The notes below the pieces were generated by a model, which did no database searches, was not told where the DNA came from, and worked only from the letters and a program-made list of their open reading frames with translations. From the NCBI GenBank assembly GCA_002840735.1, contig PHBY01000002.1:124001-188000 (forward strand): a stretch of 64,000 nucleotides of DNA. The letters are read 5' to 3'. Of this stretch, positions 1 to 64,000 are shown piece after piece; position 1 is the stretch's first letter; each line of letters opens with the position of its first letter. Position numbers and translations under genes: made by a program. This DNA is from Chloroflexi bacterium HGW-Chloroflexi-2. Lineage in GTDB: Bacteria > Chloroflexota > Anaerolineae > Anaerolineales > Anaerolineaceae.

Positions 1-704
1 GAAAAATCGAAGGACTGAAGGAACGCACAGGTCCCATATCAGGAAAAATTCCCCATGAAATTCTGATTAAAGAAGGTGGACATCAATTTATTGTTGACCT
101 GGAAAACAGCCAGAAAACAGGTTTTTACCTTGATCAGAGAATAAATCGTCGCATTGTATCTGATTATTGTATGGATAAGGCTGTATTAAACGTTTTTTCA
201 TTCACAGGAGGATTCAGTATCTATGCTGCTGGAAGAAACGCAAAGAATGTTGTTTCTTTGGATAGTAGCAATGACGCATTGGAACTGGCAAAACGGAACC
301 ATACTTTAAATGGATTCACTGACAATGGGCATGAATGGATAGAAGGAGATGCTTTCCAGCTTTTGAGAAAAATGAGAGATCAAAATAAAAAATTTGATGT
401 GGTGATTCTGGATCCCCCTAAATTCGCCCCAACAGCTGCTCATGTAGATAAAGCCGCGAGAGCCTACAAAGATATTAATTTACTGGGCTTTAAATTACTC
501 AATCCTGCTGGTATCTTGGTGACTTTTTCGTGTTCAGGTGGATTGAATGAAGGATTGTTTCAGAAAATTGTGTCGGATGCTGCCTTGGATGCCGGTGCGT
601 ATGCTACGATATTAGAAAAATTGAATCAAGGACCTGATCATCCCGTCAGCCTTAACTTTCCGGAAGGCGCGTATTTAAAAGGCTTAATTTGTCTGAAAAA
701 TTAA
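1..704 (+). CDS. Class I rRNA (cytosine-C5) methyltransferase, RlmI/RlmK-like (5' partial)
   Basis: The gene enters from the left edge; the reading frame is open from base 3, so the ATG at 171 is internal and not the start. The visible part is the SAM-dependent methyltransferase half. The upstream in-frame stretch contains QKTGFYLDQR, the signature just before the catalytic fold of the RlmI/YccW family. NVFSFTGGFSIYA then forms the SAM-binding loop, DVVILDPPKFAP is the active-site DPPKF motif, and TFSCSGG carries the second catalytic cysteine region. Family members methylate a cytosine in 23S rRNA using SAM. The N-terminal PUA-type part lies outside the window. The stop codon (702-704) is inside the 3' arm of a terminator hairpin. 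Family assignment is firm; the exact rRNA target is not. Confidence 0.9.
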   Translation, partial: KIEGLKERTGPISGKIPHEILIKEGGHQFIVDLENSQKTGFYLDQRINRRIVSDYCMDKAVLNVFSFTGGFSIYAAGRNAKNVVSLDSSNDALELAKRNHTLNGFTDNGHEWIEGDAFQLLRKMRDQNKKFDVVILDPPKFAPTAAHVDKAARAYKDINLLGFKLLNPAGILVTFSCSGGLNEGLFQKIVSDAALDAGAYATILEKLNQGPDHPVSLNFPEGAYLKGLICLKN

Positions 705-710
705 GCCTTT
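678..710. terminator. Bidirectional intrinsic terminator overlapping a stop codon
   Basis: Bases 678-690 and 698-710 are perfect 13-nt inverted repeats (core GGCTTAATTT / AAATTAAGCC) around a 7-nt loop. A-rich and T-rich ends on both sides let it work in both directions: for the methyltransferase on the plus strand and for tmRNA on the minus strand. The TAA stop of the methyltransferase (702-704) is part of the 3' arm. Confidence 0.75.
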
Positions 711-735
711 CGATCTGGATGTGGATAAATAGTAG

Positions 736-1132
736 TGGAGATGGCGGGAATCGAACCCGCGTCCGAAAGAATTGATCAGCAGATATCTACGAGCGTAGTT
801 AGTTGATCTTTTTGCAGCTACACAAGACAACCAACAAAACTAGTGTAGTGCTATCTGCTCAGACCCGAAAGTCCTCTTTCATATTTCCCGCAGATTGAAA
901 TATGGCACCCTGACTTTGTGTCGCCTATTCTTCCACCGGTCAGGTAGCGGGGTAGATAGACGTGGTTCACAAAGGAACCATTCGGCTACTAGTCTCTCAC
1001 TAGGCAGCGAGAGGCATAGCAGCGTACGTGTTTGTGCGATTGGCACTTGTTTTTTTGTACTGATTTATCGAGGTCGGTACCTCTCGGCTCGCAATCTGGG
1101 ACCAGCCTCTCCCGTCGAAGCCTGTCATCCCC
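736..1132 (-). ncRNA. ssrA: tmRNA (transfer-messenger RNA)
   Basis: tmRNA rescues stalled ribosomes, adding a degradation tag to the nascent peptide. On the minus strand the 5' end reads GGGGATGACAGGCTTCGACG and the 3' end has the tRNA-like T arm (GGTTCGATTCC) followed by CATCTCCA. These ends pair as a seven-base acceptor stem. The 3' CCA is not encoded (CTACT follows the discriminator A), so it must be added. The tag reading frame lies at 1000-1044 (minus strand) and gives ANRTNTYAAMPLAA followed by TAG. The hydrophobic Leu-Ala-Ala end is the usual protease-recognition signature. Length, about 397 nt, is normal. The plus-strand ORF at 895-1149 is a shadow of this RNA. Confidence 0.96.
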
Positions 1133-1142
1133 AGATATGTTT

Positions 1143-1148
1143 ATTATA
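1143..1148 (-). promoter_or_regulatory. -10 box of the ssrA promoter
   Basis: A perfect TATAAT on the minus strand ends about ten bases before the mature tmRNA 5' end (1132), the distance expected for a sigma-70 -10 box with little or no processed leader. The -35 region is poor: the best candidate at 17-bp spacing, TTCCTG, matches weakly. Confidence 0.5.
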
Positions 1149-1224
1149 ACAAGATTAACAACAATCAGGAAGCCAGATATTATTTTGTAACCAGGGATGG
1201 TCTAATTTTATCAATAGATAATAA

Positions 1225-1314
1225 GTATCATCTCAATAAATCGGGGCAAGCGGGTGTTTTTGGCGTGCATCCGCACGCCAAAAACACCCTGACCGCTAAT
1301 TATTGAAAGGACAC
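1225..1314 (+). mobile_element. MITE-like element, copy A (90 bp)
   Basis: The element is bounded by 15-bp imperfect terminal inverted repeats: GTATCATCTCAATAA at 1225-1239, and at 1300-1314 the inverse of GTGTCCTTTCAATAA. It is flanked on both sides by a perfect 8-bp direct repeat, GATAATAA (1217-1224 and 1315-1322), as expected for target-site duplication. Inside is a 17-bp perfect stem (GGGTGTTTTTGGCGTGC and its complement) with a 4-nt loop, so nearly the whole element folds into one hairpin. It has no coding capacity. A second copy in opposite orientation is at 30070-30177. It sits between ssrA and the ABC operon. The parent transposase family cannot be named from the ends. Confidence 0.85.
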
Positions 1315-1413
1315 GATAATAATTTATAAAGAATCGTATAAATTTTGTAAAATGTTGTACATGGATTTCGAAAAGAAAGTGGAGCGGGATTAGAATCCTG
1401 ATAAATGAGGATT

Positions 1414-2109
1414 ATGGAAAAAATATTCTTAGAATTAGAAAACGTTTCGAAAATTTATATTGATGGTTCGAATAATCAACGAAAAGTATTAGATCAGGTT
1501 TCGATTTCATTCGAAAATGGTCAGATCATCGCCATCCTGGGAAAGAGTGGAAGTGGAAAAAGCACGCTATTAAACTTGATCAGTGGTATCGATTCCGTTT
1601 CTTCAGGTTCGATACGTTTTAATGGACATAGTATCTCGACTTCATCCGAGCGAAATTTAACCGAGATCAGAAGAAATAGTATAGGTTTTATTTTCCAATT
1701 TTTTAATTTGCTGCCATCCTTGACGGTTTGGGAAAATGTGATCTTACCTTTGGAATTAAAAAATATGCTTACCAAAGATGACTTTCTTAGGGCAGAATTT
1801 CTGCTGTCAGAGGTTGGTATGTTAGATCGCAGAAATGATTTTCCGGATAAATTATCTGGTGGGGAACAACAAAGGGTTGCCATTGCGCGAGCTATAATTC
1901 ACAAACCAGATTTGATTCTGGCTGATGAACCCACTGGTAATCTTGATGATAAAAATGGAAAAATTGTCATGGAATTATTGTCCAGATTGGTCAAAGAAAA
2001 TCAGAGAAATATGATTTTGGTGACGCATAGCCGCGAAGCAGCAAAATTTGCGGACCAGGTTTTTTCGATCATTGATGGAACATTAGTTGCGTGTAAAAAA
2101 CCGGAATAA
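1414..2109 (+). CDS. ABC transporter ATP-binding protein (MacB/LolD type)
   Basis: This is the cytoplasmic ATPase of an MacB/LolD-type ABC system, energising the FtsX-like permease encoded next. Visible motifs are Walker A GKSGSGKST near residue 45, the Q-loop IFQFFNLLPSLT, the signature LSGGEQQRVAIARAI, Walker B LILADEPTGNLDD, and the H-loop VTHS. The LSGGEQQR/DEPTGNLD combination is typical of the MacB/LolD family. I chose the ATG at 1414 over the in-frame ATG at 1405 because GAGG at 1407-1410 sits just upstream of it. The stop is separated by one base from the permease start, so the two genes and the downstream lipocalin-like gene form one operon. The substrate is unknown; family members export lipoproteins, peptides or antibiotics. 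Confidence 0.93.
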   Translation: MEKIFLELENVSKIYIDGSNNQRKVLDQVSISFENGQIIAILGKSGSGKSTLLNLISGIDSVSSGSIRFNGHSISTSSERNLTEIRRNSIGFIFQFFNLLPSLTVWENVILPLELKNMLTKDDFLRAEFLLSEVGMLDRRNDFPDKLSGGEQQRVAIARAIIHKPDLILADEPTGNLDDKNGKIVMELLSRLVKENQRNMILVTHSREAAKFADQVFSIIDGTLVACKKPE

Positions 2110-2110
2110 G

Positions 2111-4663
2111 ATGAAATCTGTAGGATTGTTGTTGAAATTTAGTTTGCGCCATCTGATTCGACAGGGTTGGCAGACGATTCTGTTAATAATTGGTATTCTA
2201 CTGGGGGTTGCTGTTGTAATTGCTATTGATTATGCAAATGAAAGTTCAAAAAAAGCGATTTCTTTAAGTACACAAAGTATTACCGGAAAAGCAACGCATC
2301 AGATATTGGCTTCTGGATCAGGGATACCGGAAGAATATTTTGCTGATATGGTGAGAAATGGTGTTTTTAATGAAGCTTCACCCGTGATCGAGGGTTATGT
2401 AAATGTTTCAGAATTTGATCAACAAGCAATTTTGATTTTAGGCATTGATCCTTTATTAGATTTTCCTTTTCGACAGTACTACGGAGACGACGATGGTCAA
2501 CTTAACCAATTAATTTCGATTATTTCAGAATCCAACACTGGTATCATAGCACAGGACCTTGCTGATGAATTTGACATACAACTGGGTGATGTAATCAATT
2601 ATATTTTCGAAGGAAAACCTGGAAAATTAAAAATTGTGGGGTTTATTTCGACGGACGAACCGATTGCAAGAGAATCTTTAAAGGGGATGATCATTGTTGA
2701 TATATCTACAGCACAAATTGCGTTCAATAAAATTGGTATTTTGGACAGAATAGAATTAATTATTAATGATCCAAATGAAGAATCAAATGTAAAAAGTCAA
2801 CTACCTTCAGGCCTGGTTATTCGTTCAACGAACGATCAAAATCAACAATTAAGTAACATGGTAGGAGCTTTTCAACTTAACCTCACAGCACTCAGTTTAT
2901 TAGCTCTGGTCGTTGGTGGATTTCTAATATACAACACAATGACTTTTTCAGTCATTCAAAGAAGAGAATTAATAGGTCTATATCGTAGCATTGGCTTCTA
3001 TCGATCAGAAATTTTCTTCATGATCATATTTGAAGCCCTGGTGATTGGATTTATAGGAACTATTTTTGGTGTTCTCGTTGGGATTGCTCTCGGAAGAGAA
3101 ACAGTTAATTTGATATTACAAACAATCAATGATTTATATTATGTCACTACTGTAAAGAGTGTTTCAATTCCTACTGTCAGCGTGATCAAAGGAATTTTGT
3201 TGGGCATTTTTGCTACCATTCTGGTTTCTATTCCACCTGCTATCGAAGCAACGCAGGTAACCCCTCGCTCAGCAAAAATACGATCCGGTTACGAAGATAA
3301 AGTCAGGAAAAATCTAATTTTCATTTCTTTTTTCGGAGTTCTGCTTTTTATCGTCAGTTATTATTTATTGTATTCTCCTTATTTTCAAAATCTATGGTGG
3401 GCATTTGGCGCGACTCTTCTGGTTGTTATCGGTTTTTCCATTTTAGCTGCACTCGGTTTATACTTAATTCTCCCAATCCTGTCGAAGATTTTGAAAAAAT
3501 ACATTGGATTAATACCAGGGATGGCAGCACGGGAATTATATCGATCCCTCAGCCGTACTGCCGTAGCTGTTTCTTCATTGATGGTTGCTGTATCTGTAAC
3601 GATTGGCATGGCAATGATGATCAATAGTTTCCGGTACACAGTTTCGATCTGGCTACGAGAGACATTGGCGGGTGATATATACATCTCTGTACCAAATCAA
3701 TTTACAAATCGTTCGAGTGCATATATTGATCAGGAATCAGTCAGAGCTATCTATGAATATCCTGATATTAATAAAATTGACACATTCTTGTCTACCAGCG
3801 GAATCAGTGATTTTGGTGATCTGCAAATTAACGTGATCACGAATGATGAAATTGCCTACGAGCGGATATTTACCAAAACTGGAGCACCAATAGAGAATAT
3901 TTGGAATAATCTATTATTGGAAAAAATACTGATTGCAGAACCTCTCGCGAATCGATTTGATTTAGACATAAACGATCTACTGCCAATAGAGACTCCTGCA
4001 GGGAAAGTCAGTTTTGAAATCATTGGCATATTTTCAGACTATACCACCAGCCAGGGATATATCATGATGCCCCGTTCTGTATTCGAAAAATATTGGAAAA
4101 ATGAAGAGATAACTGCAATATCAATCAATTTGGATAAAGACAAAAATGTAAACGACGCCGTACAAGAAATTAAATCACGGGTAGGGCAAAACAATCAGCA
4201 ACTTCTTGTCCGTTCCAACCAAAGTTTACGTGACGATGTGATGGTTGTTTTTGACCGTACATTTGCCATTACAAATGCTTTGCGTTTCATCGCTACAATG
4301 GTCTCATTTATCGGCATTTTAAGTGCAACTTTGATCATATTGCTTGATCGAAAACGTGAATTTGGGATGTTAAAAGCGATTGGATTCCGGCAAAAGGAAC
4401 TGAACCAACTGGTTTTAACCGAGACGGGTTTGATAGGGTTTTTTGCAGGCATATTTGCCATTCCAACCGGGATTGTGATTTCACTTATCCTGGTATATGT
4501 TATAAATCTTCGTTCATTTGGTTGGACCATACAATTTTATTTGGATTTCTGGTCTATCTCACAAGGTGTCATCATTGCAATGGTTGCAGCATTTATTGCT
4601 GCGATTTATCCCCTGTATAGATTGAATAAATTAAAACCGATCCAGGTCATTCGAGATGAATAA
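2111..4663 (+). CDS. FtsX-like ABC transporter permease
   Basis: This is the membrane subunit partnering the preceding ATPase; at 850 aa it is a fused two-unit permease. An N-terminal membrane helix (LLIIGILLGVAVVIAIDYA) is followed by an extracytoplasmic MacB-like domain. A first FtsX bundle lies in the middle, then a second copy of the same layout: helix, a large soluble domain, and a C-terminal FtsX bundle containing DRKREFGMLKAIGFRQKEL, the usual coupling-region motif. A similar motif, QRRELIGLYRSIGF, marks the first bundle. The ATG at 2111 is preferred to an upstream TTG at 2087, which would overlap the ATPase. Its 3' end overlaps the next gene by 8 bases. Duplicated FtsX permeases of this kind are common in Gram-positive-like and Chloroflexota genomes. 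Confidence 0.9.
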   Translation: MKSVGLLLKFSLRHLIRQGWQTILLIIGILLGVAVVIAIDYANESSKKAISLSTQSITGKATHQILASGSGIPEEYFADMVRNGVFNEASPVIEGYVNVSEFDQQAILILGIDPLLDFPFRQYYGDDDGQLNQLISIISESNTGIIAQDLADEFDIQLGDVINYIFEGKPGKLKIVGFISTDEPIARESLKGMIIVDISTAQIAFNKIGILDRIELIINDPNEESNVKSQLPSGLVIRSTNDQNQQLSNMVGAFQLNLTALSLLALVVGGFLIYNTMTFSVIQRRELIGLYRSIGFYRSEIFFMIIFEALVIGFIGTIFGVLVGIALGRETVNLILQTINDLYYVTTVKSVSIPTVSVIKGILLGIFATILVSIPPAIEATQVTPRSAKIRSGYEDKVRKNLIFISFFGVLLFIVSYYLLYSPYFQNLWWAFGATLLVVIGFSILAALGLYLILPILSKILKKYIGLIPGMAARELYRSLSRTAVAVSSLMVAVSVTIGMAMMINSFRYTVSIWLRETLAGDIYISVPNQFTNRSSAYIDQESVRAIYEYPDINKIDTFLSTSGISDFGDLQINVITNDEIAYERIFTKTGAPIENIWNNLLLEKILIAEPLANRFDLDINDLLPIETPAGKVSFEIIGIFSDYTTSQGYIMMPRSVFEKYWKNEEITAISINLDKDKNVNDAVQEIKSRVGQNNQQLLVRSNQSLRDDVMVVFDRTFAITNALRFIATMVSFIGILSATLIILLDRKREFGMLKAIGFRQKELNQLVLTETGLIGFFAGIFAIPTGIVISLILVYVINLRSFGWTIQFYLDFWSISQGVIIAMVAAFIAAIYPLYRLNKLKPIQVIRDE

Positions 4664-5819
4664 AAAATATTTATTAGCTATTTTTATTTTATTGATCGTG
4701 ATATCTATTTTTTTTATAATCACGGGTAACAAACCTGCTCAATTGAGTGGATCCAACATTACATTCTTAGATGATCAAAGTAACACAGAAGAAAATAATT
4801 ATGAGAGGGCAATTGGTCGCATGGATTTTGTTTTTCCAGGCGATCACGGCGCTCATCCAGAATACCTGACAGAGTGGTGGTATTACACCGGAAATTTATT
4901 TGCGGATGATGGTAGACACTTTGGATATCAATTGACTTTTTTCAGAAGGGCTATCTCAGATCAATTTGTTGAATCAAGTACATCCAATTGGGCCAGCAAT
5001 CAGATCTATTTAGCACATTTTGCTGTAACTGATACAGCAAGTAATCAACATTATGTATTTGACCAGATTTCAAGAGGATCTGCCGGATTAGCAGGCACAT
5101 CGGTCGAACCATTGTTTTCCATCTGGCTAAAAGATTGGAAAATCGTTCAATTGGCGGATAATATTTTTCAAATGAATGCTGGATCCGATGATGTAAAAAT
5201 CAACTTAACTTTGACTGATACAAAAGGCATCATTTATCATGGTGAAAATGGCTTGAGTCAGAAAGATAGTGAGATTGGCAATGCATCATATTATTTCAGC
5301 CAGACACGGATGGAAACCACAGGTAGGATAAGAATTATTGATGAGGAATTTGATGTCAATGGATTTAGCTGGATGGATCACGAATTTGGCAGCAGCACAT
5401 TGGGAAGCGACCAAATTGGTTGGGATTGGTTCTCGATTCAATTGGATAATCAAACAGAAATTATGTTGTTTCAAATACGTCAGGAAGATGGAGGTATCAG
5501 TGAATTTTCCAGCGGCACAATTATATTTGAGGATGGAAGAACTGAGAAGTTGGAAGTAAACGATTTTAAAATTGATGTACTTGATACCTGGCAAACATCT
5601 GATCAAATAACCTATCCTAACGAATGGGGAATTATCATCGAGCAGGTTAATTTGAAATTGGAGATTACACCTGTGATGAATGATCAGGAGATGAACTTAT
5701 TTTTCCGTTATTGGGAAGGCGCTGTACAAATTAAGGCTAAACTAAATGGCGAAGAAATATCAGGTTATGGGTATGTCGAATTGACAGGTTATGCTCAATC
5801 CATGCAAGGTGTTTTTTAG
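4656..5819 (+). CDS. Lipocalin-like CrtC/AttH family protein, membrane-anchored
   Basis: This 387-aa protein belongs to the AttH / carotenoid 1,2-hydratase-like (CrtC) superfamily, built of two calycin-type barrels. The hallmark near the N terminus is HPEYLTEWWYYTGN (about residues 67-80), then GYQLTFFRR, and later GFSWMDHEFGSS and GWDWFSIQLDN. A strongly hydrophobic N-terminal stretch (about residues 5-23) followed by a polar linker suggests a signal anchor, placing it outside the membrane. It overlaps the permease gene by 8 bases, so it is translationally coupled to the ABC transporter. The pairing implies that the protein handles whatever lipophilic molecule the transporter moves. A true carotenoid hydratase role is unlikely without carotenoid genes nearby. 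Confidence 0.82.
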   Translation: MNKKYLLAIFILLIVISIFFIITGNKPAQLSGSNITFLDDQSNTEENNYERAIGRMDFVFPGDHGAHPEYLTEWWYYTGNLFADDGRHFGYQLTFFRRAISDQFVESSTSNWASNQIYLAHFAVTDTASNQHYVFDQISRGSAGLAGTSVEPLFSIWLKDWKIVQLADNIFQMNAGSDDVKINLTLTDTKGIIYHGENGLSQKDSEIGNASYYFSQTRMETTGRIRIIDEEFDVNGFSWMDHEFGSSTLGSDQIGWDWFSIQLDNQTEIMLFQIRQEDGGISEFSSGTIIFEDGRTEKLEVNDFKIDVLDTWQTSDQITYPNEWGIIIEQVNLKLEITPVMNDQEMNLFFRYWEGAVQIKAKLNGEEISGYGYVELTGYAQSMQGVF

Positions 5820-5825
5820 AAGTTG

Positions 5826-5902
5826 TGGTGGGCAGAACAGGGCTCGAACCTGCGACCTCATCTGTGTAAGAGATGCGCTCTAACCAACTGAGCTATCCGC
5901 CC
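5826..5902 (-). tRNA. tRNA-Val (anticodon TAC)
   Basis: On the minus strand, acceptor GGGCGGA pairs with TCTGCCC. The D arm is GCTC...GAGC, the anticodon stem is CATCT/AGATG around loop CTTACAC, and the T loop is TTCGAGC. The anticodon TAC reads valine codons. The 3' CCA is encoded (5826-5828), unlike in the tRNA-Arg and tmRNA of this window. Confidence 0.96.
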
Positions 5903-6008
5903 AAATGTAGCTGAATTATAATACCTGAGTGGTTTTTCATCAACCATGAATTACAAATAGATTTCGATATTGATCAAAAGTATAATAAGCAATTATTTCA
6001 GGTGGATC

Positions 6009-6767
6009 ATGAAATTTTTACGATATGAGCAACAAGGTTGTGTAAGTTGGGGATGGTTTTTCGAAGATAAAATCGGAAAAATTGATGGAAACATCTTTGA
6101 AAATTACCGACGATTTGAAGCAAACATTTCTATTTCTGATGTTAATTTATTGCCAGCCGTAGCACCGACAAAAATTATTTGTATTGGAAGGAATTATGCT
6201 TCCCATGCGGCTGAGCACAAAGTAGATGTACCTGAAATTCCGCTCATATTTTTAAAACCACCCAGTTCACTTATTGGTGACAACGAAACGATTGTTTTAC
6301 CTCCCCAATCCAGCCAGGTAGAACATGAGGCAGAATTAGGCGTTGTTATCGGAAAAAGATGTCGTTGGATTGACCCTGAAATGGCAGAAGATTACATTTT
6401 TGGATACACAATTGCCAATGATGTCACAGCCAGAGATTTACAAAGGCTGGACGGACAGTGGACACGCGCTAAAGGATTTGATACATTTTGTCCAGTTGGT
6501 CCGTATATTGAAACAGAATTTGATCCTTCAGATGCTCTCCTTACCTGCAAAGTAAACCAACAAGTTCGACAAATGGCATCAACACGGGATATGGTATTTC
6601 CAGTAGAAAAATTACTTGCCTTCATTTCCAGTGTAATGATGTTAGAACCTGGTGACTTAATTCTAACAGGGACTCCAGCCGGGGTGGGTGTTCTGAGTGA
6701 TAAAGATATCGTAGAAATAGAAATTGAAGGTCTGGGTGTTTTGAAGAATAGTGTAAGTTTAAAATGA
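6009..6767 (+). CDS. Fumarylacetoacetate hydrolase (FAH) family protein
   Basis: This 252-aa enzyme of the FAH superfamily acts on C-C bonds of beta-diketo acids or as a decarboxylase/isomerase, in the cytoplasm and metal-dependent. Typical elements are KIICIGRNYASHAAEH, FLKPPSSLIG, VEHEAELGVVIGKR (metal-ligating glutamates), FGYTIANDVTARDLQ, KGFDTFCPVGPYI and LILTGTPAGVG. The length fits short single-domain members (about 250 aa), as in homoprotocatechuate-type hydrolases and acylpyruvases. The start at 6009 follows AGGTGG a few bases upstream; an upstream TTG at 5970 lacks such a site. The gene stands alone between tRNA-Val and the sortase gene, so the substrate cannot be inferred from context. 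Confidence 0.9.
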   Translation: MKFLRYEQQGCVSWGWFFEDKIGKIDGNIFENYRRFEANISISDVNLLPAVAPTKIICIGRNYASHAAEHKVDVPEIPLIFLKPPSSLIGDNETIVLPPQSSQVEHEAELGVVIGKRCRWIDPEMAEDYIFGYTIANDVTARDLQRLDGQWTRAKGFDTFCPVGPYIETEFDPSDALLTCKVNQQVRQMASTRDMVFPVEKLLAFISSVMMLEPGDLILTGTPAGVGVLSDKDIVEIEIEGLGVLKNSVSLK

Positions 6768-6886
6768 ATGATAGAGATTTAGTTAGTGGATGGTTATATA
6801 CAAAGTCTAAATCAAAAATATCTGTAAAATTTTGAGAAAGACCAAAAAAATATTCGTTATTATCAATCATTTAGATAGAAGGTAAG

Positions 6887-7729
6887 TTGGTAAATTTGAA
6901 AAAAGATATATCTGGAAAACTACTTTTTATTATAGGACTGGCATTAATTGGAGCTTCCATATTCAATATCTTTGAAGAACCTATTATGAATCAATATTAT
7001 AAATACAAGAGGTTATTTTCAATATCAAACATCAATCAAGTCCCAACCGTCAGTATTCCAGATCGTCCAGATCAACAAATCATCAACGAAACACAAGTTG
7101 GAACTTTGCCTACTTCGGACTCAAACCAGAACGAGGAACTAGTTGATTTTTCTGATTTTGAGGATGAAGGATTTTTACCTGTAAATATTGAAGTCTCAAC
7201 CAATAAAAAACCAACTCCAGAAAAAACGAAAGAATATGATGTCGTACCTGTAAGAATTTCCATTCCATCTATTGATTTAACAGCGGATATTATCAATGCC
7301 ACCAATAAAGAGATCATTCAAGGTGACAAAACCTATATTCAATGGTTAGCTCCAGATGAATACGCGATTGGATGGCATTTTGACAGTGCGTTTTTGGGTG
7401 AGCCAGGAAATACTGTATTGAATGGACATCATAATGTTTTTGGAAAAGTATTTGAGAACCTGGATAAATTGGTTTCTGGTGATGAGATATTCATTTATGG
7501 TAATGATTTTCATGTTTATCAATATGTTGTTTCCAATACGATGATACTTCCGGAACGCGATGTTAGTCTCGAAGAAAGATTAGAAAATGCCAGATGGATT
7601 CTGCCATCTGAAGATGAAAGAATCACATTAATCACCTGTTGGCCATACTTCAGCAATACGCATCGGCTTATAATTGTGGCAAGTCCAACTGGTTCAACTC
7701 TTTTACCCATCTCTAATGAAAGAAATTAA
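6887..7729 (+). CDS. Sortase (membrane-anchored transpeptidase)
   Basis: Sortases cleave surface proteins at an LPxTG-like motif and attach them to the cell envelope. An N-terminal membrane helix (about residues 11-28) is followed by a low-complexity linker to about 115 and a sortase barrel. The catalytic triad is visible: His181/His182 in LNGHHNVFG, Cys251 in ITLITCWPY (the TLxTC motif), and Arg260 in THRLIIVA. The start is a TTG at 6887 behind AAGG (6879-6882); a TTG at 6896 is the alternative. The two surface proteins encoded at 8.9 and 10.4 kb carry C-terminal IPVTG sorting signals and are the obvious substrates. The class (D, E or F) cannot be fixed by eye. Confidence 0.9.
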   Translation: MVNLKKDISGKLLFIIGLALIGASIFNIFEEPIMNQYYKYKRLFSISNINQVPTVSIPDRPDQQIINETQVGTLPTSDSNQNEELVDFSDFEDEGFLPVNIEVSTNKKPTPEKTKEYDVVPVRISIPSIDLTADIINATNKEIIQGDKTYIQWLAPDEYAIGWHFDSAFLGEPGNTVLNGHHNVFGKVFENLDKLVSGDEIFIYGNDFHVYQYVVSNTMILPERDVSLEERLENARWILPSEDERITLITCWPYFSNTHRLIIVASPTGSTLLPISNERN

Positions 7730-7784
7730 GAATTTTCTAATGTAAATTAGTTAGGATAATAGTTATAAAATGGTTAGCTATATA

Positions 7785-7812
7785 TTGACAAACCGATTAA
7801 ACCCTGTATAAT
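7785..7812 (+). promoter_or_regulatory. Consensus sigma-70 promoter for the leader RNA / response regulator unit
   Basis: A perfect TTGACA at 7785-7790 and a perfect TATAAT at 7807-7812 are separated by 16 bp. Transcription should start near 7819, only about ten bases before the first leader RNA copy. This is the best promoter in the window, so its unregulated output is probably high. Control would then fall on the two terminators downstream. Confidence 0.88.
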
Positions 7813-7826
7813 ATAGGTAAGTAATC

Positions 7827-7927
7827 AGGAGGCTGAGAATCAGACTGAAATTTGGTCGCTTCCCCTTGAAGTTCAGGGTAATGTCTGAGGAGCCTAGTAG
7901 CGAAACCGGCCTGTAAAGTCGGTTTTT
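7827..7927 (+). promoter_or_regulatory. Structured leader RNA with terminator, copy 1 (candidate new riboswitch)
   Basis: AGGCT (7830-7834) pairs with AGCCT (7891-7895). An inner stem TCAGAC (7840-7845) pairs with GTCTGA (7883-7888), leaving a GG bulge on the 3' side. CCCT (7863-7866) and AGGG (7875-7878) make a small hairpin. TCGCT (7856-7860) can pair with AGCGA (7899-7903) beyond the closing stem, giving a pseudoknot that GG (7854-7855) with CC (7906-7907) can extend. ACC of that strand is also the start of the terminator 5' arm (ACCGGC 7905-7910 with GTCGGT 7918-7923, then a U run). The two folds compete, as in a transcription-terminating switch. No match to GEMM, SAM, TPP, T-box or other classes that I can recall. 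Confidence 0.75.
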
Positions 7928-7950
7928 GTTATTTAAAAATCAAATATTGT

Positions 7951-8052
7951 GGAGGCTACGAAGCGAGCATGCAATTGGTCGCTTACTCTGATAAAGAGAA
8001 AGTGTTCGTGGAGCCTAGAAGCGAAACCGGCCGTAATACGCCGGTTTTTTTT
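7951..8052 (+). promoter_or_regulatory. Structured leader RNA with terminator, copy 2
   Basis: It has the same architecture as copy 1, about 24 bases after that copy's terminator. AGGCT-ACGAA (7953-7962) pairs with TTCGT-GG-AGCCT (8005-8016), keeping the GG bulge. The inner hairpin is CTCT/AGAG (7986-7989, 7995-7998) with loop GATAA; copies 1 and 3 have CCCT/AGGG here, a compensatory change. TCGCTT (7979-7984) can pair with AAGCGA (8019-8024). The terminator AACCGGC (8025-8031) / GCCGGTT (8040-8046) is followed by eight T. The RBS GGAG (8058-8061) of the response regulator follows directly, so this copy gates that gene. Confidence 0.78.
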
Positions 8053-8066
8053 ATTTTGGAGAAAAG

Positions 8067-8828
8067 ATGATCAAAGCACCAGTAAAAAATAATGATACTC
8101 AAGCTCAGAGCATTGGTATTGATCTGGATGAGACATTGAGAAGAAACAAAAAAGTGCTCATCGTTGATGATGATCCTGATACTGTTGAATTGATCAAACG
8201 TATTTTGAGGTTGTCTGATTTTGATGTTGTTTCTGCTCGCAATGGAATGGATGCCATCTCCATCGTTGAAAAAATCCAGCCAGATATTGTGTTATTGGAT
8301 CTTATGATGCCTGAAGTAGATGGAAGAACAACATTAAGAAAACTTAGAGATTTTACCCAGTCACCGGTTATTGTGGTTTCTGCATTGAACAGCAAAGATA
8401 ATATTGTTGATTTACTCAATTTGGGCAGTGATGACTACATCACTAAACCATTCCACAGGGATGAATTAATTGCTCGTATTAACGCGGTTTTAAGAAGATC
8501 AAAATTATTAACTGTGATTGACGGGGTATCCATTCCAGAAACTGGATTAACCATCAATTTCTCAAAACGCGAAGTGAATTTTCAAGGTCAATTTGTCCAA
8601 CTTTCCCCAAAAGAATACGAACTCATTGAATTATTAGCAAAGAATTTGCCTCATGTTGTCAAATACAAAGAAATTGCTGATGAAATATGGGGTGAAAACA
8701 GTAACTATGTAAAGAATAGAATTAAATACCTGGTGCACACCATTCGAAATAAATTTGAAGAAATTAAACCAGGAATTGAAGTAATTATTACAGCGGATCG
8801 TGTTGGATACAGGATCCAGACCGATTAG
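8067..8828 (+). CDS. OmpR/PhoB-type response regulator (orphan)
   Basis: This 253-aa two-domain regulator has an unusual N-terminal extension of about 28 residues. The receiver domain spans roughly residues 29-145: acidic cluster VDDDPD near 33-38, phospho-acceptor Asp78 in VLLDLMMPEVDG, Ser105 in VVSAL and Lys127 in ITKPF. A winged-helix DNA-binding domain occupies about 160-250 (LSPKEYELIELLAKN, then VKYKEIADEIWG). No histidine kinase is encoded nearby. GGAG at 8058-8061 is the ribosome site, immediately after the terminator of leader RNA copy 2. The PTNT surface protein follows 27 bases later, so both are likely co-transcribed. It may control surface genes, including the second one at 10.4 kb; that is inference. 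Confidence 0.93.
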   Translation: MIKAPVKNNDTQAQSIGIDLDETLRRNKKVLIVDDDPDTVELIKRILRLSDFDVVSARNGMDAISIVEKIQPDIVLLDLMMPEVDGRTTLRKLRDFTQSPVIVVSALNSKDNIVDLLNLGSDDYITKPFHRDELIARINAVLRRSKLLTVIDGVSIPETGLTINFSKREVNFQGQFVQLSPKEYELIELLAKNLPHVVKYKEIADEIWGENSNYVKNRIKYLVHTIRNKFEEIKPGIEVIITADRVGYRIQTD

Positions 8829-8855
8829 GGACAATTTTTATACAAGGAGATTATT

Positions 8856-9866
8856 ATGTCATCTAAATTTAGAAAAATCTTAAAATTTTTACCCCAGTTC
8901 TTTACCATACTGGGTGCCGTCAGTGTCGCATTTGCGATGCTGTTATCTTTGGTGAATGTGCCTGTTCAAGCAGCAGAAATTAACGCACCAGCTGATACTT
9001 GTCCTGATGGATATGATGGGTGGGTAAAAGTAAATGTTGGTGACAAACCTACATTTACTTACACAGCCCCCGGTGAATACTTAATTGCAGAATGGTGTTA
9101 TAAGGCTGGAAGAAATCCTCTTGTATTTGGAGTCGTAAATCCTCCTCAAAAAACAGTTACATTGGTAAGCATTTATCAACAAGGCATAAGTCATGCCTCA
9201 TTTAGATTGATTATTCCAACCCCAACTAATACACCAACCAACACACCGACTAATACACCAACCAACACACCGACCAATACGCCAACCAACACGCCAACCA
9301 ATACACCAACTAACACGCCAACCAATACACCAACCAACACGCCAACCAATACACCTACCAACACACCGACGAATACTCCAACGAACACAGCTGTGACACC
9401 ACCTCCGGACGAAACACCTACAAATACACCGGAAACGCCCACTGCCACACCGGAAACGCCCACTGCCACACCGGAAGCGCCTACTGCCACACCGGAACAA
9501 CCAACTGCCACACCGGAACAACCAACTGCCACACTGGAACAACCAACTGCCACACCGGAACAACCAACTGCCACACCCGGTGATCCTGGAACAACCCCAA
9601 CACCTGATTTACCTGAAGAAACTCCTACACCAGGTGATCCAACTGCAACTCCTGGAACAGGTGAAACTCCAGATCCGACACCACAACCTACACTTCCTCC
9701 GCCCACGAGCAATGATCCTCCGACCATCTTAATTCCAGTCACCGGCATGGAAATTGGAAATCATTCACCAATAGATAAGGTACAGTCAGTTATGTTCAAT
9801 ATGGGGCTTGGATTCCTGGGATTAGGATTAGTACTACAGTCTCTTAGAAAAAAGTTGAATTTTTAG
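8856..9866 (+). CDS. PTNT-repeat cell-surface protein with IPVTG sorting signal (1)
   Basis: This is a 336-aa secreted protein of unknown function. A signal peptide (about residues 1-39, cleavage near VQA-A) leads into an approximately 80-residue N-terminal domain with two cysteines. A proline/threonine stalk follows, with 14 perfect Pro-Thr-Asn-Thr units and then Pro-Thr-Ala-Thr-Pro-Glu-type repeats. The C terminus has IPVTG at 293-297, a short spacer, a hydrophobic segment (about 311-328) and a basic tail RKK, the layout of a sortase sorting signal. The N-terminal domain is shared with the protein at 10380 (common pattern EWCYKA...VFGV, then ISHA.FRL). The RBS AAGGAGA lies just upstream of the ATG. 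The Thr-rich stalk is a likely glycosylation target and probably lifts the domain off the cell surface. Confidence 0.88.
   Translation: MSSKFRKILKFLPQFFTILGAVSVAFAMLLSLVNVPVQAAEINAPADTCPDGYDGWVKVNVGDKPTFTYTAPGEYLIAEWCYKAGRNPLVFGVVNPPQKTVTLVSIYQQGISHASFRLIIPTPTNTPTNTPTNTPTNTPTNTPTNTPTNTPTNTPTNTPTNTPTNTPTNTPTNTPTNTAVTPPPDETPTNTPETPTATPETPTATPEAPTATPEQPTATPEQPTATLEQPTATPEQPTATPGDPGTTPTPDLPEETPTPGDPTATPGTGETPDPTPQPTLPPPTSNDPPTILIPVTGMEIGNHSPIDKVQSVMFNMGLGFLGLGLVLQSLRKKLNF
9222..9389 (+). repeat. In-frame 12-bp tandem repeat (14 units, PTNT)
   Basis: Fourteen tandem 12-nt units of the form CCN-ACN-AAY-ACN each encode Pro-Thr-Asn-Thr. Units differ mainly at third codon positions, so the amino-acid pattern is kept by selection more tightly than the DNA. 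Unit number could vary between strains by slippage. Less regular Pro/Thr/Glu repeats of about 18 nt continue to roughly 9590. Confidence 0.95.
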
Positions 9867-9884
9867 TTACCAGATCATGAAGTA

Positions 9885-9916
9885 AAATTCCCTGGGATTT
9901 TTACCGGGGTATTTTC
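9885..9916 (+). terminator. Probable weak terminator after surface protein 1
   Basis: A stem CCCTGG (9890-9895) with CCGGGG (9904-9909, one G-T pair) is flanked by AAAT/ATTT and followed by a short broken T run. It would separate the first surface gene from the leader of the second. The T tract is poor, so read-through is possible. Confidence 0.45.
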
Positions 9917-10188
9917 ATTTACAAACATTGAAATTCTACTTACAAATTTATGAGGAAGTTGAACACTTTTTAAATTGCTAAACGAATGAATTTGTTAGAA
10001 AGAGGTTATAAATGGTTATACAATATATGATAAAAAAGGTAATAATAGTGTAATATATGATTCATATTGAAATTATTAGTTTTAATGAGGATTTGAATCA
10101 AAAAAATTGATGAAATTGTAAATTTGAGATTTTGAATGCGGTAAATGATATGTAAGTCAGTCACAGATATTTAATAATTCAGTTTGTT
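9917..10188 (+). other. AT-rich intergenic stretch upstream of leader RNA copy 3
   Basis: About 270 bases of very AT-rich DNA without an ORF. It should hold the promoter for leader copy 3, but no pair of boxes close to consensus is seen at the expected position; the best -35-like TTGAGA lacks a good -10 partner. This contrasts with the perfect promoter before copies 1 and 2. Dependence on an activator such as the neighbouring response regulator would fit, but no repeated binding site could be picked out by eye. Confidence 0.35.
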
Positions 10189-10288
10189 GGAGGCTATGAA
10201 GCGGACATGTAATTGGTCGCTTACCCTGATAAAGGGAAAGTGTTCGTGGAGCCTAGAAGCGAAACCGGCCTTTTTGTGCCGGTTTTTT
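10189..10288 (+). promoter_or_regulatory. Structured leader RNA with terminator, copy 3
   Basis: This is closely related to copy 2, about 2.2 kb downstream of it. AGGCT-ATGAA (10191-10200) pairs with TTCGT-GG-AGCCT (10243-10254), where C-G of copy 2 becomes U-G. The inner hairpin is CCCT/AGGG (10224-10227, 10233-10236) with loop GATAA. TCGCTT (10217-10222) can pair with AAGCGA (10257-10262). The terminator AACCGGC (10263-10269) / GCCGGTT (10278-10284) runs into six T. It precedes the second surface protein gene by about 90 bases, with a short RBS-plus-ORF remnant between. Confidence 0.78.
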
Positions 10289-10301
10289 AATTGGAGAAAT
10301 T

Positions 10302-10331
10302 ATGTGCCATTTTCTACATAAAGGTGAGTAA
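10302..10331 (+). other. Nine-codon ORF with RBS between leader RNA copy 3 and surface gene 2
   Basis: GGAG at about 10293-10296 is followed by ATG and a short frame encoding MCHFLHKGE, then TAA. Its position and the GGAGAAA spacer mirror the start of the response regulator after copy 2 (8058-8069). It may be the stump left when the leader and surface gene were duplicated without the regulator, or a leader peptide. Too short to call a gene. Confidence 0.3.
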
Positions 10332-10379
10332 AAAGTTTTTTTCAAGAATCATCAAAGTTATTAATTTAAGGAGATTATC

Positions 10380-11348
10380 ATGTTATCAATCGTACGAAAA
10401 TTATTAAAGTTTTTACCCCAATTTTTCACGGTTTTGGGGGCTGTTAGTGTTGCGTTTGCAATGCTTTTATCACTGGTAAATGTGCCGGTAAGTGCAGCAA
10501 ATACAAATCAAGGCGTAGGATCCGGGTGTCCACCTTCAGGTGAGGATGGATGGACAGATGATTTACCTGGGCAGAATAGTATCTATTTTGATTACAATGC
10601 CCCAGATGGACAATTAATCGTTGAGTGGTGTTATAAAGCTGCAACGGAGTTGGTATTTGGAGTTGAAAATCCTGGAGTCACTTCTATTCGGTTAACTAGC
10701 TCGGTTCTAAATAGAAATGGTCAAGTTCAACAAATCAGCCATGCAGCGTTTAGACTGATAGATGTTGTCCCAACCAATACGCCTACAAACACACCTACTA
10801 ATACACCAACCAACACACCTACTAATACACCAACCAACACACCTACTAATACACCAACCAACACACCTACTAATACACCAACCAACACACCTACTAATAC
10901 ACCTCCTCCGGATGAAACGCCAACAAATACTCCAGTAACCCCAACACCGGAGGATCCCACTCCGACACCAGTAACCCCAACACCAGAGGATCCCACCCCG
11001 ACACCAGTAACTCCTACACCGGAGGATCCCACTCCAACACCAGTAACCCCAACTCCTGAGGACCCTTCACCTACACCGGCTGATCCAACGCCAACTCCTG
11101 GAACTGATGAGACGCCTAATCCAACTGAGACACCCGTGACGGATGAGACACCTGATCCAACTGCTCAACCTACATTACCACCACCAACAAGTAATGATCC
11201 ACCTACCGTTTTAATTCCGGTTACTGGATCAGAATTAGGAAGTAATTCACCATTGGGAAAAGTACAATCAGTGATGTTCAATTTTGGTTTAGGTTTCTTA
11301 GGTATAGGTATTGTTCTTCAATCATTGCGAAAACGATTGAATTTCTAA
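10380..11348 (+). CDS. PTNT-repeat cell-surface protein with IPVTG sorting signal (2)
   Basis: This 322-aa paralogue of the protein at 8856 is similar in layout throughout. The signal peptide is nearly the same (LKFLPQFFTVLGAVSVAFAM core, cleavage near VSA-A). The N-terminal domain again has two cysteines and the EWCYKA...VFGV pattern. Eleven PTNT units follow, then about four Val-Thr-Pro-Thr-Pro-Glu-Asp-Pro-type repeats. The C terminus has IPVTG at 279-283, a spacer, a hydrophobic helix and RKR. The RBS AAGGAG is a few bases upstream of the ATG. Nearly identical ends with divergent repeat regions indicate an old tandem duplication with fast repeat turnover. It is a predicted substrate of the sortase at 6887; the biological role is unknown. 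Confidence 0.88.
   Translation: MLSIVRKLLKFLPQFFTVLGAVSVAFAMLLSLVNVPVSAANTNQGVGSGCPPSGEDGWTDDLPGQNSIYFDYNAPDGQLIVEWCYKAATELVFGVENPGVTSIRLTSSVLNRNGQVQQISHAAFRLIDVVPTNTPTNTPTNTPTNTPTNTPTNTPTNTPTNTPTNTPTNTPTNTPPPDETPTNTPVTPTPEDPTPTPVTPTPEDPTPTPVTPTPEDPTPTPVTPTPEDPSPTPADPTPTPGTDETPNPTETPVTDETPDPTAQPTLPPPTSNDPPTVLIPVTGSELGSNSPLGKVQSVMFNFGLGFLGIGIVLQSLRKRLNF
10770..10901 (+). repeat. In-frame 12-bp tandem repeat (11 units, PTNT)
   Basis: Eleven tandem 12-nt units each encode Pro-Thr-Asn-Thr, several alternating between two near-identical DNA variants in a 24-nt higher-order period. The count differs from the 14 units of the paralogue. From about 10934 a second repeat family of 36 nt takes over. 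Confidence 0.93.
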
Positions 11349-11368
11349 AAAATGATCTTAAGAAAAGC

Positions 11369-11403
11369 AACCCCGGTAATTTTATTTATCGGGGGTTTTT
11401 TTA
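11369..11403 (+). terminator. Intrinsic terminator after surface protein 2
   Basis: AACCCCG and CGGGGGTT arms around an AT-rich loop are followed by seven T. It ends the surface-protein island and lies tail to tail with the minus-strand gene ending at 11418. Confidence 0.82.
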
Positions 11404-11417
11404 TTATTCAAACAATG

Positions 11418-12128
11418 TTAAAAACTTACCCTCATTTTTTGATCTTGAAAATCAATCAAGTCCACGATGCCAATATCAGTCACTGGAAACGCCTGAACAA
11501 ATAATCTGCCCCAGGAAGGTTCATTTCCCTGTGCGATGCACGTCTGAATAACAAGACTACCTTCTTCCGTATAAACTTCCATGAATAAATCGACAGCGCT
11601 GAGAACTCTGGAAGAGTCGTTCAAATCAACAAAATTTGAATAAGGGCTGTTGGGTGATAAAGCCTGGAAGGATAAGATTTTTTCTACTTTATATAGTTTA
11701 TATTCCTTATTGGCGGTTACCAAAACAATTAAATCATTTTCTTCTAATTGAGAAAAATTCGAACCAGCCAAATGATTATGGGCTAACAGTCCTGTGGAGC
11801 CAAATTGACTGGCAAGTGAAAACTCAGTAACGACATCGGATTCATTTGAAACAAAATCTGGTCGTCCGGTTGGTTGTTGCGCAATGGGTAAGGTAAAGAG
11901 TTTCGGAACGATCATGCCGACATATTGATTTCCGGTTTTTTTGGTGGTGACATTTTTAATGAATTGATAAAATTTATTAAAATTAATAGTTTGAAATTTA
12001 AAATTAATCGTTTCACTGGTTAGGCTGGCATCTCCGGTTACTGGAACTAAATTGGAAGAAGCTGGCCCAATAATTGTTGTTAAGACGAAAATGATTAATA
12101 TTAATGTTGAAAAAAGTTTGTTTTTCAT
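11418..12128 (-). CDS. Secreted sortase-like protein (divergent)
   Basis: This 236-aa protein has an N-terminal signal sequence (hydrophobic residues about 5-21). The rest resembles a sortase barrel: GLLAHNHLAGS (His117/His119), VIQTCIAQGNEPSWGRLF with Cys197 in a TC motif, and Arg208 eleven residues later. This His-Cys-Arg order and spacing is that of sortases, but overall similarity is low and there is no clear membrane anchor apart from the signal. Strikingly, LVPVTG occurs at residues 27-32, right after the signal, and resembles the IPVTG motif of the two surface proteins. It is convergent with the surface island and divergent from yebC. It could be an auxiliary sortase, a regulator, or a protease of that fold. 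Confidence 0.62.
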   Translation of the reverse strand: MKNKLFSTLILIIFVLTTIIGPASSNLVPVTGDASLTSETINFKFQTINFNKFYQFIKNVTTKKTGNQYVGMIVPKLFTLPIAQQPTGRPDFVSNESDVVTEFSLASQFGSTGLLAHNHLAGSNFSQLEENDLIVLVTANKEYKLYKVEKILSFQALSPNSPYSNFVDLNDSSRVLSAVDLFMEVYTEEGSLVIQTCIAQGNEPSWGRLFVQAFPVTDIGIVDLIDFQDQKMRVSF

Positions 12129-12284
12129 AAAAGTTATATGTCCGTAATTACAAAGTAATAATTTAGTTAGTATTTTACGATGTATAACGATTATGAACTT
12201 CTACCTTTCATATCTGTTAGGTCTTTAGTGGATAAAGGGGAAAAAAATTACCAAAAAGAAAGAATAGAGAACCAATTTCAGGCA

Positions 12285-12293
12285 TGGTATAAT
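12285..12293 (+). promoter_or_regulatory. Extended -10 promoter for yebC
   Basis: TGGTATAAT is an extended -10 element (TG-N-TATAAT), which can work without a strong -35. It lies about 45 bases before the yebC start codon, giving a short leader. Confidence 0.6.
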
Positions 12294-12338
12294 GTTGAGA
12301 ATAAATTCCTAATGTTTTTTCACCAAGGAGATTTTTTT

Positions 12339-13085
12339 ATGTCAGGTCATTCTAAATGGTCTACTATAAAGAGAAAAAAAGGGGCTGCGGACGCTAAGAG
12401 GGGAAAGATATTTACACGAGTAACCCGAGAGATTCTCATGGCTGCAAAAGAAGGTGGCGGTGATATGTCTGCGAATGTTAGATTGCGTCTGGCGGTTGAT
12501 AAAGCCAAAGCGGTCAATATGCCAAAAGAGAATATCGAAAGAGCGATCAAGAGAGGTACCGGAGAATCAAAAGAAGGTACATATGATGAAGTGATGTATG
12601 AAGGCTATGCTCCCCATGGAATTGCAGTCATGATTGAGTGTTTAACTGAAAATCGTAATAGAACCGTTGCAGATGTCCGACATATTCTCAACAGAGCGAA
12701 TGGAACGATGGGTGAACAAGGTTCTGTAAGCTGGCAGTTTAATCGTGTAGCTTATTTTGCATTTCCTTGTGAAGGTAATGATTTTGATAAAGTTTTTGAA
12801 ATTGCCCTGGATGGTGGTGCAGATGATGTTTCGAATGATGGTGAAATGATTGAAATCGTTGGAGCAGTAGAGAATTTTAAATCCATCAGTGATTTGTTAC
12901 TAAATGCCGGAATATCCCCTGAGGAGGCTGAACTCAGAATGATGCCCAATCAGGAGATTGAACTTGAGCTAGATCAGGCGATACAAGTGATGAAAGTTTT
13001 GGAAGCATTGGAAGAATTGGATGATGTGGTTAATGTCTTCTCAAACCTGAAGATTTCTGATGAAGCCATGGAGGCTATGGAGTAG
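12339..13085 (+). CDS. yebC: YebC/PmpR family protein (TACO1-like)
   Basis: This is a 248-aa cytoplasmic protein of the YebC/PmpR/TACO1 family. Members have been described as DNA-binding regulators and more recently as factors helping ribosomes through difficult sequences such as polyproline. The N terminus MSGHSKWSTIKRKKGAADAK is the family signature; VRLRLAVDKAKAVNMPKENIERAIKRG and YEGYAPHGIAVMIE follow. The ATG at 12339 follows AAGGAG (12325-12330), so the longer frame back to 12180 is not used. It leads a likely operon with ruvC, a TrmH methylase and ruvA, a neighbourhood seen in many bacteria. A role in translating the proline-rich surface proteins is an attractive but untested idea. Confidence 0.95.
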   Translation: MSGHSKWSTIKRKKGAADAKRGKIFTRVTREILMAAKEGGGDMSANVRLRLAVDKAKAVNMPKENIERAIKRGTGESKEGTYDEVMYEGYAPHGIAVMIECLTENRNRTVADVRHILNRANGTMGEQGSVSWQFNRVAYFAFPCEGNDFDKVFEIALDGGADDVSNDGEMIEIVGAVENFKSISDLLLNAGISPEEAELRMMPNQEIELELDQAIQVMKVLEALEELDDVVNVFSNLKISDEAMEAME

Positions 13086-13094
13086 AACCAATCC

Positions 13095-13586
13095 ATGAAT
13101 TCAGTGTTGGGAATTGATCCAGGGACTGCAACAACTGGATATGGATTGATTACAGAGAATAACAATGGTTTGCAAGTGATTGAATATGGCGTAATTTCTA
13201 CCTCCCCAGATTTACCCATGGAAAAAAGACTTCAGATCATCTACAACCGATTACTACAATTATTAGATCTGCACCAACCAGAATCTTGTGCGGTGGAGAA
13301 ATTATTTTTTCAACGCAATGTAACCACGGCCATCAGTGTGGGACAGGCAAGAGGTGTTGTTTTATTAGCATTGGCTGTGCGAAATGTTAAGTGCGCTGAA
13401 TATACCCCTCTTCAAGTAAAACAGGCAGTCACAGGCTATGGAGTAGCAAACAAAAAACAGGTTCAAATAATGGTCCAGTCATTGTTGAATTTACCGGATA
13501 TTCCTAAACCCGACGATGCTTCGGATGCTTTAGCAATCGCGATTTGCCATGCTCATAGTAGAAGATTTACAGAATTGGAAGCATAA
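13095..13586 (+). CDS. ruvC: Holliday junction resolvase RuvC
   Basis: This 163-aa nuclease resolves Holliday junctions at the end of homologous recombination, guided by the RuvAB motor. [12 protein letters not shown] at the N terminus carries the first catalytic aspartate (Asp8). VEKLFF gives Glu68, and [14 protein letters not shown] gives the last two acidic residues (Asp141, Asp144), matching the E. coli D7-E66-D138-D141 set. Size is normal. It starts 9 bases after yebC and abuts the next gene directly (stop 13584-13586, ATG 13587). ruvA is one gene further on; ruvB is not in the window. Confidence 0.97.
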
Positions 13587-14390
13587 ATGATTACCAGTTC
13601 ATCCAATCCGAAAATTAAATTTATTCGCAAATTAAGAACGAAGAAATTTCGGAATGAAAATCAATTGTTTTACATTGAGGGGCCAAGGATTATTTCAGAA
13701 GCAATCGATGCAAAATGGAATTTTGAACAGGTATTTTATTCACGAGAATTGATAACTGATCCCTATTCAAAACAATTGCTTGGAAAATTATTGGAACTTA
13801 ATGCGGATAGTTTTGAGGTTGACAAACAGGTTTTCGAATCATTTTCAATTAAAGATGGACCGAAGGGATTGGCTGCAGTTTTACCCCAAAATACTTATGA
13901 GCTAAATTGTTTAAATGAAGATAATGGACTTTGGATAGGTCTGGACAGGATTCAGGATCCAGGCAATCTGGGTAGTATTTTAAGAACTTTAGACGCGGTG
14001 GGTGGATCAGGGATTATTTTGATCGACCAATGCACAGATCCATTTGATATTGCAGCGGTTAGGGGAAGTATGGGAGCATTATTTTCCTTAAAAATAATCA
14101 AAACAAACAGCCATAATTTTTTAGATTTTTTAGATAAAAAAAATATTCCGATTATTGGTACGAGTGATAACGCAGTCTACGATTACCAGGCAATCCAATA
14201 CAAAAAGGATATGATTCTATTAATGGGAAGTGAACGTGAAGGCTTATCCGAGTCTTTAATAAAAGGATGTGATAAACTGGTTCGTATTCCAATGATAGGA
14301 AAAAGTGATTCGCTCAATTTGGCTGTTGCAACATCCATTTGTTTGTACGAAATATTTAATCAGAATCGAAAAAATGAGAGAAAAAAGTGA
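13587..14390 (+). CDS. TrmH/SpoU family RNA 2'-O-methyltransferase
   Basis: This 267-aa SPOUT-class enzyme transfers a methyl group from SAM to a ribose 2'-OH in rRNA or tRNA. An N-terminal substrate-binding domain (LFYIEGPRIISEA) precedes the trefoil-knot domain. The three family motifs are LDRIQDPGNLGSILRTLDA, MGSEREGLSESL and IPMIGKSDSLNLAVATSICLYE. It lies between ruvC and ruvA, overlapping ruvA by 4 bases (GTGA), so all are co-translated. The layout resembles the RlmB-like/YsgA group acting on 23S rRNA, but the exact position modified cannot be told. Confidence 0.93.
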   Translation: MITSSSNPKIKFIRKLRTKKFRNENQLFYIEGPRIISEAIDAKWNFEQVFYSRELITDPYSKQLLGKLLELNADSFEVDKQVFESFSIKDGPKGLAAVLPQNTYELNCLNEDNGLWIGLDRIQDPGNLGSILRTLDAVGGSGIILIDQCTDPFDIAAVRGSMGALFSLKIIKTNSHNFLDFLDKKNIPIIGTSDNAVYDYQAIQYKKDMILLMGSEREGLSESLIKGCDKLVRIPMIGKSDSLNLAVATSICLYEIFNQNRKNERKK

Positions 14391-14965
14391 TTGCGTCAAT
14401 TCAAGGTAAGATAATTCAAAAAAGTATGGACTACGTAGTTGTCAATTTGAATGGTCTAGGCATTCAGGTCTTTACAACAAAAGAAACATGTGAAGTAGCT
14501 AACATTGGTGATATAAAATTTTTCCATTCGCAACTAATCGTCCGGGAGGAATCATTAACTTTATTTGGATTTGAAAGTGAAATTGAACGGGAATATTTTA
14601 ACCTGCTGTTAGGAGTAAATGGTGTTGGAACAAGATTAGCCTTATCGATAATTTCCACATTATCAATTGATGCCATAAATCGTGCAGTCGCATCCGATCA
14701 ATTTGAAGTCTTTTCAAGGGTACCCGGTGTTGGAAAAAAGACTGCTCAAAAAATTGCTATTCATTTACAGGGAAAAATTAATGTTGATGCTGATATCACC
14801 GGACTGAAGTCTTCTTACCAGGATGTTGATCTGGAAGTTTTGGAAGCTTTAACAACGCTCGGTTATAGCGTGGTAGAAGCGCAATCAGCCTTACAATTCA
14901 TACCGAAAGATGCTCCGAAAGATATAGAAGAAAGATTAAGGATCGCATTACAATATTTTTCATAA
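14387..14965 (+). CDS. ruvA: Holliday junction DNA helicase subunit RuvA
   Basis: This 192-aa protein forms tetramers that grip the four-way junction and load RuvB. Domain I is an OB fold (MIASIQGKIIQKS...). Domain II has two helix-hairpin-helix motifs, the first around LLGVNGVGTRLALSIIST and the second around FSRVPGVGKKTAQKIAIHL. Domain III (about 145-192, EALTTLGYSVVEAQSAL) contacts RuvB. It starts with GTG, overlapping the methylase stop. No ruvB follows; it must lie elsewhere. Confidence 0.96.
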   Translation: MIASIQGKIIQKSMDYVVVNLNGLGIQVFTTKETCEVANIGDIKFFHSQLIVREESLTLFGFESEIEREYFNLLLGVNGVGTRLALSIISTLSIDAINRAVASDQFEVFSRVPGVGKKTAQKIAIHLQGKINVDADITGLKSSYQDVDLEVLEALTTLGYSVVEAQSALQFIPKDAPKDIEERLRIALQYFS

Positions 14966-15347
14966 TTAAACTCTCAATTAACAAAAAATTTATCAAAAGC
15001 AATTACACATCAGAAATTTGTTGCTACTTCAACTAGACATTTTATTGCCTTTCAGGTATGATTTTAATTTGAGTTTTCTATAAAAAATCTGAAAGTGAGC
15101 TCTGGTATGCATCGATTAAGACAGCAGAAAAATTGCATTCATCATCATAAAGCTGTTAGAGATTTCAGACATTATGCACAAAACCAGAACTCATTCATTG
15201 AAAACAATCTAAATGTAGTTTTACTCCAGGAAATTTTCTTGATTATTAATTAAAATTGGACATTTTTATCTAATTTTATTTTTTGATGAATTAAGTAGCA
15301 AAATTTTTCAGATTTTATAAGGACAAATAAACGTTTTTGGAGGGTAG
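14966..15347 (+). other. Intergenic region upstream of the F1-ATPase operon
   Basis: About 380 AT-rich bases between ruvA and atpA. No terminator hairpin with a T run and no convincing sigma-70 box pair are visible, though a promoter for atpAGDC must be here or upstream. A 48-codon frame at 15107-15253 starts with ATG and is rich in His and Gln, but has no good ribosome site and no family I recognise. There is no recognisable remnant of atpH (delta) or F0 genes, which usually precede atpA. GGAGG before 15348 is the atpA ribosome site. Confidence 0.5.
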
Positions 15348-17006
15348 ATGGCACAACCAGGCAGGAATTTTACTGAAGAATTTTTAAAGAAAATTGAAAA
15401 ATTTGAGACATCATTTGAAATTAGATCCGTTGGAACCGTAACTGAAGCCGGAGATGGAATTTGTCAGGTAGAGGGTCTGGCAGATATTCGATCTCAGGAA
15501 CTGGTTCAGTTTGAAAATGGAATAATTGGTATTGCATTCAACCTGGAAACTCATTCTGTTGGTGTCATTATTCTAGGAGATTTTTCGAAAATTTCAGAAG
15601 GAATGAGCGTTTACTCAACAGGTAGAATCGCTTCTGTACCCGTTGGTGATGGGTTGATTGGTCGGGTTGTAAATGCCTTGGGGGAACCAATTGACGGAAA
15701 AGGGTCAGTCAGCTTTGAAGAGTATCGCCCAATCGAGCGAATTGCACCTGGAGTCGTCGGCCGTCAGGATGTCGATACTCCTGTGCAAACCGGAATTATC
15801 ACCATTGATGCCCTTATCCCGATTGGACGAGGACAACGAGAATTAATTATTGGTGATCGCCAAACCGGGAAAACCGCCATTGCAATTGATACCATTCTCA
15901 ATCAAAAAGGAAAAGACCTGATTTGTATTTATGTAGCGATCGGTCAGAAGAAATCAGCTATTGCTCGCACGGTTGCTCTACTAGAACAATATGGCGCCAT
16001 GGACCATACCATTGTAGTGGTTGCTTCAGCGGATGAATCAGCGGCTTTACAATATATAGCGCCCTATTCTGGGTGCGCGCTCGGTGAATATTTCATGGAA
16101 ATAGGTCGAGATGCCTTGGTGGTATATGACGATTTAAGCAAACATGCCTGGGCGTATCGTCAGGTTTCGCTTTTATTAAGACGTCCTCCTGGTCGTGAAG
16201 CTTATCCTGGAGATTTATTTTATTTGCATTCACGATTACTTGAACGTGCTTCAAGGTTGGCAACTCAATATGTAATTGTTCCAAAAGAATTTAATGGAAG
16301 TGCTTCTGAAAAAGAATCAACCAATGGAGTAGTATATAAAGGTCCTCAAGCATTGGAAATGGCTGAAAAAGCCCACAGAGATTTAGCAAACAAAGAAGAC
16401 CTAAAAGTGGAAAAAGTTCAGGGTACTGGTGGATCGCTGACAGCTCTACCAATTATTGAAACACTATTGGGTGACGTATCTGCATACGTACCCACGAATG
16501 TGATTTCGATTACAGATGGGCAAATATACCTGGAATCGAATTTATTCAATGCCGGTATACGCCCTGCAGTTAATGCTGGTATCTCTGTCTCACGTGTTGG
16601 TGGCGCCGCACAAACGAAAGCCATGAAACAAGTCGCCAATCGCCTCCGTCTAGACATGGCTGCTTTCCGTGATTTAGCGGCATTTGCCCAATTTGGTGCT
16701 GATCTGGATAAAGCGACGCAGGATCAATTGAATCGTGGTCTTCGGTTACAGGAAGTCCTTAAACAACCTCAATACGAGCCTATGGAACTGGAAGATCAAG
16801 TGATCACTTTATTTGCCAGTGTAAACGGTTTTGCCGATAAAATAAATCTGGATCGTGTGAAAGAATGGCAGGAAGGTCTTATCAAATACATGGAAAATAC
16901 CTATCCTGAAATTCGAAAAAATATAGCCAATAAAAGAAGTATTTCCGAAGAAACAGAAAAGAAACTTAGAGAAGTAATTCCTGTCTATAATTCAACCTGG
17001 AAATAA
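15348..17006 (+). CDS. atpA: F1F0 ATP synthase subunit alpha (long form)
   Basis: This is the regulatory nucleotide-binding subunit of the F1 head. Walker A is GDRQTGKT at residues 169-176; the family stretches [34 protein letters not shown] and LTALPIIET are all present. At 552 aa it is about 50 residues longer than common alpha subunits. The extra piece lies at about residues 305-359, between [13 protein letters not shown] and [13 protein letters not shown] comparable segment occurs in alpha subunits of several other phyla, so it is a subtype feature rather than a defect. GGAGG lies just before the ATG. The gene is first of atpA-atpG-atpD-atpC; delta and the F0 genes are absent here. Confidence 0.97.
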
Positions 17007-17029
17007 CAACTGGATAAGGATAATAATTC

Positions 17030-17929
17030 ATGAGTTCAGCTCGCGAAATGCGATTACGCATCAAAAGTATAAAAAACTTATCACAGGTTACTCGAGCGTT
17101 ACAGACTGTCAGTGCCAGTAAGGTTCGCAAATCCATGCAGGCTATGTCAGCGACCAGTGCTTACGCTGAGAAAGCCATGCAAGTTCTGGTTCATTTGGCC
17201 AAACAACCTGGGCATCAAATGCTTCACCCATTGCTGGCTGAGCGATCAGACATACGGAATACACTTTGCATTCTTATCACAAGTGATCGTGGGTTGGCAG
17301 GTTCTTACAATGTCAATATCGTTCGTAAAACCCTGAATTATTTCGAAGAAATTAAAACGCCTGTTTCCTATGTTGCGGTTGGTAGGAAAGGTAGAGATAT
17401 GTTAGTGCGCAGAAGAAAGAAAGTCGTCGCAGATTTTAGCCAAATCCCAACCCCTCCACGTTTTAATGATGTATCAGCTATTGGATGGCTGGCAGTTGAC
17501 GAATTTCTAGAGAAAAATTACGATCAGATATTTATTGCTTACACTCAATTTGAGAGTATGTTGTCACAAATACCTGTTGTACGACGAATATTACCTTTAT
17601 TCGTCCAGACTGATGATGAAGTGGATCCTTACCAACGGCAAAATGAAGCAAGGAAGACAAGTGGTGTATATTCTTACGAACCTGGCCAAACTGAAATATT
17701 AGATGAAATTGTTCCCCGATTTACGGCATTACAGATTTACCAATCAATTTTAGTTGCTCAAGCCAGTGAAAATGCCGCCAGGATGATGTCTATGCAGAAT
17801 GCAACGGAAAATGCATCTGAGTTAATATCATTTCTTCAACTTGATTACAATAAAGCTCGACAACAAAGCATAACCAATGAAATGTTGGATATTGCTGGTG
17901 GTGCAGAAGCATTATCACAGGCTAAATAA
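17030..17929 (+). CDS. atpG: F1F0 ATP synthase subunit gamma
   Basis: This 299-aa central stalk subunit rotates inside the alpha-beta ring. The N-terminal helix SAREMRLRIKSIKNLSQVTRAL and the C-terminal helix with SENAARMMSMQNATENA form the coiled coil entering the head. The middle segment ITSDRGLAGSYNVNIV is the conserved Rossmann-like part. An Arg/Lys-rich loop (LVRRRKKVVADF) is typical. It is 23 bases after atpA and 29 before atpD. Normal length. Confidence 0.97.
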   Translation: MSSAREMRLRIKSIKNLSQVTRALQTVSASKVRKSMQAMSATSAYAEKAMQVLVHLAKQPGHQMLHPLLAERSDIRNTLCILITSDRGLAGSYNVNIVRKTLNYFEEIKTPVSYVAVGRKGRDMLVRRRKKVVADFSQIPTPPRFNDVSAIGWLAVDEFLEKNYDQIFIAYTQFESMLSQIPVVRRILPLFVQTDDEVDPYQRQNEARKTSGVYSYEPGQTEILDEIVPRFTALQIYQSILVAQASENAARMMSMQNATENASELISFLQLDYNKARQQSITNEMLDIAGGAEALSQAK

Positions 17930-17958
17930 AAAACTTCTTTCTTTGATGGAGAAAATAA

Positions 17959-19362
<1,404 letters not shown>

Positions 19363-19363
19363 T

Positions 19364-19801
19364 ATGCCAATTCAATGTGATATCGTATCTCAAGATCGAA
19401 TGGTATACAGTGGAGAAGCTGAAATGGTGATATTACCCGGCTCTGAAGGTGTAATGGGCATATTACCTAACCACTCTCCAGTACTCACTACATTTAATTT
19501 TGGCATCATCACAGTTGTTACAAAAAGCGACAGAAATTATTTCACTGTAGCAGGTGGTATTGCTGAAGTTCAACCGAATCTAATTACAGTATTAGCAGAT
19601 GCTGCAGAAAATGTGGATGAGTTGGATGAATCCAGGGCTGAAATGGCGAAAGAACGCGCTGAAAAGCTACTGAGTGAGACGTCAGTAGGCGATGATAGCG
19701 AATTAGATGCATTAAAGAATGCATTGAGAAGATCAACTTTCAGACTAGAGGCAATCAAAAGATTCAAACGTTCATCCAAAAGAAGTCTAAAAGACAATTA
19801 A
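19364..19801 (+). CDS. atpC: F1F0 ATP synthase subunit epsilon
   Basis: This 145-aa subunit of the central stalk couples to the c-ring and can inhibit ATP hydrolysis. The N-terminal beta sandwich is clear (VYSGEAEMVILPGSEGVMGILPNHSPVLT), followed by AGGIAEVQPNLITVLADAAE. The C-terminal helical part (about 90-145) is long and basic. It sits one base after atpD, so it is translationally coupled. It closes the ATPase operon; mreB follows after 35 bases. Confidence 0.95.
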   Translation: MPIQCDIVSQDRMVYSGEAEMVILPGSEGVMGILPNHSPVLTTFNFGIITVVTKSDRNYFTVAGGIAEVQPNLITVLADAAENVDELDESRAEMAKERAEKLLSETSVGDDSELDALKNALRRSTFRLEAIKRFKRSSKRSLKDN

Positions 19802-19836
19802 GACTGGTCCGATTATTTGAAGGGAAAAAATAGTTA

Positions 19837-20844
19837 ATGGCATTATTTTCCAGGGAATTAGGAATAGATCTGGGGACAATAAACTCTGTCATAGTTGAAG
19901 GTAGTCAAGTAATCGTGATGGAACCGACTGTGGCTGCGATTGTCAACGAAGATGCCAGGAAAATGGTTGAGTGGGGCCAGGCAGCAAGGGATATGATGGG
20001 GCGAGTTTCAGAATCGATCGATATCGTGAGACCTCTTCAAAATGGTGTGATTGCAGAATACAGTGTCACAGAAGGTATACTTAAAGAGATGATTAAGAAA
20101 GCTGGCGCTACCAGTTTTCTCGGTAGTACTAAAATTATCATAACAACACCATTCGGTATCACTTCAGTTGAGCGTCGAGCTGTTGAAGCAGTAGCTTTAT
20201 CTTCTTCCAGAGAGGTATATCTTATATCTCAACCGGTTTCAGCTGCGCTTGGAGTTGATTTACCGATAGGTACCCCTTCAGGAAACATGTTAATAAGCCT
20301 GGGTGGTGGTACTCATCAAGTGGCTGTCCTGGCAATGTGGGACATAGTGAACGCAAATACTGCAAAAACCGGTGGTTTAGCGTTTGACGAAGCCATTATC
20401 TCTCACCTCAGAAAGAAGTTTGGTGTCATTATCGGTCAACCGACTGCAGAAAAAATTAAAATTAATATTGGATCTGCGATTCGGTTGAATGAAAATAAAA
20501 ATATGGAAATTCAAGGTCAGGACCAAGTTACTGGATTGCCCAAACCGATCAACGTAACAACTGACGACATTGTGGATGCTTTGGAGCAACCATTAATTGA
20601 TCTGGTAACTCTCATCAGGAATACACTTGAGAAAACACCTCCTGAATTAATTTCAGATATTATTGATCGTGGTGTGGCATTATGTGGGGGTGGTGCATTG
20701 TTAACCGGAATTGATAAATATTTGACCAAAGCTCTTGGCATACCGGCGTATCTGGTTGATAATCCAATGACATGCACAGCTGAAGGTGCATCAAAAGCAT
20801 TTGGCATGCGAAATGTTTTAAAAAGATCATTAATTAGAGTTTAA
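19837..20844 (+). CDS. mreB: Rod shape-determining actin-like protein MreB
   Basis: This 335-aa bacterial actin builds membrane-associated filaments that direct cell-wall synthesis. The phosphate-1 loop is LGIDLGTINSVI near residue 10; LISLGGGTHQVAVL is phosphate-2, and ALCGGGALLTGIDKYLTKALG is the adenosine region. GAAGGGA lies upstream of the ATG. It lacks obvious mreC/mreD partners; in Chloroflexota a lone mreB is common. The sequence has unusual changes, such as THQ where many MreB proteins have TTE/TDI after GGG, so it may be a divergent paralogue. A strong terminator follows. Confidence 0.9.
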   Translation: MALFSRELGIDLGTINSVIVEGSQVIVMEPTVAAIVNEDARKMVEWGQAARDMMGRVSESIDIVRPLQNGVIAEYSVTEGILKEMIKKAGATSFLGSTKIIITTPFGITSVERRAVEAVALSSSREVYLISQPVSAALGVDLPIGTPSGNMLISLGGGTHQVAVLAMWDIVNANTAKTGGLAFDEAIISHLRKKFGVIIGQPTAEKIKINIGSAIRLNENKNMEIQGQDQVTGLPKPINVTTDDIVDALEQPLIDLVTLIRNTLEKTPPELISDIIDRGVALCGGGALLTGIDKYLTKALGIPAYLVDNPMTCTAEGASKAFGMRNVLKRSLIRV

Positions 20845-20867
20845 ATTAAAATTTTCTTATAAATATA

Positions 20868-20900
20868 AAGAGCTCAGACAATTCGTAGAGCTCTTTTTTT
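20868..20900 (+). terminator. Intrinsic terminator after mreB
   Basis: AAGAGCTC (20868-20875) and GAGCTCTT (20888-20895) form a perfect stem with a 12-nt loop, followed by a T run. It ends the atpAGDC-mreB transcript just before the convergent rex gene. Confidence 0.88.
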
Positions 20901-20925
20901 ATTAAAAAATTATTGGTCTTAATTA

Positions 20926-21546
20926 TTAATCAAGATAATACGTCATATGTTGTAATTCAATAATTGGATCGATATTTTGAACCTGAACAGATTTTGGAAC
21001 GATTAATTTTACTGGAGCATAATTAAGAATCGCTTTTACTCCAGCTTTGACCACCTGGTTCGCCACATTTTGAGCGTGTTCTGCATCAACGGTGATCATG
21101 GCAATTTTTATATTTTCTTTTTGGATTACCTCAGCCAGGTTACGACTATCGTAGATTACATATTCACCGATATTTGTCCCAATTTTTTCAAGGTCATTAT
21201 CAAAAATGCATTTGATTTGAAAACCGTGATTTTGGAAACCATTAAAATTGGCAATAGCATGACCAAGAAAGCCAACTCCAATGAGAGCCATGCCCCATAC
21301 TTTATTGACGTGAAGAATATCTTCCAATTTTTCAATCAGGAAGCTGATTGAGTATCCAGTACCTTGTTTTCCAAACTCACCGAAATGTGAAAGATCTTTG
21401 CGTATTTGAGCCGCAGAGATATCGATCCTTTTCCCCAAATCTTTGGATGAAGTATTGTACTCACCCTCCTGTTGAAGTCGATTCAAGGTTTGAAGATACA
21501 ATGGTAAACGTGCAACGACAATGTCTGGTACTAGCTTTTTATCCAT
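20926..21546 (-). CDS. rex: Redox-sensing transcriptional repressor Rex
   Basis: Rex binds DNA when NAD+ is high and leaves when NADH builds up, releasing anaerobic and fermentation genes. An N-terminal winged helix (VVARLPLYLQTLNRLQQ, then SAAQIRKDLSHFGEFGKQGTGY) is followed by a Rossmann domain with ALIGVGFLGHAIAN. The usual C-terminal swapped helix ends the protein. I prefer the ATG at 21546, which has GGGA eight bases upstream, over the in-frame ATG at 21564, which has none. The upstream region has only weak Rex-like half sites (TGTGAA-type), so autoregulation is not demonstrable. Presence of Rex agrees with ferredoxin/NADH-based metabolism encoded nearby. Confidence 0.94.
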   Translation of the reverse strand: MDKKLVPDIVVARLPLYLQTLNRLQQEGEYNTSSKDLGKRIDISAAQIRKDLSHFGEFGKQGTGYSISFLIEKLEDILHVNKVWGMALIGVGFLGHAIANFNGFQNHGFQIKCIFDNDLEKIGTNIGEYVIYDSRNLAEVIQKENIKIAMITVDAEHAQNVANQVVKAGVKAILNYAPVKLIVPKSVQVQNIDPIIELQHMTYYLD

Positions 21547-21648
21547 TTTATATTTCCCATTCATTTTGTATCACTTGAAAGTGTGAATTTAAATTTATCA
21601 TAAAAAGAAAAAAATAGGCAAATATTATCACACATTATTTTAAGAAAC

Positions 21649-21676
21649 AAAAAGGAGCATAAGCATGCTCCTTTTT
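21649..21676 (-). terminator. Intrinsic terminator, minus-strand protease gene
   Basis: AAAAAGGAGCAT (21649-21660) and its exact complement (21665-21676) form a 12-bp palindrome around a four-base loop. On the minus strand it ends in a T run just after the YugP-type gene. It is symmetric and could work both ways. Confidence 0.8.
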
Positions 21677-21696
21677 CATAAATATTTTTGTTTGTG

Positions 21697-22386
21697 TTAA
21701 TCTCTTGATCTTCCCAGAAGCAAGAAAGCGTAATAAAGCAGAGTGGACACTGCCTGAATGGCAGCAGCAACATAAGTCAACGCTGCAGCATCCAATACCT
21801 TATTAATTCCCTGTGATTCCTCGCCGTAAATCACCCCTGAAGTTGTGAGCCATGCTTTTGCCCGATTGCTGGCATTGAATTCAACCGGAAGGGTGACCAG
21901 TGCAAATATGGCTGTTAGTGCGAATAATCCTAATCCAACCCATGCCAGGTTATCCCATTGCAATAACAAACCACCAATGAAGATAATTGGTCCCAACCAA
22001 CTACCAAATTGAACCGAAGGTACCATTGCTGAGCGGAATTTCAAAGGCGCATATCCATGTTGGTCCTGAATTGCATGTCCAGCTTCATGAGCAGCAATAC
22101 CTGCTGCAGCGATGGAATTGCTACGATAAACATCTGGACTTAATCGTAATGTTTTTGCTCTCGGATCATAATGATCTGAGAGAAAACCACGGGTTTCCTC
22201 AACTTGTACAGAATTTAATCCACTGGCATTCAACATTCTACGAGCTACTTCAGCTCCAGTCAGCCCTATATAACTACGAATTTTTGAATATTTGTTAAAG
22301 GCACCTTTCACTTTCATTTGTGCCCAAAAGCCTAACAGCAAGGCAGGTAAGCTAAATAATATATACAATCCATAACCACCGAACAT
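21697..22386 (-). CDS. YugP-type membrane zinc metallopeptidase
   Basis: This 229-aa membrane protein of the YugP family (putative neutral zinc metallopeptidase) has its zinc-site helix at AAAGIAAHEAGHAIQDQ, the HExxH-type motif HEAGH. An N-terminal transmembrane helix starts the protein (FGGYGLYILFSLPALLLGFWA). Two more hydrophobic segments follow the active site, then a conserved part, LPVEFNASNRAKAWL. The start at 22386 follows AAGG. It is monocistronic, between tRNA-Arg and rex, closed by a perfect palindrome terminator. The physiological substrate is not known for this family. Confidence 0.9.
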   Translation of the reverse strand: MFGGYGLYILFSLPALLLGFWAQMKVKGAFNKYSKIRSYIGLTGAEVARRMLNASGLNSVQVEETRGFLSDHYDPRAKTLRLSPDVYRSNSIAAAGIAAHEAGHAIQDQHGYAPLKFRSAMVPSVQFGSWLGPIIFIGGLLLQWDNLAWVGLGLFALTAIFALVTLPVEFNASNRAKAWLTTSGVIYGEESQGINKVLDAAALTYVAAAIQAVSTLLYYAFLLLGRSRD

Positions 22387-22469
22387 ATTTATATCCTTTT
22401 CTATTTTTCCCAATTATAACCAAAAGTATGAAAATTTTTATAAGTATTGTATAAAAAATTTATAAGAAG

Positions 22470-22541
22470 TACGCCCGCTGAGATTCGAACTCAGACTTCT
22501 GCCTCCGGAGGGCAACGTGATATCCTTTTCACTACGGGCGC
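22470..22541 (-). tRNA. tRNA-Arg (anticodon CCG)
   Basis: On the minus strand, acceptor GCGCCCG pairs with CGGGCGT. The D arm is GTGA...TCAC, the anticodon loop CTCCGGA gives CCG, and the T arm is CTGAG-TTCGAAT-CTCAG. CCA is not encoded. It reads the arginine codon CGG. Confidence 0.95.
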
Positions 22542-22580
22542 TTGTTAAACAAGCACTATTCTACCATGATCATTTATGAG

Positions 22581-23590
22581 CTAATAGATTTTGGTTATTT
22601 CATCTCTTTCCGGGCGCGGAATTGATATCAGTTTAGATTGCTCAATGTGATTAACACCGATTCCATCTCCAGCGACGTATCCAATCTCAGAAACCGGAAT
22701 TTGATTTTTTTCAAGAATTTGCTTGATAGCGGTTGAATAATTTGACCTGGCTGTAAATAACAATGCTCCTGATGAAATTGAATTGAGGGGATTAATTGAA
22801 AATAAAGAGCAAATTCTTTGTGTCAATTCAGAAGTTGGAATATTATCAAGATCGATCATGATTGTTTTATTGCTTGCAATTGATAATTCCCATAATGCTG
22901 CTGCCAGACCACCTTCTGTCGGGTCATGCATGGCTGATACACCGAGCCCATCTCGGATAAGATGTGCTTCTTTATAAATGCTGATTCCTGGATCATAAAG
23001 GTAAGATTGAGCGTTCTTTATTTCCAGTCCGGTCAAATACCGACTGAGTTTATCGGGAAAGTCATTGGATAAAATTGATACTGTCTCAATGGCGATTTCC
23101 TTTGTAAGAAAAACCATATCTCCAGTCTCTATACCTGAAGGGGTGATTAATTTGTCTTTGGCAACTGTTCCAATTAAAGTAGCTGAAATGATTGGGTGAT
23201 CAATTCCATTTGTAACTTCTGTATGACCACCGATGATTGTGATGCCATATTCATTTGTTGCCAGGATGAGTTGGTCTGTAATATCTTCTGCAATCTGAGT
23301 GGTCGTTTTATTTTCAGGCAACAATAAAGTTATCAATATCCATTTGGGATCAGCGCCAGAGTGGTGACAATGTCATTTACGTTTATTTGAACGGCATACC
23401 AACCGATATTTTCAGAAGTCAATGAAATCGGGTCAGATTTCAAAACTAAATATTGATCACCATAGTCTATAACTGAACAATCCAACCCAGTACCTGGACC
23501 AACGATTACGTTTTTATCTAAAATTGGGATTTTATTTAACATTTTTTCAAGCAATTCGGGAGGTAATTTTCCAGTTGGAAGTATCTGCAT
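22581..23590 (-). pseudogene. AIR synthase-like (PurM/HypE/ThiL superfamily) gene with frameshift
   Basis: Two abutting minus-strand frames together make one AIR-synthase-fold protein of about 335 residues. The first (from 23590, behind AAGG) covers the N-terminal domain with GPGTGLDCSVIDYG and ends in QINVNDIVTT. The second carries ITLLLPENKTT, IIGGHTEVT and MHDPTEGGLAAALWEL. Near 23361-23366 the sequence ACCAC shifts the frame. Removing two bases would restore NDIVTSGADPKW, which matches the family pattern NDIATSGAxPxW. Because both halves are well kept, the break is recent, a sequencing error, or recoded. It follows a radical SAM gene with a 10-base gap, suggesting co-transcription. Members bind ATP; this subgroup has no assigned function. 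Confidence 0.8.
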
Positions 23591-23600
23591 CAAAAAATCC

Positions 23601-24815
23601 TTAGTAGACAAAATCCCTGATATCATAGGTGCTGATATGGGGGGTTCCAGAATCAGAAAAAAGTAATTGTTCTTCTATTCTTCTTCTTTGTTCCTGTCTT
23701 TCAGCACTGGATAAAGGTTTCAGGTTTTCAGCAAAGGCTTTTTGAGAATATTCCAATCCTTCACTTTCAATTAATTCTGAAAAATACACCAGATCATCCG
23801 CATCCAAATTCATTTGATTGATTATATCAACGGTATCGGAGATGTGGTTTGCTTCATATTGTTTTCCACCTGCGCCCAATAAAACAATGATTCCTGCGGA
23901 GATACCCGAGGACTTTATTGTTCGTACAGCGTTGAGTGCATCCTGGGCTGATCCTGGTTTGTTCAGGAATTTTAAGAGTTGATTGTTACCACTCTCCAAG
24001 CCAATATAGATTTTATTCATACCCAGCTCTCTTAATTTTTGATAATCACCGGTAGATTTTCGCTCGCCGCTAAAACCATCCAAAAAAGCAAATATACCAC
24101 CCAATTTCTTAACATCCAGGTGGTCGTGGATTTTTTCCATTAAAGGGATTAATTTTTTAGTCGGCACTACAAGCGCATTCGCATCCCCCAAAAAGATGGT
24201 TCTTCGTAAAGAAAGTCCATTTCCTAAAAAGTTTTTCACATTGGTGATATGTTGATCGAAATCATTTGGTGATTTGATCAAGAATGGTCGATCTCGATAA
24301 AATGAACAAAATGTACATTTATTGAAGGAACAACCCTCGGTTAATTGAAGAACAACCGAGATATATTGATCAGGCGGAAGTATACCAACTGGTTTATAAA
24401 TTGAATGATAATTTGATACATCATTGATATAAAATTCAAGAGAAATTTCTGCTATAGTAGAAAGCTCCCGGATTGTTGTGGTATAAATTGGGGGAGAAAA
24501 ACTATGAGTGGAGTAATTAAATTCACGTAATATTGTAGAAATGGTTTGATGGGCTAAATTTAATAACCATTCTTGTTCCAGCTGATCAAGCCACTTTCTA
24601 TGCAGAACTTCTTTGCCTGAGCTCCACTTAGCGACAATCGCACCATTCAATCCACGACGATAGGAAATCTTTTCCACCAGTGCTGTCCATAGTCGACCGG
24701 ATTTATCAAAACTGAATACTTGAGTCTCATTTTTAGTTTCGATACTCACCGTCAGGCTGTTTATTTTTTGACTGATCGTAACCGTCTTGTCATTCCATCG
24801 TCCAATATGAACCAA
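23601..24815 (-). CDS. Radical SAM protein (Elp3/MiaB-like superfamily)
   Basis: A protein of about 404 aa with a radical SAM core. The cluster-binding motif is GCSFNKCTFCSFYRDRPF (Cys-x4-Cys-x2-Cys). FLGDANALV, KIYIGLESGNNQLLKFLNKPG and GISAGIIVLLGAGG are the usual core strands for B12-independent Elp3/HemN-type enzymes. It carries an N-terminal region of about 130 residues with no recognised domain. I take the TTG at 24815, which has GGAG six bases upstream; an in-frame TTG at 24827 is the alternative. It is upstream of the AIR-synthase-like gene in a two-gene unit. Function unknown; partners of this type often modify tRNA or cofactors. Confidence 0.85.
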   Translation of the reverse strand: MVHIGRWNDKTVTISQKINSLTVSIETKNETQVFSFDKSGRLWTALVEKISYRRGLNGAIVAKWSSGKEVLHRKWLDQLEQEWLLNLAHQTISTILREFNYSTHSFSPPIYTTTIRELSTIAEISLEFYINDVSNYHSIYKPVGILPPDQYISVVLQLTEGCSFNKCTFCSFYRDRPFLIKSPNDFDQHITNVKNFLGNGLSLRRTIFLGDANALVVPTKKLIPLMEKIHDHLDVKKLGGIFAFLDGFSGERKSTGDYQKLRELGMNKIYIGLESGNNQLLKFLNKPGSAQDALNAVRTIKSSGISAGIIVLLGAGGKQYEANHISDTVDIINQMNLDADDLVYFSELIESEGLEYSQKAFAENLKPLSSAERQEQRRRIEEQLLFSDSGTPHISTYDIRDFVY

Positions 24816-25048
24816 TTTCCACTCCAAACTCTTTTTACAATAAAGGGTTAAGTGAATTCTATCAAAAGAATGCGATATTATGGACTTGATTATTTTTATC
24901 CATTAATCTAGAAAAATTTCAGGACATTTATCCATACCAAGAGTGACATCTACTGTTCAATTGCCTTGAAAAGAATCATTATAATTTTTAATAGAATATT
25001 GAATTAAAAATAGCTATATTGTTTTCACAGAAATCTCAGGAGGAGAAA

Positions 25049-27208
25049 ATGACAATTGTTTCAACTCAAGAAATTAGATCCTCACATAAGTTATTGGCTG
25101 ATTATTCATACGACTTAAAAAAGGTTGTTAATGGATATTCCAACCGAACACTTTATATTGATCTGGGTAGGTTAAAAATTGAAAGTAAACCTGTATCTCA
25201 AAAAATGAAAGATACATTTACTGGGGGAAAGGGTTTTTGTCTGTGGTTATTATGGAATGGAACAAAACCTTCAACTCAATGGGATGATCCAGAAAATGAA
25301 CTGGTTTTTTCGTCAGGACCTATTGGTGGTATCACCATGTATCCCGGCAGTGGAAAAGTTACTGTCACAACGATATCCCCGTTGACTCATTCTGTGATTG
25401 ACAGCAATGGCGGTGGTTATTTTGGTCCTTATCTTAAATTTGCTGGTTGGGATGCCTTGGAGATACAGGGAAAAGCAGATCAGGAAGTAATCATTTTTAT
25501 CGATGGTGATAGTGGTCGGGTAACGATCGAAGCTGCTCCTTTAGATCCTATTGACACCCATCTTGTCAACACCATGTTAACAAACTTGTATGCGAAAGAT
25601 GAAAAAGATAAAAGAAATATTTCAGTTATCTCAGCTAGTCAGGCAGCAGAATATATCCCGATTTGTGGTTTGAATATCAGTTATTATGATCCCAAAAGAG
25701 ATGAAGTGCGTTTTAAACAAGCAGCCCGAGGGGGAGGCGGTACAGTATTGAGAAATAAACATATTAAAGCAATTGTAGTTCGTTACAGTGGATTATCAGC
25801 CAACAGTAACGGGGTTGCAAACATGGAATTGTTGCGCAAAGCCGGAGCGAGAATAAACAAAGAGATTACAACTTTTGATGCGTCTCAAAATGATATGCGT
25901 CATACGGGTACTCCTTATTTGGTGGATATCATGAATCGGTTTGATTTGTTACCTACTTATAATTTTAAGTATGGCTCTCACGCAGATTCCTATAAGATTG
26001 CCGGTGATTTCTGGAAGAAAAGGTTCGACCATAGCGGACCAGATGGATGCTGGTATGGTTGCACAATGTCATGCGCACACGGGGTAGCTCATTACCACCT
26101 GAGGACGGGACCCTATAAAGGAGACGCCGTTTTTGTTGATGGTCCAGAATACGAAACTCTTGGCGGGTTAGGATCAAATATAGGTGTTTTTGAGCCAGAG
26201 GATGTATTGGAGTTGAATTTTTATGCTGATACATATGGGATCGATACGATTTCTTTAGGAAATTCAATTGCATTCGCGATGGAATGTTACGAGTTAGGAA
26301 TCCTTGATAAAGAAAAAACCGGTGGATTGGAGTTGATTTGGGGGAATTCTGATGCAGCGCTTACCCTGGTACATCAAATGGCAAAAGGAGAAGGATTTGG
26401 TGTAACAGTTGGTCAGGGTGTACGAGCTATGAAGAAAATATTCGCTGAGAAGTTTGGAGCAGATCCAAAGATTATGCAGGATATTGGAATGGAAATTAAG
26501 GGCATGGAGATCTCTGAATACATCTCAAAAGAATCAATTGCCCAACAAGGTGGATTTGCTTTAGCATCCAAAGGCGCACAACACGATGAAGCCTGGTTAA
26601 TTTTCATGGAAATGGTGCATAAACAACTTCCAACTTTTGAGGATAAAGCAGAAGCGTTACATTATTTCCCGATGTGGAGAACATGGTTCAGTCTGCACGG
26701 TTTATGTAAATTACCATGGAATGACATCATTCCGGAAAGCAATAAAACAGCATCTGAACCTGCTAAAGTGCCAGAACATGTGGAGAATTACACCTGGTTA
26801 TTTGAAGGCGTTATTGGTGAAAAGATTACACCTGATGAGATTATTGAACAATCTGAAAAAGTTTATAACTTTCAACGATTATTTAATCTGCGTTTAGGTT
26901 TTGGAACCAGAGAACATGATTATCCACCATATCGGGCAATGGGTCCAGTAACAATCGATGAATATGAATCGAGAATTGATCGGTATGATGTTGAATTAAG
27001 TGGTATTGGCAAAAATGTCGATCAATTTTCCACACAGGAGAAACTAGTAGCTTTAAGACAATATCGGGAAGGTCGTTATGAGCAGTTGGTTGATGCTGTT
27101 TACAAACGACGTGGATGGAACAAAAATGGTATTCCAACACGCGAAACTGTCAATAGACTTGGGATTGATTATCCTGAAATATTGAATCTCATTGAAAAAA
27201 ATATATAA
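25049..27208 (+). CDS. aor: Aldehyde:ferredoxin oxidoreductase (tungsten enzyme)
   Basis: This 719-aa AOR-family enzyme oxidises aldehydes to acids with ferredoxin as acceptor, via a bis-tungstopterin and a [4Fe-4S] cluster. The N-terminal domain begins VNGYSNRTLYIDLGRL and contains GGKGFCLWLLW. The cluster ligands are DGCWYGCTMSCAHG (Cys-x3-Cys-x3-Cys) and a fourth Cys in LHGLCKLPW. At about 720 residues it is longer than the classic archaeal AOR (about 605), with an extended C-terminal region. The start at 25049 is set by AGGAGG at 25038-25043. It is monocistronic with a good terminator; no ferredoxin or pterin-synthesis gene is adjacent. The natural aldehyde cannot be inferred. Confidence 0.92.
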   Translation: MTIVSTQEIRSSHKLLADYSYDLKKVVNGYSNRTLYIDLGRLKIESKPVSQKMKDTFTGGKGFCLWLLWNGTKPSTQWDDPENELVFSSGPIGGITMYPGSGKVTVTTISPLTHSVIDSNGGGYFGPYLKFAGWDALEIQGKADQEVIIFIDGDSGRVTIEAAPLDPIDTHLVNTMLTNLYAKDEKDKRNISVISASQAAEYIPICGLNISYYDPKRDEVRFKQAARGGGGTVLRNKHIKAIVVRYSGLSANSNGVANMELLRKAGARINKEITTFDASQNDMRHTGTPYLVDIMNRFDLLPTYNFKYGSHADSYKIAGDFWKKRFDHSGPDGCWYGCTMSCAHGVAHYHLRTGPYKGDAVFVDGPEYETLGGLGSNIGVFEPEDVLELNFYADTYGIDTISLGNSIAFAMECYELGILDKEKTGGLELIWGNSDAALTLVHQMAKGEGFGVTVGQGVRAMKKIFAEKFGADPKIMQDIGMEIKGMEISEYISKESIAQQGGFALASKGAQHDEAWLIFMEMVHKQLPTFEDKAEALHYFPMWRTWFSLHGLCKLPWNDIIPESNKTASEPAKVPEHVENYTWLFEGVIGEKITPDEIIEQSEKVYNFQRLFNLRLGFGTREHDYPPYRAMGPVTIDEYESRIDRYDVELSGIGKNVDQFSTQEKLVALRQYREGRYEQLVDAVYKRRGWNKNGIPTRETVNRLGIDYPEILNLIEKNI

Positions 27209-27217
27209 ACATTCCAA

Positions 27218-27251
27218 TCGAAGCCTGAGACTTTCCAGGCTTCGAATTTTT
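27218..27251 (+). terminator. Intrinsic terminator after aor
   Basis: TCGAAGCCTG and CAGGCTTCGA form a perfect 10-bp stem with an 8-nt loop, followed by ATTTTT. Confidence 0.88.
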
Positions 27252-27353
27252 AATCAATAATTTTATGTTGTTTCGAAACATCAAGAGATCAAATAGAATT
27301 GATACTGGACAGAAAGAACTAAATCGAATAAACTCAAAAAATGGAATAGGAAA

Positions 27354-27530
27354 GCGCATGACTTTGCACTCTGCAAAGTGACGAGGATGAAGGTTCCCCA
27401 ATGCAAATTGGGGTTAACTGAGCCGGGAAAGTTACGGTTCAGGAAAATCGAAAGGTCAGCGGAAGCCTTCCAGGTGAAAACACCTGTGCCTATTCAGAAG
27501 ATAAGTTATGAACCATTTTCCTGAAAAAGC
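27354..27530 (+). ncRNA. glmS ribozyme (glucosamine-6-phosphate riboswitch)
   Basis: The roughly 180-nt leader of glmS matches the self-cleaving glmS ribozyme. The cleavage site A-GCGC is at 27353/27354. The invariant TTGCACTC is at 27364-27371 in a shortened P2, and GACGAGG follows at 27380-27386. The P3 hairpin TCCCCAAT...ATTGGGG, GAGCCGGGAAAGTTACGGTTC and GGAAGCCTTCC follow as in the family. Glucosamine-6-phosphate serves as the cofactor for cleavage, which destabilises the glmS mRNA and gives product feedback. The 3' border is approximate. The glmS ribosome site GGAGG follows at about 27531. Confidence 0.92.
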
Positions 27531-27542
27531 GGAGGTCTTTTT

Positions 27543-29384
27543 ATGTGTGGAATAGTTGGATACATTGGCAGTCAAAATGCTACCCCCATTATCTTAAATG
27601 GATTAAAAAAATTAGAATATCGCGGGTATGATTCTGCAGGGATTGCTGTATTACAGGGTGGAAAAATTGAAATTCGCAGAGATGCTGGAAAATTGAATAA
27701 ATTAAATGCGATGGTTTCATTACAACCTCTGGAAGGTCAATTAGGTATTGGGCATACCCGCTGGGCAACTCATGGGATGCCAACAGCTGAGAATGCCCAT
27801 CCTCATATTGGCAGTACCGGCGAGGTTGTTGTTGTGCACAATGGCATTGTAGAAAATTTCATGGAATTAAAAGAGGAGTTAATTGCTGAAGGTGTGAAAT
27901 TTAATTCGGAAACGGATACCGAAACAATTGTCCATTTAATTGAAATGTATATGGGAACCGGCGATGATTTTGAGAAAGCTACGACAAATGCCTTGAAAAG
28001 GTTAAAGGGGGCACATGGAATCGTAAGCTTCACTACAAGAGAACCAGATAAAATCATTGCTGCAAGAATTGGAAATGCTGGTGGTGTGGTAGTTGGCTTT
28101 GGTAAGGAGGGAAATTTTGTCGCTTCAGATATACCAGCCATTCTTGAACATACCCGAAAAATGATCTTCCTGGATTCGGAGCAAATGGTTATCATCAAAA
28201 AAGATTCAGTTCTCATTCAGGATTTTGATCGCAATCCTATTACACCTGAAATACACATGATCTCCTGGGATCCGGTTTCTGCAGAAAAAGGTGAGTATCG
28301 CCATTTTATGCAAAAAGAAATCCACGAGCAGGTGCGATCATTAACGGATACACTGGCTGGTAGAGTAGATTTTGATCATGGACGCATCCAAATTCCGCAA
28401 CTAAATCTGGATAAAGAATTAGCGAATAGAATTGAGAAAATCGTCATTACTGCCTGTGGAACAGCAGCCTATGCAGGTATGGTGGGAAAAATCTTGATTG
28501 AATATATCGCAAAAATTCCAGTTGAAGTGGAAATCGCCTCAGAATTTCGCTATAGAGATCCTTTGATCAACTCGAACACAGTTGTATTGGCTATCAGCCA
28601 ATCGGGAGAGACTGCAGATACATTAGCTGCGATGGAATTAGCCAGGAGAAAAGGTGCTATTCTCTGGTCTAATGTGAATGCAATTGGCTCTCAAGTGATG
28701 AGAATTTCTGACGGTTATATATCCATGCAAACTGGCCCTGAAATTGGTGTAGCTTCTACAAAGGCTTTTACCGCTCCATTGGCAGATTTATACATGCTTG
28801 CTGTCCTTTTGGCTGATTTAAGGGGTGTTATCAATCAAAACGAAAGAAAAAAATTGGTTTCTGATTTGAGATTGGTTCCAGCATTAGTCGGGAAAGTGCT
28901 TGAGCAAGATGAAGTAATCCGGAATATTGCCAAAGAATTCAAGTTTATTAAAAACTCATTGTATTTAGGGCGTGGCATCAATATGCCGATTGCTTTTGAA
29001 GGTGCGTTAAAGCTTAAGGAAATTTCGTATATCCACGCGGAAGGCTATCCTGCTGGCGAAATGAAACATGGACCCATCGCATTGGTGGATCGTGATATGC
29101 CTATCGTTGCAATTGCTCCAAAAGATCCCTGGTATGATAAGATGATAAGCCAGATTGAACAGGCAAAGGCTAGAGGTGGTAGCGTTATTGCGGTAGCAAC
29201 CGAAGGTGATGTGAAAGTAAAAGAACTGGCTGACCATGTATTCTGGATTCCTGAAACCCCATGGTTATTAAGTCCAATCGTTACAGTTGTACCTCTACAA
29301 TTATTTGCTTATCACATAGCATCTCTACGAGGTCTGGACGTAGATCAACCCAGAAATTTGGCAAAATCGGTAACTGTAGAGTAG
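27543..29384 (+). CDS. glmS: Glutamine--fructose-6-phosphate aminotransferase (isomerizing)
   Basis: GlmS makes glucosamine-6-phosphate from fructose-6-phosphate and glutamine, the entry to peptidoglycan and amino-sugar synthesis. The N-terminal glutaminase domain begins MCGIVGYIG with the catalytic cysteine exposed after Met removal. RGYDSAGIAV and HTRWATHG follow. Two SIS isomerase domains come next (LAISQSGETADTLAAME; YLGRGINMPIAFEGALKLKEISYIHAEG). The C terminus NLAKSVTVE is intact, and 613 aa is normal. Control by the ribozyme immediately upstream is expected. Confidence 0.97.
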   Translation: MCGIVGYIGSQNATPIILNGLKKLEYRGYDSAGIAVLQGGKIEIRRDAGKLNKLNAMVSLQPLEGQLGIGHTRWATHGMPTAENAHPHIGSTGEVVVVHNGIVENFMELKEELIAEGVKFNSETDTETIVHLIEMYMGTGDDFEKATTNALKRLKGAHGIVSFTTREPDKIIAARIGNAGGVVVGFGKEGNFVASDIPAILEHTRKMIFLDSEQMVIIKKDSVLIQDFDRNPITPEIHMISWDPVSAEKGEYRHFMQKEIHEQVRSLTDTLAGRVDFDHGRIQIPQLNLDKELANRIEKIVITACGTAAYAGMVGKILIEYIAKIPVEVEIASEFRYRDPLINSNTVVLAISQSGETADTLAAMELARRKGAILWSNVNAIGSQVMRISDGYISMQTGPEIGVASTKAFTAPLADLYMLAVLLADLRGVINQNERKKLVSDLRLVPALVGKVLEQDEVIRNIAKEFKFIKNSLYLGRGINMPIAFEGALKLKEISYIHAEGYPAGEMKHGPIALVDRDMPIVAIAPKDPWYDKMISQIEQAKARGGSVIAVATEGDVKVKELADHVFWIPETPWLLSPIVTVVPLQLFAYHIASLRGLDVDQPRNLAKSVTVE

Positions 29385-29409
29385 GAATTTGGTTAATTTT
29401 TGCGATTGA

Positions 29410-30000
29410 CTATTCTCTTGATATCCAGCGTTTTAACCCTTCAGGTTGTTGAAACCTCGTAATTTTTTCTAACAGATTTAAGGGTTCATCATCAATTATC
29501 AATAAAACTTTATGCTCGGCATAAATGAAATTTTCATTTAGGGCGTGTTCAACCATAGACATCAGCGGTTCAAAGTAATGGTTTACATTCAACAATCCGA
29601 TAGGTTTCTGATGTATCCCTATCTGTGCCCAGGTAAGCGTTTCAAATAACTCATCAAAAGTCCCAAATCCACCTGGCAACGCAATAAATGCATCAGCCAA
29701 CTCACTCATGCGAGCTTTCCTTTGATGAATATTTGGAAGTACAACTAGTTCAGTGAGATTAGCATGAATTAATTGAGGTTCGTTTAGAAGTTTGGGTACA
29801 ACGCCAATGACCTTTCCATTATTGTCCAAAACTCCGTTCGCCACAGCACCCATTAAACCTGTTTTACCAGCACCATAAACCAGTGTAATATTCTGATTGG
29901 CTAATATTTGACCTAAATAGTAAGCCGCATCGTAGTAATCTTTTTTTAAGCCATCAGCAGAACCACAATATACACAAATTGATTTTACAGTTTTTGTCAT
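29410..30000 (-). CDS. LOG-family protein (TIGR00730, cytokinin riboside 5'-monophosphate phosphoribohydrolase-like)
   Basis: This 196-aa Rossmann-fold protein is related to plant LOG enzymes and bacterial nucleotide 5'-monophosphate nucleosidases. KSICVYCGSADGLKKDYYDAA is the N-terminal signature. GAGKTGLMGAVANGVLD forms the nucleotide loop, and ALPGGFGTFDELFETLTW is the catalytic PGGxGTxxE motif. The ATG at 30000 follows GGGA; an upstream frame extension is not used. It stands alone, between glmS (convergent) and MITE copy B. In bacteria this family hydrolyses nucleoside monophosphates to base and ribose phosphate; hormone synthesis should not be assumed. Confidence 0.9.
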   Translation of the reverse strand: MTKTVKSICVYCGSADGLKKDYYDAAYYLGQILANQNITLVYGAGKTGLMGAVANGVLDNNGKVIGVVPKLLNEPQLIHANLTELVVLPNIHQRKARMSELADAFIALPGGFGTFDELFETLTWAQIGIHQKPIGLLNVNHYFEPLMSMVEHALNENFIYAEHKVLLIIDDEPLNLLEKITRFQQPEGLKRWISRE

Positions 30001-30069
30001 TATTTCCCTGCAGGTTGTTTGATTTATCAATTATTTTGATACTTGATTTTATCTTAAAGTGACTAATTG

Positions 30070-30177
30070 GTATCCTGTCAATAATTAGCGGTCAGGGTGT
30101 TTTTTGGCGTGCAAACGAACGCCAAAAAACACACACGCCAAAAAACACCCGCTTGCCCAGATTTATTGAGATGATAC
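30070..30177 (-). mobile_element. MITE-like element, copy B (108 bp)
   Basis: This is the second copy of the element at 1225, in opposite orientation. The terminal repeats are GTATCATCTCAATAA and GTATCCTGTCAATAA (13 of 15 identical). The conserved arms include CTCAATAAATCTGGGCAAGC and, on the other side, CACCCTGACCGCTAATTATT. It differs from copy A by an internal partial duplication of the palindrome, adding about 18 bp. Flanks are ACTAATTG (30062-30069) and AATAATTG (30178-30185), a 7-of-8 match expected of an aged 8-bp target duplication. It lies between the LOG gene and the 3' end of the regulator gene. Confidence 0.82.
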
Positions 30178-30194
30178 AATAATTGGTTGAAAAT

Positions 30195-30785
30195 TTATAA
30201 AATTGAAATTTGAAATTTACAATTATTGGTTCTATTTATGGCGAAAGTGTGGATAATCTTTATTTTTTTGTCGAGAATAATTTCAATGATGCGTCTATCT
30301 AAATCACAAATGATTGGATTGTTATGTATTATTTGACGATAAGGACAATTTGAAAAATAAACAACCGGTCCATTAAACTGGGTTTCCCACCGGGCACAAT
30401 AATTTTGTTGATTGAGACCAATTATCAGGGTATTAAATTTTGTTATGAAAGATTGTGAAAATTCTGGTGCTATTAACGAAGCGTAATATTTTGCGATTTT
30501 GGAAATATCGTCATCATTGATCGGAATTTCTGAAAATATTGCATTAATCAAAGTAACGAGATTATGAGAATAATACGAATTAGCAATTTTATACCGAGTT
30601 GCTGGTCTGCCTCTTATTCCAGCTTCTGGTGGAATAATGTTTATCGTACCGTAGGTTAATAACTTATTGATGTGATAGCGAATATCTGCTTTTGTAAGGT
30701 TTAAAGAAGTGGATAATTCTAAAACAGACATCGATTCGTGGTGTGATAGGGTCGCTAATATTTCTTCTTGAGTTGATTTATTCAT
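30195..30785 (-). CDS. Winged-helix transcriptional regulator, SufR-like with C-terminal cysteines
   Basis: This 196-aa regulator has a DNA-binding domain in the first 70 residues (EILATLSHHESMSVLELSTSL, then NLTKADIRYHINKLLTYGTI). GIRGRPATRYKI is the wing segment typical of the SufR/ArsR-like group. The C-terminal half has four cysteines: Cys-x16-Cys-x12-Cys-x28-Cys, with NCPYRQI resembling the NCPY motif of SufR, which binds an Fe-S cluster. The spacing is not identical to SufR, so cluster binding is inference. AGGA precedes the ATG. It diverges from nuoB across a perfect 12-bp-arm palindrome, so it likely regulates itself and the nuo operon in response to redox or Fe-S status. Confidence 0.78.
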   Translation of the reverse strand: MNKSTQEEILATLSHHESMSVLELSTSLNLTKADIRYHINKLLTYGTINIIPPEAGIRGRPATRYKIANSYYSHNLVTLINAIFSEIPINDDDISKIAKYYASLIAPEFSQSFITKFNTLIIGLNQQNYCARWETQFNGPVVYFSNCPYRQIIHNNPIICDLDRRIIEIILDKKIKIIHTFAINRTNNCKFQISIL

Positions 30786-30793
30786 TGGATTCC

Positions 30794-30823
30794 TAATTAA
30801 GCAAAAATATATTTGCTTAATTA
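30794..30823. promoter_or_regulatory. Perfect palindromic operator between regulator gene and nuo operon
   Basis: TAATTAAGCAAA (30794-30805) and TTTGCTTAATTA (30812-30823) are exact inverted repeats with a six-base spacer, right for a dimeric winged-helix protein. It starts nine bases before the regulator ATG, contains a minus-strand TATAAT (30820-30825), and ends five bases before the nuo -35 box. A single bound dimer could repress the regulator gene and affect nuoB. Confidence 0.8.
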
Positions 30824-30827
30824 TAAC

Positions 30828-30855
30828 TTGACCTTTTCAATTCATAGGATAAAAT
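30828..30855 (+). promoter_or_regulatory. Promoter of the nuoB-nuoCD-nuoI operon
   Basis: TTGACC (30828-30833) and TAAAAT (30850-30855) with 16-bp spacing match sigma-70 boxes. The start would be near 30862, thirty bases before nuoB. The -35 box is next to the palindrome at 30794-30823. Confidence 0.72.
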
Positions 30856-30891
30856 TGAGTTGTATCAAAAAAATATTATTCCAAAGAGGGT

Positions 30892-31557
30892 ATGATGCAG
30901 TCTGAAAAAATTAATAAACCGGATATAAATATTCCCCCCGAATTACAAAGCCAGGTAGCAATAACCACACTGGATAGAATTTATAACTGGAGTCGAGCTA
31001 ATTCATTATGGCCAATGATGTTTGGATTGGCTTGTTGCGCAATCGAAATGATCATCACCGCCGCCAGTCGATATGATTTTTCCCGCTTTGGCATGGAAGT
31101 TATGAGACCCAGTCCGAGACAGGCAGATGTAATGATCGTTTCTGGAACTGTGACGAAGAAAATGGTGCCACAAATTGTGCGGCTTTTCAATCAGATGGGC
31201 GAACCCAAATATGTTCTAGCCATGGGCGCCTGTGCTTCTGGTGGTGGGCCATTTAAGGAAGGTTATAACGTTGTTTCAGGGATCGATAAATTCTTACCTG
31301 TAGATGTTTATATTCCAGGTTGTCCTCCAACCCCTCAGGCCTTGTTACATGGGTTGATCATCTTACAAAAGAAAATTGAAAAAGAAAAATTAGCAGACGC
31401 AGAATGGTATAAAAAAGATTTTTATGAAGAAATACCTGTCCCCATATTAGGTCCAGATTTGTTAGATCCAAGAAAATATCACTTATTTAAAAAAGAAATT
31501 GATACAACGACTGAAGAATTGGTAATCGAATCAGACGCAAAAGGAGAAGAGGCTTAA
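30892..31557 (+). CDS. nuoB: NADH-quinone oxidoreductase subunit B
   Basis: NuoB carries cluster N2, the last Fe-S centre before quinone in complex I. The ligands are Cys48-Cys49 (LACCAIEM), Cys114 (MGACASGG) and Cys144 ([10 protein letters not shown]), the complete four-Cys set. [20 protein letters not shown] is typical of true complex I rather than hydrogenase small subunits. The 221-aa length includes a charged C-terminal tail of about 40 residues, longer than usual. ATG 30892 or 30895 both follow GAGGG. NuoCD begins one base after the stop. NuoA, which normally precedes NuoB, is missing. Confidence 0.93.
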
Positions 31558-31558
31558 T

Positions 31559-33292
31559 ATGGAAGATCAGATATTTGTCTCAGATTTACCTTCATTAGAT
31601 ACTCTTTATCCAGGAAAGGTCACGCTGGATACCAGATCTGGATATAGCGGATTTATCGTCCCAAGAGAATTCCTGTTGGAAGTGTCTACGGAGATCCATG
31701 ACGTCTGGGGTTATGACATGTTGTCATCTATAACGGGAGTAGATTATTTTCCGGAAAAGATGGAAGTAGTTTACCATTTTTATCGTTCCCTGGGTGGTGG
31801 AGCGTTGGTATTAAAAGTTCAGGTACCAAGAGATGATGCTGTTGTTCCATCTATATTTTCAATTTACAATGGCGCAGAATTCCAGGAACGAGAAGCCTGG
31901 GATTTATTGGGGATTAAGTTTGATGGGCATCCGGATCTACGACGCATATTAATGTGGGAGGGATTTGAGGGTTTTCCTTTACGCAAGGACTGGAAAGAAG
32001 CTTATTACGAAGGGGATACCAAACCATTTTCATCCCGTTGGCCAGAAGGTGTCGCAGAGCATTCAGAAAATAAGAACATTTTTAATGACAATGTAAAATA
32101 TCCTGAAAATTTTGATCCTGATAAATGGATTGCATCCGGTGAAGAAGCTTTATATTTAGGTTTACAAAAATCTGAAAATGGCAAAGACATGGAAACAGAA
32201 TCCATTGTCATTAATTTGGGTCCGCAACATCCTTCTACTCATGGAGTTTTTCGTATGGCTGCATTGGTTGATGGGGAAGAAATCGTTGATTTGAAGCCTG
32301 CTTTTGGCTATTTACATCGAAATCATGAAAAGATTGGCGAAAGAAATACTTTCCTACAAAATATGCCATTTACGGACCGATTGGATTATATAAGTTCCAT
32401 GAGTAATAATTTTGGATATGCTCTGGCTGTGGAAAAATTAATGGGTGTGAAACCTCCTGAAAGAGCAGAATATATCCGGGTTATTATGGCGGAATTAACC
32501 CGCATAGAAAGTCATTTCATGTCAACTGGATTTTTATTAAACGATTTAGGCGCATTTTTTACTCCAGCACTGTACGCGCTTAAAGAAAGAGAATTAATCC
32601 TGGATGTGTTTGAAGCTGTTTCAGGATCAAGAATGATGTGTAATTACTTCCGATTCGGCGGTGTTGTTCGAGACTTACCGGCTGGTATCCAAGAAACAAT
32701 AAAGAATTTAGCGTTCGAACGTTTACCTGGCAAGGTTGATGAGTTAGATCAGTTACTAACTGAAAATGAAATTGTGCGTTCAAGATGTATGGGTATTGGC
32801 GTATTAACTGCTGAACAAGCCATTAACTTATCAGTGACAGGTCCAATTCTACGTGCCAGTGGTGTACCATATGATATTCGTAGAGCAGATCCTTATAGTA
32901 TCTATGACAGATTTGATTTTGATATTCCTGTTTTCTATCATGGGGATGTTTATGACCGATATCTGATCAGGATTGAAGAAATGCGGCAAAGCGTGCGCAT
33001 TATTCAACAAGCCATCACCCAAATTCCAGAAGGACCAGTTTTTGAGGGAAAGCCACAATATCAAGTAAGAGTTCCTGCTGGTGAAGCCTATGGCAGGGTG
33101 GAAGCACCCAAAGGTGAACTTGGTTTCTATGTAGTTTCAAATGGTCAGGCAAATCCCTGGAGATATCACGTCAGAGCACCATCATTTATTAATCTGACTT
33201 CGTTACGGCAAATGTGTTTAAAATACAAAGTTGCTGATGTAATAGCGATTCTTGGATCGATTGATATCGTTTTGGGCGAAGTTGACCGGTAG
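31559..33292 (+). CDS. nuoCD: NADH-quinone oxidoreductase fused subunits C and D
   Basis: A 577-aa fusion. Residues about 1-165 are the 30-kDa (NuoC) domain, ending with [22 protein letters not shown]. About 215-577 is the 49-kDa (NuoD) domain, starting [15 protein letters not shown] and ending [13 protein letters not shown]. NuoD forms the quinone pocket with NuoB. The hydrogenase-type CxxC pairs are absent, so it is complex I, not a group 4 hydrogenase. NuoC-NuoD fusions are known in several bacteria. It is tightly packed between nuoB (1 base) and nuoI (9 bases). An acidic linker of about 50 residues joins the two domains. Confidence 0.93.
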
Positions 33293-33301
33293 GAGGAAAA
33301 A

Positions 33302-33916
33302 ATGGGAATAAATGGAATTGTCAAAGGTTTGGGGATCACATTGAAACATTTTTTGGAAACCTATTGGGTTGATATTAAATACAAAGGGAAAAGATACGGA
33401 ACCGAATCTGGAATTAATGATCGCCGGGCCTTTGATACGAAAGGAATTTTTACTGTTCAATATCCAGAAGAAAAATCTAAGGTTCCGGAAGCATTCCGTT
33501 ATATTCCATTTCTTGTGTATGATGAAGGCGAAACGGGTGAAAAAGAAATTCGATGTACTTCTTGTGGTATATGCGCAAAAGTGTGTCCGCCACAATGCAT
33601 CTGGATAACGAGATCGGTAAATCCTGAAACGGGAAAACCGGTTCCTAAGCCAGCAAAATTCTTTATTGATGTGGATATTTGTATGAATTGTGGTTTATGT
33701 GCTGAGTACTGTCCATTTGAAGCCATCCGCATGGATCATGATTACGAAATTGCTAATATTGACCGATTTGCTCATCACATTTATGATTTAGACAAATTAT
33801 TGAAACCTGCATCATACTATGCCGAAATTCGTCCAACTCAATTTAAAGAAGAAGATGATGCCAGGAAAGAAAAGGAAGCCAAAAAAGCGGCTGCAAGAGC
33901 TGCGAAAGAAACATAA
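33302..33916 (+). CDS. nuoI: NADH-quinone oxidoreductase subunit I (two 4Fe-4S)
   Basis: This 204-aa ferredoxin-like subunit passes electrons through two [4Fe-4S] clusters. The first set is Cys85, 88, 91 and 95 in RCTSCGICAKVCPPQC; the second is Cys127, 130, 133 and 137 in CMNCGLCAEYCPFEA. The N-terminal helix GIVKGLGITLKHFLE is typical of NuoI. A lysine- and alanine-rich tail of about 20 residues is added at the C terminus. GAGGAAAAA is upstream of the ATG. It ends the peripheral-arm genes here; no NuoH or other membrane subunits follow. Confidence 0.93.
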   Translation: MGINGIVKGLGITLKHFLETYWVDIKYKGKRYGTESGINDRRAFDTKGIFTVQYPEEKSKVPEAFRYIPFLVYDEGETGEKEIRCTSCGICAKVCPPQCIWITRSVNPETGKPVPKPAKFFIDVDICMNCGLCAEYCPFEAIRMDHDYEIANIDRFAHHIYDLDKLLKPASYYAEIRPTQFKEEDDARKEKEAKKAAARAAKET

Positions 33917-33942
33917 ATGGATCATGAAGGTAATTAAATATT

Positions 33943-34266
33943 ATGTACAATTCTGATACAGAAGTACTTTTTCCCGTAAGGGCTATACCTGGATTGAAAG
34001 GATTAAGGGGCCCTCAATGGGATCAATTGATTGATTTTGTCTTAAATGACGCAAAAGATCAGGAAAAATTAGCGTTTGTCCTGATGATCGTTCGGTTGGT
34101 AGGTTGCGGTGGATGTAATGCTGATTCTTTCAGGGCAATGAGAGGATGTACAAAATGCGCCCAACAATCTATTCGCAGGTTCAGGGGTGATGATGGTGAT
34201 TTAATTAAGTTATTTGAGAAATCAAAATTAGAAGTAGAAAACAACAATAAAGGTAATGATTCTTAA
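33943..34266 (+). CDS. Hypothetical four-cysteine protein next to nuoI
   Basis: This 107-aa soluble protein is not recognised as a named family. Its centre has two Cys-x2-Cys pairs, GCGGCNADSFRAMRGCTKCA (about residues 55-74), a likely metal site (Zn or Fe-S). The N terminus (VLFPVRAIPGLKGLRGPQWDQLIDFVL) and C terminus (RRFRGDDGDLIKLFEKS) are helical-looking. It is 26 bases after nuoI and 18 before the Mrp-type ATPase, so is very likely co-transcribed. The context points to assembly, stability or electron transfer for the Nuo proteins, but this is inference. Confidence 0.72.
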   Translation: MYNSDTEVLFPVRAIPGLKGLRGPQWDQLIDFVLNDAKDQEKLAFVLMIVRLVGCGGCNADSFRAMRGCTKCAQQSIRRFRGDDGDLIKLFEKSKLEVENNNKGNDS

Positions 34267-34284
34267 TTTATTGAAAGGTGACAA

Positions 34285-35367
34285 ATGACTGTCAACAACG
34301 TAACAATTGAAGAAGTTCTGGCTGCGCTTTCGAAAGTGCAAGAACCGGAATTACACAAAGATCTTGTATCACTAAATATGATCAAAGATTTATCCATTAA
34401 TGGATCAGATGTGAAATTTACTATAGTTCTCACCACACCAGCATGTCCTTTAAAAGGGAAAATTGAAAAAGATGCAAGGGATGCAGTGATGGCGGTAGGT
34501 GGTGTTAAAAATGTTGAAATTGTATTAGATTCCAATGTCCCATCTGATGGAAGAAATCGTGGAAATTTATCCGTGCAAGCCAAAAATGTTGTTGCAATTG
34601 CCTCAGGGAAAGGTGGGGTTGGTAAATCTACGGTAAGTGTAAATGTTGCAGTTTCTTTAGCACAAGCAGGGGCGAAAGTTGGATTATTAGATGCTGATAT
34701 TTATGGTCCAAATATTCCTACAATGATGGGCGTGGAAAAACTACCAGCTTTTAATGACAATAAAATCATTCCTGCAGATGCCTATGGGGTCAAGTTAATG
34801 AGCATTGGTTTTTTGGTTAAACCCGGTCAACCACTGATCTGGCGTGGACCTATGTTGCATTCTGCAATACGACAATTTTTATCGGATGTGGCTTGGGGTG
34901 ATTTGGATTACCTCATCATCGATTTACCACCCGGAACCGGGGATGCCCAGTTGAGTCTTGCACAATCAATTCCGATCAGTGGTGGTGTAATTGTTACGAC
35001 GCCACAAGCCGTATCATTAGAGGATGCAAGTCGCGGATTATACATGTTCAAACAGCTTGAGATTCCAGTTCTTGGGGTAATTGAAAACATGAGTTTTCTT
35101 GAATTACCTGATGGTCAGATCATGGAGATATTTGGTAGTGGCGGTGGAGAAGCCTTAGCAAATGAAGCCCAGGCAGAGTTTTTTGGAAAAATCCCACTAT
35201 CCAGTGATGTGCGTGTAGGCGGCGATACAGGTGAGCCAATTGTGATTTCACAACCGAATTCAAAAGCTGCTGAAGCTTTGATACACATATCAAAATTGAT
35301 TGCAGCAAAATTGAGTATGGCAGCTTTAAATAGAGACTCTGCCATACAATTAGAAATCGTTGAGTAA
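34285..35367 (+). CDS. mrp: Mrp/NBP35-type P-loop ATPase with N-terminal MIP18-like domain, CxxC lacking
   Basis: A 360-aa protein of the Mrp/ApbC/NUBPL family, carriers that deliver Fe-S clusters. Residues about 5-85 form the DUF59/MIP18 domain (VLAALSKVQEPELHKDLVSLNMI; TPACPLK). The deviant Walker A GKGGVGKST is at about 108-116, followed by GLLDADIYGPNIPTMMG, LIIDLPPGTGDAQLSL and VSLEDASRGLYMF. Most relatives have CPxC just before IFGxGGG to bridge a cluster; here that position reads LELPDGQIMEIFGSGGG, without cysteines. The eukaryotic relative NUBPL/Ind1 matures complex I, so its place behind nuoI is telling. Cluster transfer by this protein must differ or be lost. Confidence 0.88.
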   Translation: MTVNNVTIEEVLAALSKVQEPELHKDLVSLNMIKDLSINGSDVKFTIVLTTPACPLKGKIEKDARDAVMAVGGVKNVEIVLDSNVPSDGRNRGNLSVQAKNVVAIASGKGGVGKSTVSVNVAVSLAQAGAKVGLLDADIYGPNIPTMMGVEKLPAFNDNKIIPADAYGVKLMSIGFLVKPGQPLIWRGPMLHSAIRQFLSDVAWGDLDYLIIDLPPGTGDAQLSLAQSIPISGGVIVTTPQAVSLEDASRGLYMFKQLEIPVLGVIENMSFLELPDGQIMEIFGSGGGEALANEAQAEFFGKIPLSSDVRVGGDTGEPIVISQPNSKAAEALIHISKLIAAKLSMAALNRDSAIQLEIVE

Positions 35368-35370
35368 TAG

Positions 35371-36411
35371 ATGGAAAATAAACCCCTACATAATGTTGTT
35401 TCAGTCAGGTTTTCGAAAGTTGGAAAACTTTATCATTTTGAAGCTGAAGCAGATATGGTTCTTTCAGCTGGGGATCAGGTTGTTGTAGAAACTGCGCGCG
35501 GTTGGCAATTAGGGGAAGTTGCTCAAATTATTGGTGATGTTTCTACTCCTGGCGAAGGTTCATGGAAAAAGATAGATCGAAAAGCGACTGAAGAAGATTT
35601 CGAGCAAAGAAAAGTCAATGAAGAAAAAGAAGCTGAATTACTAGATTTTTCAAGAAAAGAAATCAAAGCCCAAAATCTTGATGGTGTCAAAGTTGTTTCA
35701 GTTGAATTTAGCCTGGATGGATCTCGAATATCCATTTTATATAGTTATGAAGGGGATAACAAGGTCGACTTAAAAAATCTGAAACAAGAAATTAATAAAT
35801 TTGTCCATCATTCACAGGTTGAATTGCGACAAATTGGACCAAGGGATGTTGCGAAAATATTTGGTGGTATGGGTGCATGTGGTTTGCCAACTAGATGTTG
35901 TTCGAAATTCCTGACAGATTTTAGTTCAATATCCATCAGGATGGCAAAAGAACAGGGTATTTCTTTAACACCAACAGAAATTACTGGCATGTGTGGCCGA
36001 TTAAGATGTTGTTTGATTTATGAATATGAAATGTATACCGAGAATAGAAAACAGTTGCCAAAAAGGAACAAACGTGTAATTACACCAGTTGGAGAAGGCA
36101 AGGTTTTTGATATCTTACCACTAAAAATGGCAGTGATTGTTGATATTCCAGAAATCGGTAGAAAAGAATTTTTCAACTCAGACATTCAATTGGTCGATGG
36201 TTCCTCACATCCACAAATCCAACCAATAATTAGACAAAAAGAAAATGATGTCTTTAGTGAAACTGATGAGACTGATGCAGAAAAGCATGAATCTGAAAGT
36301 GAAATAAAGGAAAGAAATCAAAGTAAAAATCAACAAGGTGGAAAAGGAAGAAGACCGCGCTGGCGAAAACGTCGACCTTCAAATCCGAATAAGAGCAATG
36401 ACAGAAAATAA
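35371..36411 (+). CDS. ricT: PSP1-domain protein RicT (YaaT)
   Basis: This 346-aa protein has a PSP1 C-terminal-type domain. In Bacillus, RicT/YaaT joins RicA and RicF in an Fe-S complex that promotes mRNA processing by RNase Y. Conserved features are VSVRFSKVGKLYHFEA, VVVETARGWQLGEV, RDVAKIFGGMGACGLPTRCC and GMCGRLRCCLIYEY, whose cysteines bind the clusters. The last 60 residues are charged and end in an Arg/Lys-rich tail (GRRPRWRKRRPSN), possibly binding RNA. It is 3 bases after the Mrp gene. The next gene overlaps its 3' end by 14 bases. ricA and ricF are not seen. Confidence 0.88.
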   Translation: MENKPLHNVVSVRFSKVGKLYHFEAEADMVLSAGDQVVVETARGWQLGEVAQIIGDVSTPGEGSWKKIDRKATEEDFEQRKVNEEKEAELLDFSRKEIKAQNLDGVKVVSVEFSLDGSRISILYSYEGDNKVDLKNLKQEINKFVHHSQVELRQIGPRDVAKIFGGMGACGLPTRCCSKFLTDFSSISIRMAKEQGISLTPTEITGMCGRLRCCLIYEYEMYTENRKQLPKRNKRVITPVGEGKVFDILPLKMAVIVDIPEIGRKEFFNSDIQLVDGSSHPQIQPIIRQKENDVFSETDETDAEKHESESEIKERNQSKNQQGGKGRRPRWRKRRPSNPNKSNDRK

Positions 36412-37600
36412 ATTATTCCAATTAGCCAAAGAAAATTTTAATTATTCTGTTAGTTTCAGAAGGGATTTTCACCAACACCCCGAATTAGGTTTCCAAGAAA
36501 TCAGAACTTCGGAAATAATTTTTAAAGAATTAATTAAACTCGGTTTTGAGGTAAAAAAATATATCGGAAAAACAGGTGTTCTTGGTGTTCTTAAAGGTGA
36601 TTCGATTGGACCAACGATATTATTGAGGTTCGACATGGATGCATTGCCCATTCGTGAAAACAACACCACTACATTTGTTTCCAAGAATGACGGGATTATG
36701 CATGCCTGTGGTCATGATGGACATATGGCGATCGGACTCACAATCGCAAATATTCTTAGTTTACATAGAGACCAAATTAAGGGAACTGTAAAGTTTATTT
36801 TTCAACCTGCTGAAGAGGGGCTGGGTGGTGCTCTGGCGACAATCGAAGATGGTGTATTTGAAAAACCTCGCCCTGATTATTGTTTAGGGTTACATATATG
36901 GAATGAAAAACCTCTTGGTTGGTTTGGAATTAATCCTGGTGCAATGATGGCTGGCGCTGATACATTTGAAATCATTGTGAATGGAAAAGGCGGTCATGGG
37001 GGATTACCGCATAAAGCAATTGATCCTATCGTTTGCGCTGCTCAAATCATATCAACTATTCAGACAATTGTAAGCAGGAATATTTCTCCTCTTGATAATG
37101 CTGTTATCAGTTTTGGTAGCATAAAAGGTGGATCAACATTTAATGTTATACCTGATTCAGTATACCTTACGGGCACAATTCGTACCTTTGATCCACAAAT
37201 AAGAATGGAATTAATTCAAAATCTGGAAAGAATTTCCAAATCAGTGGGTAAGGGTATGGGGTGTAAGGTTGAATTTTCTTTAGATGAAGTGACACCTGCT
37301 GTTAAAAATAATTCAAAAATTGCATCAGATTTCTACAAAATGGCTCATAAAGTTTTTCCTTCTTTTTCGATTGATAAAGATTTCCAAACCATGGGTTCAG
37401 AAGATTTCGCTTTGTTCTTGAATGAGGTTCCTGGTTGTTTTTATTTCGTTGGATCTGCAAATCCAGAAAAGGATCTTATTTATGGGCATCACCATCCAAA
37501 GTTTGATTTTGATGAAGGAGTTCTTCCTATCGCAGTTGCGAGTTTATTGGGCATGTTAGAAGAATTGGGTTGCCTTTCCTTTCAATCAGGGGATTCATAA
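36398..37600 (+). CDS. M20 family metallo-amidohydrolase
   Basis: A 400-aa amidohydrolase of the M20D type (hippurate hydrolase/N-acyl-amino-acid deacylase/IAA-amide hydrolase group). Metal ligands are visible in FHQHPELGFQE, LRFDMDALPI, HACGHDGHMAIGL and FQPAEEGLGGA. The dimerisation domain starts around NGKGGHGGLPHKAIDPI. MGSEDFALFL and HHPKFDFDEG complete the site. The start at 36398 overlaps ricT by 14 bases; a longer frame inside ricT is not used. It probably removes acyl groups from amino acids or peptides in the cytoplasm. Substrate unknown; no obvious link to the nuo genes. Confidence 0.92.
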   Translation: MTENKLFQLAKENFNYSVSFRRDFHQHPELGFQEIRTSEIIFKELIKLGFEVKKYIGKTGVLGVLKGDSIGPTILLRFDMDALPIRENNTTTFVSKNDGIMHACGHDGHMAIGLTIANILSLHRDQIKGTVKFIFQPAEEGLGGALATIEDGVFEKPRPDYCLGLHIWNEKPLGWFGINPGAMMAGADTFEIIVNGKGGHGGLPHKAIDPIVCAAQIISTIQTIVSRNISPLDNAVISFGSIKGGSTFNVIPDSVYLTGTIRTFDPQIRMELIQNLERISKSVGKGMGCKVEFSLDEVTPAVKNNSKIASDFYKMAHKVFPSFSIDKDFQTMGSEDFALFLNEVPGCFYFVGSANPEKDLIYGHHHPKFDFDEGVLPIAVASLLGMLEELGCLSFQSGDS

Positions 37601-37650
37601 ATCACATAAAATCCGGATTAAATGTATAAGGATAGCATTACATAGTTCTC

Positions 37651-37680
37651 TTGACTTTAAAGATGCTAAAATGCTATACT
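37651..37680 (+). promoter_or_regulatory. Promoter of the GntR-korAB unit
   Basis: TTGACT (37651-37656) and TATACT (37675-37680) with 18-bp spacing. The start would be near 37687, about 50 bases before the regulator ATG, which lacks a clear Shine-Dalgarno sequence. Confidence 0.7.
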
Positions 37681-37692
37681 GACTATTAAGTA

Positions 37693-37708
37693 TTAATCAT
37701 CCGATTAA
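37693..37708. promoter_or_regulatory. Candidate operator of the GntR-type regulator
   Basis: TTAATC-ATCC-GATTAA is a perfect six-base inverted repeat just after the predicted start point, inside a run of overlapping TTAATC/GATTA words up to 37720. A dimer bound here would block the promoter, so autorepression is likely. Confidence 0.55.
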
Positions 37709-37735
37709 TCAGATTATTAGTTTTTCGATTATTTA

Positions 37736-38437
37736 ATGATGATATTCGCAAATTCAACCAACCATTTATCGGAATTTCTCAGGTATGTAGCCGAAAAATC
37801 TTTATCGGGGGAAGAAAGAATCCCAGCATTAACAGTACTCAGTAAAGAGTTGCAGGTTAGTGTTGCCAGTTTGAGAGAACAATTAGAAGTTGCCAGAGTT
37901 TTGGGTTTTGTTGAGGTAAAACCAAAAACTGGAATTCGATGGTTGCCATATTGCTTTACCCCGACCCTTTTATTATCGGCTTCTTACGCTATAACCATTT
38001 CTTCTGATTATTTTGAACATTTCAGGGATATGAGGAACCATCTAGAGGCAACTTATTTTCTTGAATCCGTTGCTAAATTAACAAAAAATGATATTGATCA
38101 ATTAAACAATATTCTCTTAAGAGCTGAAGAAAAAATAATTTCCAGACCCCCTAATTTACCACATGCAGAACATCGCGAATTTCATGCAAGAATTTTCTCA
38201 AACGTTCAGAATCCTTTTGTCCAATCGATTTTTTCTGTTTATTGGGACATTTACGAATACCAGGGGTATGCAATCATAAATGATCTGGATTACCTGAAAC
38301 GAGTCTGGCATTTTCATCGACTTGTTTATGAGGGAATTCAAACGGGAAATATTCATCAAGCCATGGAAGCTTTTCTTGAACACAAAAACTTAATGATTAA
38401 AAACAACAAATCTGTACCTTCGCAAACTTTCGAATAA
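37736..38437 (+). CDS. GntR/FadR-type transcriptional regulator (FCD domain)
   Basis: A 233-aa regulator. The N-terminal winged helix fits GntR (ERIPALTVLSKELQVSVASLREQLEVARVLGFVEVKPKTGIRW is the usual layout over residues 27-70). The C-terminal all-helical FCD-like domain has DMRNHLEATYFLESVAKLT and EHREFHARIFS, with histidines suited to a metal/ligand site, and HFHRLVYEGIQTGN. Ligands of this group are small carboxylic acids. It is directly upstream of korAB (25-base gap to the korA ATG) and probably controls them in response to a 2-oxoacid or related acid. A six-base inverted repeat lies at its own promoter. Confidence 0.85.
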   Translation: MMIFANSTNHLSEFLRYVAEKSLSGEERIPALTVLSKELQVSVASLREQLEVARVLGFVEVKPKTGIRWLPYCFTPTLLLSASYAITISSDYFEHFRDMRNHLEATYFLESVAKLTKNDIDQLNNILLRAEEKIISRPPNLPHAEHREFHARIFSNVQNPFVQSIFSVYWDIYEYQGYAIINDLDYLKRVWHFHRLVYEGIQTGNIHQAMEAFLEHKNLMIKNNKSVPSQTFE

Positions 38438-38462
38438 ATAAATAATGTTAGAAGGAGAGGTA

Positions 38463-40304
38463 ATGACCAAAAATATGATTGAAGATGAAGAACGCATAAA
38501 AAACAATAGAATTATCAACGATTTTTGCATAACCTTCAGTACTGTAAATGGATCTGGAAGCGCGACAGCGAACACAACCTTAATGCGTACCTTTTTTAAA
38601 ATGGGAATTCCAGTTTCTGGTAAGAACATTTTTCCTTCTAATATTCAAGGGTTACCGACCTGGTACACATTGAGGTTGAGCAAGCATGGTTATTTAGCTC
38701 GGGTTCAAGAAGATGATATTGTAATTGCGATGAACTCCTCAACAATTAATAAAGAAATTGAATATATTGTTCCTGGTGGTGCTCTCTTTTACCCTGATGA
38801 TATCAAATTCGCTAATACCAGAGATGATATCATTTACTATCCCATGCCGATACGGAAAATTATCAAAGAATCCGAAGTCACGCCCAGTCTGAAAGATTAT
38901 ATAGCTAACATGGTGTATGTAGGCATATTGGCTCAAATGCTTGGTATTCCTCTTGATGTTATCCAGCAGGCATTAAGTTTCCATTTTAAGAACAAAGAAA
39001 AACCTGTAAATCTGAACATGGATGTCATTAGAAAATCAGCGGAATGGGCTAAGGAAAACCTAACCAAATCGGACCCATATTACGTTGAATTCATGCCGGG
39101 CAACGAAGGGTGGCTTATGTCGGATGGAAACACTGCAGCCGCGTTAGGCTCAATATTTGGTGGGGTTCAATTCACGGCCTGGTATCCAATCACACCTGCA
39201 TCTTCATTAGCTGAATCATTGCATGAATACATTCCTGAATTTAGAACAGACCCTGTTACAGGGAAGAAAACATCAGTAATTGTTCAAGCAGAGGATGAGT
39301 TAGCAGCGATCGGTATGGCGATTGGTGCAGGTTGGGGTGGCTTGCGATCGATGACCTCAACCTCAGGACCAGGTTTGAGCTTGATGACAGAATTTATTGG
39401 GCTGGCATATTACGCCGAAATACCTGTTGTTATCTGGAATGTCCAGAGGGTTGGACCGAGTACCGGGTTACCAACAAGGACGGCTCAAGGGGATATAACA
39501 TTTGTAAAATTCATGGGGCATGGAGATACAGACAATATCATGCTTTTCCCAGGATCTGTAAATGAATGCTTCGAATTTGGGTGGAAGGCTTTTGATATTG
39601 CTGAAAGGTTACAGACACCTGTTGTTGTCATGTCCGATCTGGACTTAGGCATGAACGAATGGATGACACCTAAGTTTAATTATCCTGATCATCCGATCGA
39701 CCGTGGAAAAATATTGTGGGAAGAAGATTTACAAAAAATGTTGGATCAATACCAGAATGAATTTGGTCGATATAAAGATCTGGACGGGGATGGAATTACG
39801 TATCGAACGTTGGTTGGTAACATGCATCCAAAAGCTGCATATTTTACCCGTGGTACTGGGCATGACGAATTTGCGAAATACACAGAAGATCCAAAAATTT
39901 GGGAAGAAAGCTTAATGAGAATTAAAAAGAAATTTGAGAAAGGGAAACAATATCTTCCCAAACCAGTTATTAAATTGAATGAATCAAAAAGTTGCATAAT
40001 CTGTGTTGGATCTGCTTCCTTTCCAGTTGAAGAAGCCATGGATATACTTTCAAAGGATCAAATGAATTTTGATTACATGAGAATAAAAAGTATTCCTTTC
40101 CATCAAGAGGTGATCGATTTCCTACACACACATGACAGAATTTACTTTGTAGAGCTAAATCGAGATGGACAATTAGCTCAATTATTAACATTAGAGGCTC
40201 CGGAAGAATCCAAAAAATTCAGAAATGTTACCAAAGTAGATGGACTTCCTTTAACAGCCAAATGGATTGCAAATGAGATCCGAAAAGACGAGGAGAAATC
40301 ATGA
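38463..40304 (+). CDS. korA: 2-oxoacid:ferredoxin oxidoreductase, fused gamma-alpha subunit
   Basis: This 613-aa subunit belongs to the pyruvate/2-oxoglutarate:ferredoxin oxidoreductase superfamily, which converts a 2-oxoacid, CoA and oxidised ferredoxin to acyl-CoA and CO2. Residues about 10-200 are the gamma domain (FSTVNGSGSATANTTLMRTFFKMGIPV). From about 210 the alpha pyrimidine-binding domain follows (EGWLMSDGNTAAALGSIF, then GVQFTAWYPITPASSLAE, EDELAAIGMAIGAGWGG). This gamma-alpha fusion with a separate beta gene is the KorAB arrangement. The ATG at 38463 has GGAGAGG upstream. It overlaps korB by 4 bases. Which 2-oxoacid is used cannot be settled by eye. Confidence 0.92.
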   Translation: MTKNMIEDEERIKNNRIINDFCITFSTVNGSGSATANTTLMRTFFKMGIPVSGKNIFPSNIQGLPTWYTLRLSKHGYLARVQEDDIVIAMNSSTINKEIEYIVPGGALFYPDDIKFANTRDDIIYYPMPIRKIIKESEVTPSLKDYIANMVYVGILAQMLGIPLDVIQQALSFHFKNKEKPVNLNMDVIRKSAEWAKENLTKSDPYYVEFMPGNEGWLMSDGNTAAALGSIFGGVQFTAWYPITPASSLAESLHEYIPEFRTDPVTGKKTSVIVQAEDELAAIGMAIGAGWGGLRSMTSTSGPGLSLMTEFIGLAYYAEIPVVIWNVQRVGPSTGLPTRTAQGDITFVKFMGHGDTDNIMLFPGSVNECFEFGWKAFDIAERLQTPVVVMSDLDLGMNEWMTPKFNYPDHPIDRGKILWEEDLQKMLDQYQNEFGRYKDLDGDGITYRTLVGNMHPKAAYFTRGTGHDEFAKYTEDPKIWEESLMRIKKKFEKGKQYLPKPVIKLNESKSCIICVGSASFPVEEAMDILSKDQMNFDYMRIKSIPFHQEVIDFLHTHDRIYFVELNRDGQLAQLLTLEAPEESKKFRNVTKVDGLPLTAKWIANEIRKDEEKS

Positions 40305-41353
40305 TGGTTAATGGTGAAATTAAATCAGGAAACGAAAATTCAGCTGGTCTAACCCGTGCTGATTATCGTGGTGCACCAAGTACACTTTGTCAAGGCTGTG
40401 GTCACAATTCAATTTCCAGTCAGATAGTGGCTGCTTGTTATGAGTTAGGGCTTGTTCCCGAAAAAATCGCTAAATTCAGTGGGATTGGATGTTCCAGTAA
40501 AAGCCCTACTTATTTTCTCAACCGATCTTTTGGGTTTAATGCATTGCATGGAAGAATGCCGTCAATTGCGTTAGGTGGATTGTTTGCAGATATTTCAGTC
40601 AAGGGTTTGGGGGTAAGTGGCGATGGGGATACAGCTTCGATCGGTATGGGTCAATTTAAGCATTTAGCCCGACGTAATATGCCTATGGTATATATTGTTG
40701 AAAATAATGGTGTTTATGGTCTTACCAAAGGACAATTTTCAGCTACTGCTGAAGAAGGTTTATTGTTGAAACGACAGGGAATTAATACCTACCTGCCTGT
40801 TGATATCTGTATGGAAGCATTGGTGACAAATGCATCATTTGTAGCTCGAGGTTTTGCCGGTGATCCGAAACAATTGAAAAATCTACTCAAAGCTGCCTTA
40901 AGCCATGATGGATTGGCGATTTTAGACATTATCAGCCCATGTGTTACTTTTCATAATAAAGAAAATTCCTACCACTCATATTTGTGGGGTAAAGAACATG
41001 AAGTTCAACTTCATGATATTGAATTTGTGCAAGCAAGGGATGAAATTACCATAGAAGATTTCGAACCTGGTTCATCAAAAGAAGTCTCTCTACATGATGG
41101 GACTGTGGTTCTTATGAAGAAATTAGATAAGGATTATGATCCCACAAACCGCTATGAAGCATTGAGGATATTAGAGGAAGCTGAAAGGGAAAATACATTG
41201 ATTACAGGGCTCTTATTTGTCGATCCTACCGCTAAAACATTGTTTGATCGATACTCTTTACCCGATGAGCCTTTAAACCGTTTAGAACCCAGCAAATTGC
41301 GTCCATCAATAGATACCCTGGAAAAAATTAATCAATCGTTATTTATGAAATGA
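40301..41353 (+). CDS. korB: 2-oxoacid:ferredoxin oxidoreductase, beta subunit
   Basis: This 350-aa subunit binds thiamine diphosphate and a [4Fe-4S] cluster. TLCQGCGHNSISSQI gives the first Cys pair, FSGIGCSSKSPTYF a third ligand and ILDIISPCVTFHN the fourth. GVSGDGDTASIGMGQFKHLARRN is the TPP motif. The C-terminal 80 residues (after HSYLWGKEHEVQ) are the tail typical of KorB. It starts inside the korA stop (ATGA overlap), with GGAG eight bases upstream. Together the two genes form the complete enzyme. Confidence 0.94.
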   Translation: MMVNGEIKSGNENSAGLTRADYRGAPSTLCQGCGHNSISSQIVAACYELGLVPEKIAKFSGIGCSSKSPTYFLNRSFGFNALHGRMPSIALGGLFADISVKGLGVSGDGDTASIGMGQFKHLARRNMPMVYIVENNGVYGLTKGQFSATAEEGLLLKRQGINTYLPVDICMEALVTNASFVARGFAGDPKQLKNLLKAALSHDGLAILDIISPCVTFHNKENSYHSYLWGKEHEVQLHDIEFVQARDEITIEDFEPGSSKEVSLHDGTVVLMKKLDKDYDPTNRYEALRILEEAERENTLITGLLFVDPTAKTLFDRYSLPDEPLNRLEPSKLRPSIDTLEKINQSLFMK

Positions 41354-41394
41354 TTTAATGGATTAAAAATTCAATCACCCAGTAATTGAAGAAA

Positions 41395-42252
41395 TCAGGA
41401 AATGTTTTCCGAGATAATTGGGTGATTTGGATTTGTGATCCATTCACTCCATGAACCTAAATATAAATGGACTGGTTTGATGCCGATGTGTTGCATTACT
41501 GCAAAATTCAAGCAGGATGTGACTCCGGATCCACAATACAGGACTTTAGATGTATCGTTTTTTCCTTCAAGCAAGTCGTTATATTTTTCTTTTAATTCCT
41601 CAAAAGGCAATAATTTCCCATTTACATCCAAATTATTCTGATGAAAGAAATTAATAGCATTCGGTATGCGACCAGCGACCTTATCGAAAGGCTCTTCCAA
41701 TCCCAGGTAGCGTTCCCTTGATCTAACGTCAATGATTGTGTAATCTGGTTTATATATGATCATTTCCATTTGCGATGTTGTTCTCATTAGCTCAGGATCA
41801 GGTGATCCGATAAATTTTGAGGGTTGATGATGGACCTGACCAGATTCTTGTGGGAAGCCGCATTCCTGCCAGGAAGAGAACCCCCCGTCTAAAATGGCTA
41901 CTTTTTGATGCCCAAAATATTTCAACATCCACCACAAACGGCTGGCGAATGAACCTGAGGTGGTGTCATACACAACCACTTGTTTGTGCTCATCTATTCC
42001 CCATTTCGAACAGGTTTCGATAAATTTATCAGGTTCTGGTAAAGGATGTCTGCCGGTTGCTTCTGTAATCTTTCCGGATAAATCCTTATCTAAATCAGCA
42101 TAAATCGCGTTAGGGATGTGATTTTTCAAGTAGTCCACGTGCCCCCAATTCGGATTTAAGAGGTCGAAACGACAATCTACAATCACCAAATATTTTTGAT
42201 CTAATAATTTAGCCAATTCATCAGGATCGATAAAAGTTGTAAATGTTTCCAT
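41395..42252 (-). CDS. Sulfurtransferase (two-domain rhodanese, mercaptopyruvate type)
   Basis: This 285-aa tandem rhodanese moves sulfane sulfur from thiosulfate or 3-mercaptopyruvate. The first, inactive domain spans about 5-130 (VIVDCRFDLLNPNWG; LDGGFSSWQECGFP). The second domain carries the catalytic Cys240 in YCGSGVTSC. The CGSGVTSC active loop is the form seen in mercaptopyruvate/thiosulfate sulfurtransferases. It follows pyruvate kinase with only four bases between them, so the two are co-transcribed on the minus strand. Pyruvate would be the co-product if 3-mercaptopyruvate is the substrate. Confidence 0.93.
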   Translation of the reverse strand: METFTTFIDPDELAKLLDQKYLVIVDCRFDLLNPNWGHVDYLKNHIPNAIYADLDKDLSGKITEATGRHPLPEPDKFIETCSKWGIDEHKQVVVYDTTSGSFASRLWWMLKYFGHQKVAILDGGFSSWQECGFPQESGQVHHQPSKFIGSPDPELMRTTSQMEMIIYKPDYTIIDVRSRERYLGLEEPFDKVAGRIPNAINFFHQNNLDVNGKLLPFEELKEKYNDLLEGKNDTSKVLYCGSGVTSCLNFAVMQHIGIKPVHLYLGSWSEWITNPNHPIISENIS

Positions 42253-42256
42253 AAGA

Positions 42257-43711
42257 TTATTTTTTCCCTATGGTGTGCAATAATAAAAAGTTTGGTGGGC
42301 GCATATCGCCTATCGGTAGACCAGATACAAAAATAATTTGCTGGCCGTTTTGAATGGGATTGGAGGCGATGATCGCTTCCTCCACAAAGGCAACCATATC
42401 CTCAATCGTAGTGGCGTGTGGAACCTGATAGGGTTTTACACCCCAAAATAGTGAAAGCATTCGAAATGTTTCTATTTCTGGAGTAAATGCTAGAATCGGA
42501 ACCTTTGGCCGTACTTTTGACATTAATAAAGCAGTTTTACCCGATTGGGTTAATACTGCAATATAAGCTACATCACGATCAAAGGCTAAGTCTCCTGCTG
42601 CCCTGGTTAAAGCCACTGCATCATCATGTGTCTGGTCTAATGGATGACGTTTTATATAACCCCAATGATGATAATTCGCTTCAGCCTCTTTTATGATTGA
42701 AACCATCATCGAAATGACCTCGAGAGGATATTTTCCAACAGCCGTCTCCCCCGAAAGCATGACTGCGTCACTTCCATCCAGGATTGCATTTGCCACATCG
42801 GACGCTTCTGCTCTGGTTGGACGAGGACTATTGATCATAGAATCTAACATCTGAGTCGCGGTTACAACAAATTTGGCTTTTTTATACGCGGAATCAATAA
42901 TTTTCTTTTGAAAAATGGGAACGCAAGCGGGGGAGGTTTCCACAGCCAGATCACCACGAGCAACCATTACACCATCGGTCACATCCAATATTTCTTCTAA
43001 TTTTTCAATCGCCTGGGGGCGTTCCATTTTTGCAATAACCGTTGGTGGGATTCGGTATGGCGCAATTTCACGAATCGCATCTTTGACTCTCACCACATCT
43101 TCAGGACCGGAGACAAAGGAAATCGCCACAGCATCAATACCATTTTTCAAACCAAATTCCAGATCTTCTTTATCTTTTTCTGTGAACCCGGGGATCTTTA
43201 GATCTGTTCCAGGTAAGTTCACTCCTTTGTTGGAGGTCAAAATTCCCCCCAAGACAACTTTCGCAAAAACAGTGTCTTCAACTACATTAATTACTTCCAG
43301 TTCCAGGTGACCATCATCCAGAAGGATACGATCTTTTGGATTAACACTTCTGGCAAGATTTGGTACGTCCAGAGGAAGTGTTAAGGTAGCAGAATCAGCC
43401 ATATCTAGTGGCTCATCTACATCTTCCGGAGTTAACGCCACGGTTTGATCTTTTACAAGTTGAATACCTTCGGGAGGAAGTTTGCCTACTCGTAATTTGG
43501 GTCCTTGCAGATCTTGCAGGATCGTGATCGGTTTATGTAATTCTTTCGATAACTTTCTAACTAATTCAATACTTTGTAAATGATTCTCATGACTTCCGTG
43601 TGAGAAATTTAAACGAACGATATCAAGACCTTCAAGAATTAATTTTCTTAAAATTTCTTCGTTACCACTACTAGGACCTAAAGTGGCAATTATTTTTGCT
43701 CTTCTTTCCAT
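42257..43711 (-). CDS. pyk: Pyruvate kinase
   Basis: Pyruvate kinase performs the last step of glycolysis, PEP plus ADP to pyruvate plus ATP. The 484-aa sequence starts RRAKIIATLGPSS and includes DIVRLNFSHGSHENH. The active site includes VIAKMERPQAIEKLEEI and ATQMLDSMINSPRPTRAEASDVANAILDGSDAVMLSGETAVGKYP-type segments (catalytic Lys, metal Glu and the 1-6 loop). The C-terminal allosteric domain is present and ends near residue 484. It is the first gene of a two-gene unit with the sulfurtransferase. Confidence 0.97.
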   Translation of the reverse strand: MERRAKIIATLGPSSGNEEILRKLILEGLDIVRLNFSHGSHENHLQSIELVRKLSKELHKPITILQDLQGPKLRVGKLPPEGIQLVKDQTVALTPEDVDEPLDMADSATLTLPLDVPNLARSVNPKDRILLDDGHLELEVINVVEDTVFAKVVLGGILTSNKGVNLPGTDLKIPGFTEKDKEDLEFGLKNGIDAVAISFVSGPEDVVRVKDAIREIAPYRIPPTVIAKMERPQAIEKLEEILDVTDGVMVARGDLAVETSPACVPIFQKKIIDSAYKKAKFVVTATQMLDSMINSPRPTRAEASDVANAILDGSDAVMLSGETAVGKYPLEVISMMVSIIKEAEANYHHWGYIKRHPLDQTHDDAVALTRAAGDLAFDRDVAYIAVLTQSGKTALLMSKVRPKVPILAFTPEIETFRMLSLFWGVKPYQVPHATTIEDMVAFVEEAIIASNPIQNGQQIIFVSGLPIGDMRPPNFLLLHTIGKK

Positions 43712-43773
43712 AATTTCACCTGATTTCTTTAAATCTTTGTTAGCTAATTTTAGTCCATTTTGTTCCGAGAAGA

Positions 43774-43799
43774 TAAAAAAACCGCCTTTGTCAAGGCGG
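43774..43799 (-). terminator. Intrinsic terminator of the unit upstream of pyk, also near the 3' end of ornithine aminotransferase gene
   Basis: On the minus strand CCGCCTT-GACA-AAGGCGG is followed by seven T. It lies just after the ornithine aminotransferase stop and ends the argF-aminotransferase transcript before pyk. Confidence 0.9.
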
Positions 43800-43819
43800 C
43801 TTGTGTTTATTTAGCTTTG

Positions 43820-45022
43820 TTAATCCATCAAAAGTGTATCTTTGATAATGGGTAGTGCCCAATCTATTATATCCTTTGAGATAATTAATGGAGGAGCAAA
43901 ACGTATTACATTATCATGTGTTTCTTTTGCCAAAATTCCTTTTTCTTTTAACACTTCACAAAAACGTCTTGCACCACCAGCTTCAGGTTTTAATTCAACT
44001 CCGATCAAAAGACCTCGACCGCGAACCTCTTTTACATGTGTGCTGGATATTTTCTTCAATTCCTCTTTAAAATAATTTCCCAGTTCTTCCGCACGCTCGA
44101 TTAATTTTTCTTCCTGAATCACACTCAATGCAGCTCGGGCTACGGCTGCACCCAGAGGGTTCCCACCGAATGTCGATCCATGTTCTCCAGGCTGGAATAA
44201 TCCCATTATTTCTCGATCTGCAAGAACTGCTGAAACTGGGTAAAACCCACCAGATAAAGCTTTGCCAATGATTACCATGTCTGGGCGAACGTTTTCATGT
44301 TGACTGGCAAATAGTTTTCCTGTTCTACCCAGACCGGTTTGAATTTCATCAGCAATGAAAAGGATATTATTTTTTTGACATATACTTTGTACAGACTGTA
44401 AATATCCCAGGGGAGGAATAATGACACCACCTTCACCCTGGATGGGTTCTAACATGATTGCAGCAGTGTTGGGGGTTAATGCACTTTCTAAAGACTCCAG
44501 ATTTCCGTAGATAACAGTTTTGAAACCAGGTGTAAATGGACCGAATTCTTTTTTGTAATATTCTTCCGTGGAAAAAGATATGATTGTTATGGTTCTTCCA
44601 TGAAAATTGCCATCAGCTACAATGATTTCACTTTCATAGTAAGGGATCCCTTTGGTTTTATAAGCCCACTTGCGTGCTAATTTAATAGCTGTCTCAACAG
44701 CTTCTGCGCCGCTATTCATGGGTAAAGACATTTCATAACCTGTCATTTCAGATAATTCTTTGTAAAACAGAGGAAGTTGTTGATTACGAAATGCTCTTGA
44801 GGTTAATGTTACTTTTTTTGCCTGCTCTACCATAGCATCGAGAATTTTTGGATGAACATGACCTTGATTCAAAGCAGAATAAGCACTGAGACAATCTAAA
44901 TATTTATTACCTTCAACATCATAAACCCATACACCTTCACCACGTTCAATAACAACATCCAGTGGATGATAATTGTGGGCACCATATTGTTCTTCTAATT
45001 CAATATAATATTTTGATTCCAT
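43820..45022 (-). CDS. rocD: Ornithine aminotransferase (class III PLP)
   Basis: A 400-aa PLP enzyme. It begins ESKYYIELEEQYGAHNYHPL, the usual start of ornithine--oxo-acid transaminases, and has SGAEAVETAIKLARKWAY, GNFHGRTITIISFS, DEIQTGLGRTGKLFA, IGKALSGGFYPVSAVLAD with the PLP lysine, and HGSTFGGNPLGAA. The start at 45022 follows AAGGA; an upstream frame overlapping argF is not used. It transfers the delta-amino group of ornithine to 2-oxoglutarate, giving glutamate semialdehyde. Acetylornithine aminotransferase is the alternative, but the N-terminal motif and argF partner favour ornithine. It follows argF by four bases. Confidence 0.9.
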   Translation of the reverse strand: MESKYYIELEEQYGAHNYHPLDVVIERGEGVWVYDVEGNKYLDCLSAYSALNQGHVHPKILDAMVEQAKKVTLTSRAFRNQQLPLFYKELSEMTGYEMSLPMNSGAEAVETAIKLARKWAYKTKGIPYYESEIIVADGNFHGRTITIISFSTEEYYKKEFGPFTPGFKTVIYGNLESLESALTPNTAAIMLEPIQGEGGVIIPPLGYLQSVQSICQKNNILFIADEIQTGLGRTGKLFASQHENVRPDMVIIGKALSGGFYPVSAVLADREIMGLFQPGEHGSTFGGNPLGAAVARAALSVIQEEKLIERAEELGNYFKEELKKISSTHVKEVRGRGLLIGVELKPEAGGARRFCEVLKEKGILAKETHDNVIRFAPPLIISKDIIDWALPIIKDTLLMD

Positions 45023-45026
45023 TTGT

Positions 45027-45953
45027 TTATATTCCTTTGAGTAAATTGACAATAATTGCTTTTTGAGCGTGGAGGCGATTATGTGCCTGAGGGAATAATC
45101 GAGAGTGAGGACCGTCTGCAACTGCATCAGTTATTTCCTGACCACGGTGGGCTGGTAAACAATGCAATACGATCGCATCCTTATCTGCTTCATTCACAAG
45201 TTTTTCATTCACTTGATAAGGTGGGAAAACAGCTTCACGTTTTTTAGCTTCTTCCTCCTGACCCATCGAGGTCCAGGTATCTGTATAAATAACATGTGCG
45301 TTTTTCACAGCTTCATATGGGTTCCTGGTGAAATGAATTTTGGAACCAGTTTCCGATGAAATATTCTGCCCTAATTCAACTGCCTGGGGTAGCATATCAT
45401 ATCCCTCTGGTGCACTAAGGGTAAAATTAGCCCCTAATTTCGTGCAGATATGTAACAATGAAACAGCTACATTATTGCCATCACCGATGAATGTTACATT
45501 TAAACCTTGCATCGAACCAAAATTTTCAATTATCGTTAGGGCATCAGCCATTGCCTGACAGGGGTGATTGTAATCACTCAAACCATTTATAACAGGAATG
45601 TCTGCCCATTTCGCTAATTCGACCACATGATCATGGTCAAACACACGTGCCATAATGATATCCACATAACCAGAAATAACCCGGGCTACATCAGCGATTG
45701 ATTCACGCTTTCCGAGACCAATTTCGTTAGGAGAAAGATATAGCGCATCACCACCAAGGTGTCGCATAGCCATATCAAAACTTACTCTGGTCCTTAAACT
45801 AGGTTTTTGGAAAATCATACTCATCACTTTATTTTTTAGAATGGGTTGATTGCCTCCAGCTTTCCACTCTTTTTTTAGATCAATTGCTAAATCCAGTATG
45901 CCTTTCAGGTCAGATGAGGAGTAATCTGTGATGGCAATAAAATCTTTCTTCAT
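45027..45953 (-). CDS. argF: Ornithine carbamoyltransferase
   Basis: This 308-aa enzyme makes citrulline from ornithine and carbamoyl phosphate. The carbamoyl-phosphate loop QKPSLRTRVSF (STRT-type, here SLRT), the HPCQAMAD motif and the ornithine-side HCLPAHRGQEITD are all present. The start at 45953 follows AGGAGA with five bases spacing; a closer ATG at 45959 and a longer frame are less likely. It is followed by the ornithine aminotransferase, so the two share ornithine as substrate, a catabolic/anabolic branch point. Nothing else of the arginine pathway is in the window. Confidence 0.94.
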   Translation of the reverse strand: MKKDFIAITDYSSSDLKGILDLAIDLKKEWKAGGNQPILKNKVMSMIFQKPSLRTRVSFDMAMRHLGGDALYLSPNEIGLGKRESIADVARVISGYVDIIMARVFDHDHVVELAKWADIPVINGLSDYNHPCQAMADALTIIENFGSMQGLNVTFIGDGNNVAVSLLHICTKLGANFTLSAPEGYDMLPQAVELGQNISSETGSKIHFTRNPYEAVKNAHVIYTDTWTSMGQEEEAKKREAVFPPYQVNEKLVNEADKDAIVLHCLPAHRGQEITDAVADGPHSRLFPQAHNRLHAQKAIIVNLLKGI

Positions 45954-46084
45954 TTCATTCTCCTGAACCAAATATTTTTGTTATTTCGCTCAAGGAGTAT
46001 AACATAAGGTAAGATTAGCTAGAATGGATTTTTGGGTAAAAATTTTATGAATTTGTCATTATTAAATAAATCTGGAGGGTGAGA

Positions 46085-47017
46085 ATGTCGTTAAAAAAAT
46101 TTAGCCTTTTCGTGCTGTTCTATAATGTATTCGTAATATTAATTGGAGCATTGGTGAGAGCTACTGGTTCGGGAGCAGGATGTGGTTCTCACTGGCCATC
46201 TTGTAATGGAGAGGTGATTCCTACATCCCCACAGTTGGAAACTCTCATTGAATTTTCACATCGAATAACCAGTGGATTAACAATCATTTTTGTCCTGATT
46301 TTATTTATTTGGGTTTTAAGGACATATGAAAAGAAATCCAAAGTAAGAACGGCAGCATTATTTGTATTGATTTTTATTATTTTAGAAGCACTTATCGGTG
46401 CAGGATTAGTTTTATTTGAACTCACCGGAGAAAATTCTTCATTAACCCGGGCAGCGGTTATTGCATTGCATCTTGTAAATACATTTTTGTTGTTAGGAAG
46501 TAATGCTTTATTGTATGAATGGATTCGGGATGGAGAGCCAAAGAAATTATTAATTAATCGAAATGCCAGACAACTATTTATCTTGATTTTTGTATTATTC
46601 CTGTTTTTAGGTGCAAGTGGAGCAATTACTGCATTAGGAGATACATTATTTCCTGCAACTTCATTATCGGAAGGTATTGAACAAGATTTTTCAGGAGAGA
46701 ATTTTTTATTACAGTTGAGGGTTTATCACCCAATTATCGCAGTTTTCATCGGTTTAGGTTTTTATGTTATTTACAATAATTTTCTTAAGAAATCTAGAAA
46801 CGAAAAATTAAATAACTATTCCAGATATCTGGCTGGTTTTTTTATAATTCAACTGATTATTGGAGTTTTCAACGTTTTATTACTTGCACCTATCTGGATG
46901 CAAATAATACATTTATTATTGGCTGATATCGTCTGGATTATTTTTGTGCTATGGATTAATCAGATCGTTTTTTATGGGTTGTCTGCCTCATCGCCCGCGA
47001 AACCATTAAATCCATAA
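46085..47017 (+). CDS. ctaA: Heme A synthase (CtaA/Cox15)
   Basis: This 310-aa integral membrane protein oxidises heme O to heme A for aa3-type cytochrome oxidases. Eight hydrophobic segments are visible in two four-helix halves. GALVRATGSGAGCGSHWPSC contains the Cys33/Cys40 pair of the first extracytoplasmic loop typical of CtaA in Gram-positive-like bacteria. EFSHR and later RVYHPIIAV hold heme-ligating histidines. GGAGG seven bases upstream sets the ATG at 46085. No cytochrome oxidase or ctaB genes are adjacent. Its presence implies aerobic or microaerobic respiration somewhere in the genome. Its 3' end overlaps the convergent SDR gene by 62 bases. Confidence 0.9.
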   Translation: MSLKKFSLFVLFYNVFVILIGALVRATGSGAGCGSHWPSCNGEVIPTSPQLETLIEFSHRITSGLTIIFVLILFIWVLRTYEKKSKVRTAALFVLIFIILEALIGAGLVLFELTGENSSLTRAAVIALHLVNTFLLLGSNALLYEWIRDGEPKKLLINRNARQLFILIFVLFLFLGASGAITALGDTLFPATSLSEGIEQDFSGENFLLQLRVYHPIIAVFIGLGFYVIYNNFLKKSRNEKLNNYSRYLAGFFIIQLIIGVFNVLLLAPIWMQIIHLLLADIVWIIFVLWINQIVFYGLSASSPAKPLNP

Positions 47018-47786
47018 TTTTATACGTCATTGGTCCGAGAAGATTACTTAAGTGATATAAAAATTTACTTTCCGCTCCTGGAATAATGACATAATTTCTA
47101 TTTTTAATTCCTGTTATTATTTCGTGTGATACTTTTTGAGCGCTTAAGACGCTTGTGGCTGAACCAGATATAATTTTTGTAATTTCTGGTTTAAATTTGT
47201 TTTCGTAAGCTAATTGAGGTGTGTCTGTATCAGGGGGGAAAACGATTGATACCTGGATTCCCTTTGGTTTTAATTCACTTCGTAAAACATCTGTAAAACC
47301 GCGTACAGCAAATTTACTCGCGCCATAGGCAGAATAACCATACAAACCAATAACACCCGCCATCGATGAAATATTGACAATAAAGGAACCTGAAGTCATT
47401 AATGGTAAAAACGCCTTAATGCAATTGACAGTCCCAAAATAATTGACATCCATCAACCAGCGAATTTTATCCATTTGGATTGATTCAAATTCTTCGGGGT
47501 GGGTAACACCTGCAGAATTGATTAGCCCATCAATAACTATATTTTTTTGACTCAGTTCATCCGCCAATATTTTAATATCGGAAAAATTTTGAACATCTGC
47601 CAAGAAATAATTTATCCTATGATTTTCATCATTAATTTGACGAAGAACCGCTAAGATTTTTTCTTCATCTCGTGCAATAATCCAGATGTTCGCTTCTAAA
47701 TTGTACAATTCTTTTACAAGCGCCAACCCGATACCACTTGACCCACCTGTAATGATAATGTTCTTATTTTTAAAATTAAACTTCAT
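46956..47786 (-). CDS. SDR family oxidoreductase (3-ketosphinganine reductase-like)
   Basis: This 276-aa short-chain dehydrogenase uses NAD(P)H. The nucleotide motif TGGSSGIGLALVKEL is near residue 15, NSAGV in the middle, the catalytic Ser in NISSMAG and Tyr/Lys in YSAYGASKFAVRGF. The C-terminal extension (SNLLGPMTYKIMDLMVSRAMRQ) resembles 3-ketodihydrosphingosine reductases and related lipid-active SDRs, so membrane lipid work is plausible but unproven. It overlaps ctaA tail to tail by 62 bases. It is the downstream end of the minus-strand FmdB/TrmH/DUF2344/radical SAM cluster. Confidence 0.88.
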   Translation of the reverse strand: MKFNFKNKNIIITGGSSGIGLALVKELYNLEANIWIIARDEEKILAVLRQINDENHRINYFLADVQNFSDIKILADELSQKNIVIDGLINSAGVTHPEEFESIQMDKIRWLMDVNYFGTVNCIKAFLPLMTSGSFIVNISSMAGVIGLYGYSAYGASKFAVRGFTDVLRSELKPKGIQVSIVFPPDTDTPQLAYENKFKPEITKIISGSATSVLSAQKVSHEIITGIKNRNYVIIPGAESKFLYHLSNLLGPMTYKIMDLMVSRAMRQTTHKKRSD

Positions 47787-47795
47787 ATTTCTCCT

Positions 47796-48014
47796 CTAAT
47801 GATGGCATAATGAGCAATTTCCACCTGAACATGAACAACAACCATTTCCAGATAACAATTTTTCCTGACTGGTTGTATTGCAAACAGAAATGACGCGTTT
47901 GGTGTTTGTCGTATGGCACACCTTACACGAAATTGGATCATCTGCCTGAGAAAATTTTCTTAATGCATCAAATTTTTTGTGACATTCGGTACAAATATAC
48001 TCATAAATTGGCAT
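47796..48014 (-). CDS. FmdB-type zinc ribbon protein
   Basis: A 72-aa protein. PIYEYICTECHKKFDALRKFSQ is the FmdB/CxxC_CXXC_SSSS family start; the two Cys-x2-Cys pairs (CTEC and CKVC) bind zinc. A second cysteine-rich stretch near the C terminus (NGCCSCSGGNCSLCHH) is common in the family and may bind another metal. It begins right at the stop of the TrmH gene; AAGGTG precedes the second of two ATGs. Role unknown; regulatory zinc ribbons are proposed for this family. Confidence 0.85.
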   Translation of the reverse strand: MPIYEYICTECHKKFDALRKFSQADDPISCKVCHTTNTKRVISVCNTTSQEKLLSGNGCCSCSGGNCSLCHH

Positions 48015-48016
48015 CA

Positions 48017-48688
48017 TTACACCTTGAGTGATTTTGATGAAGAAAATTGGTTTTCCGTCAATGAATAAACCGCTATACCAAAAGCGATCGCAACATTTAA
48101 TGAATTCTTTATTCCAACCATAGGAATATGCAAATGTGCATCACATAGTTTTAAAACATCAGGATCTACTCCCGTAATTTCGTTGCCGACCACAAGGATT
48201 GTCGGTTGTGAGGATTCAGATATTTCATAATTAAAAATAGATTGCGACATTGATGTTTTTTCTAATGCCCAAATTATATAACCGTTTTCTTTCATTGATT
48301 TTATGAGGGATACTGTATTCGGATGAGTTTCATAATTTACGGTTAATTCCGACCCTAAGGAAGTTTTGTGAACTTTTGGATTGGTTGGAGAAGGGGTTAT
48401 TCCACAAAGGTGGATTCTTTTGATTCCAACACCATCGGAGGATCTAAAAATGGCACCCACATTGAAAGTAGAACGAATATTATCCAGAACAACGCCTAAT
48501 TTATTGGCTTGATGAAGCTCATTATTTTTGTAAAGCTCTTCATGATTGAGATTAATTTCATGAATAATCAGAGTTTCTGATTTGCATTTTGGACAATGAA
48601 CACCAACCCCTGAATTTTTTGGGGCAGGAAAACGAAAATTGCAATTTTTATTTGAACATTGCCGGATTAGATACAATTCTGTGGTCAT
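48017..48688 (-). CDS. TrmH-family RNA methyltransferase with N-terminal zinc ribbon
   Basis: This is a 223-aa SPOUT-class methylase. An N-terminal zinc ribbon (QCSNKNCNFRFPAPKN, then HCPKCKSET) precedes the knot domain. The knot motifs are LDNIRSTFNVGAIFRSSDGVGI, VVGNEITGVDPDVL and IPMVGIKNSLNVAIAFGIAVYS. The zinc ribbon and gene order (behind the DUF2344 gene with a 4-base overlap) set it apart from the ruvC-linked methylase at 13587. The target is probably tRNA or rRNA ribose. Confidence 0.9.
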   Translation of the reverse strand: MTTELYLIRQCSNKNCNFRFPAPKNSGVGVHCPKCKSETLIIHEINLNHEELYKNNELHQANKLGVVLDNIRSTFNVGAIFRSSDGVGIKRIHLCGITPSPTNPKVHKTSLGSELTVNYETHPNTVSLIKSMKENGYIIWALEKTSMSQSIFNYEISESSQPTILVVGNEITGVDPDVLKLCDAHLHIPMVGIKNSLNVAIAFGIAVYSLTENQFSSSKSLKV

Positions 48689-49341
48689 AAACCTAATTTA
48701 TTATCTAGCACTTCATTTGCCAGGATTATCTTTTTGCGAATAATTCTCGTTAACTCCATCGGAATATTCAGCTCACTCAGCACTTCTTCTGGTCTGCCAG
48801 TTGCGCCATCTTTGGACATTAATAGCATTTTAAGATAAATCGGGTTTTCCAAAATAATCTCAAGATCTAATATGAGTGGACGTAAGTCATAGGATTTTCC
48901 TCTTCGCACTCGAATAACCGTTTCTTTGCTTATTAGGACATGAATGCTTTCGATTATTTTGATTGCATCAAATTCCTCAAGAAAAACAACTTGATATTCC
49001 GAAGCGATTGTATGAGTTTGTAAAGCTGGTTCTAACAGATTGATTTGGGTGATGGAATTTATCGAAATCCCGAATGGAAGAGAATTTGTTAGTGCAGTTT
49101 CAAGAGACGATAAATCCATTTCCTGCTCAAGAAAAAAATCGACAATTTCAAAGTCACTCAGGAAACCAAGAGGTAAAGGACTGGCTTGTTGAATTTTTGG
49201 TTGTGGGTGGAAACCCTGACTATAGGCTAAAGGTAGTTTTGCCCTTCTAAATGTTCTTTCCCACATTTTATGAATATCCAGATTGGAAGTGTACCGCATA
49301 CCTTCTTTTTTTGAGTAATTAATTCGGTATCGATAATTCAT
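48685..49341 (-). CDS. DUF2344 / TIGR03936 radical SAM-associated protein
   Basis: A 218-aa protein starting MNYRYRINYSKKEGMRYTSN with DIHKMWERTFRRAKLPLAYSQGFHPQPK, the family signature. It usually lies next to, or is fused to, the TIGR03960 radical SAM protein, as here. The start at 49341 has GGAG upstream and overlaps the radical SAM stop by 23 bases. Function is unknown; the pair is widespread in Firmicutes, Chloroflexota and Actinobacteria and is thought to modify tRNA, though I know of no proof. Confidence 0.88.
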   Translation of the reverse strand: MNYRYRINYSKKEGMRYTSNLDIHKMWERTFRRAKLPLAYSQGFHPQPKIQQASPLPLGFLSDFEIVDFFLEQEMDLSSLETALTNSLPFGISINSITQINLLEPALQTHTIASEYQVVFLEEFDAIKIIESIHVLISKETVIRVRRGKSYDLRPLILDLEIILENPIYLKMLLMSKDGATGRPEEVLSELNIPMELTRIIRKKIILANEVLDNKLGL

Positions 49342-51229
49342 TTTTACTCCGTGGTTGGGATATGTTAGGGCACTTCCATACAATTCCAGGATCTTCCTTC
49401 CGCAAATGGTTGAATGTCTGGGTGATACCGCAAGCATAACATTGTTCTCTACAATCACCACGTAATCGCAACGAAAGGCTGTTGAGATATTCTGTTTTTA
49501 AGTATGTTTTTTTTACACCTGGATAGATGTGATCCCATGGAAAAACTTCATCAATACTACGCTCGCGATGGACATAAAAATCTGGATCTAAATTTGCTTC
49601 TCTAAAGGCTTGCATCCAGATATCGTAATTTTTAAAATCTTGCCAGGCATCGAACTTTGCGCCATTTTTCCAGGCTGTTTCAATAACTTCAGCCAATCTT
49701 CGATCACCTCGAGATAACCAGGCTTCCATTATCGTCTCTTTTGGATCTGTCCAATTAAATTTCAATCCAGGACCTTTGAGCTCCTCCCTAAGAAGGTTTT
49801 GTTTCTGGCGTATAGATTCTTGCTGATCACAAGCAACCCATTGAAAAGGAGTATGTGGTTTTGGAACAAAAGTGGAAACTCCAGCGTGCACTTTCGCTCT
49901 TCTGCCAATTGCTTTTACACCAACAGCAAGGACTTTTTTACATAAAGCCGCAATTTCAGCAACATCTTCCAATGTTTCTGATGGATGGCCAATCATAAAA
50001 TAAAGCTTCAGTGTGTGCCAACCACGTTTGAAAATCTCGAAAGCAGTTGTCAGTAACATTTCTTCAGAAATCGGTTTGTTGATAATTTTGCGCATTCTCT
50101 CTGATGCGGCTTCAGGAGCCAGCGTAAAGCCACCCTGACGAGAACCTTTTAGCTTCTCCATCAAATCCACGGAAAAAGAGTCAATCCTTAATGAAGGTAA
50201 AGAAATGGTTAAATTTTTTCCGGAAAATTTATTGCTTATTTCTTCCACCAATTCCAGAACATTCGTGTAGTCACTTGAGGACAATGATAATAAAGCAACT
50301 TCTTCAAATCCGGTATTTTCAAGACCCGTTTCGATTGAATGGATGATCTCCTGAACTGTCCTCTCCCTGATGGGGCGATTAATCATTCCAGCATGACAAA
50401 AGCGACATCCTCGTGTGCAACCGCGCATAATTTCAACGGCAATGCGATTGTGGACAACCCCAATTGAGGGAACAATAAATCGAGTGGGGGCGTAAGGTAG
50501 TTTTCCCATGATCCTCTTTGTCACTTTTTTGGGTACATTTTTGTTTTTTGTTTTCACAGCTAAGAATGTGCCGTCCGAATTGTATTGTGGATCGTAAAGG
50601 GATGGGACATAAACGCCATCAATAGAAGAAATTTTTAATAACAATTCTGATTTGGATAAGCCCTCTTTTTTCCATTCCTTATATGCATCAATGACTTCTA
50701 ACAGGATTTCTTCACCTTCTCCAATCAGGAATGCATCAATAAATGGTGCCATAGGTTCAGGATTATAGGTCGCATGACCACCGGCAACGATGAGTGGAAA
50801 TTCTTTACCCCGCTTCTCTGAACGAATCGGAATTTGACTCAGATTCAATAGATTCAGGGTGTTTGTGTAAAGGGTTTCATATGGTAGCGTAAACCCCAAA
50901 ATATCGAAATCTCTTAATGGAGTTTTAGTTTCCAACGAATACAAAGGAATTTCATTTTTTCTGAGTAAATCTTCCATATCTTGCCAGGGTGAGTATGCCC
51001 GTTCTGCCAGGCAATCTCCCCGTTGATTGATATTCTCATAAAGGATTTGCAATCCCAAATTGGATAATCCAATATCATAAATGTCAGGAAAGACCAGGGC
51101 TATCTTTGTTGAAACTTCGTCCCAATTTTTAACAACAGAATTGTATTCACCGCCTACATATCTGCCTGGTTTTTCAACAAGGGGTAGAATTCTTTCTAGT
51201 TGATTTAATAATGATTTTTCCTGGTTCAA
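49319..51229 (-). CDS. TIGR03960 family B12-binding-domain-type radical SAM protein
   Basis: A 636-aa protein. The N-terminal part (about 1-250) is a cobalamin-binding-like Rossmann domain (VALVFPDIYDIGLSNLGLQILY; VAGGHATYNPEPMAPFIDAF). The radical SAM core starts at VEIMRGCTRGCRFCHAGMINRP with Cys-x3-Cys-x2-Cys. GGFTLAPEAASERMRKIINKP, LKLYFMIGHPSET and HAGVSTFVPKPHTPFQWV are core segments. A C-terminal cysteine-containing tail (GDCREQCYACGITQ) is also usual for the family. It starts with TTG behind AGGAG. It works with the DUF2344 protein encoded next; substrate unknown. Confidence 0.9.
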   Translation of the reverse strand: MNQEKSLLNQLERILPLVEKPGRYVGGEYNSVVKNWDEVSTKIALVFPDIYDIGLSNLGLQILYENINQRGDCLAERAYSPWQDMEDLLRKNEIPLYSLETKTPLRDFDILGFTLPYETLYTNTLNLLNLSQIPIRSEKRGKEFPLIVAGGHATYNPEPMAPFIDAFLIGEGEEILLEVIDAYKEWKKEGLSKSELLLKISSIDGVYVPSLYDPQYNSDGTFLAVKTKNKNVPKKVTKRIMGKLPYAPTRFIVPSIGVVHNRIAVEIMRGCTRGCRFCHAGMINRPIRERTVQEIIHSIETGLENTGFEEVALLSLSSSDYTNVLELVEEISNKFSGKNLTISLPSLRIDSFSVDLMEKLKGSRQGGFTLAPEAASERMRKIINKPISEEMLLTTAFEIFKRGWHTLKLYFMIGHPSETLEDVAEIAALCKKVLAVGVKAIGRRAKVHAGVSTFVPKPHTPFQWVACDQQESIRQKQNLLREELKGPGLKFNWTDPKETIMEAWLSRGDRRLAEVIETAWKNGAKFDAWQDFKNYDIWMQAFREANLDPDFYVHRERSIDEVFPWDHIYPGVKKTYLKTEYLNSLSLRLRGDCREQCYACGITQTFNHLRKEDPGIVWKCPNISQPRSKNELSIPN

Positions 51230-51291
51230 ATCTTCTCCTACAATGATTCATTGACAATGCAATTTCCCAATTGTACTTGAAAATGAAACCA

Positions 51292-52083
51292 TTATAGAAT
51301 TCCTTTTACCATCCCACCATCAACTGAAAGCATTGTACCTGTCAGGTAAGATGCTCTTGGGGATACGAGAAAGGCTGCTACATTCGCAAATTCTTCTGGT
51401 TCTGCCATCCTCCCTAATGGACATTCAGAAGCTTGTTTCGCTATTTCATCCTCCACCGAAGAATTATTTATTTGAGCACGGTTTTCCATTAATATTTTTA
51501 CTCTTTCGGTTTTAGTCCATCCTGGCAAGATCGAGTTAAATCGGATGCCTTCTTCCCCTAATTCCAGCGCTAATGTTTTTGTGAGTCCGATTGTTGCCGC
51601 TCGTATTGAATTGGATAGTATCAGATTTGGAATTGGCTGTTTAACGGAATATGAAGTAACTGTCAGTACGTTGGCGGTTTCAGAAATTCGGAGTAAAGGC
51701 AGCATTGCTCGAATCAGTCTCACATGACTGAGAAATGATAATTCAAAGGTCTTATACCAGGTTTCATCATTAATTGATTCGAACGCTCCAGGTGCTGGAC
51801 CTCCAGAATTGGTGATGAGTACATCTAGTTTTCCAAATTTTGATGCTATAAATTCAAACAATTTGGAAGGAAAATTTAATTCTGTTACATCACCAGCAAA
51901 TGGATAAATGGAGCCATTTGTTTTTTGGGTTAATTTCTCTGCCGCTTTATCTAGCTTCTCCTTATTTCGTCCATTGATTACCACAACAGCTTTCTCGTTT
52001 ATTAAAGTTTCAGCCATTGCATACCCAAGCCCTTGACTGGATCCTGCAATAAAAATTATCTTGCCATCTAATAACAAATCCAT
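51292..52083 (-). CDS. SDR family oxidoreductase
   Basis: A 263-aa short-chain dehydrogenase. AGSSQGLGYAMAETL is the cofactor loop, ITNSGGPAPG replaces the common NNAG, and GWTKTERV and TGTMLSVDGGMVKGIL are the C-terminal SDR motifs. The usual catalytic Tyr-x3-Lys position reads SVKQPIPNLILSNSIRAATIGL, in which Tyr-x3-Lys is not obvious. Relatives with this GGP signature are often annotated as 3-oxoacyl-ACP reductase homologues. An altered active site, or a non-reductase role, is possible. It precedes no clear partner; DUF503 is upstream by 11 bases. Confidence 0.85.
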   Translation of the reverse strand: MDLLLDGKIIFIAGSSQGLGYAMAETLINEKAVVVINGRNKEKLDKAAEKLTQKTNGSIYPFAGDVTELNFPSKLFEFIASKFGKLDVLITNSGGPAPGAFESINDETWYKTFELSFLSHVRLIRAMLPLLRISETANVLTVTSYSVKQPIPNLILSNSIRAATIGLTKTLALELGEEGIRFNSILPGWTKTERVKILMENRAQINNSSVEDEIAKQASECPLGRMAEPEEFANVAAFLVSPRASYLTGTMLSVDGGMVKGIL

Positions 52084-52094
52084 GTTTTTTCTCC

Positions 52095-52379
52095 TTATAA
52101 CAATTCTTTATGAGTTATTGATACTCGAATTTCCGGATATGTAGTCTCAATATATTCGATGATACTTTCTATCATTGAATCAAAAACCCTACCATTTTGT
52201 GAGATAATTGCCATCCCTAATTTTGCAGATTTCCAGACATCATTAAAGTCAATTTCTGCGATGGATACATTAAATTTTTTGGATATCCGTGAAGTAATCG
52301 ATGTCAAAATGCTACGTTTATCTTTAAGATTTTGAGCGAAAGGTATATCAATTTTTATTTCAATATAACAAAGAGCCAT
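52095..52379 (-). CDS. DUF503 (YlxP-like) protein
   Basis: A 94-aa protein of the DUF503/YlxP family, often encoded with rbfA and infB. LCYIEIKIDIPFAQNLKDKRSI starts the ferredoxin-like fold; FNVSIAEIDFNDVWKSAKLGMAII is the typical middle. Here it is divergent from folC and next to an SDR gene, without the translation genes. Function unknown. Confidence 0.88.
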   Translation of the reverse strand: MALCYIEIKIDIPFAQNLKDKRSILTSITSRISKKFNVSIAEIDFNDVWKSAKLGMAIISQNGRVFDSMIESIIEYIETTYPEIRVSITHKELL

Positions 52380-52480
52380 AATATCTCATCATCCTAGGAA
52401 TCAGGATTAATTAAATTGTACTTGCATAATTAAATTGCGTTTAGTAGAATTCAACTCTACCTTATGTTGTGGGAGTATCA

Positions 52481-53872
52481 ATGGATATCGAAACGAAATA
52501 TCAAGAAGCGTTGGATTATTTATACACATTTATCGATTACAGCATGACAAGAAATATGCGATACACCGAAGATAAGTTTAATTTAGATCGAATGCACAAA
52601 TTTATGGAATTATTTGATAATCCCCACAAAAAATATCCTGTGATTCATGTGGCCGGAACAAAAGGAAAAGGATCTACATCTGCTCTCATTGCCCATGCGT
52701 TATATGAACAAGGTTATAAAGTTGGTTTTTACACATCTCCCCATTTACATGACTTTTGCGAAAGAATTCAGGTCGATTTTGTCCCTATGAAGCATGAAGA
52801 AATGGTTGCTATTGTTGATCTAATGAAATCAAAAATTCCATTTGTTGCTGAAATTACTACTTTTGAATTGATGACTGCCATGGCATTTATCTATTTTATG
52901 AATAAGCATGTTGACTATGCAGTAATTGAAGTTGGTTTAGGTGGAAGACTGGATGCAACCAATGTAGTTTCTCCGTTAGTTTCTGTCATTACATCCTTAT
53001 CTTTAGATCATATCAATGTTCTGGGTGATACTCTGGCAAAGATTGCTTATGAAAAAGGTGGGATTATTAAGAACAATACGCCGGTAGTCGTTGCACCTCA
53101 AAAAGATGAAGCAATTTTGGTGCTTAAGAAAATCGCAGAAGAAAGAAACTCTCCATTATTTCAGGTGGGAAAAGATTATTTATACGCACAAGCAGCTAAA
53201 TCACTCAGTGGTCAAAATTTCTTTGTGTGGCCAAAAGAGGATCAAATCGCTGTAAATGCATTCATCGAAAGTGCTGGGCGAGAGGACTGGGAACCTACAA
53301 AATTTCATATACCTCTGTTAGGTTTTCACCAGGTCCAAAATGCAGCTACTGCCTTTACGACATTGACAGTTCTCAGACAAAACGGATTAAAGATCTCAGA
53401 TGATAGCATACGAAAGGGGTTTGCCAATGTGGTTTGGCCTGGAAGATTTGAAGTTATTAATCGTCGGCCATTTATCGTCATCGATTCTGCCCATAATCGC
53501 GAATCAGCTTTACGATTGCGCAACGCAGTTGATGATTATTTCCCAGGTATCCCAGTCGTTCTAGTTTTTGGTGCTTCAGAAGATAAAGATATTGATGGAA
53601 TGTTGGTAGAGTTATTACCAAGAGTAAAGATCGTGATTACTACAAAATCAATTCACCCCAGAGCGATATCTCCTGAGGATTTGGTCATTAAAGTCAATCA
53701 GATGGGTGTTCGCGCAATTCCTACGCAATCTCTCGAAGAGGCATTTGACCAGGCGCTTAAACTGGCAGGAAAAGAAAATCTCATTTTAGTGGCTGGAAGT
53801 ATTTTTGTCGCGGGTGGAATGAGAGATGTTTGGTTTGATTTACAAAAAATAGAGATGAAAGGTAACCAATGA
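52481..53872 (+). CDS. folC: Folylpolyglutamate synthase / dihydrofolate synthase
   Basis: This 463-aa Mur-ligase-fold enzyme adds glutamates to folates. VIHVAGTKGKGSTSALIAH is the ATP P-loop, GFYTSPHLHDFCERIQVD the folate site and DYAVIEVGLGGRLDATNVV a family strand. ITSLSLDHINVLGDTLAKIAYEKGGII and FHQVQNAATA follow. VIDSAHNRESA (usually DGAHN) and VFGASEDKDI mark the C-terminal domain. The ATG at 52481 follows GGGAG. It overlaps lon by 4 bases, an unusual pairing. Confidence 0.93.
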   Translation: MDIETKYQEALDYLYTFIDYSMTRNMRYTEDKFNLDRMHKFMELFDNPHKKYPVIHVAGTKGKGSTSALIAHALYEQGYKVGFYTSPHLHDFCERIQVDFVPMKHEEMVAIVDLMKSKIPFVAEITTFELMTAMAFIYFMNKHVDYAVIEVGLGGRLDATNVVSPLVSVITSLSLDHINVLGDTLAKIAYEKGGIIKNNTPVVVAPQKDEAILVLKKIAEERNSPLFQVGKDYLYAQAAKSLSGQNFFVWPKEDQIAVNAFIESAGREDWEPTKFHIPLLGFHQVQNAATAFTTLTVLRQNGLKISDDSIRKGFANVVWPGRFEVINRRPFIVIDSAHNRESALRLRNAVDDYFPGIPVVLVFGASEDKDIDGMLVELLPRVKIVITTKSIHPRAISPEDLVIKVNQMGVRAIPTQSLEEAFDQALKLAGKENLILVAGSIFVAGGMRDVWFDLQKIEMKGNQ

Positions 53873-56334
53873 TGAGTGAGAATTGGTTCTTAGATAATCA
53901 AGACGATTTTGATATTCCTTATAAATATAGATCTGATGAGTTTTACCAATTTCCAAATTTTGAACCGGACGAAAATGGTGAATTTGAGTGTGCTGCGATT
54001 ATCGTTCGAGATTTAATTGTTTTTCCACGCATGATGACACCAATCTTGATAGATGCTGGCCTCAATTACAGCGCGATTCAATCTGCACTTAAGAAATTTG
54101 AAACGCTTGTAGCAATTTATGTTGTTGATCATGAAAATCAACCAGAAGAGAGTTTTGACTTTTTACCAATAGGTACAGAAATTTCTGTTGGAAAAATAAT
54201 GTCCCTTCCAGAAGGTGATTACTCTGCTCTAATTCAGGGAAGAAGGCGGGTGGAAATTCTGGCAGTTGTACAGGAAGATCCCTATATCAAAGTGCGAGTT
54301 CGGGTCATCACTGAAAAAGTAACGAATGATCGTCATATAAAAGCTTTGATGCGCATCAGTAAAGATTTATTTATTAAATGTGTTCATTTAGATAAAAGCT
54401 TATCAGATGAAGCACAATTATTTGCTACGAATATTCAGGATCCTTCCTGGCTAACGGATATGATCTCTTCTGCCATTACGATCAGCCCAATTGATCGTCG
54501 TAAATTAATTATTGAAGTTAATCCGAGAGAAAGATTGAAATTATTGAATAGAATTCTAGCGCAGGAATTGGATGTGTTGGAATTGGAAGACGAAATTCAG
54601 GCGAAGATCCAAAACGAAGTTGACAAAACGCAAAGAGAATATTATTTGCGTGAACAATTGAAAGCGATACAGGCAGAATTAGGTGAAAATGATCTATTTA
54701 TCAATGAGCTCTCTGAACTAAGGGAGAAAGTGAAAAACAAAAAATTACCTGACGATGCAAAATTTGTGGTAAATAAGGAAATAGATCGACTCTTGCAAAT
54801 GCCGCCTATGTCGCCTGAAACTGGGATCATTCGGAGTTATATTGATTGGATTCTGGATTTACCCTGGTATGAAGCTACTGATGATAATCTGGATGTACAA
54901 CATGCAAACCAGGTTTTAGAAAAAAACCATTATGGATTAGGAAAAGTAAAGGACAGAATACTTGAATTTATTGCAGTCCAAAAATTAAAACCTCAAGATT
55001 CAAAGCAACCCATATTATGTTTTGTTGGCTCACCTGGAACCGGAAAAACGTCATTGGGACGATCAATATCTGAAGCATTGGGAAAGAAGTTTGTAAGAGT
55101 TTCTTTAGGTGGTATTCGCGATGAGGCAGAAATCCGAGGTCATAGAAGAACTTATATTGGTGCTTTGCCTGGTCGGGTGCTGCAGACAATGAAAAAAGCC
55201 GGGACTATCAATCCTCTGTTTATGCTGGATGAAATAGATAAATTAGGTTCTGATTTCAGGGGGGATCCATCTGCTGCATTATTGGAAGTATTGGATCCTG
55301 AACAAAATAAAGAATATTCAGATCATTATCTTGAACTCGATTATGATTTATCCAGGGTTTTGTTTATCACAACTGCAAACACTACGCTCTCAATACCATC
55401 AGCATTGTTGGACCGAATGGAAGTGATTGAATTTTCCAGTTATATTGAAGATGAGAAAGTTATGATTTCAAAACAGTTCTTAATTCCAAGACAGTTGCAT
55501 GAAACGGGGATTGAGGACCTGAATGTACAATTTCCTGAAGGTTCCATTCGACAAATCATTAGAAATTACACGTACGAAGCAGGTGTGAGAAATCTTGAAC
55601 GCGAAATTGGACGAATTTGTAGGAAAATTGCTCGATTAAAAACCGAAGGTAAAAGCTTCCCGACAAAAATAGAATCTCATCATATTGAGAGATTTTTAGG
55701 TCCACAGCAAATTTTTGATCTGGAAGCTGAGCATGAAGATGAAATTGGCGTAGCCACAGCCATGGCATGGACGGAAAGTGGTGGTGACATTATGCCAGTG
55801 GAAGTTTTAATTGTAGATGGAAAGGGAAATCTTCAAATCACTGGTCAGATAGGTGAGGTGATGCAGGAATCCGCTCAAGCTGCGTTATCCTACATGAAAT
55901 CCAAAGCTGATGTTTTAGGTGTGGATGCGGAAATTTTTGAAAATGTTGATGTTCATATACACATTCCAGAAGGTGGAATTCCAAAAGATGGTCCGAGTGC
56001 AGGCATAACAATTGCGAGTGCGTTGATTTCCGCTGTTACAAATCGAAAAGTTCGTCGAGATGTTGCGTTAACTGGAGAAATAACCCTTCGGGGAAGGATA
56101 CTTCCAGTCGGTGGAATAAGAGAAAAGATCCTGGCTGCTCATCGTGCTGGCATAACAAAAATATTTATTCCCGTGAAAAATGAAAAGGATCTTGTTGATT
56201 TATCTAAGAAAGTACGAAAACAATTAAACATTGTTCTTGTAAAACATATGGATGAGGTTATTGAAGAAGTTTTATTACCTGCTGATCCAAAAATTATAAA
56301 GGAAAAACCAGCCAGGAAACCAAAAGAAAATTAA
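53869..56334 (+). CDS. lon: ATP-dependent protease La (Lon)
   Basis: An 821-aa LonA. The N-terminal LON substrate domain is about residues 40-245. A coiled region ends in [19 protein letters not shown]. The AAA+ domain has [14 protein letters not shown] (Walker A) and [15 protein letters not shown] (Walker B). The C-terminal protease has the catalytic Ser in [15 protein letters not shown] and Lys in [14 protein letters not shown]. It is cytoplasmic and degrades damaged and regulatory proteins. The start overlaps the folC stop (ATGA). The last 15 residues are a basic tail ([10 protein letters not shown]). Convergent with the coiled-coil gene, only 3 bases apart. Confidence 0.96.
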
Positions 56335-56337
56335 GAT

Positions 56338-56799
56338 TTAACCAGATGGTGGTTTTGAGATATTTTGGAGTGCTTTAATACCATTTTTGACCTGGACGAG
56401 TAATACTTCTAATTCTTTCTCTAAATCCGAAAGTGAGGTAATAATGTATTGGTCAGCTTCAATACGATTGATTTCGCTTTCCTGTTTTGCCTGTTCAATG
56501 ATCTGGTTGGCCCGCACTTGAGCACTTTGAATAATTGCATCTTTTTCAACCAACTGGCTGGCTTTTTCTCTTGCCAATTGCAGGGTACGATTTGCCTCTT
56601 CCTGTCCCTGAGCAATAAGCCGGTCTCGTTGGGCTAACAATTGTTGCGCTTTTTTTATCTCTTCAGGAATGGAAACGCGCATTTGATCAATAATGCTTAA
56701 CATTTTATCTTCATCAACAACAACCTTACGCATCATGGGCAATGGACGGCTCTCGTTGAATAGTTCTTCCAGTCGGTCTACCAGATGTAAAATGTCCAT
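56338..56799 (-). CDS. Coiled-coil protein (DivIVA/ATP-synthase-B-like), unknown function
   Basis: A 153-aa protein. DILHLVDRLEELFNESRPLP and the following RKVVVDEDKMLSIIDQMR are reminiscent of a conserved Chloroflexota family. A long coiled coil follows from about residue 45 to 140 (KKAQQLLAQRDRLIAQGQEE; REKASQLVEKDAIIQSAQVR). No membrane segment or catalytic motif is seen. GGAGGATTT precedes the ATG at 56799. It is the last gene of the asp23-fakA-fakB-recG-coaD unit, about 39 bases after coaD. A structural or polarity role like DivIVA is a guess. Confidence 0.8.
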   Translation of the reverse strand: MDILHLVDRLEELFNESRPLPMMRKVVVDEDKMLSIIDQMRVSIPEEIKKAQQLLAQRDRLIAQGQEEANRTLQLAREKASQLVEKDAIIQSAQVRANQIIEQAKQESEINRIEADQYIITSLSDLEKELEVLLVQVKNGIKALQNISKPPSG

Positions 56800-56838
56800 A
56801 AATCCTCCAAGCAATATCAAATCTAATAATCGAAAAAA

Positions 56839-57363
56839 TTAATCACGCAAATAGGTTGGTTGAACAATGGTTTGGTCTTCACCTAATTCAAGTAATCGTC
56901 TATCCAGAGCTGATTTAACTATTTTTGGTACCATGCGGGAATAATCCCCACCTAAGGATGCGATTTCACGCACTGTTGATGATGATAGAAAGGTATATTT
57001 TTCGTTCGTTATGAGAGCAGCCACTTCAATATCCGGGGCAAGGTGCTTATTCGCGAGTGCCATCCGGAATTCGTGTTCAAAGTCGGAAATTACTCTCAAT
57101 CCTCGGACAATTACTTTGGCGTTTATTTCTCTGGCAAAGGCAACCGTTAACCCACTGTAGCCGACCACTTTTATATTTTCAATGTCAGCTAAAGATTCTT
57201 TCGTTAGCGAAAGTCTTTCTTCTGGAGAAAAGAGCAGATTTTTCAATGGTCGATCATACACAGCCACAACCAATTCATCGAATATTTTTGAAGCTCTGGT
57301 TGCAATGTCAATATGACCACAATGTATAGGATCAAAAGTACCAGGAAATAGGGCTCTTACCAT
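56839..57363 (-). CDS. coaD: Phosphopantetheine adenylyltransferase
   Basis: This 174-aa enzyme performs the penultimate step of coenzyme A synthesis. RALFPGTFDPIHCGHIDIATRA contains the HxGH-type nucleotidyl motif (HCGH). VVGYSGLTVAFAREINAKVIVRGLRVISDFEHEF and TFLSSSTVREIASLGGD (the ISSxxVR-type motif, here LSSSTVR) complete it. It starts two bases after recG. Such recG-coaD neighbours are common in bacteria. Normal length with a slightly extended tail. Confidence 0.96.
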   Translation of the reverse strand: MVRALFPGTFDPIHCGHIDIATRASKIFDELVVAVYDRPLKNLLFSPEERLSLTKESLADIENIKVVGYSGLTVAFAREINAKVIVRGLRVISDFEHEFRMALANKHLAPDIEVAALITNEKYTFLSSSTVREIASLGGDYSRMVPKIVKSALDRRLLELGEDQTIVQPTYLRD

Positions 57364-57365
57364 GT

Positions 57366-59816
57366 TTAGTTTTTTTCTCCAATCATTTTCTGCCAGTATT
57401 CTGACATTATTATCTTATATAAGTGGCTATCTTCATTAATAAAATCAGGATCATTTTCTAATACTTCTTTTGCTAATGATCTTGCTTTTTCTATTAGTTT
57501 AACATTCATTATATTTGAAAATCGTATTTCTTTATAGCCAGATTGTCGAATACCTATAAAATCTCCTGGACCCCTTTGAGACAAATCAATTTCAGCCAGT
57601 TTAAATCCATCATTTGTAGAAACCATTGCTTTAAGTCGTTCATTTTCGATTGCATCTTCTGTTTCAGGTATTAATAAACAGTAAGATTGTTGATTACCTC
57701 TACCAACCCTTCCACGTAATTGATGAAGTTGAGATAATCCAAATCGATTGGCTCCTTCGATCATCATAATGGCTGCATTTGGCACATCCACGCCAACCTC
57801 AATCACAGTCGTAGTTACGAGAATTTGGTAAATTCCTGTACGAAAATTCATCATCACTTTTTCTTTTTCTTCTGATTTCATTCTTCCATGTAATAAACCA
57901 ATGGATAAATCAGAAAAAACTTCTTTTTTTAAGTGGTTGTATTCATTTACCGCAGCATTCGTACCGGTCATTTCCTCGTCATCCGATTCGATCAGGGGAT
58001 AAACAATAAATGCTTGAGAACCTTCATGGACAAGTTGCTGGATAAAAGTAAATGCTTCTGATTTTTTTTGTGGATTTATGATGAGAGTTTTAATCTCTTT
58101 TCTTCCTGGAGGAATTTCATCTATGATTGATAAATCCAGGTCACCAAAAATTGTTAATGCGAGCGTTCGTGGAATTGGCGTGGCTGTCATTACCAGGAGA
58201 TGTGAAGATGAACCTTTTGATCTGATTTTTTTTCTCTGCATGACACCAAAGCGATGTTGTTCGTCGATAACCACAAATTCCAGATTTTTAAATTCAATGG
58301 GTTCTTCAATCAGCGCATGAGTGCCTACAGCCACTTTAATTAATCCAGATTTTAGATTTTCCTTGATGGTATTTTTTTCTTTTTCAGAAGTATCACCTGA
58401 TAGATAACAAATTTCGTCCTGAGAAATAATATTGTTTTCAAGAAGAAATGAGCGAATATTTGTGTATAGTTGGTCTGCAAGAATACCTGTCGGTGCCATA
58501 ACTGCTGATTGAAAACCATTATTAACGATTCCAGCTATGATAATGGCAGCGACAATCGTTTTTCCTGATCCTACATCTCCCTGAACAAGCCGGCTCATGG
58601 GAACACCTGATTCTAAATCCGACTGGATTTCAGATATACATATTTTTTGAGCGTTTGTTAATGAATATGGCAAATTATCGATCAGTTCTTCTAATAATTT
58701 GTTATCGAATTTGATTTTCTTTGCTGCGACTTTTTGCCAATTTTTCTTTTGTTGAAGCATAGCCAGGTGTAAAAAGAAGGTGTCCTGGAAAGAAAAGCGT
58801 TCTTCTGACAATCTTTTAAGCTCAAAATTTTCAGGAAAATGGATATTTTTAAGGGCTGTTGGGAGGTCTAAAATATTCGCTTTGGATAAGAATTCAGAAC
58901 TAAAAAAATCGGATATTTTTGGGACCCATAAACTAATTTGATTGGAGATGGTTTCTCTTAGCCATTTCTGTGTGATATTTTTTGTTAATGAATAATAAGG
59001 AAAAAGACGATTAAGAGTTACGCCTCCACGTTCTAATTCAATCCATTCAGGATTGGTTAACGCATATCTACCCATGTACATGTCAACTTTTCCGGAAACC
59101 ATAATTCGAATGCCAGGTTTGATCGATTTTTCGAGAAAAGGTTGATTGAAAAATGTTATGCGCAGACTTCCGGTTTCATCCTCTACAATAACCTCTGTAA
59201 TTTTCTGTTTTCCGCCTTTTATATTTCTGGTGTGAATACTTTTTACTATAGCTGCGACTGATACTTTTTCAGAAAACTTTAGTTGGTTTATTGTCATGAG
59301 ATTACTGAAATCTTCGTGTTTTCTTGGAAAAAAATAAATTAAGTCTTTAATTGTTAATATTCCCAACCTGGATAGTGCATCCGCACGAAATTTTCCGATG
59401 CCTGGAATTTTGATAACGGGATTGGATAACGCTTTTTCTAAATCAAACAAATTTTGATTAGAAAATTCTTTTTTTGTTTCCGGTTCTTCATGAATCTTTT
59501 CATCGGATAAGTCTTTTTTTGTAATGAAAAATTCGGCATACTTTAAATTAGGATTTTTTTCCAAATTACCTGTATGTTTTAAGATCTCAAAGATCTTTTT
59601 GATCGAGTCTTTTCTACCTGTTTGATCTAAGAAAGGATAATTTGCTAAAATTTCGCATATTTCGTTAATTAGATCTGTCGGAGCTCCTTGTATAAGAGCC
59701 TCTGTTTTCCATCCTGCACAAATCTTTTCTAATCCACCAAAAACCGAACGATTATCATATTGTCGGTCGATTTCTAATAGCAAGAATTTAGTTAATTTTT
59801 CAATAGATGCAAACAT
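57366..59816 (-). CDS. recG: ATP-dependent DNA helicase RecG
   Basis: An 816-aa helicase that reverses stalled forks and processes recombination intermediates. It has a long N-terminal extension of about 130 residues before the wedge domain, which starts NPVIKIPGIGKFRADALSRLGI. The OB fold (KVSVAAIVKSIHTRNIKGGKQ) and superfamily 2 motifs follow: MSRLVQGDVGSGKTIVAA, EFVVIDEQHRFGV, VMTATPIPRTLALT, QLRGRVGRG. RecG usually has about 690 residues; the extra N terminus is typical of some Chloroflexota. It sits between fakB (12 bases) and coaD (2 bases). Confidence 0.96.
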   Translation of the reverse strand: MFASIEKLTKFLLLEIDRQYDNRSVFGGLEKICAGWKTEALIQGAPTDLINEICEILANYPFLDQTGRKDSIKKIFEILKHTGNLEKNPNLKYAEFFITKKDLSDEKIHEEPETKKEFSNQNLFDLEKALSNPVIKIPGIGKFRADALSRLGILTIKDLIYFFPRKHEDFSNLMTINQLKFSEKVSVAAIVKSIHTRNIKGGKQKITEVIVEDETGSLRITFFNQPFLEKSIKPGIRIMVSGKVDMYMGRYALTNPEWIELERGGVTLNRLFPYYSLTKNITQKWLRETISNQISLWVPKISDFFSSEFLSKANILDLPTALKNIHFPENFELKRLSEERFSFQDTFFLHLAMLQQKKNWQKVAAKKIKFDNKLLEELIDNLPYSLTNAQKICISEIQSDLESGVPMSRLVQGDVGSGKTIVAAIIIAGIVNNGFQSAVMAPTGILADQLYTNIRSFLLENNIISQDEICYLSGDTSEKEKNTIKENLKSGLIKVAVGTHALIEEPIEFKNLEFVVIDEQHRFGVMQRKKIRSKGSSSHLLVMTATPIPRTLALTIFGDLDLSIIDEIPPGRKEIKTLIINPQKKSEAFTFIQQLVHEGSQAFIVYPLIESDDEEMTGTNAAVNEYNHLKKEVFSDLSIGLLHGRMKSEEKEKVMMNFRTGIYQILVTTTVIEVGVDVPNAAIMMIEGANRFGLSQLHQLRGRVGRGNQQSYCLLIPETEDAIENERLKAMVSTNDGFKLAEIDLSQRGPGDFIGIRQSGYKEIRFSNIMNVKLIEKARSLAKEVLENDPDFINEDSHLYKIIMSEYWQKMIGEKN

Positions 59817-59828
59817 TTACATAAGTTG

Positions 59829-60692
59829 TCAACCGGATAGTGAATAAGGTCTCTCAAAAATTATTAAACCTAAGGTTTTTGGACCAAAAATTGCCCCTAA
59901 AAATGGATTTATTCTATGTTCACTAAATGGAGTATCTGGAAAATTTTCCTGCACAAATAATTTCAAAATTCGATTATCTATACCTTGTGTATTGATACCC
60001 TTTAATAATGAGATATGAATAAGGTCATCATATTCTTCAATAAATTCCTGAAAATAATCCTGTGCATGCCTGAAGTTTCTGACCTTACAAATAGCCTGAG
60101 GATAACCTTCTTCTAAGGTAAAAATGGGATGCAGATTTAACATTTCTCCTATCACTGCCTGGGAGTATTCAAGAATGTCAATATTATATAAATATTTCAT
60201 ACAAGGCGTGCAAAATAAAGTATAAATATGAGGGATTAATTGGCGTACATGGCGATCTGCTTCGGTTAATGATGCTCCTGTACTGATAATTTCTGTTGCT
60301 GCTTGAACAATCATCCCTAAACCAGTAGCAATTGTTTGTGAATTCACTACTTGTATCGTTGTTTCTCCCTGAATTAATTTCACAGCTTCAATAGAATTTT
60401 GATAGAATGCTGATAAATTTGCTGAATTTGTGATTACCAATAATTCATTAAATTTTTTAAGCAATACAACAAATTGCTCAGCGATTTCTGCTGGTGAGGG
60501 AACAAGTAATTTAGTTTTTCTTTCATTAGAAGGCGACAGTGGTAAGTCAGCTGTTTTTACCCCGGTACCTTCTTTGATGATGGAGTCATTAATGACAATA
60601 TCAAGAGGAATAATCCTGACCAGGTCTTTTCCCTGGAAACTCGGATTTGGAAACTGAGCTGTGCTATCGGTAATGACGGCGATTTTGGACAT
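59829..60692 (-). CDS. fakB: DegV family fatty-acid-binding protein (FakB-like)
   Basis: A 287-aa DegV-fold protein. KIAVITDSTAQFPN starts the family, with NSQTIATGLGMIVQAA and FTLEEGYPQAICKVRNF later; it ends ALIFERPY-like (LIIFERPYSLSG). In Staphylococcus and others, DegV proteins (FakB) hold a fatty acid while FakA phosphorylates it. Placement two bases after the fakA-like gene strongly supports that role. I take ATG 60692; a GTG six bases upstream overlaps the fakA stop. Only one FakB is visible; other genomes have several with different acyl preferences. Confidence 0.88.
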   Translation of the reverse strand: MSKIAVITDSTAQFPNPSFQGKDLVRIIPLDIVINDSIIKEGTGVKTADLPLSPSNERKTKLLVPSPAEIAEQFVVLLKKFNELLVITNSANLSAFYQNSIEAVKLIQGETTIQVVNSQTIATGLGMIVQAATEIISTGASLTEADRHVRQLIPHIYTLFCTPCMKYLYNIDILEYSQAVIGEMLNLHPIFTLEEGYPQAICKVRNFRHAQDYFQEFIEEYDDLIHISLLKGINTQGIDNRILKLFVQENFPDTPFSEHRINPFLGAIFGPKTLGLIIFERPYSLSG

Positions 60693-60694
60693 AT

Positions 60695-62347
60695 TCACTC
60701 AATTGCGATGATGAATTGATAGTGAGGTTGTCCACCTTCGTGAATTTCAATCTCGAATTGAGGATATTTTTCTCTGATGTGGTCAATAATCAAGTTGACG
60801 TCTTGTTTCGAAATATCCGAACCATAAAATAATGTCAGTCTTTCTCTTTCATCTAAATCCACGCGTTTGAGAATTTCAAAGCAGGCACTTTCAATAGAGG
60901 GTGAGGAGGCGATTAATTCAGAATTGAATAAAGCGATTGCTTCACCTTCTTGAACATTTACACCGTTGATCTCTACCGATCTGGTTGCTACTGTTATCTC
61001 ACCTGTGTCAACTTCTGTAATTGCTTCGTTCATCTCCTCGAATATTTCATCAATATCACCAAATGGATCCAAACGTAACATTGCAGACAGCCCCTGGGGG
61101 ATTGTTTTACATGGCAATACTTCAACATGCTTTACGGTAGCCTCTTTGGCAGATTTTGCAGCAAGGAAAATATTTTTATTGTTGGGGAGAATAATTACTT
61201 TATCTGTGGGGAGATTTTCAAATGAATGTAAAATCTCTTCCGTACTGGGATTCATAGTTTGTCCACCCTGAACAATCGCAGCCGCACCTAAACTGGCAAA
61301 AATTTGTGAAAGACCAAATCCCGGGGATACTGCCACAACTGCTACCTGATCTGGTTCCACGGGCATCAAATCCAGTTGCTTTTGTTGGCTTGATTCTTTT
61401 TGTTCCATCTGATCAATTAAATTTTCCATATAAACTTTTGTTATTGTGCCTAATTTCATTGTGTAGTCTATAGGAAGATATCGATTTTCGGTGGGTACAT
61501 GAATATGCATCCTGTACATCCCATCTCCTTCCCCAACCTGTATAGATGTTCCCATTTCAGTTAAGTCTGAATAGAAAATATCCAGGTTAAGGGGGTCGGA
61601 AGGTCGAAAATCTACTATAACTTCAAAATCCTGTCCGGGTTCTATTTCTTCCATATCACCGCCATTCATTAACGCAATTGGTTGTACCAATTTAGCCGTG
61701 CTGGCTTCAAGAGATTCCCCACGAAGATATTTAAGGAAACCCTCAAGAATGAAAAACAAGCCTTTTCCACCAGAATCAACAACTCCGGCTTGTTTAAGAA
61801 TAGGTAATAGTTCAGGTGTATATTGAACTGATTTGTCCGCTTCTTTTACAATAAAATCTAGAAACTCTTCTAAATCTTCCGTTTTGGTAATTACTTCTTC
61901 ACTAGCAATAGAAATATCTTTTGCTACAGTTAATATTGTCCCTTCAACAGGTCGAACAACGCCTTTATAAGCAGTATTCTTTGCCTCTATAAGTGCTTTT
62001 GAAAAATCAGATAAATTCATTGCATCATGGTTGTCCAATGCGCGAGAAAAACCTCTCCAAATCTGGGAGAGTATAACTCCGGAATTCCCACGAGCGCCCA
62101 TCAAAGCTCCCTGGGCGACTGAATGAGCAATTTTGGATATTTTTTTCTCTCCGGAATTTTGGATTTCATTATATGCAGCTTGCATTGTTAATAGCATATT
62201 TGTTCCTGTATCGCCGTCAGGAACTGGAAAAACATTTAAAGAGTTGACCAGTTGTTGATTTGTTCTAAGCCAATTTAAGCCAGCCTCAATTAGTAATTTA
62301 AAAAGTTGACCGTCAACGGATTTAAAAGTCTTGAGTTCTTGATTCAT
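60695..62347 (-). CDS. fakA: DAK2/DegV-linked fatty acid kinase (FakA-like, YloV)
   Basis: A 550-aa protein. The N-terminal DAK2 (DhaL) domain has NVFPVPDGDTGTNMLLTMQAAY (Mg-ATP aspartates), MGARGNSGVILSQIWRGFS and KQAGVVDSGGKGLFFILEG. The middle DAK1_2-type region and C-terminal domain (KTIPQGLSAML; LFYGSDI) follow. FakA phosphorylates FakB-bound fatty acids to acyl-phosphates for phospholipid synthesis. The gene follows asp23 (37 bases), as yloV follows yloU in Bacillus, and is followed by fakB. Fatty-acid salvage is the likely role; the older view as dihydroxyacetone kinase does not fit the partner. Confidence 0.9.
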   Translation of the reverse strand: MNQELKTFKSVDGQLFKLLIEAGLNWLRTNQQLVNSLNVFPVPDGDTGTNMLLTMQAAYNEIQNSGEKKISKIAHSVAQGALMGARGNSGVILSQIWRGFSRALDNHDAMNLSDFSKALIEAKNTAYKGVVRPVEGTILTVAKDISIASEEVITKTEDLEEFLDFIVKEADKSVQYTPELLPILKQAGVVDSGGKGLFFILEGFLKYLRGESLEASTAKLVQPIALMNGGDMEEIEPGQDFEVIVDFRPSDPLNLDIFYSDLTEMGTSIQVGEGDGMYRMHIHVPTENRYLPIDYTMKLGTITKVYMENLIDQMEQKESSQQKQLDLMPVEPDQVAVVAVSPGFGLSQIFASLGAAAIVQGGQTMNPSTEEILHSFENLPTDKVIILPNNKNIFLAAKSAKEATVKHVEVLPCKTIPQGLSAMLRLDPFGDIDEIFEEMNEAITEVDTGEITVATRSVEINGVNVQEGEAIALFNSELIASSPSIESACFEILKRVDLDERERLTLFYGSDISKQDVNLIIDHIREKYPQFEIEIHEGGQPHYQFIIAIE

Positions 62348-62384
62348 AATTCTCCTAGTGAAATAGGTATTCTAATATAAGAAG

Positions 62385-62741
62385 TTAATCCGTATCACTT
62401 ATTCGCAATGCGCGAATGTGCACGTTTACTTTCTCAACTGGAATACCAATGGTTTTTTCAACCCGATAACGGACATTATTGCTAACTGATTCGGCTACCA
62501 TCTTTATTCGAGTGCCATATTCAACAACGATAAAAAGATCGATCTCAATACTATTACCATCATATCTGACATCTACTCCCATGCTTGGGTCCTTGACGAT
62601 TGCCTGGGCAATTCCTTCTGCGAAATTCTTAGCAGCCAAGCCCACCACACCATACGATTCTATGGCTGATTGGTGAGCAATCGTCGAGATGGCTCGGTGT
62701 GAAACATAAATATTACCCATTGGATTTTTTATCTCTTTCAT
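62385..62741 (-). CDS. Asp23/Gls24 family envelope-stress protein
   Basis: A 118-aa protein of the Asp23/YloU family. GNIYVSHRAISTIAHQSAIE starts the fold; SYGVVGLAAKNFAEGIAQAI and VEYGTRIKMVAESVSNNVRY and KVNVHIRALR are typical. The start at 62741 follows GGGAG; the longer frame upstream (to 62846) is not used. It heads the fakA-fakB-recG-coaD unit and diverges from rpmB, the order rpmB-yloU-yloV-(...)-recG known from Bacillus. Members interact with the membrane and cell-envelope stress. Confidence 0.92.
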   Translation of the reverse strand: MKEIKNPMGNIYVSHRAISTIAHQSAIESYGVVGLAAKNFAEGIAQAIVKDPSMGVDVRYDGNSIEIDLFIVVEYGTRIKMVAESVSNNVRYRVEKTIGIPVEKVNVHIRALRISDTD

Positions 62742-62770
62742 AAGTAATCTCCCTAACAAAAACACGAATC

Positions 62771-62799
62771 TTGAAAAAAGATACGGTGTGTGGTAATAT
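62771..62799 (+). promoter_or_regulatory. Promoter of rpmB
   Basis: TTGAAA (62771-62776) and TAATAT (62794-62799) with exactly 17-bp spacing; start near 62806, leaving a leader of about 65 bases. The divergent asp23 promoter must lie in the same 130-bp gap. Confidence 0.6.
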
Positions 62800-62870
62800 A
62801 TCAGATTGTTGTGTAAAGAACAATATAGTTGATGAAAAATTAGCACTCATTGGTGAAAGGATCCTTTATT

Positions 62871-63056
62871 ATGGCAAAATGTGAGAAATGTGGAAAGGCA
62901 ACAACTTTTGGTCATAACCGCAGTTTTTCCATGCGTGCTACCAACCGGAAATTTAAACCCAATTTGCAAAAGGTTTCTGTTTTTGAAGGTGGCCGGAAAG
63001 TTCAGAAAGTACTTTGTACTCGATGCATCCGAACAATGGTTAAATCTGTAAATTAG
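62871..63056 (+). CDS. rpmB: 50S ribosomal protein L28 (zinc-binding form)
   Basis: This 61-aa ribosomal protein starts MAKCEKCGKATTFGHNRSFS and includes RATNRKFKPNLQKVSV and GRKVQKVLCTRCIRT. The two Cys-x2-Cys pairs (CEKC, CTRC) make it the zinc-binding C+ type. The ATG at 62871 follows AAAGGATC; an upstream in-frame GTG-start extension is unlikely. It is convergent with rpe and ends in a terminator. Confidence 0.96.
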   Translation: MAKCEKCGKATTFGHNRSFSMRATNRKFKPNLQKVSVFEGGRKVQKVLCTRCIRTMVKSVN

Positions 63057-63087
63057 TCCACTTATTGAATTGCCAACAAAACGAAAG

Positions 63088-63113
63088 TCGCGGTTAATCC
63101 CGTGATTTTTGTT
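63088..63113 (+). terminator. Intrinsic terminator after rpmB
   Basis: TCGCGG (63088-63093) pairs with CCGTGA (63100-63105, one G-T pair), followed by TTTTTGTTT. It lies tail to tail with the end of rpe at 63118. Confidence 0.72.
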
Positions 63114-63117
63114 TAAT

Positions 63118-63765
63118 CTAATAATTTCGTAATGCATCAACGCCAGCCTTAATTCCCTGGGGATAATCATAAATAGCAGTTGCTGCGACAATAACATCTG
63201 CACCTGCTTCGATTACAGATTTGATCGTATCTTTATTGATGCCTCCATCAACCTGCAATAAGATTTTTTGTGCAGATAGGTCAATCAATTTTCGAATTTT
63301 TTTTATTTTTGGCAACATCTCTGGAAGAAATTTTTGACCGGAAAATCCTGGATTTACAGACATTACCAATACCAAATCAATAAATGGCAGGACCTCCTCA
63401 ATTGATTCTGTAGGTGAGCCGGGATTCAATACGATACCAGCTTTACAACCCAATTCTTTGATTTGTTGAATCGTACGTAAAACATTTGGATTATTCTCAA
63501 TATGAATACTGATGTAGTCAGCCCCAGCTTTTGCAAAAGCTTCAATATGCCTTTCAGGTTGGTTAATCATCAAATGTACATCCAATGGTAAATTGGTTGC
63601 TTTTTTACAAAACGGCAAGAACATTGAACCAATGGTTATGTTTGGAACAAATTGCCCATCCATCACATCAATATGCAACCAATCAACTCCTGCTCGTTCT
63701 GTTTTTTTCAACTCTTCTTCAAAAGATAGAAAATCTAATGAAATTATGGATGAGGAAATAATCAT
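63118..63765 (-). CDS. rpe: Ribulose-phosphate 3-epimerase
   Basis: This 215-aa TIM-barrel enzyme interconverts ribulose-5-phosphate and xylulose-5-phosphate in the pentose phosphate pathway. SSSIISLDFLSFEEELKKTE starts it; WLHIDVMDGQFVPNIT, LDVHLMINQPE, VLVMSVNPGFSGQKF and LQVDGGINKDTIKSVIEAGADVIV hold metal and catalytic residues. AGG precedes the ATG. It lies 7 bases after the partial gene upstream, so they are one unit. In Bacillus rpe is in the same neighbourhood as rpmB-yloU-yloV-recG. Confidence 0.96.
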   Translation of the reverse strand: MIISSSIISLDFLSFEEELKKTERAGVDWLHIDVMDGQFVPNITIGSMFLPFCKKATNLPLDVHLMINQPERHIEAFAKAGADYISIHIENNPNVLRTIQQIKELGCKAGIVLNPGSPTESIEEVLPFIDLVLVMSVNPGFSGQKFLPEMLPKIKKIRKLIDLSAQKILLQVDGGINKDTIKSVIEAGADVIVAATAIYDYPQGIKAGVDALRNY

Positions 63766-63772
63766 TCGAAAT

Positions 63773-64000
63773 TTACCTGCCAGAATTTAATGAAAACCAA
63801 ATATAAAGCCAGAAGGGGATCAATCCACCTGCTAAAAGAAACGCTAATAATGCTAAAAGAGCTGTTTTCCAATCAAAAGTGCCAGATTGTTTTTTCTCGA
63901 CGGTCGAAAGGTTCGAACTGATTTTTGATTTTTTCTCAACAGAAGAAGAGTCAAGCAAGGCAGAAATTTGATTGTTTTGCGCATTGATTTTGTAAGATTC
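63773..64000 (-). CDS. Partial membrane protein, C-terminal end (5' truncated by window)
   Basis: The frame is open from the window edge to TAA at 63773-63775, with no stop upstream, so the visible 75 residues are the C-terminal end of a larger protein. The frame's own TTG at 63958 is internal. A polar linker rich in Ser and Lys is followed by one hydrophobic helix (TALLALLAFLLAGGLIPFWLYIWF) and a short tail SLNSGR. No domain is recognised. It is directly upstream of rpe. Confidence 0.6.
   Translation of the reverse strand, partial: ESYKINAQNNQISALLDSSSVEKKSKISSNLSTVEKKQSGTFDWKTALLALLAFLLAGGLIPFWLYIWFSLNSGR

Follow-up and report, generated by a model that had tools for sequence, protein, structure and literature searches.

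Each of three RNA copies encoded in a 64,000-nucleotide stretch of the HGW-Chloroflexi-2 genome (the window) is, with a probability of roughly 0.86, a c-di-GMP-II-type riboswitch that acts as a c-di-GMP ON switch by antitermination, doubled before a response regulator gene and single before a gene for a surface protein (Table 1). Homology to c-di-GMP-II, covariation of the pseudoknot, a pocket with the canonical letters, overlap of terminators with aptamers, genes with GGDEF and EAL domains and a recurring gene context were all computed directly. By their sequence, the copies are divergent representatives of an already known riboswitch type, and default annotation misses them.

The three copies and the c-di-GMP-II clan

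Re-reading of the sequence placed the conserved words, stems and pseudoknot strands of an earlier, preliminary description exactly where it had reported them, and its shared, pseudoknotted and riboswitch-like fold in tandem leaders was recovered in three copies, together with a real compensatory change in the inner hairpin (CCCT/AGGG vs CTCT/AGAG). The second stem described for copies 2 and 3 (ACGAA/TTCGT and ATGAA/TTCGT) needs correcting, since it lies in a register other than that of the stem common to the homologues, which is GCGAGCAU/GUGUUCGU in copy 2 and GCGGACAU/GUGUUCGU in copy 3. Among nine copies from the same genome, this homologue-wide helix changes on both sides at seven of seven counted pairs with 96.8% of cells paired; in the same nine copies P1, the outer stem, is weak, with pairing in 62.3% of its cells. 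The motif pattern has three matches in the 4.1 Mb genome, every one inside the window, and the reversed-pattern control has none. The folding energies of the three single sequences are not outstanding against shuffles (z of -0.92, -1.47, and -2.01); the evidence for the RNA is comparative.

Table 1. Features on the plus strand of the window and, in the last row, phylum RNAs with an A-C-G pocket
Feature	Position	Strand	Evidence or remark
Sortase gene, upstream of tandem leader	6887-7729	+	Pfam PF04203 Sortase, E 4.5e-23
Promoter-like site TTGACA-N16-TATAAT	7785-7812	+	Promoter scan; 12/12 consensus bases; ends six bases before copy 1
Copy 1 aptamer, c-di-GMP-II-type	7819-7920	+	RF01786 38.3 bits, E 5.6e-7 (whole genome 1.6e-6); alignment
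Copy 1 pseudoknot	7856-7860 with 7899-7903	+	TCGCT with AGCGA
Copy 1 pocket letters	A7904, A7905, G7908	+	
Terminator 1	7903-7931	+	Stem 7903-7910 with 7918-7925, then T-run
Copy 2 aptamer, c-di-GMP-II-type	7942-8041	+	RF01786 36.6 bits, E 1.8e-6 (whole genome 5.1e-6)
Copy 2 pseudoknot	7979-7983 with 8020-8024	+	
Copy 2 pocket letters	A8025, A8026, G8029	+	
Terminator 2	8024-8052	+	Stem 8024-8031 with 8040-8047, then T-run
Response regulator gene downstream of copies 1 and 2	8067-8828	+	Response_reg 1.4e-29, Trans_reg_C 4.9e-15
Surface-type protein, Thr-Pro repeats, IPVTG C-terminal signal, next gene behind the same leader	8856-9866	+	Sequence and repeats
Copy 3 aptamer, c-di-GMP-II-type	10180-10279	+	RF01786 32.5 bits, E 7.1e-5 over genome
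Copy 3 pseudoknot	10217-10221 with 10258-10262	+	
Copy 3 pocket letters	A10263, A10264, G10267	+	
Terminator 3	10262-10289	+	Fold of copy 3; missing from second scan (scan end 10400)
Paralogous IPVTG surface-type protein behind copy 3	10380-11348	+	Sequence and repeats
A-C-G RNAs	L035:1500-1586, L083:501-589, L073:501-585, L078:502-586, L086:501-585, L093:500-584 and 5232-5316, L092:500-586		

The preliminary description had proposed a new riboswitch class that would have no Rfam match. This held at the gathering threshold, where a scan of the window returned only a tmRNA and two tRNAs and no member of clan CL00127, but not by E-value: the RF01786 (c-di-GMP-II) model aligns over its full length (1-84) to all three copies, the match is significant, and the claim of a new class was not borne out. 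A default scan misses the three copies because their scores lie under the RF01786 cut-off of 53.5 bits, and because this gathering score, a curated annotation threshold rather than a structural feature, is not reached, they are filed as divergent members of clan CL00127 and not as Rfam-assigned RF01786. The RF03169 model (c-di-GMP-II-GAG) gave copies 1 to 3 scores of 34.7, 32.8, and 26.2 bits, short of its gathering score of 40, and RF03170 (c-di-GMP-II-GCG) had no window match at its own cut-off.

Across the same genome, RF01786 marks nine places with E-values between 6.6e-10 and 7.1e-5; none reaches 53.5 bits, the best scoring 50.3. Three are in the window, three on contig C24 and three form a triplet on contig C14; two weaker places score 26.2 and 20.2 bits. 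Four of the nine copies pass the RF03169 cut-off of 40, with the window copies below it. A copy from Longilinea arvoryzae with the same words GGTCGCTT and AGTAGCGAAACCGGCC scores 55.7 bits and so passes the RF01786 cut-off. Among seven Anaerolineales loci compared with the clan cut-offs, a copy lies above in L185 (RF01786) and in L201 and L180 (RF03169), and no cut-off is passed by the three copies of L161 or by L163, L178, and L181. Two other identities were set aside: Chloroflexi-1 RNA, only listed in the available text of PMC2864571, was suggested by no Rfam scan of the window, and RF02977, tried as a variant family, proved to be a wrong accession (that of THF-II) and gave no match.

Covariation and distribution across the phylum

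At E ≤ 1e-4, 70 of 301 phylum genomes contain an RF01786 match, which exceeds the cut-off in 34, and 0 of 14 control genomes do; for RF01786 at a loose limit of E ≤ 10, ten of the 14 controls have matches, none above the cut-off, so weak single matches mean little. No listed match from the window's order in this phylum sample is over the cut-off, the best scoring 51.8. A covariance model, R1, was built from the nine copies of the genome itself and comprises P1, the short core stem and P2, with the pseudoknot left out. Of 97 loci cut out around RF01786 hits, R1 recovers 92, including RNAs that score up to 70.3 bits with RF01786, and misses L041, L079, L088, L103, and L113, two of which are above the RF01786 cut-off.

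The reverse test with R1 yielded 110 matches in 100 sources. Across these 110 rows 97.6% pairing is seen in the pseudoknot, a helix outside the R1 model, and four of its seven pairs change on both sides, one of the four in a single row. The covariation score of all four helices is 0.613, vs 0.183 in shuffles that take no account of relatedness among rows, and was reached by 0 of 500; the same structure slid along the alignment scores at most 0.111. One of five covariation measures, further pair types, was reached by 34 of 500 such shuffles. Positions here follow our own numbering, obtained by subtracting 6 from the numbering printed for the solved aptamer, an offset that agrees with the printed letters. 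Pair 34-62 is U-A in 65 rows, G-C in 27, A-U in two and C-G in two, and unpaired in ten; pair 36-60 is A-U in 53 and G-C in 53, and unpaired in none; pair 38-58 is U-A in 62, C-G in 37 and U-G in four, and unpaired in two, with gaps in four or five of the 110 rows at pseudoknot pairs. The pseudoknot that joins the P2 loop to the 3' strand is formed in all three window copies and covaries over 110 phylum rows, and the pairs proposed in the preliminary description do covary among homologues.

Among 301 genomes sampled from the order, 130 match R1, as do 84 of the 174 better ones. An exact pattern scan found 82 stretches, and ten of the 80 loci listed are not Chloroflexota by title. Two of these, L191 (2586-2673; Acidimicrobiales) and L218 (7731-7818; Acidimicrobiaceae), score 60.3 and 65.8 bits with R1 and carry the same words GGTCGCY and GCGAAACCGG, and the form is therefore not confined to Chloroflexota. 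The remaining eight were treated as chance, as R1 gave 14.0-19.2 bits for L215, L184, L197, and L169 (in L197 away from the pattern site) and nothing for L164, L165, L168, and L231. A record whose title names a plasmid of Leptolinea sp. HRD-7 carries two copies (L199:6172-6276 and L230:6500-6609). A search of the literature on c-di-GMP riboswitches in Chloroflexi or Anaerolineae found no title on the subject; the available text of one survey describes a scan with all these Rfam models and mentions riboswitch enrichment in Chloroflexota, and this survey may include relatives of these RNAs (PMC12452182).

Terminators, gene surroundings and predicted switching

The region holds 11 promoter-like sites, vs 8.8 expected, and the one upstream of copy 1 is alone in having all 12 consensus bases; the sister locus L161 agrees with it in 27 of 28 aligned columns. 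Transcription starting about seven bases past this site would begin on the first base of copy 1, and with such a site only six bases away the first aptamer is probably the 5' end of the transcript. Directly behind each copy stands a terminator with the 5' arm AAACCGGC, whose first base is also the final base of the pseudoknot 3' strand (7903, 8024, and 10262; a second scan puts the first two one base earlier), and in copy 1 the arm takes in the pocket as well as that base. The pseudoknot 3' strand accordingly runs into the terminator 5' arm, and the mutual exclusion of the two structures proposed earlier was judged right. The terminator figures relied on are those of a stricter scan with ten dinucleotide shuffles for each copy, in which 41 of the 61 order copies have a 5' arm that starts within positions 61-69, vs 7.1 expected, and no such terminator was found in the other 20. 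A first scan without shuffles gave, for 29 order rows, 20 overlapping terminators, seven further down and two rows with none, and for 81 other phylum rows, 35, four, and 42, respectively.

The terminator stem uses A62 to C69 (own numbering), which the aptamer needs for the pseudoknot, the pocket and P1, so bound ligand should prevent termination. With c-di-GMP bound, pseudoknot and pocket would hold AAACCGGC, the terminator directly behind could not form and transcription would continue; with c-di-GMP absent, the terminator would halt transcription. Copies 1 and 2 each have a terminator of their own, and RNA polymerase would have to pass both before it could transcribe the genes of the response regulator and the first surface protein, so that the tandem would steepen the response; copy 3 would gate the second surface-protein gene. 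That c-di-GMP is the ligand, that the switches work in the ON direction and that the pair responds more steeply are inferences; a second messenger had earlier been considered a conceivable ligand, a suggestion judged right.

Neither of the two surface-type proteins matches a Pfam family at E 0.001, and their IPVTG C-terminal signal is taken by us to be an anchor. A 236-aa protein encoded beside the surface genes (window 11418-12128, minus strand) also matches no Pfam family at E 0.001 and is present in L161 as well. This sister locus, from HGW-Chloroflexi-3, has the same gene order and three RNA copies; copy 2 there has C-G in place of the hairpin pair T7987-A7997 and A-U in place of the P2 pair G7967-U8005, with pairing kept at both, and has lost the loop-closing hairpin pair T7989-A7995. 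Recurrent genes downstream of the RNA are those of surface-type proteins, sugar-polymer genes and response regulators. A response regulator also follows in L126, L130, L133, L134, L047, and L048 (translations read; Pfam run on the window's only). Pfam searches of ten other downstream proteins found MBG, PKD, DUF11 or DUF4215 surface-type domains in L060, L150, L054, L062, and L128, a sugar transferase in L050 and a hexapeptide transferase in L049, and no family in L142, L146, and L143.

The genome has 16 GGDEF and two EAL matches, and on contig C24 one GGDEF gene is separated by about 6 kb from three single copies (15886-18522 and 24838-25305). Fifteen of 61 order copies are located no more than 200 nt from another copy. 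At L013:5839-6169 an aptamer triplet, with starts 104 and 118 nt apart, precedes the gene of a large secreted-type protein; a terminator lies behind its third aptamer and none behind the second (the scan covered these two, the first not being aligned), and the second and third may share one platform.

Pocket letters, alternative readings and known systems

The available text on the solved class II structure lists contacts at A13, A14, U37, G39, U60, A61, C68, A69, A70, C71, C72, G73, and A74 (PMC7288161). All three copies keep U37, G39, A61, A69, A70, C71, C72, and G73, and in all three C68 is A and A74 is G; the partner of position 68 has changed along with it (G-C to U-A), so that the pair is kept, and the RF01786 consensus itself has a lower-case g at 74. 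The pocket letters at 69, 70, and 73 are A-A-G in 60 of 61 order copies and A-A-A in one, and in the 110 phylum rows A-A-G in 87, A-C-G in eight, G-A-G in six, G-C-G in two and A-A-A in two, with five singles; the A-A-G shares are biased upward, as the loci were found with models that favor it. Position 69 (63 in own numbering) is A in 61 of 61 order copies vs G in the GAG consensus. The pseudoknot letters of the window, GGUCGC/GCGA, are those of the RF03169 consensus, and in the order pair 34-62 is U-A in 57 of 61 rows and pair 36-60 is G-C in 60 of 61. The order therefore mostly pairs GAG-type pseudoknot letters with a canonical-class pocket.

The GAG class is named after three pocket letters, in agreement with the consensus and the scanned variants. 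Membership of GAG (RF03169) and of GCG (RF03170) was rejected for all three copies, their pocket being A-A-G and not G-A-G or G-C-G. Five RNAs have GAG or GCG as best Rfam match, with the letters G-A-G in L101, G-C-G in L094 and L082, G-C-C in L090 and A-C-G in L092; the family name fits exactly in three of the five. Among 26 copies in 20 order loci (L012, L013, and L045-L062), 17 pass the RF03169 cut-off despite an A-A-G pocket; the GAG model thus takes in RNAs without a G-A-G pocket, the family name may mislead about the ligand of those 17, and a ligand guessed from it could be wrong.

Eight phylum RNAs with C at position 70 (Table 1) have an A-C-G pocket that is neither canonical, GAG nor GCG, a possible further specificity variant; three of them are over the RF01786 cut-off and one over the GCG cut-off. 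In three genomes a canonical A-A-G copy occurs with one or two G-A-G copies (L017 with L101, L018 with L096 and L112, and L037 with L105), which would fit two different ligands per cell. All ten G-69 rows among the 110 are on the G-C form of pseudoknot pair 36-60 and none on the canonical A-U form, and A-A-G rows are present on both. It is tempting, if rather doubtful, to regard the Anaerolineales copies as a bridge state, in which a GAG-type pseudoknot and A68 replaced the canonical one and the A-A-G pocket was kept; the scaffold would then have changed before the pocket when the GAG and GCG specificities arose, and A68 may already broaden or shift the choice of ligand among cyclic dinucleotides.

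Descendants of c-di-GMP-II could also have changed their ligand, for instance to another cyclic dinucleotide or to that of the GAG class, as might be suspected from the GAG pseudoknot letters, from the scores over the RF03169 cut-off in the 17 order copies and four own copies, and from the A that stands where C68 is a contact in the available account of the solved structure (PMC7288161). This is improbable given the A at position 69 in all 61 order copies, the naming by Rfam of all three G-A-G or G-C-G rows run against it according to their letters (L101 as GAG; L094 and L082 as GCG), and the 16 GGDEF matches in the genome. An attenuator sensed by a protein or a trans RNA instead of a small molecule is highly improbable: the terminator/antiterminator geometry, which taken alone fits any antitermination signal, is accompanied by letters that many families of the phylum conserve in the pocket and pseudoknot of c-di-GMP-II. 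The new pseudoknotted class of the preliminary description, which fits the empty result at the Rfam gathering threshold, was rejected with near certainty, as the full-length RF01786 match is significant, RF01786 loci are recovered by a model made from the genome's own copies, and the Longilinea copy with the same core is over the RF01786 cut-off.

A c-di-GMP ON switch by antitermination remains the preferred reading, and predicts that in this bacterium c-di-GMP turns on surface proteins, sugar-polymer genes and a response regulator. It would extend c-di-GMP riboswitch control to a lineage in which default Rfam thresholds miss many copies; overall, this is ordinary biology in an under-annotated lineage.

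The copies share with RF01786 the GGA-GGC / GGA-GCC core, P2, GG/CC plus a five-pair pseudoknot, the pocket letters A-A-G with U37 and A61, and surface-protein targets. They differ from it in their pseudoknot (UCGCU/AGCGA in the window vs GCACU/AGUGC), in a 17-27 nt stretch and extra hairpin that the nine own copies carry between the pseudoknot strand and P2, in a weak P1, and in the low score of the window copies. Tandem class II switches are known from one survey, the available text of which counts 59 doublets and nine triplets, mostly before a putative surface anchor gene and expected to sharpen the response (PMC9481103). RF03169 has the pseudoknot letters in common with the window, whereas its pocket is G-A-G and the window scores fall below its cut-off; RF03170 belongs to the same clan, CL00127, but has a G-C-G pocket and no window match at its cut-off. 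The available text of PMC6200980 describes the four class II switches of C. difficile (Cdi-2-1 to Cdi-2-4) as ON switches, with c-di-GMP raising the genes downstream of each, and places two of them ahead of genes for surface proteins that depend on sortase. The window copies resemble these switches, whose ON direction was measured in C. difficile, in their position before surface-protein genes, and differ in belonging to another phylum, in standing also before a response regulator and in having a doubled leader.
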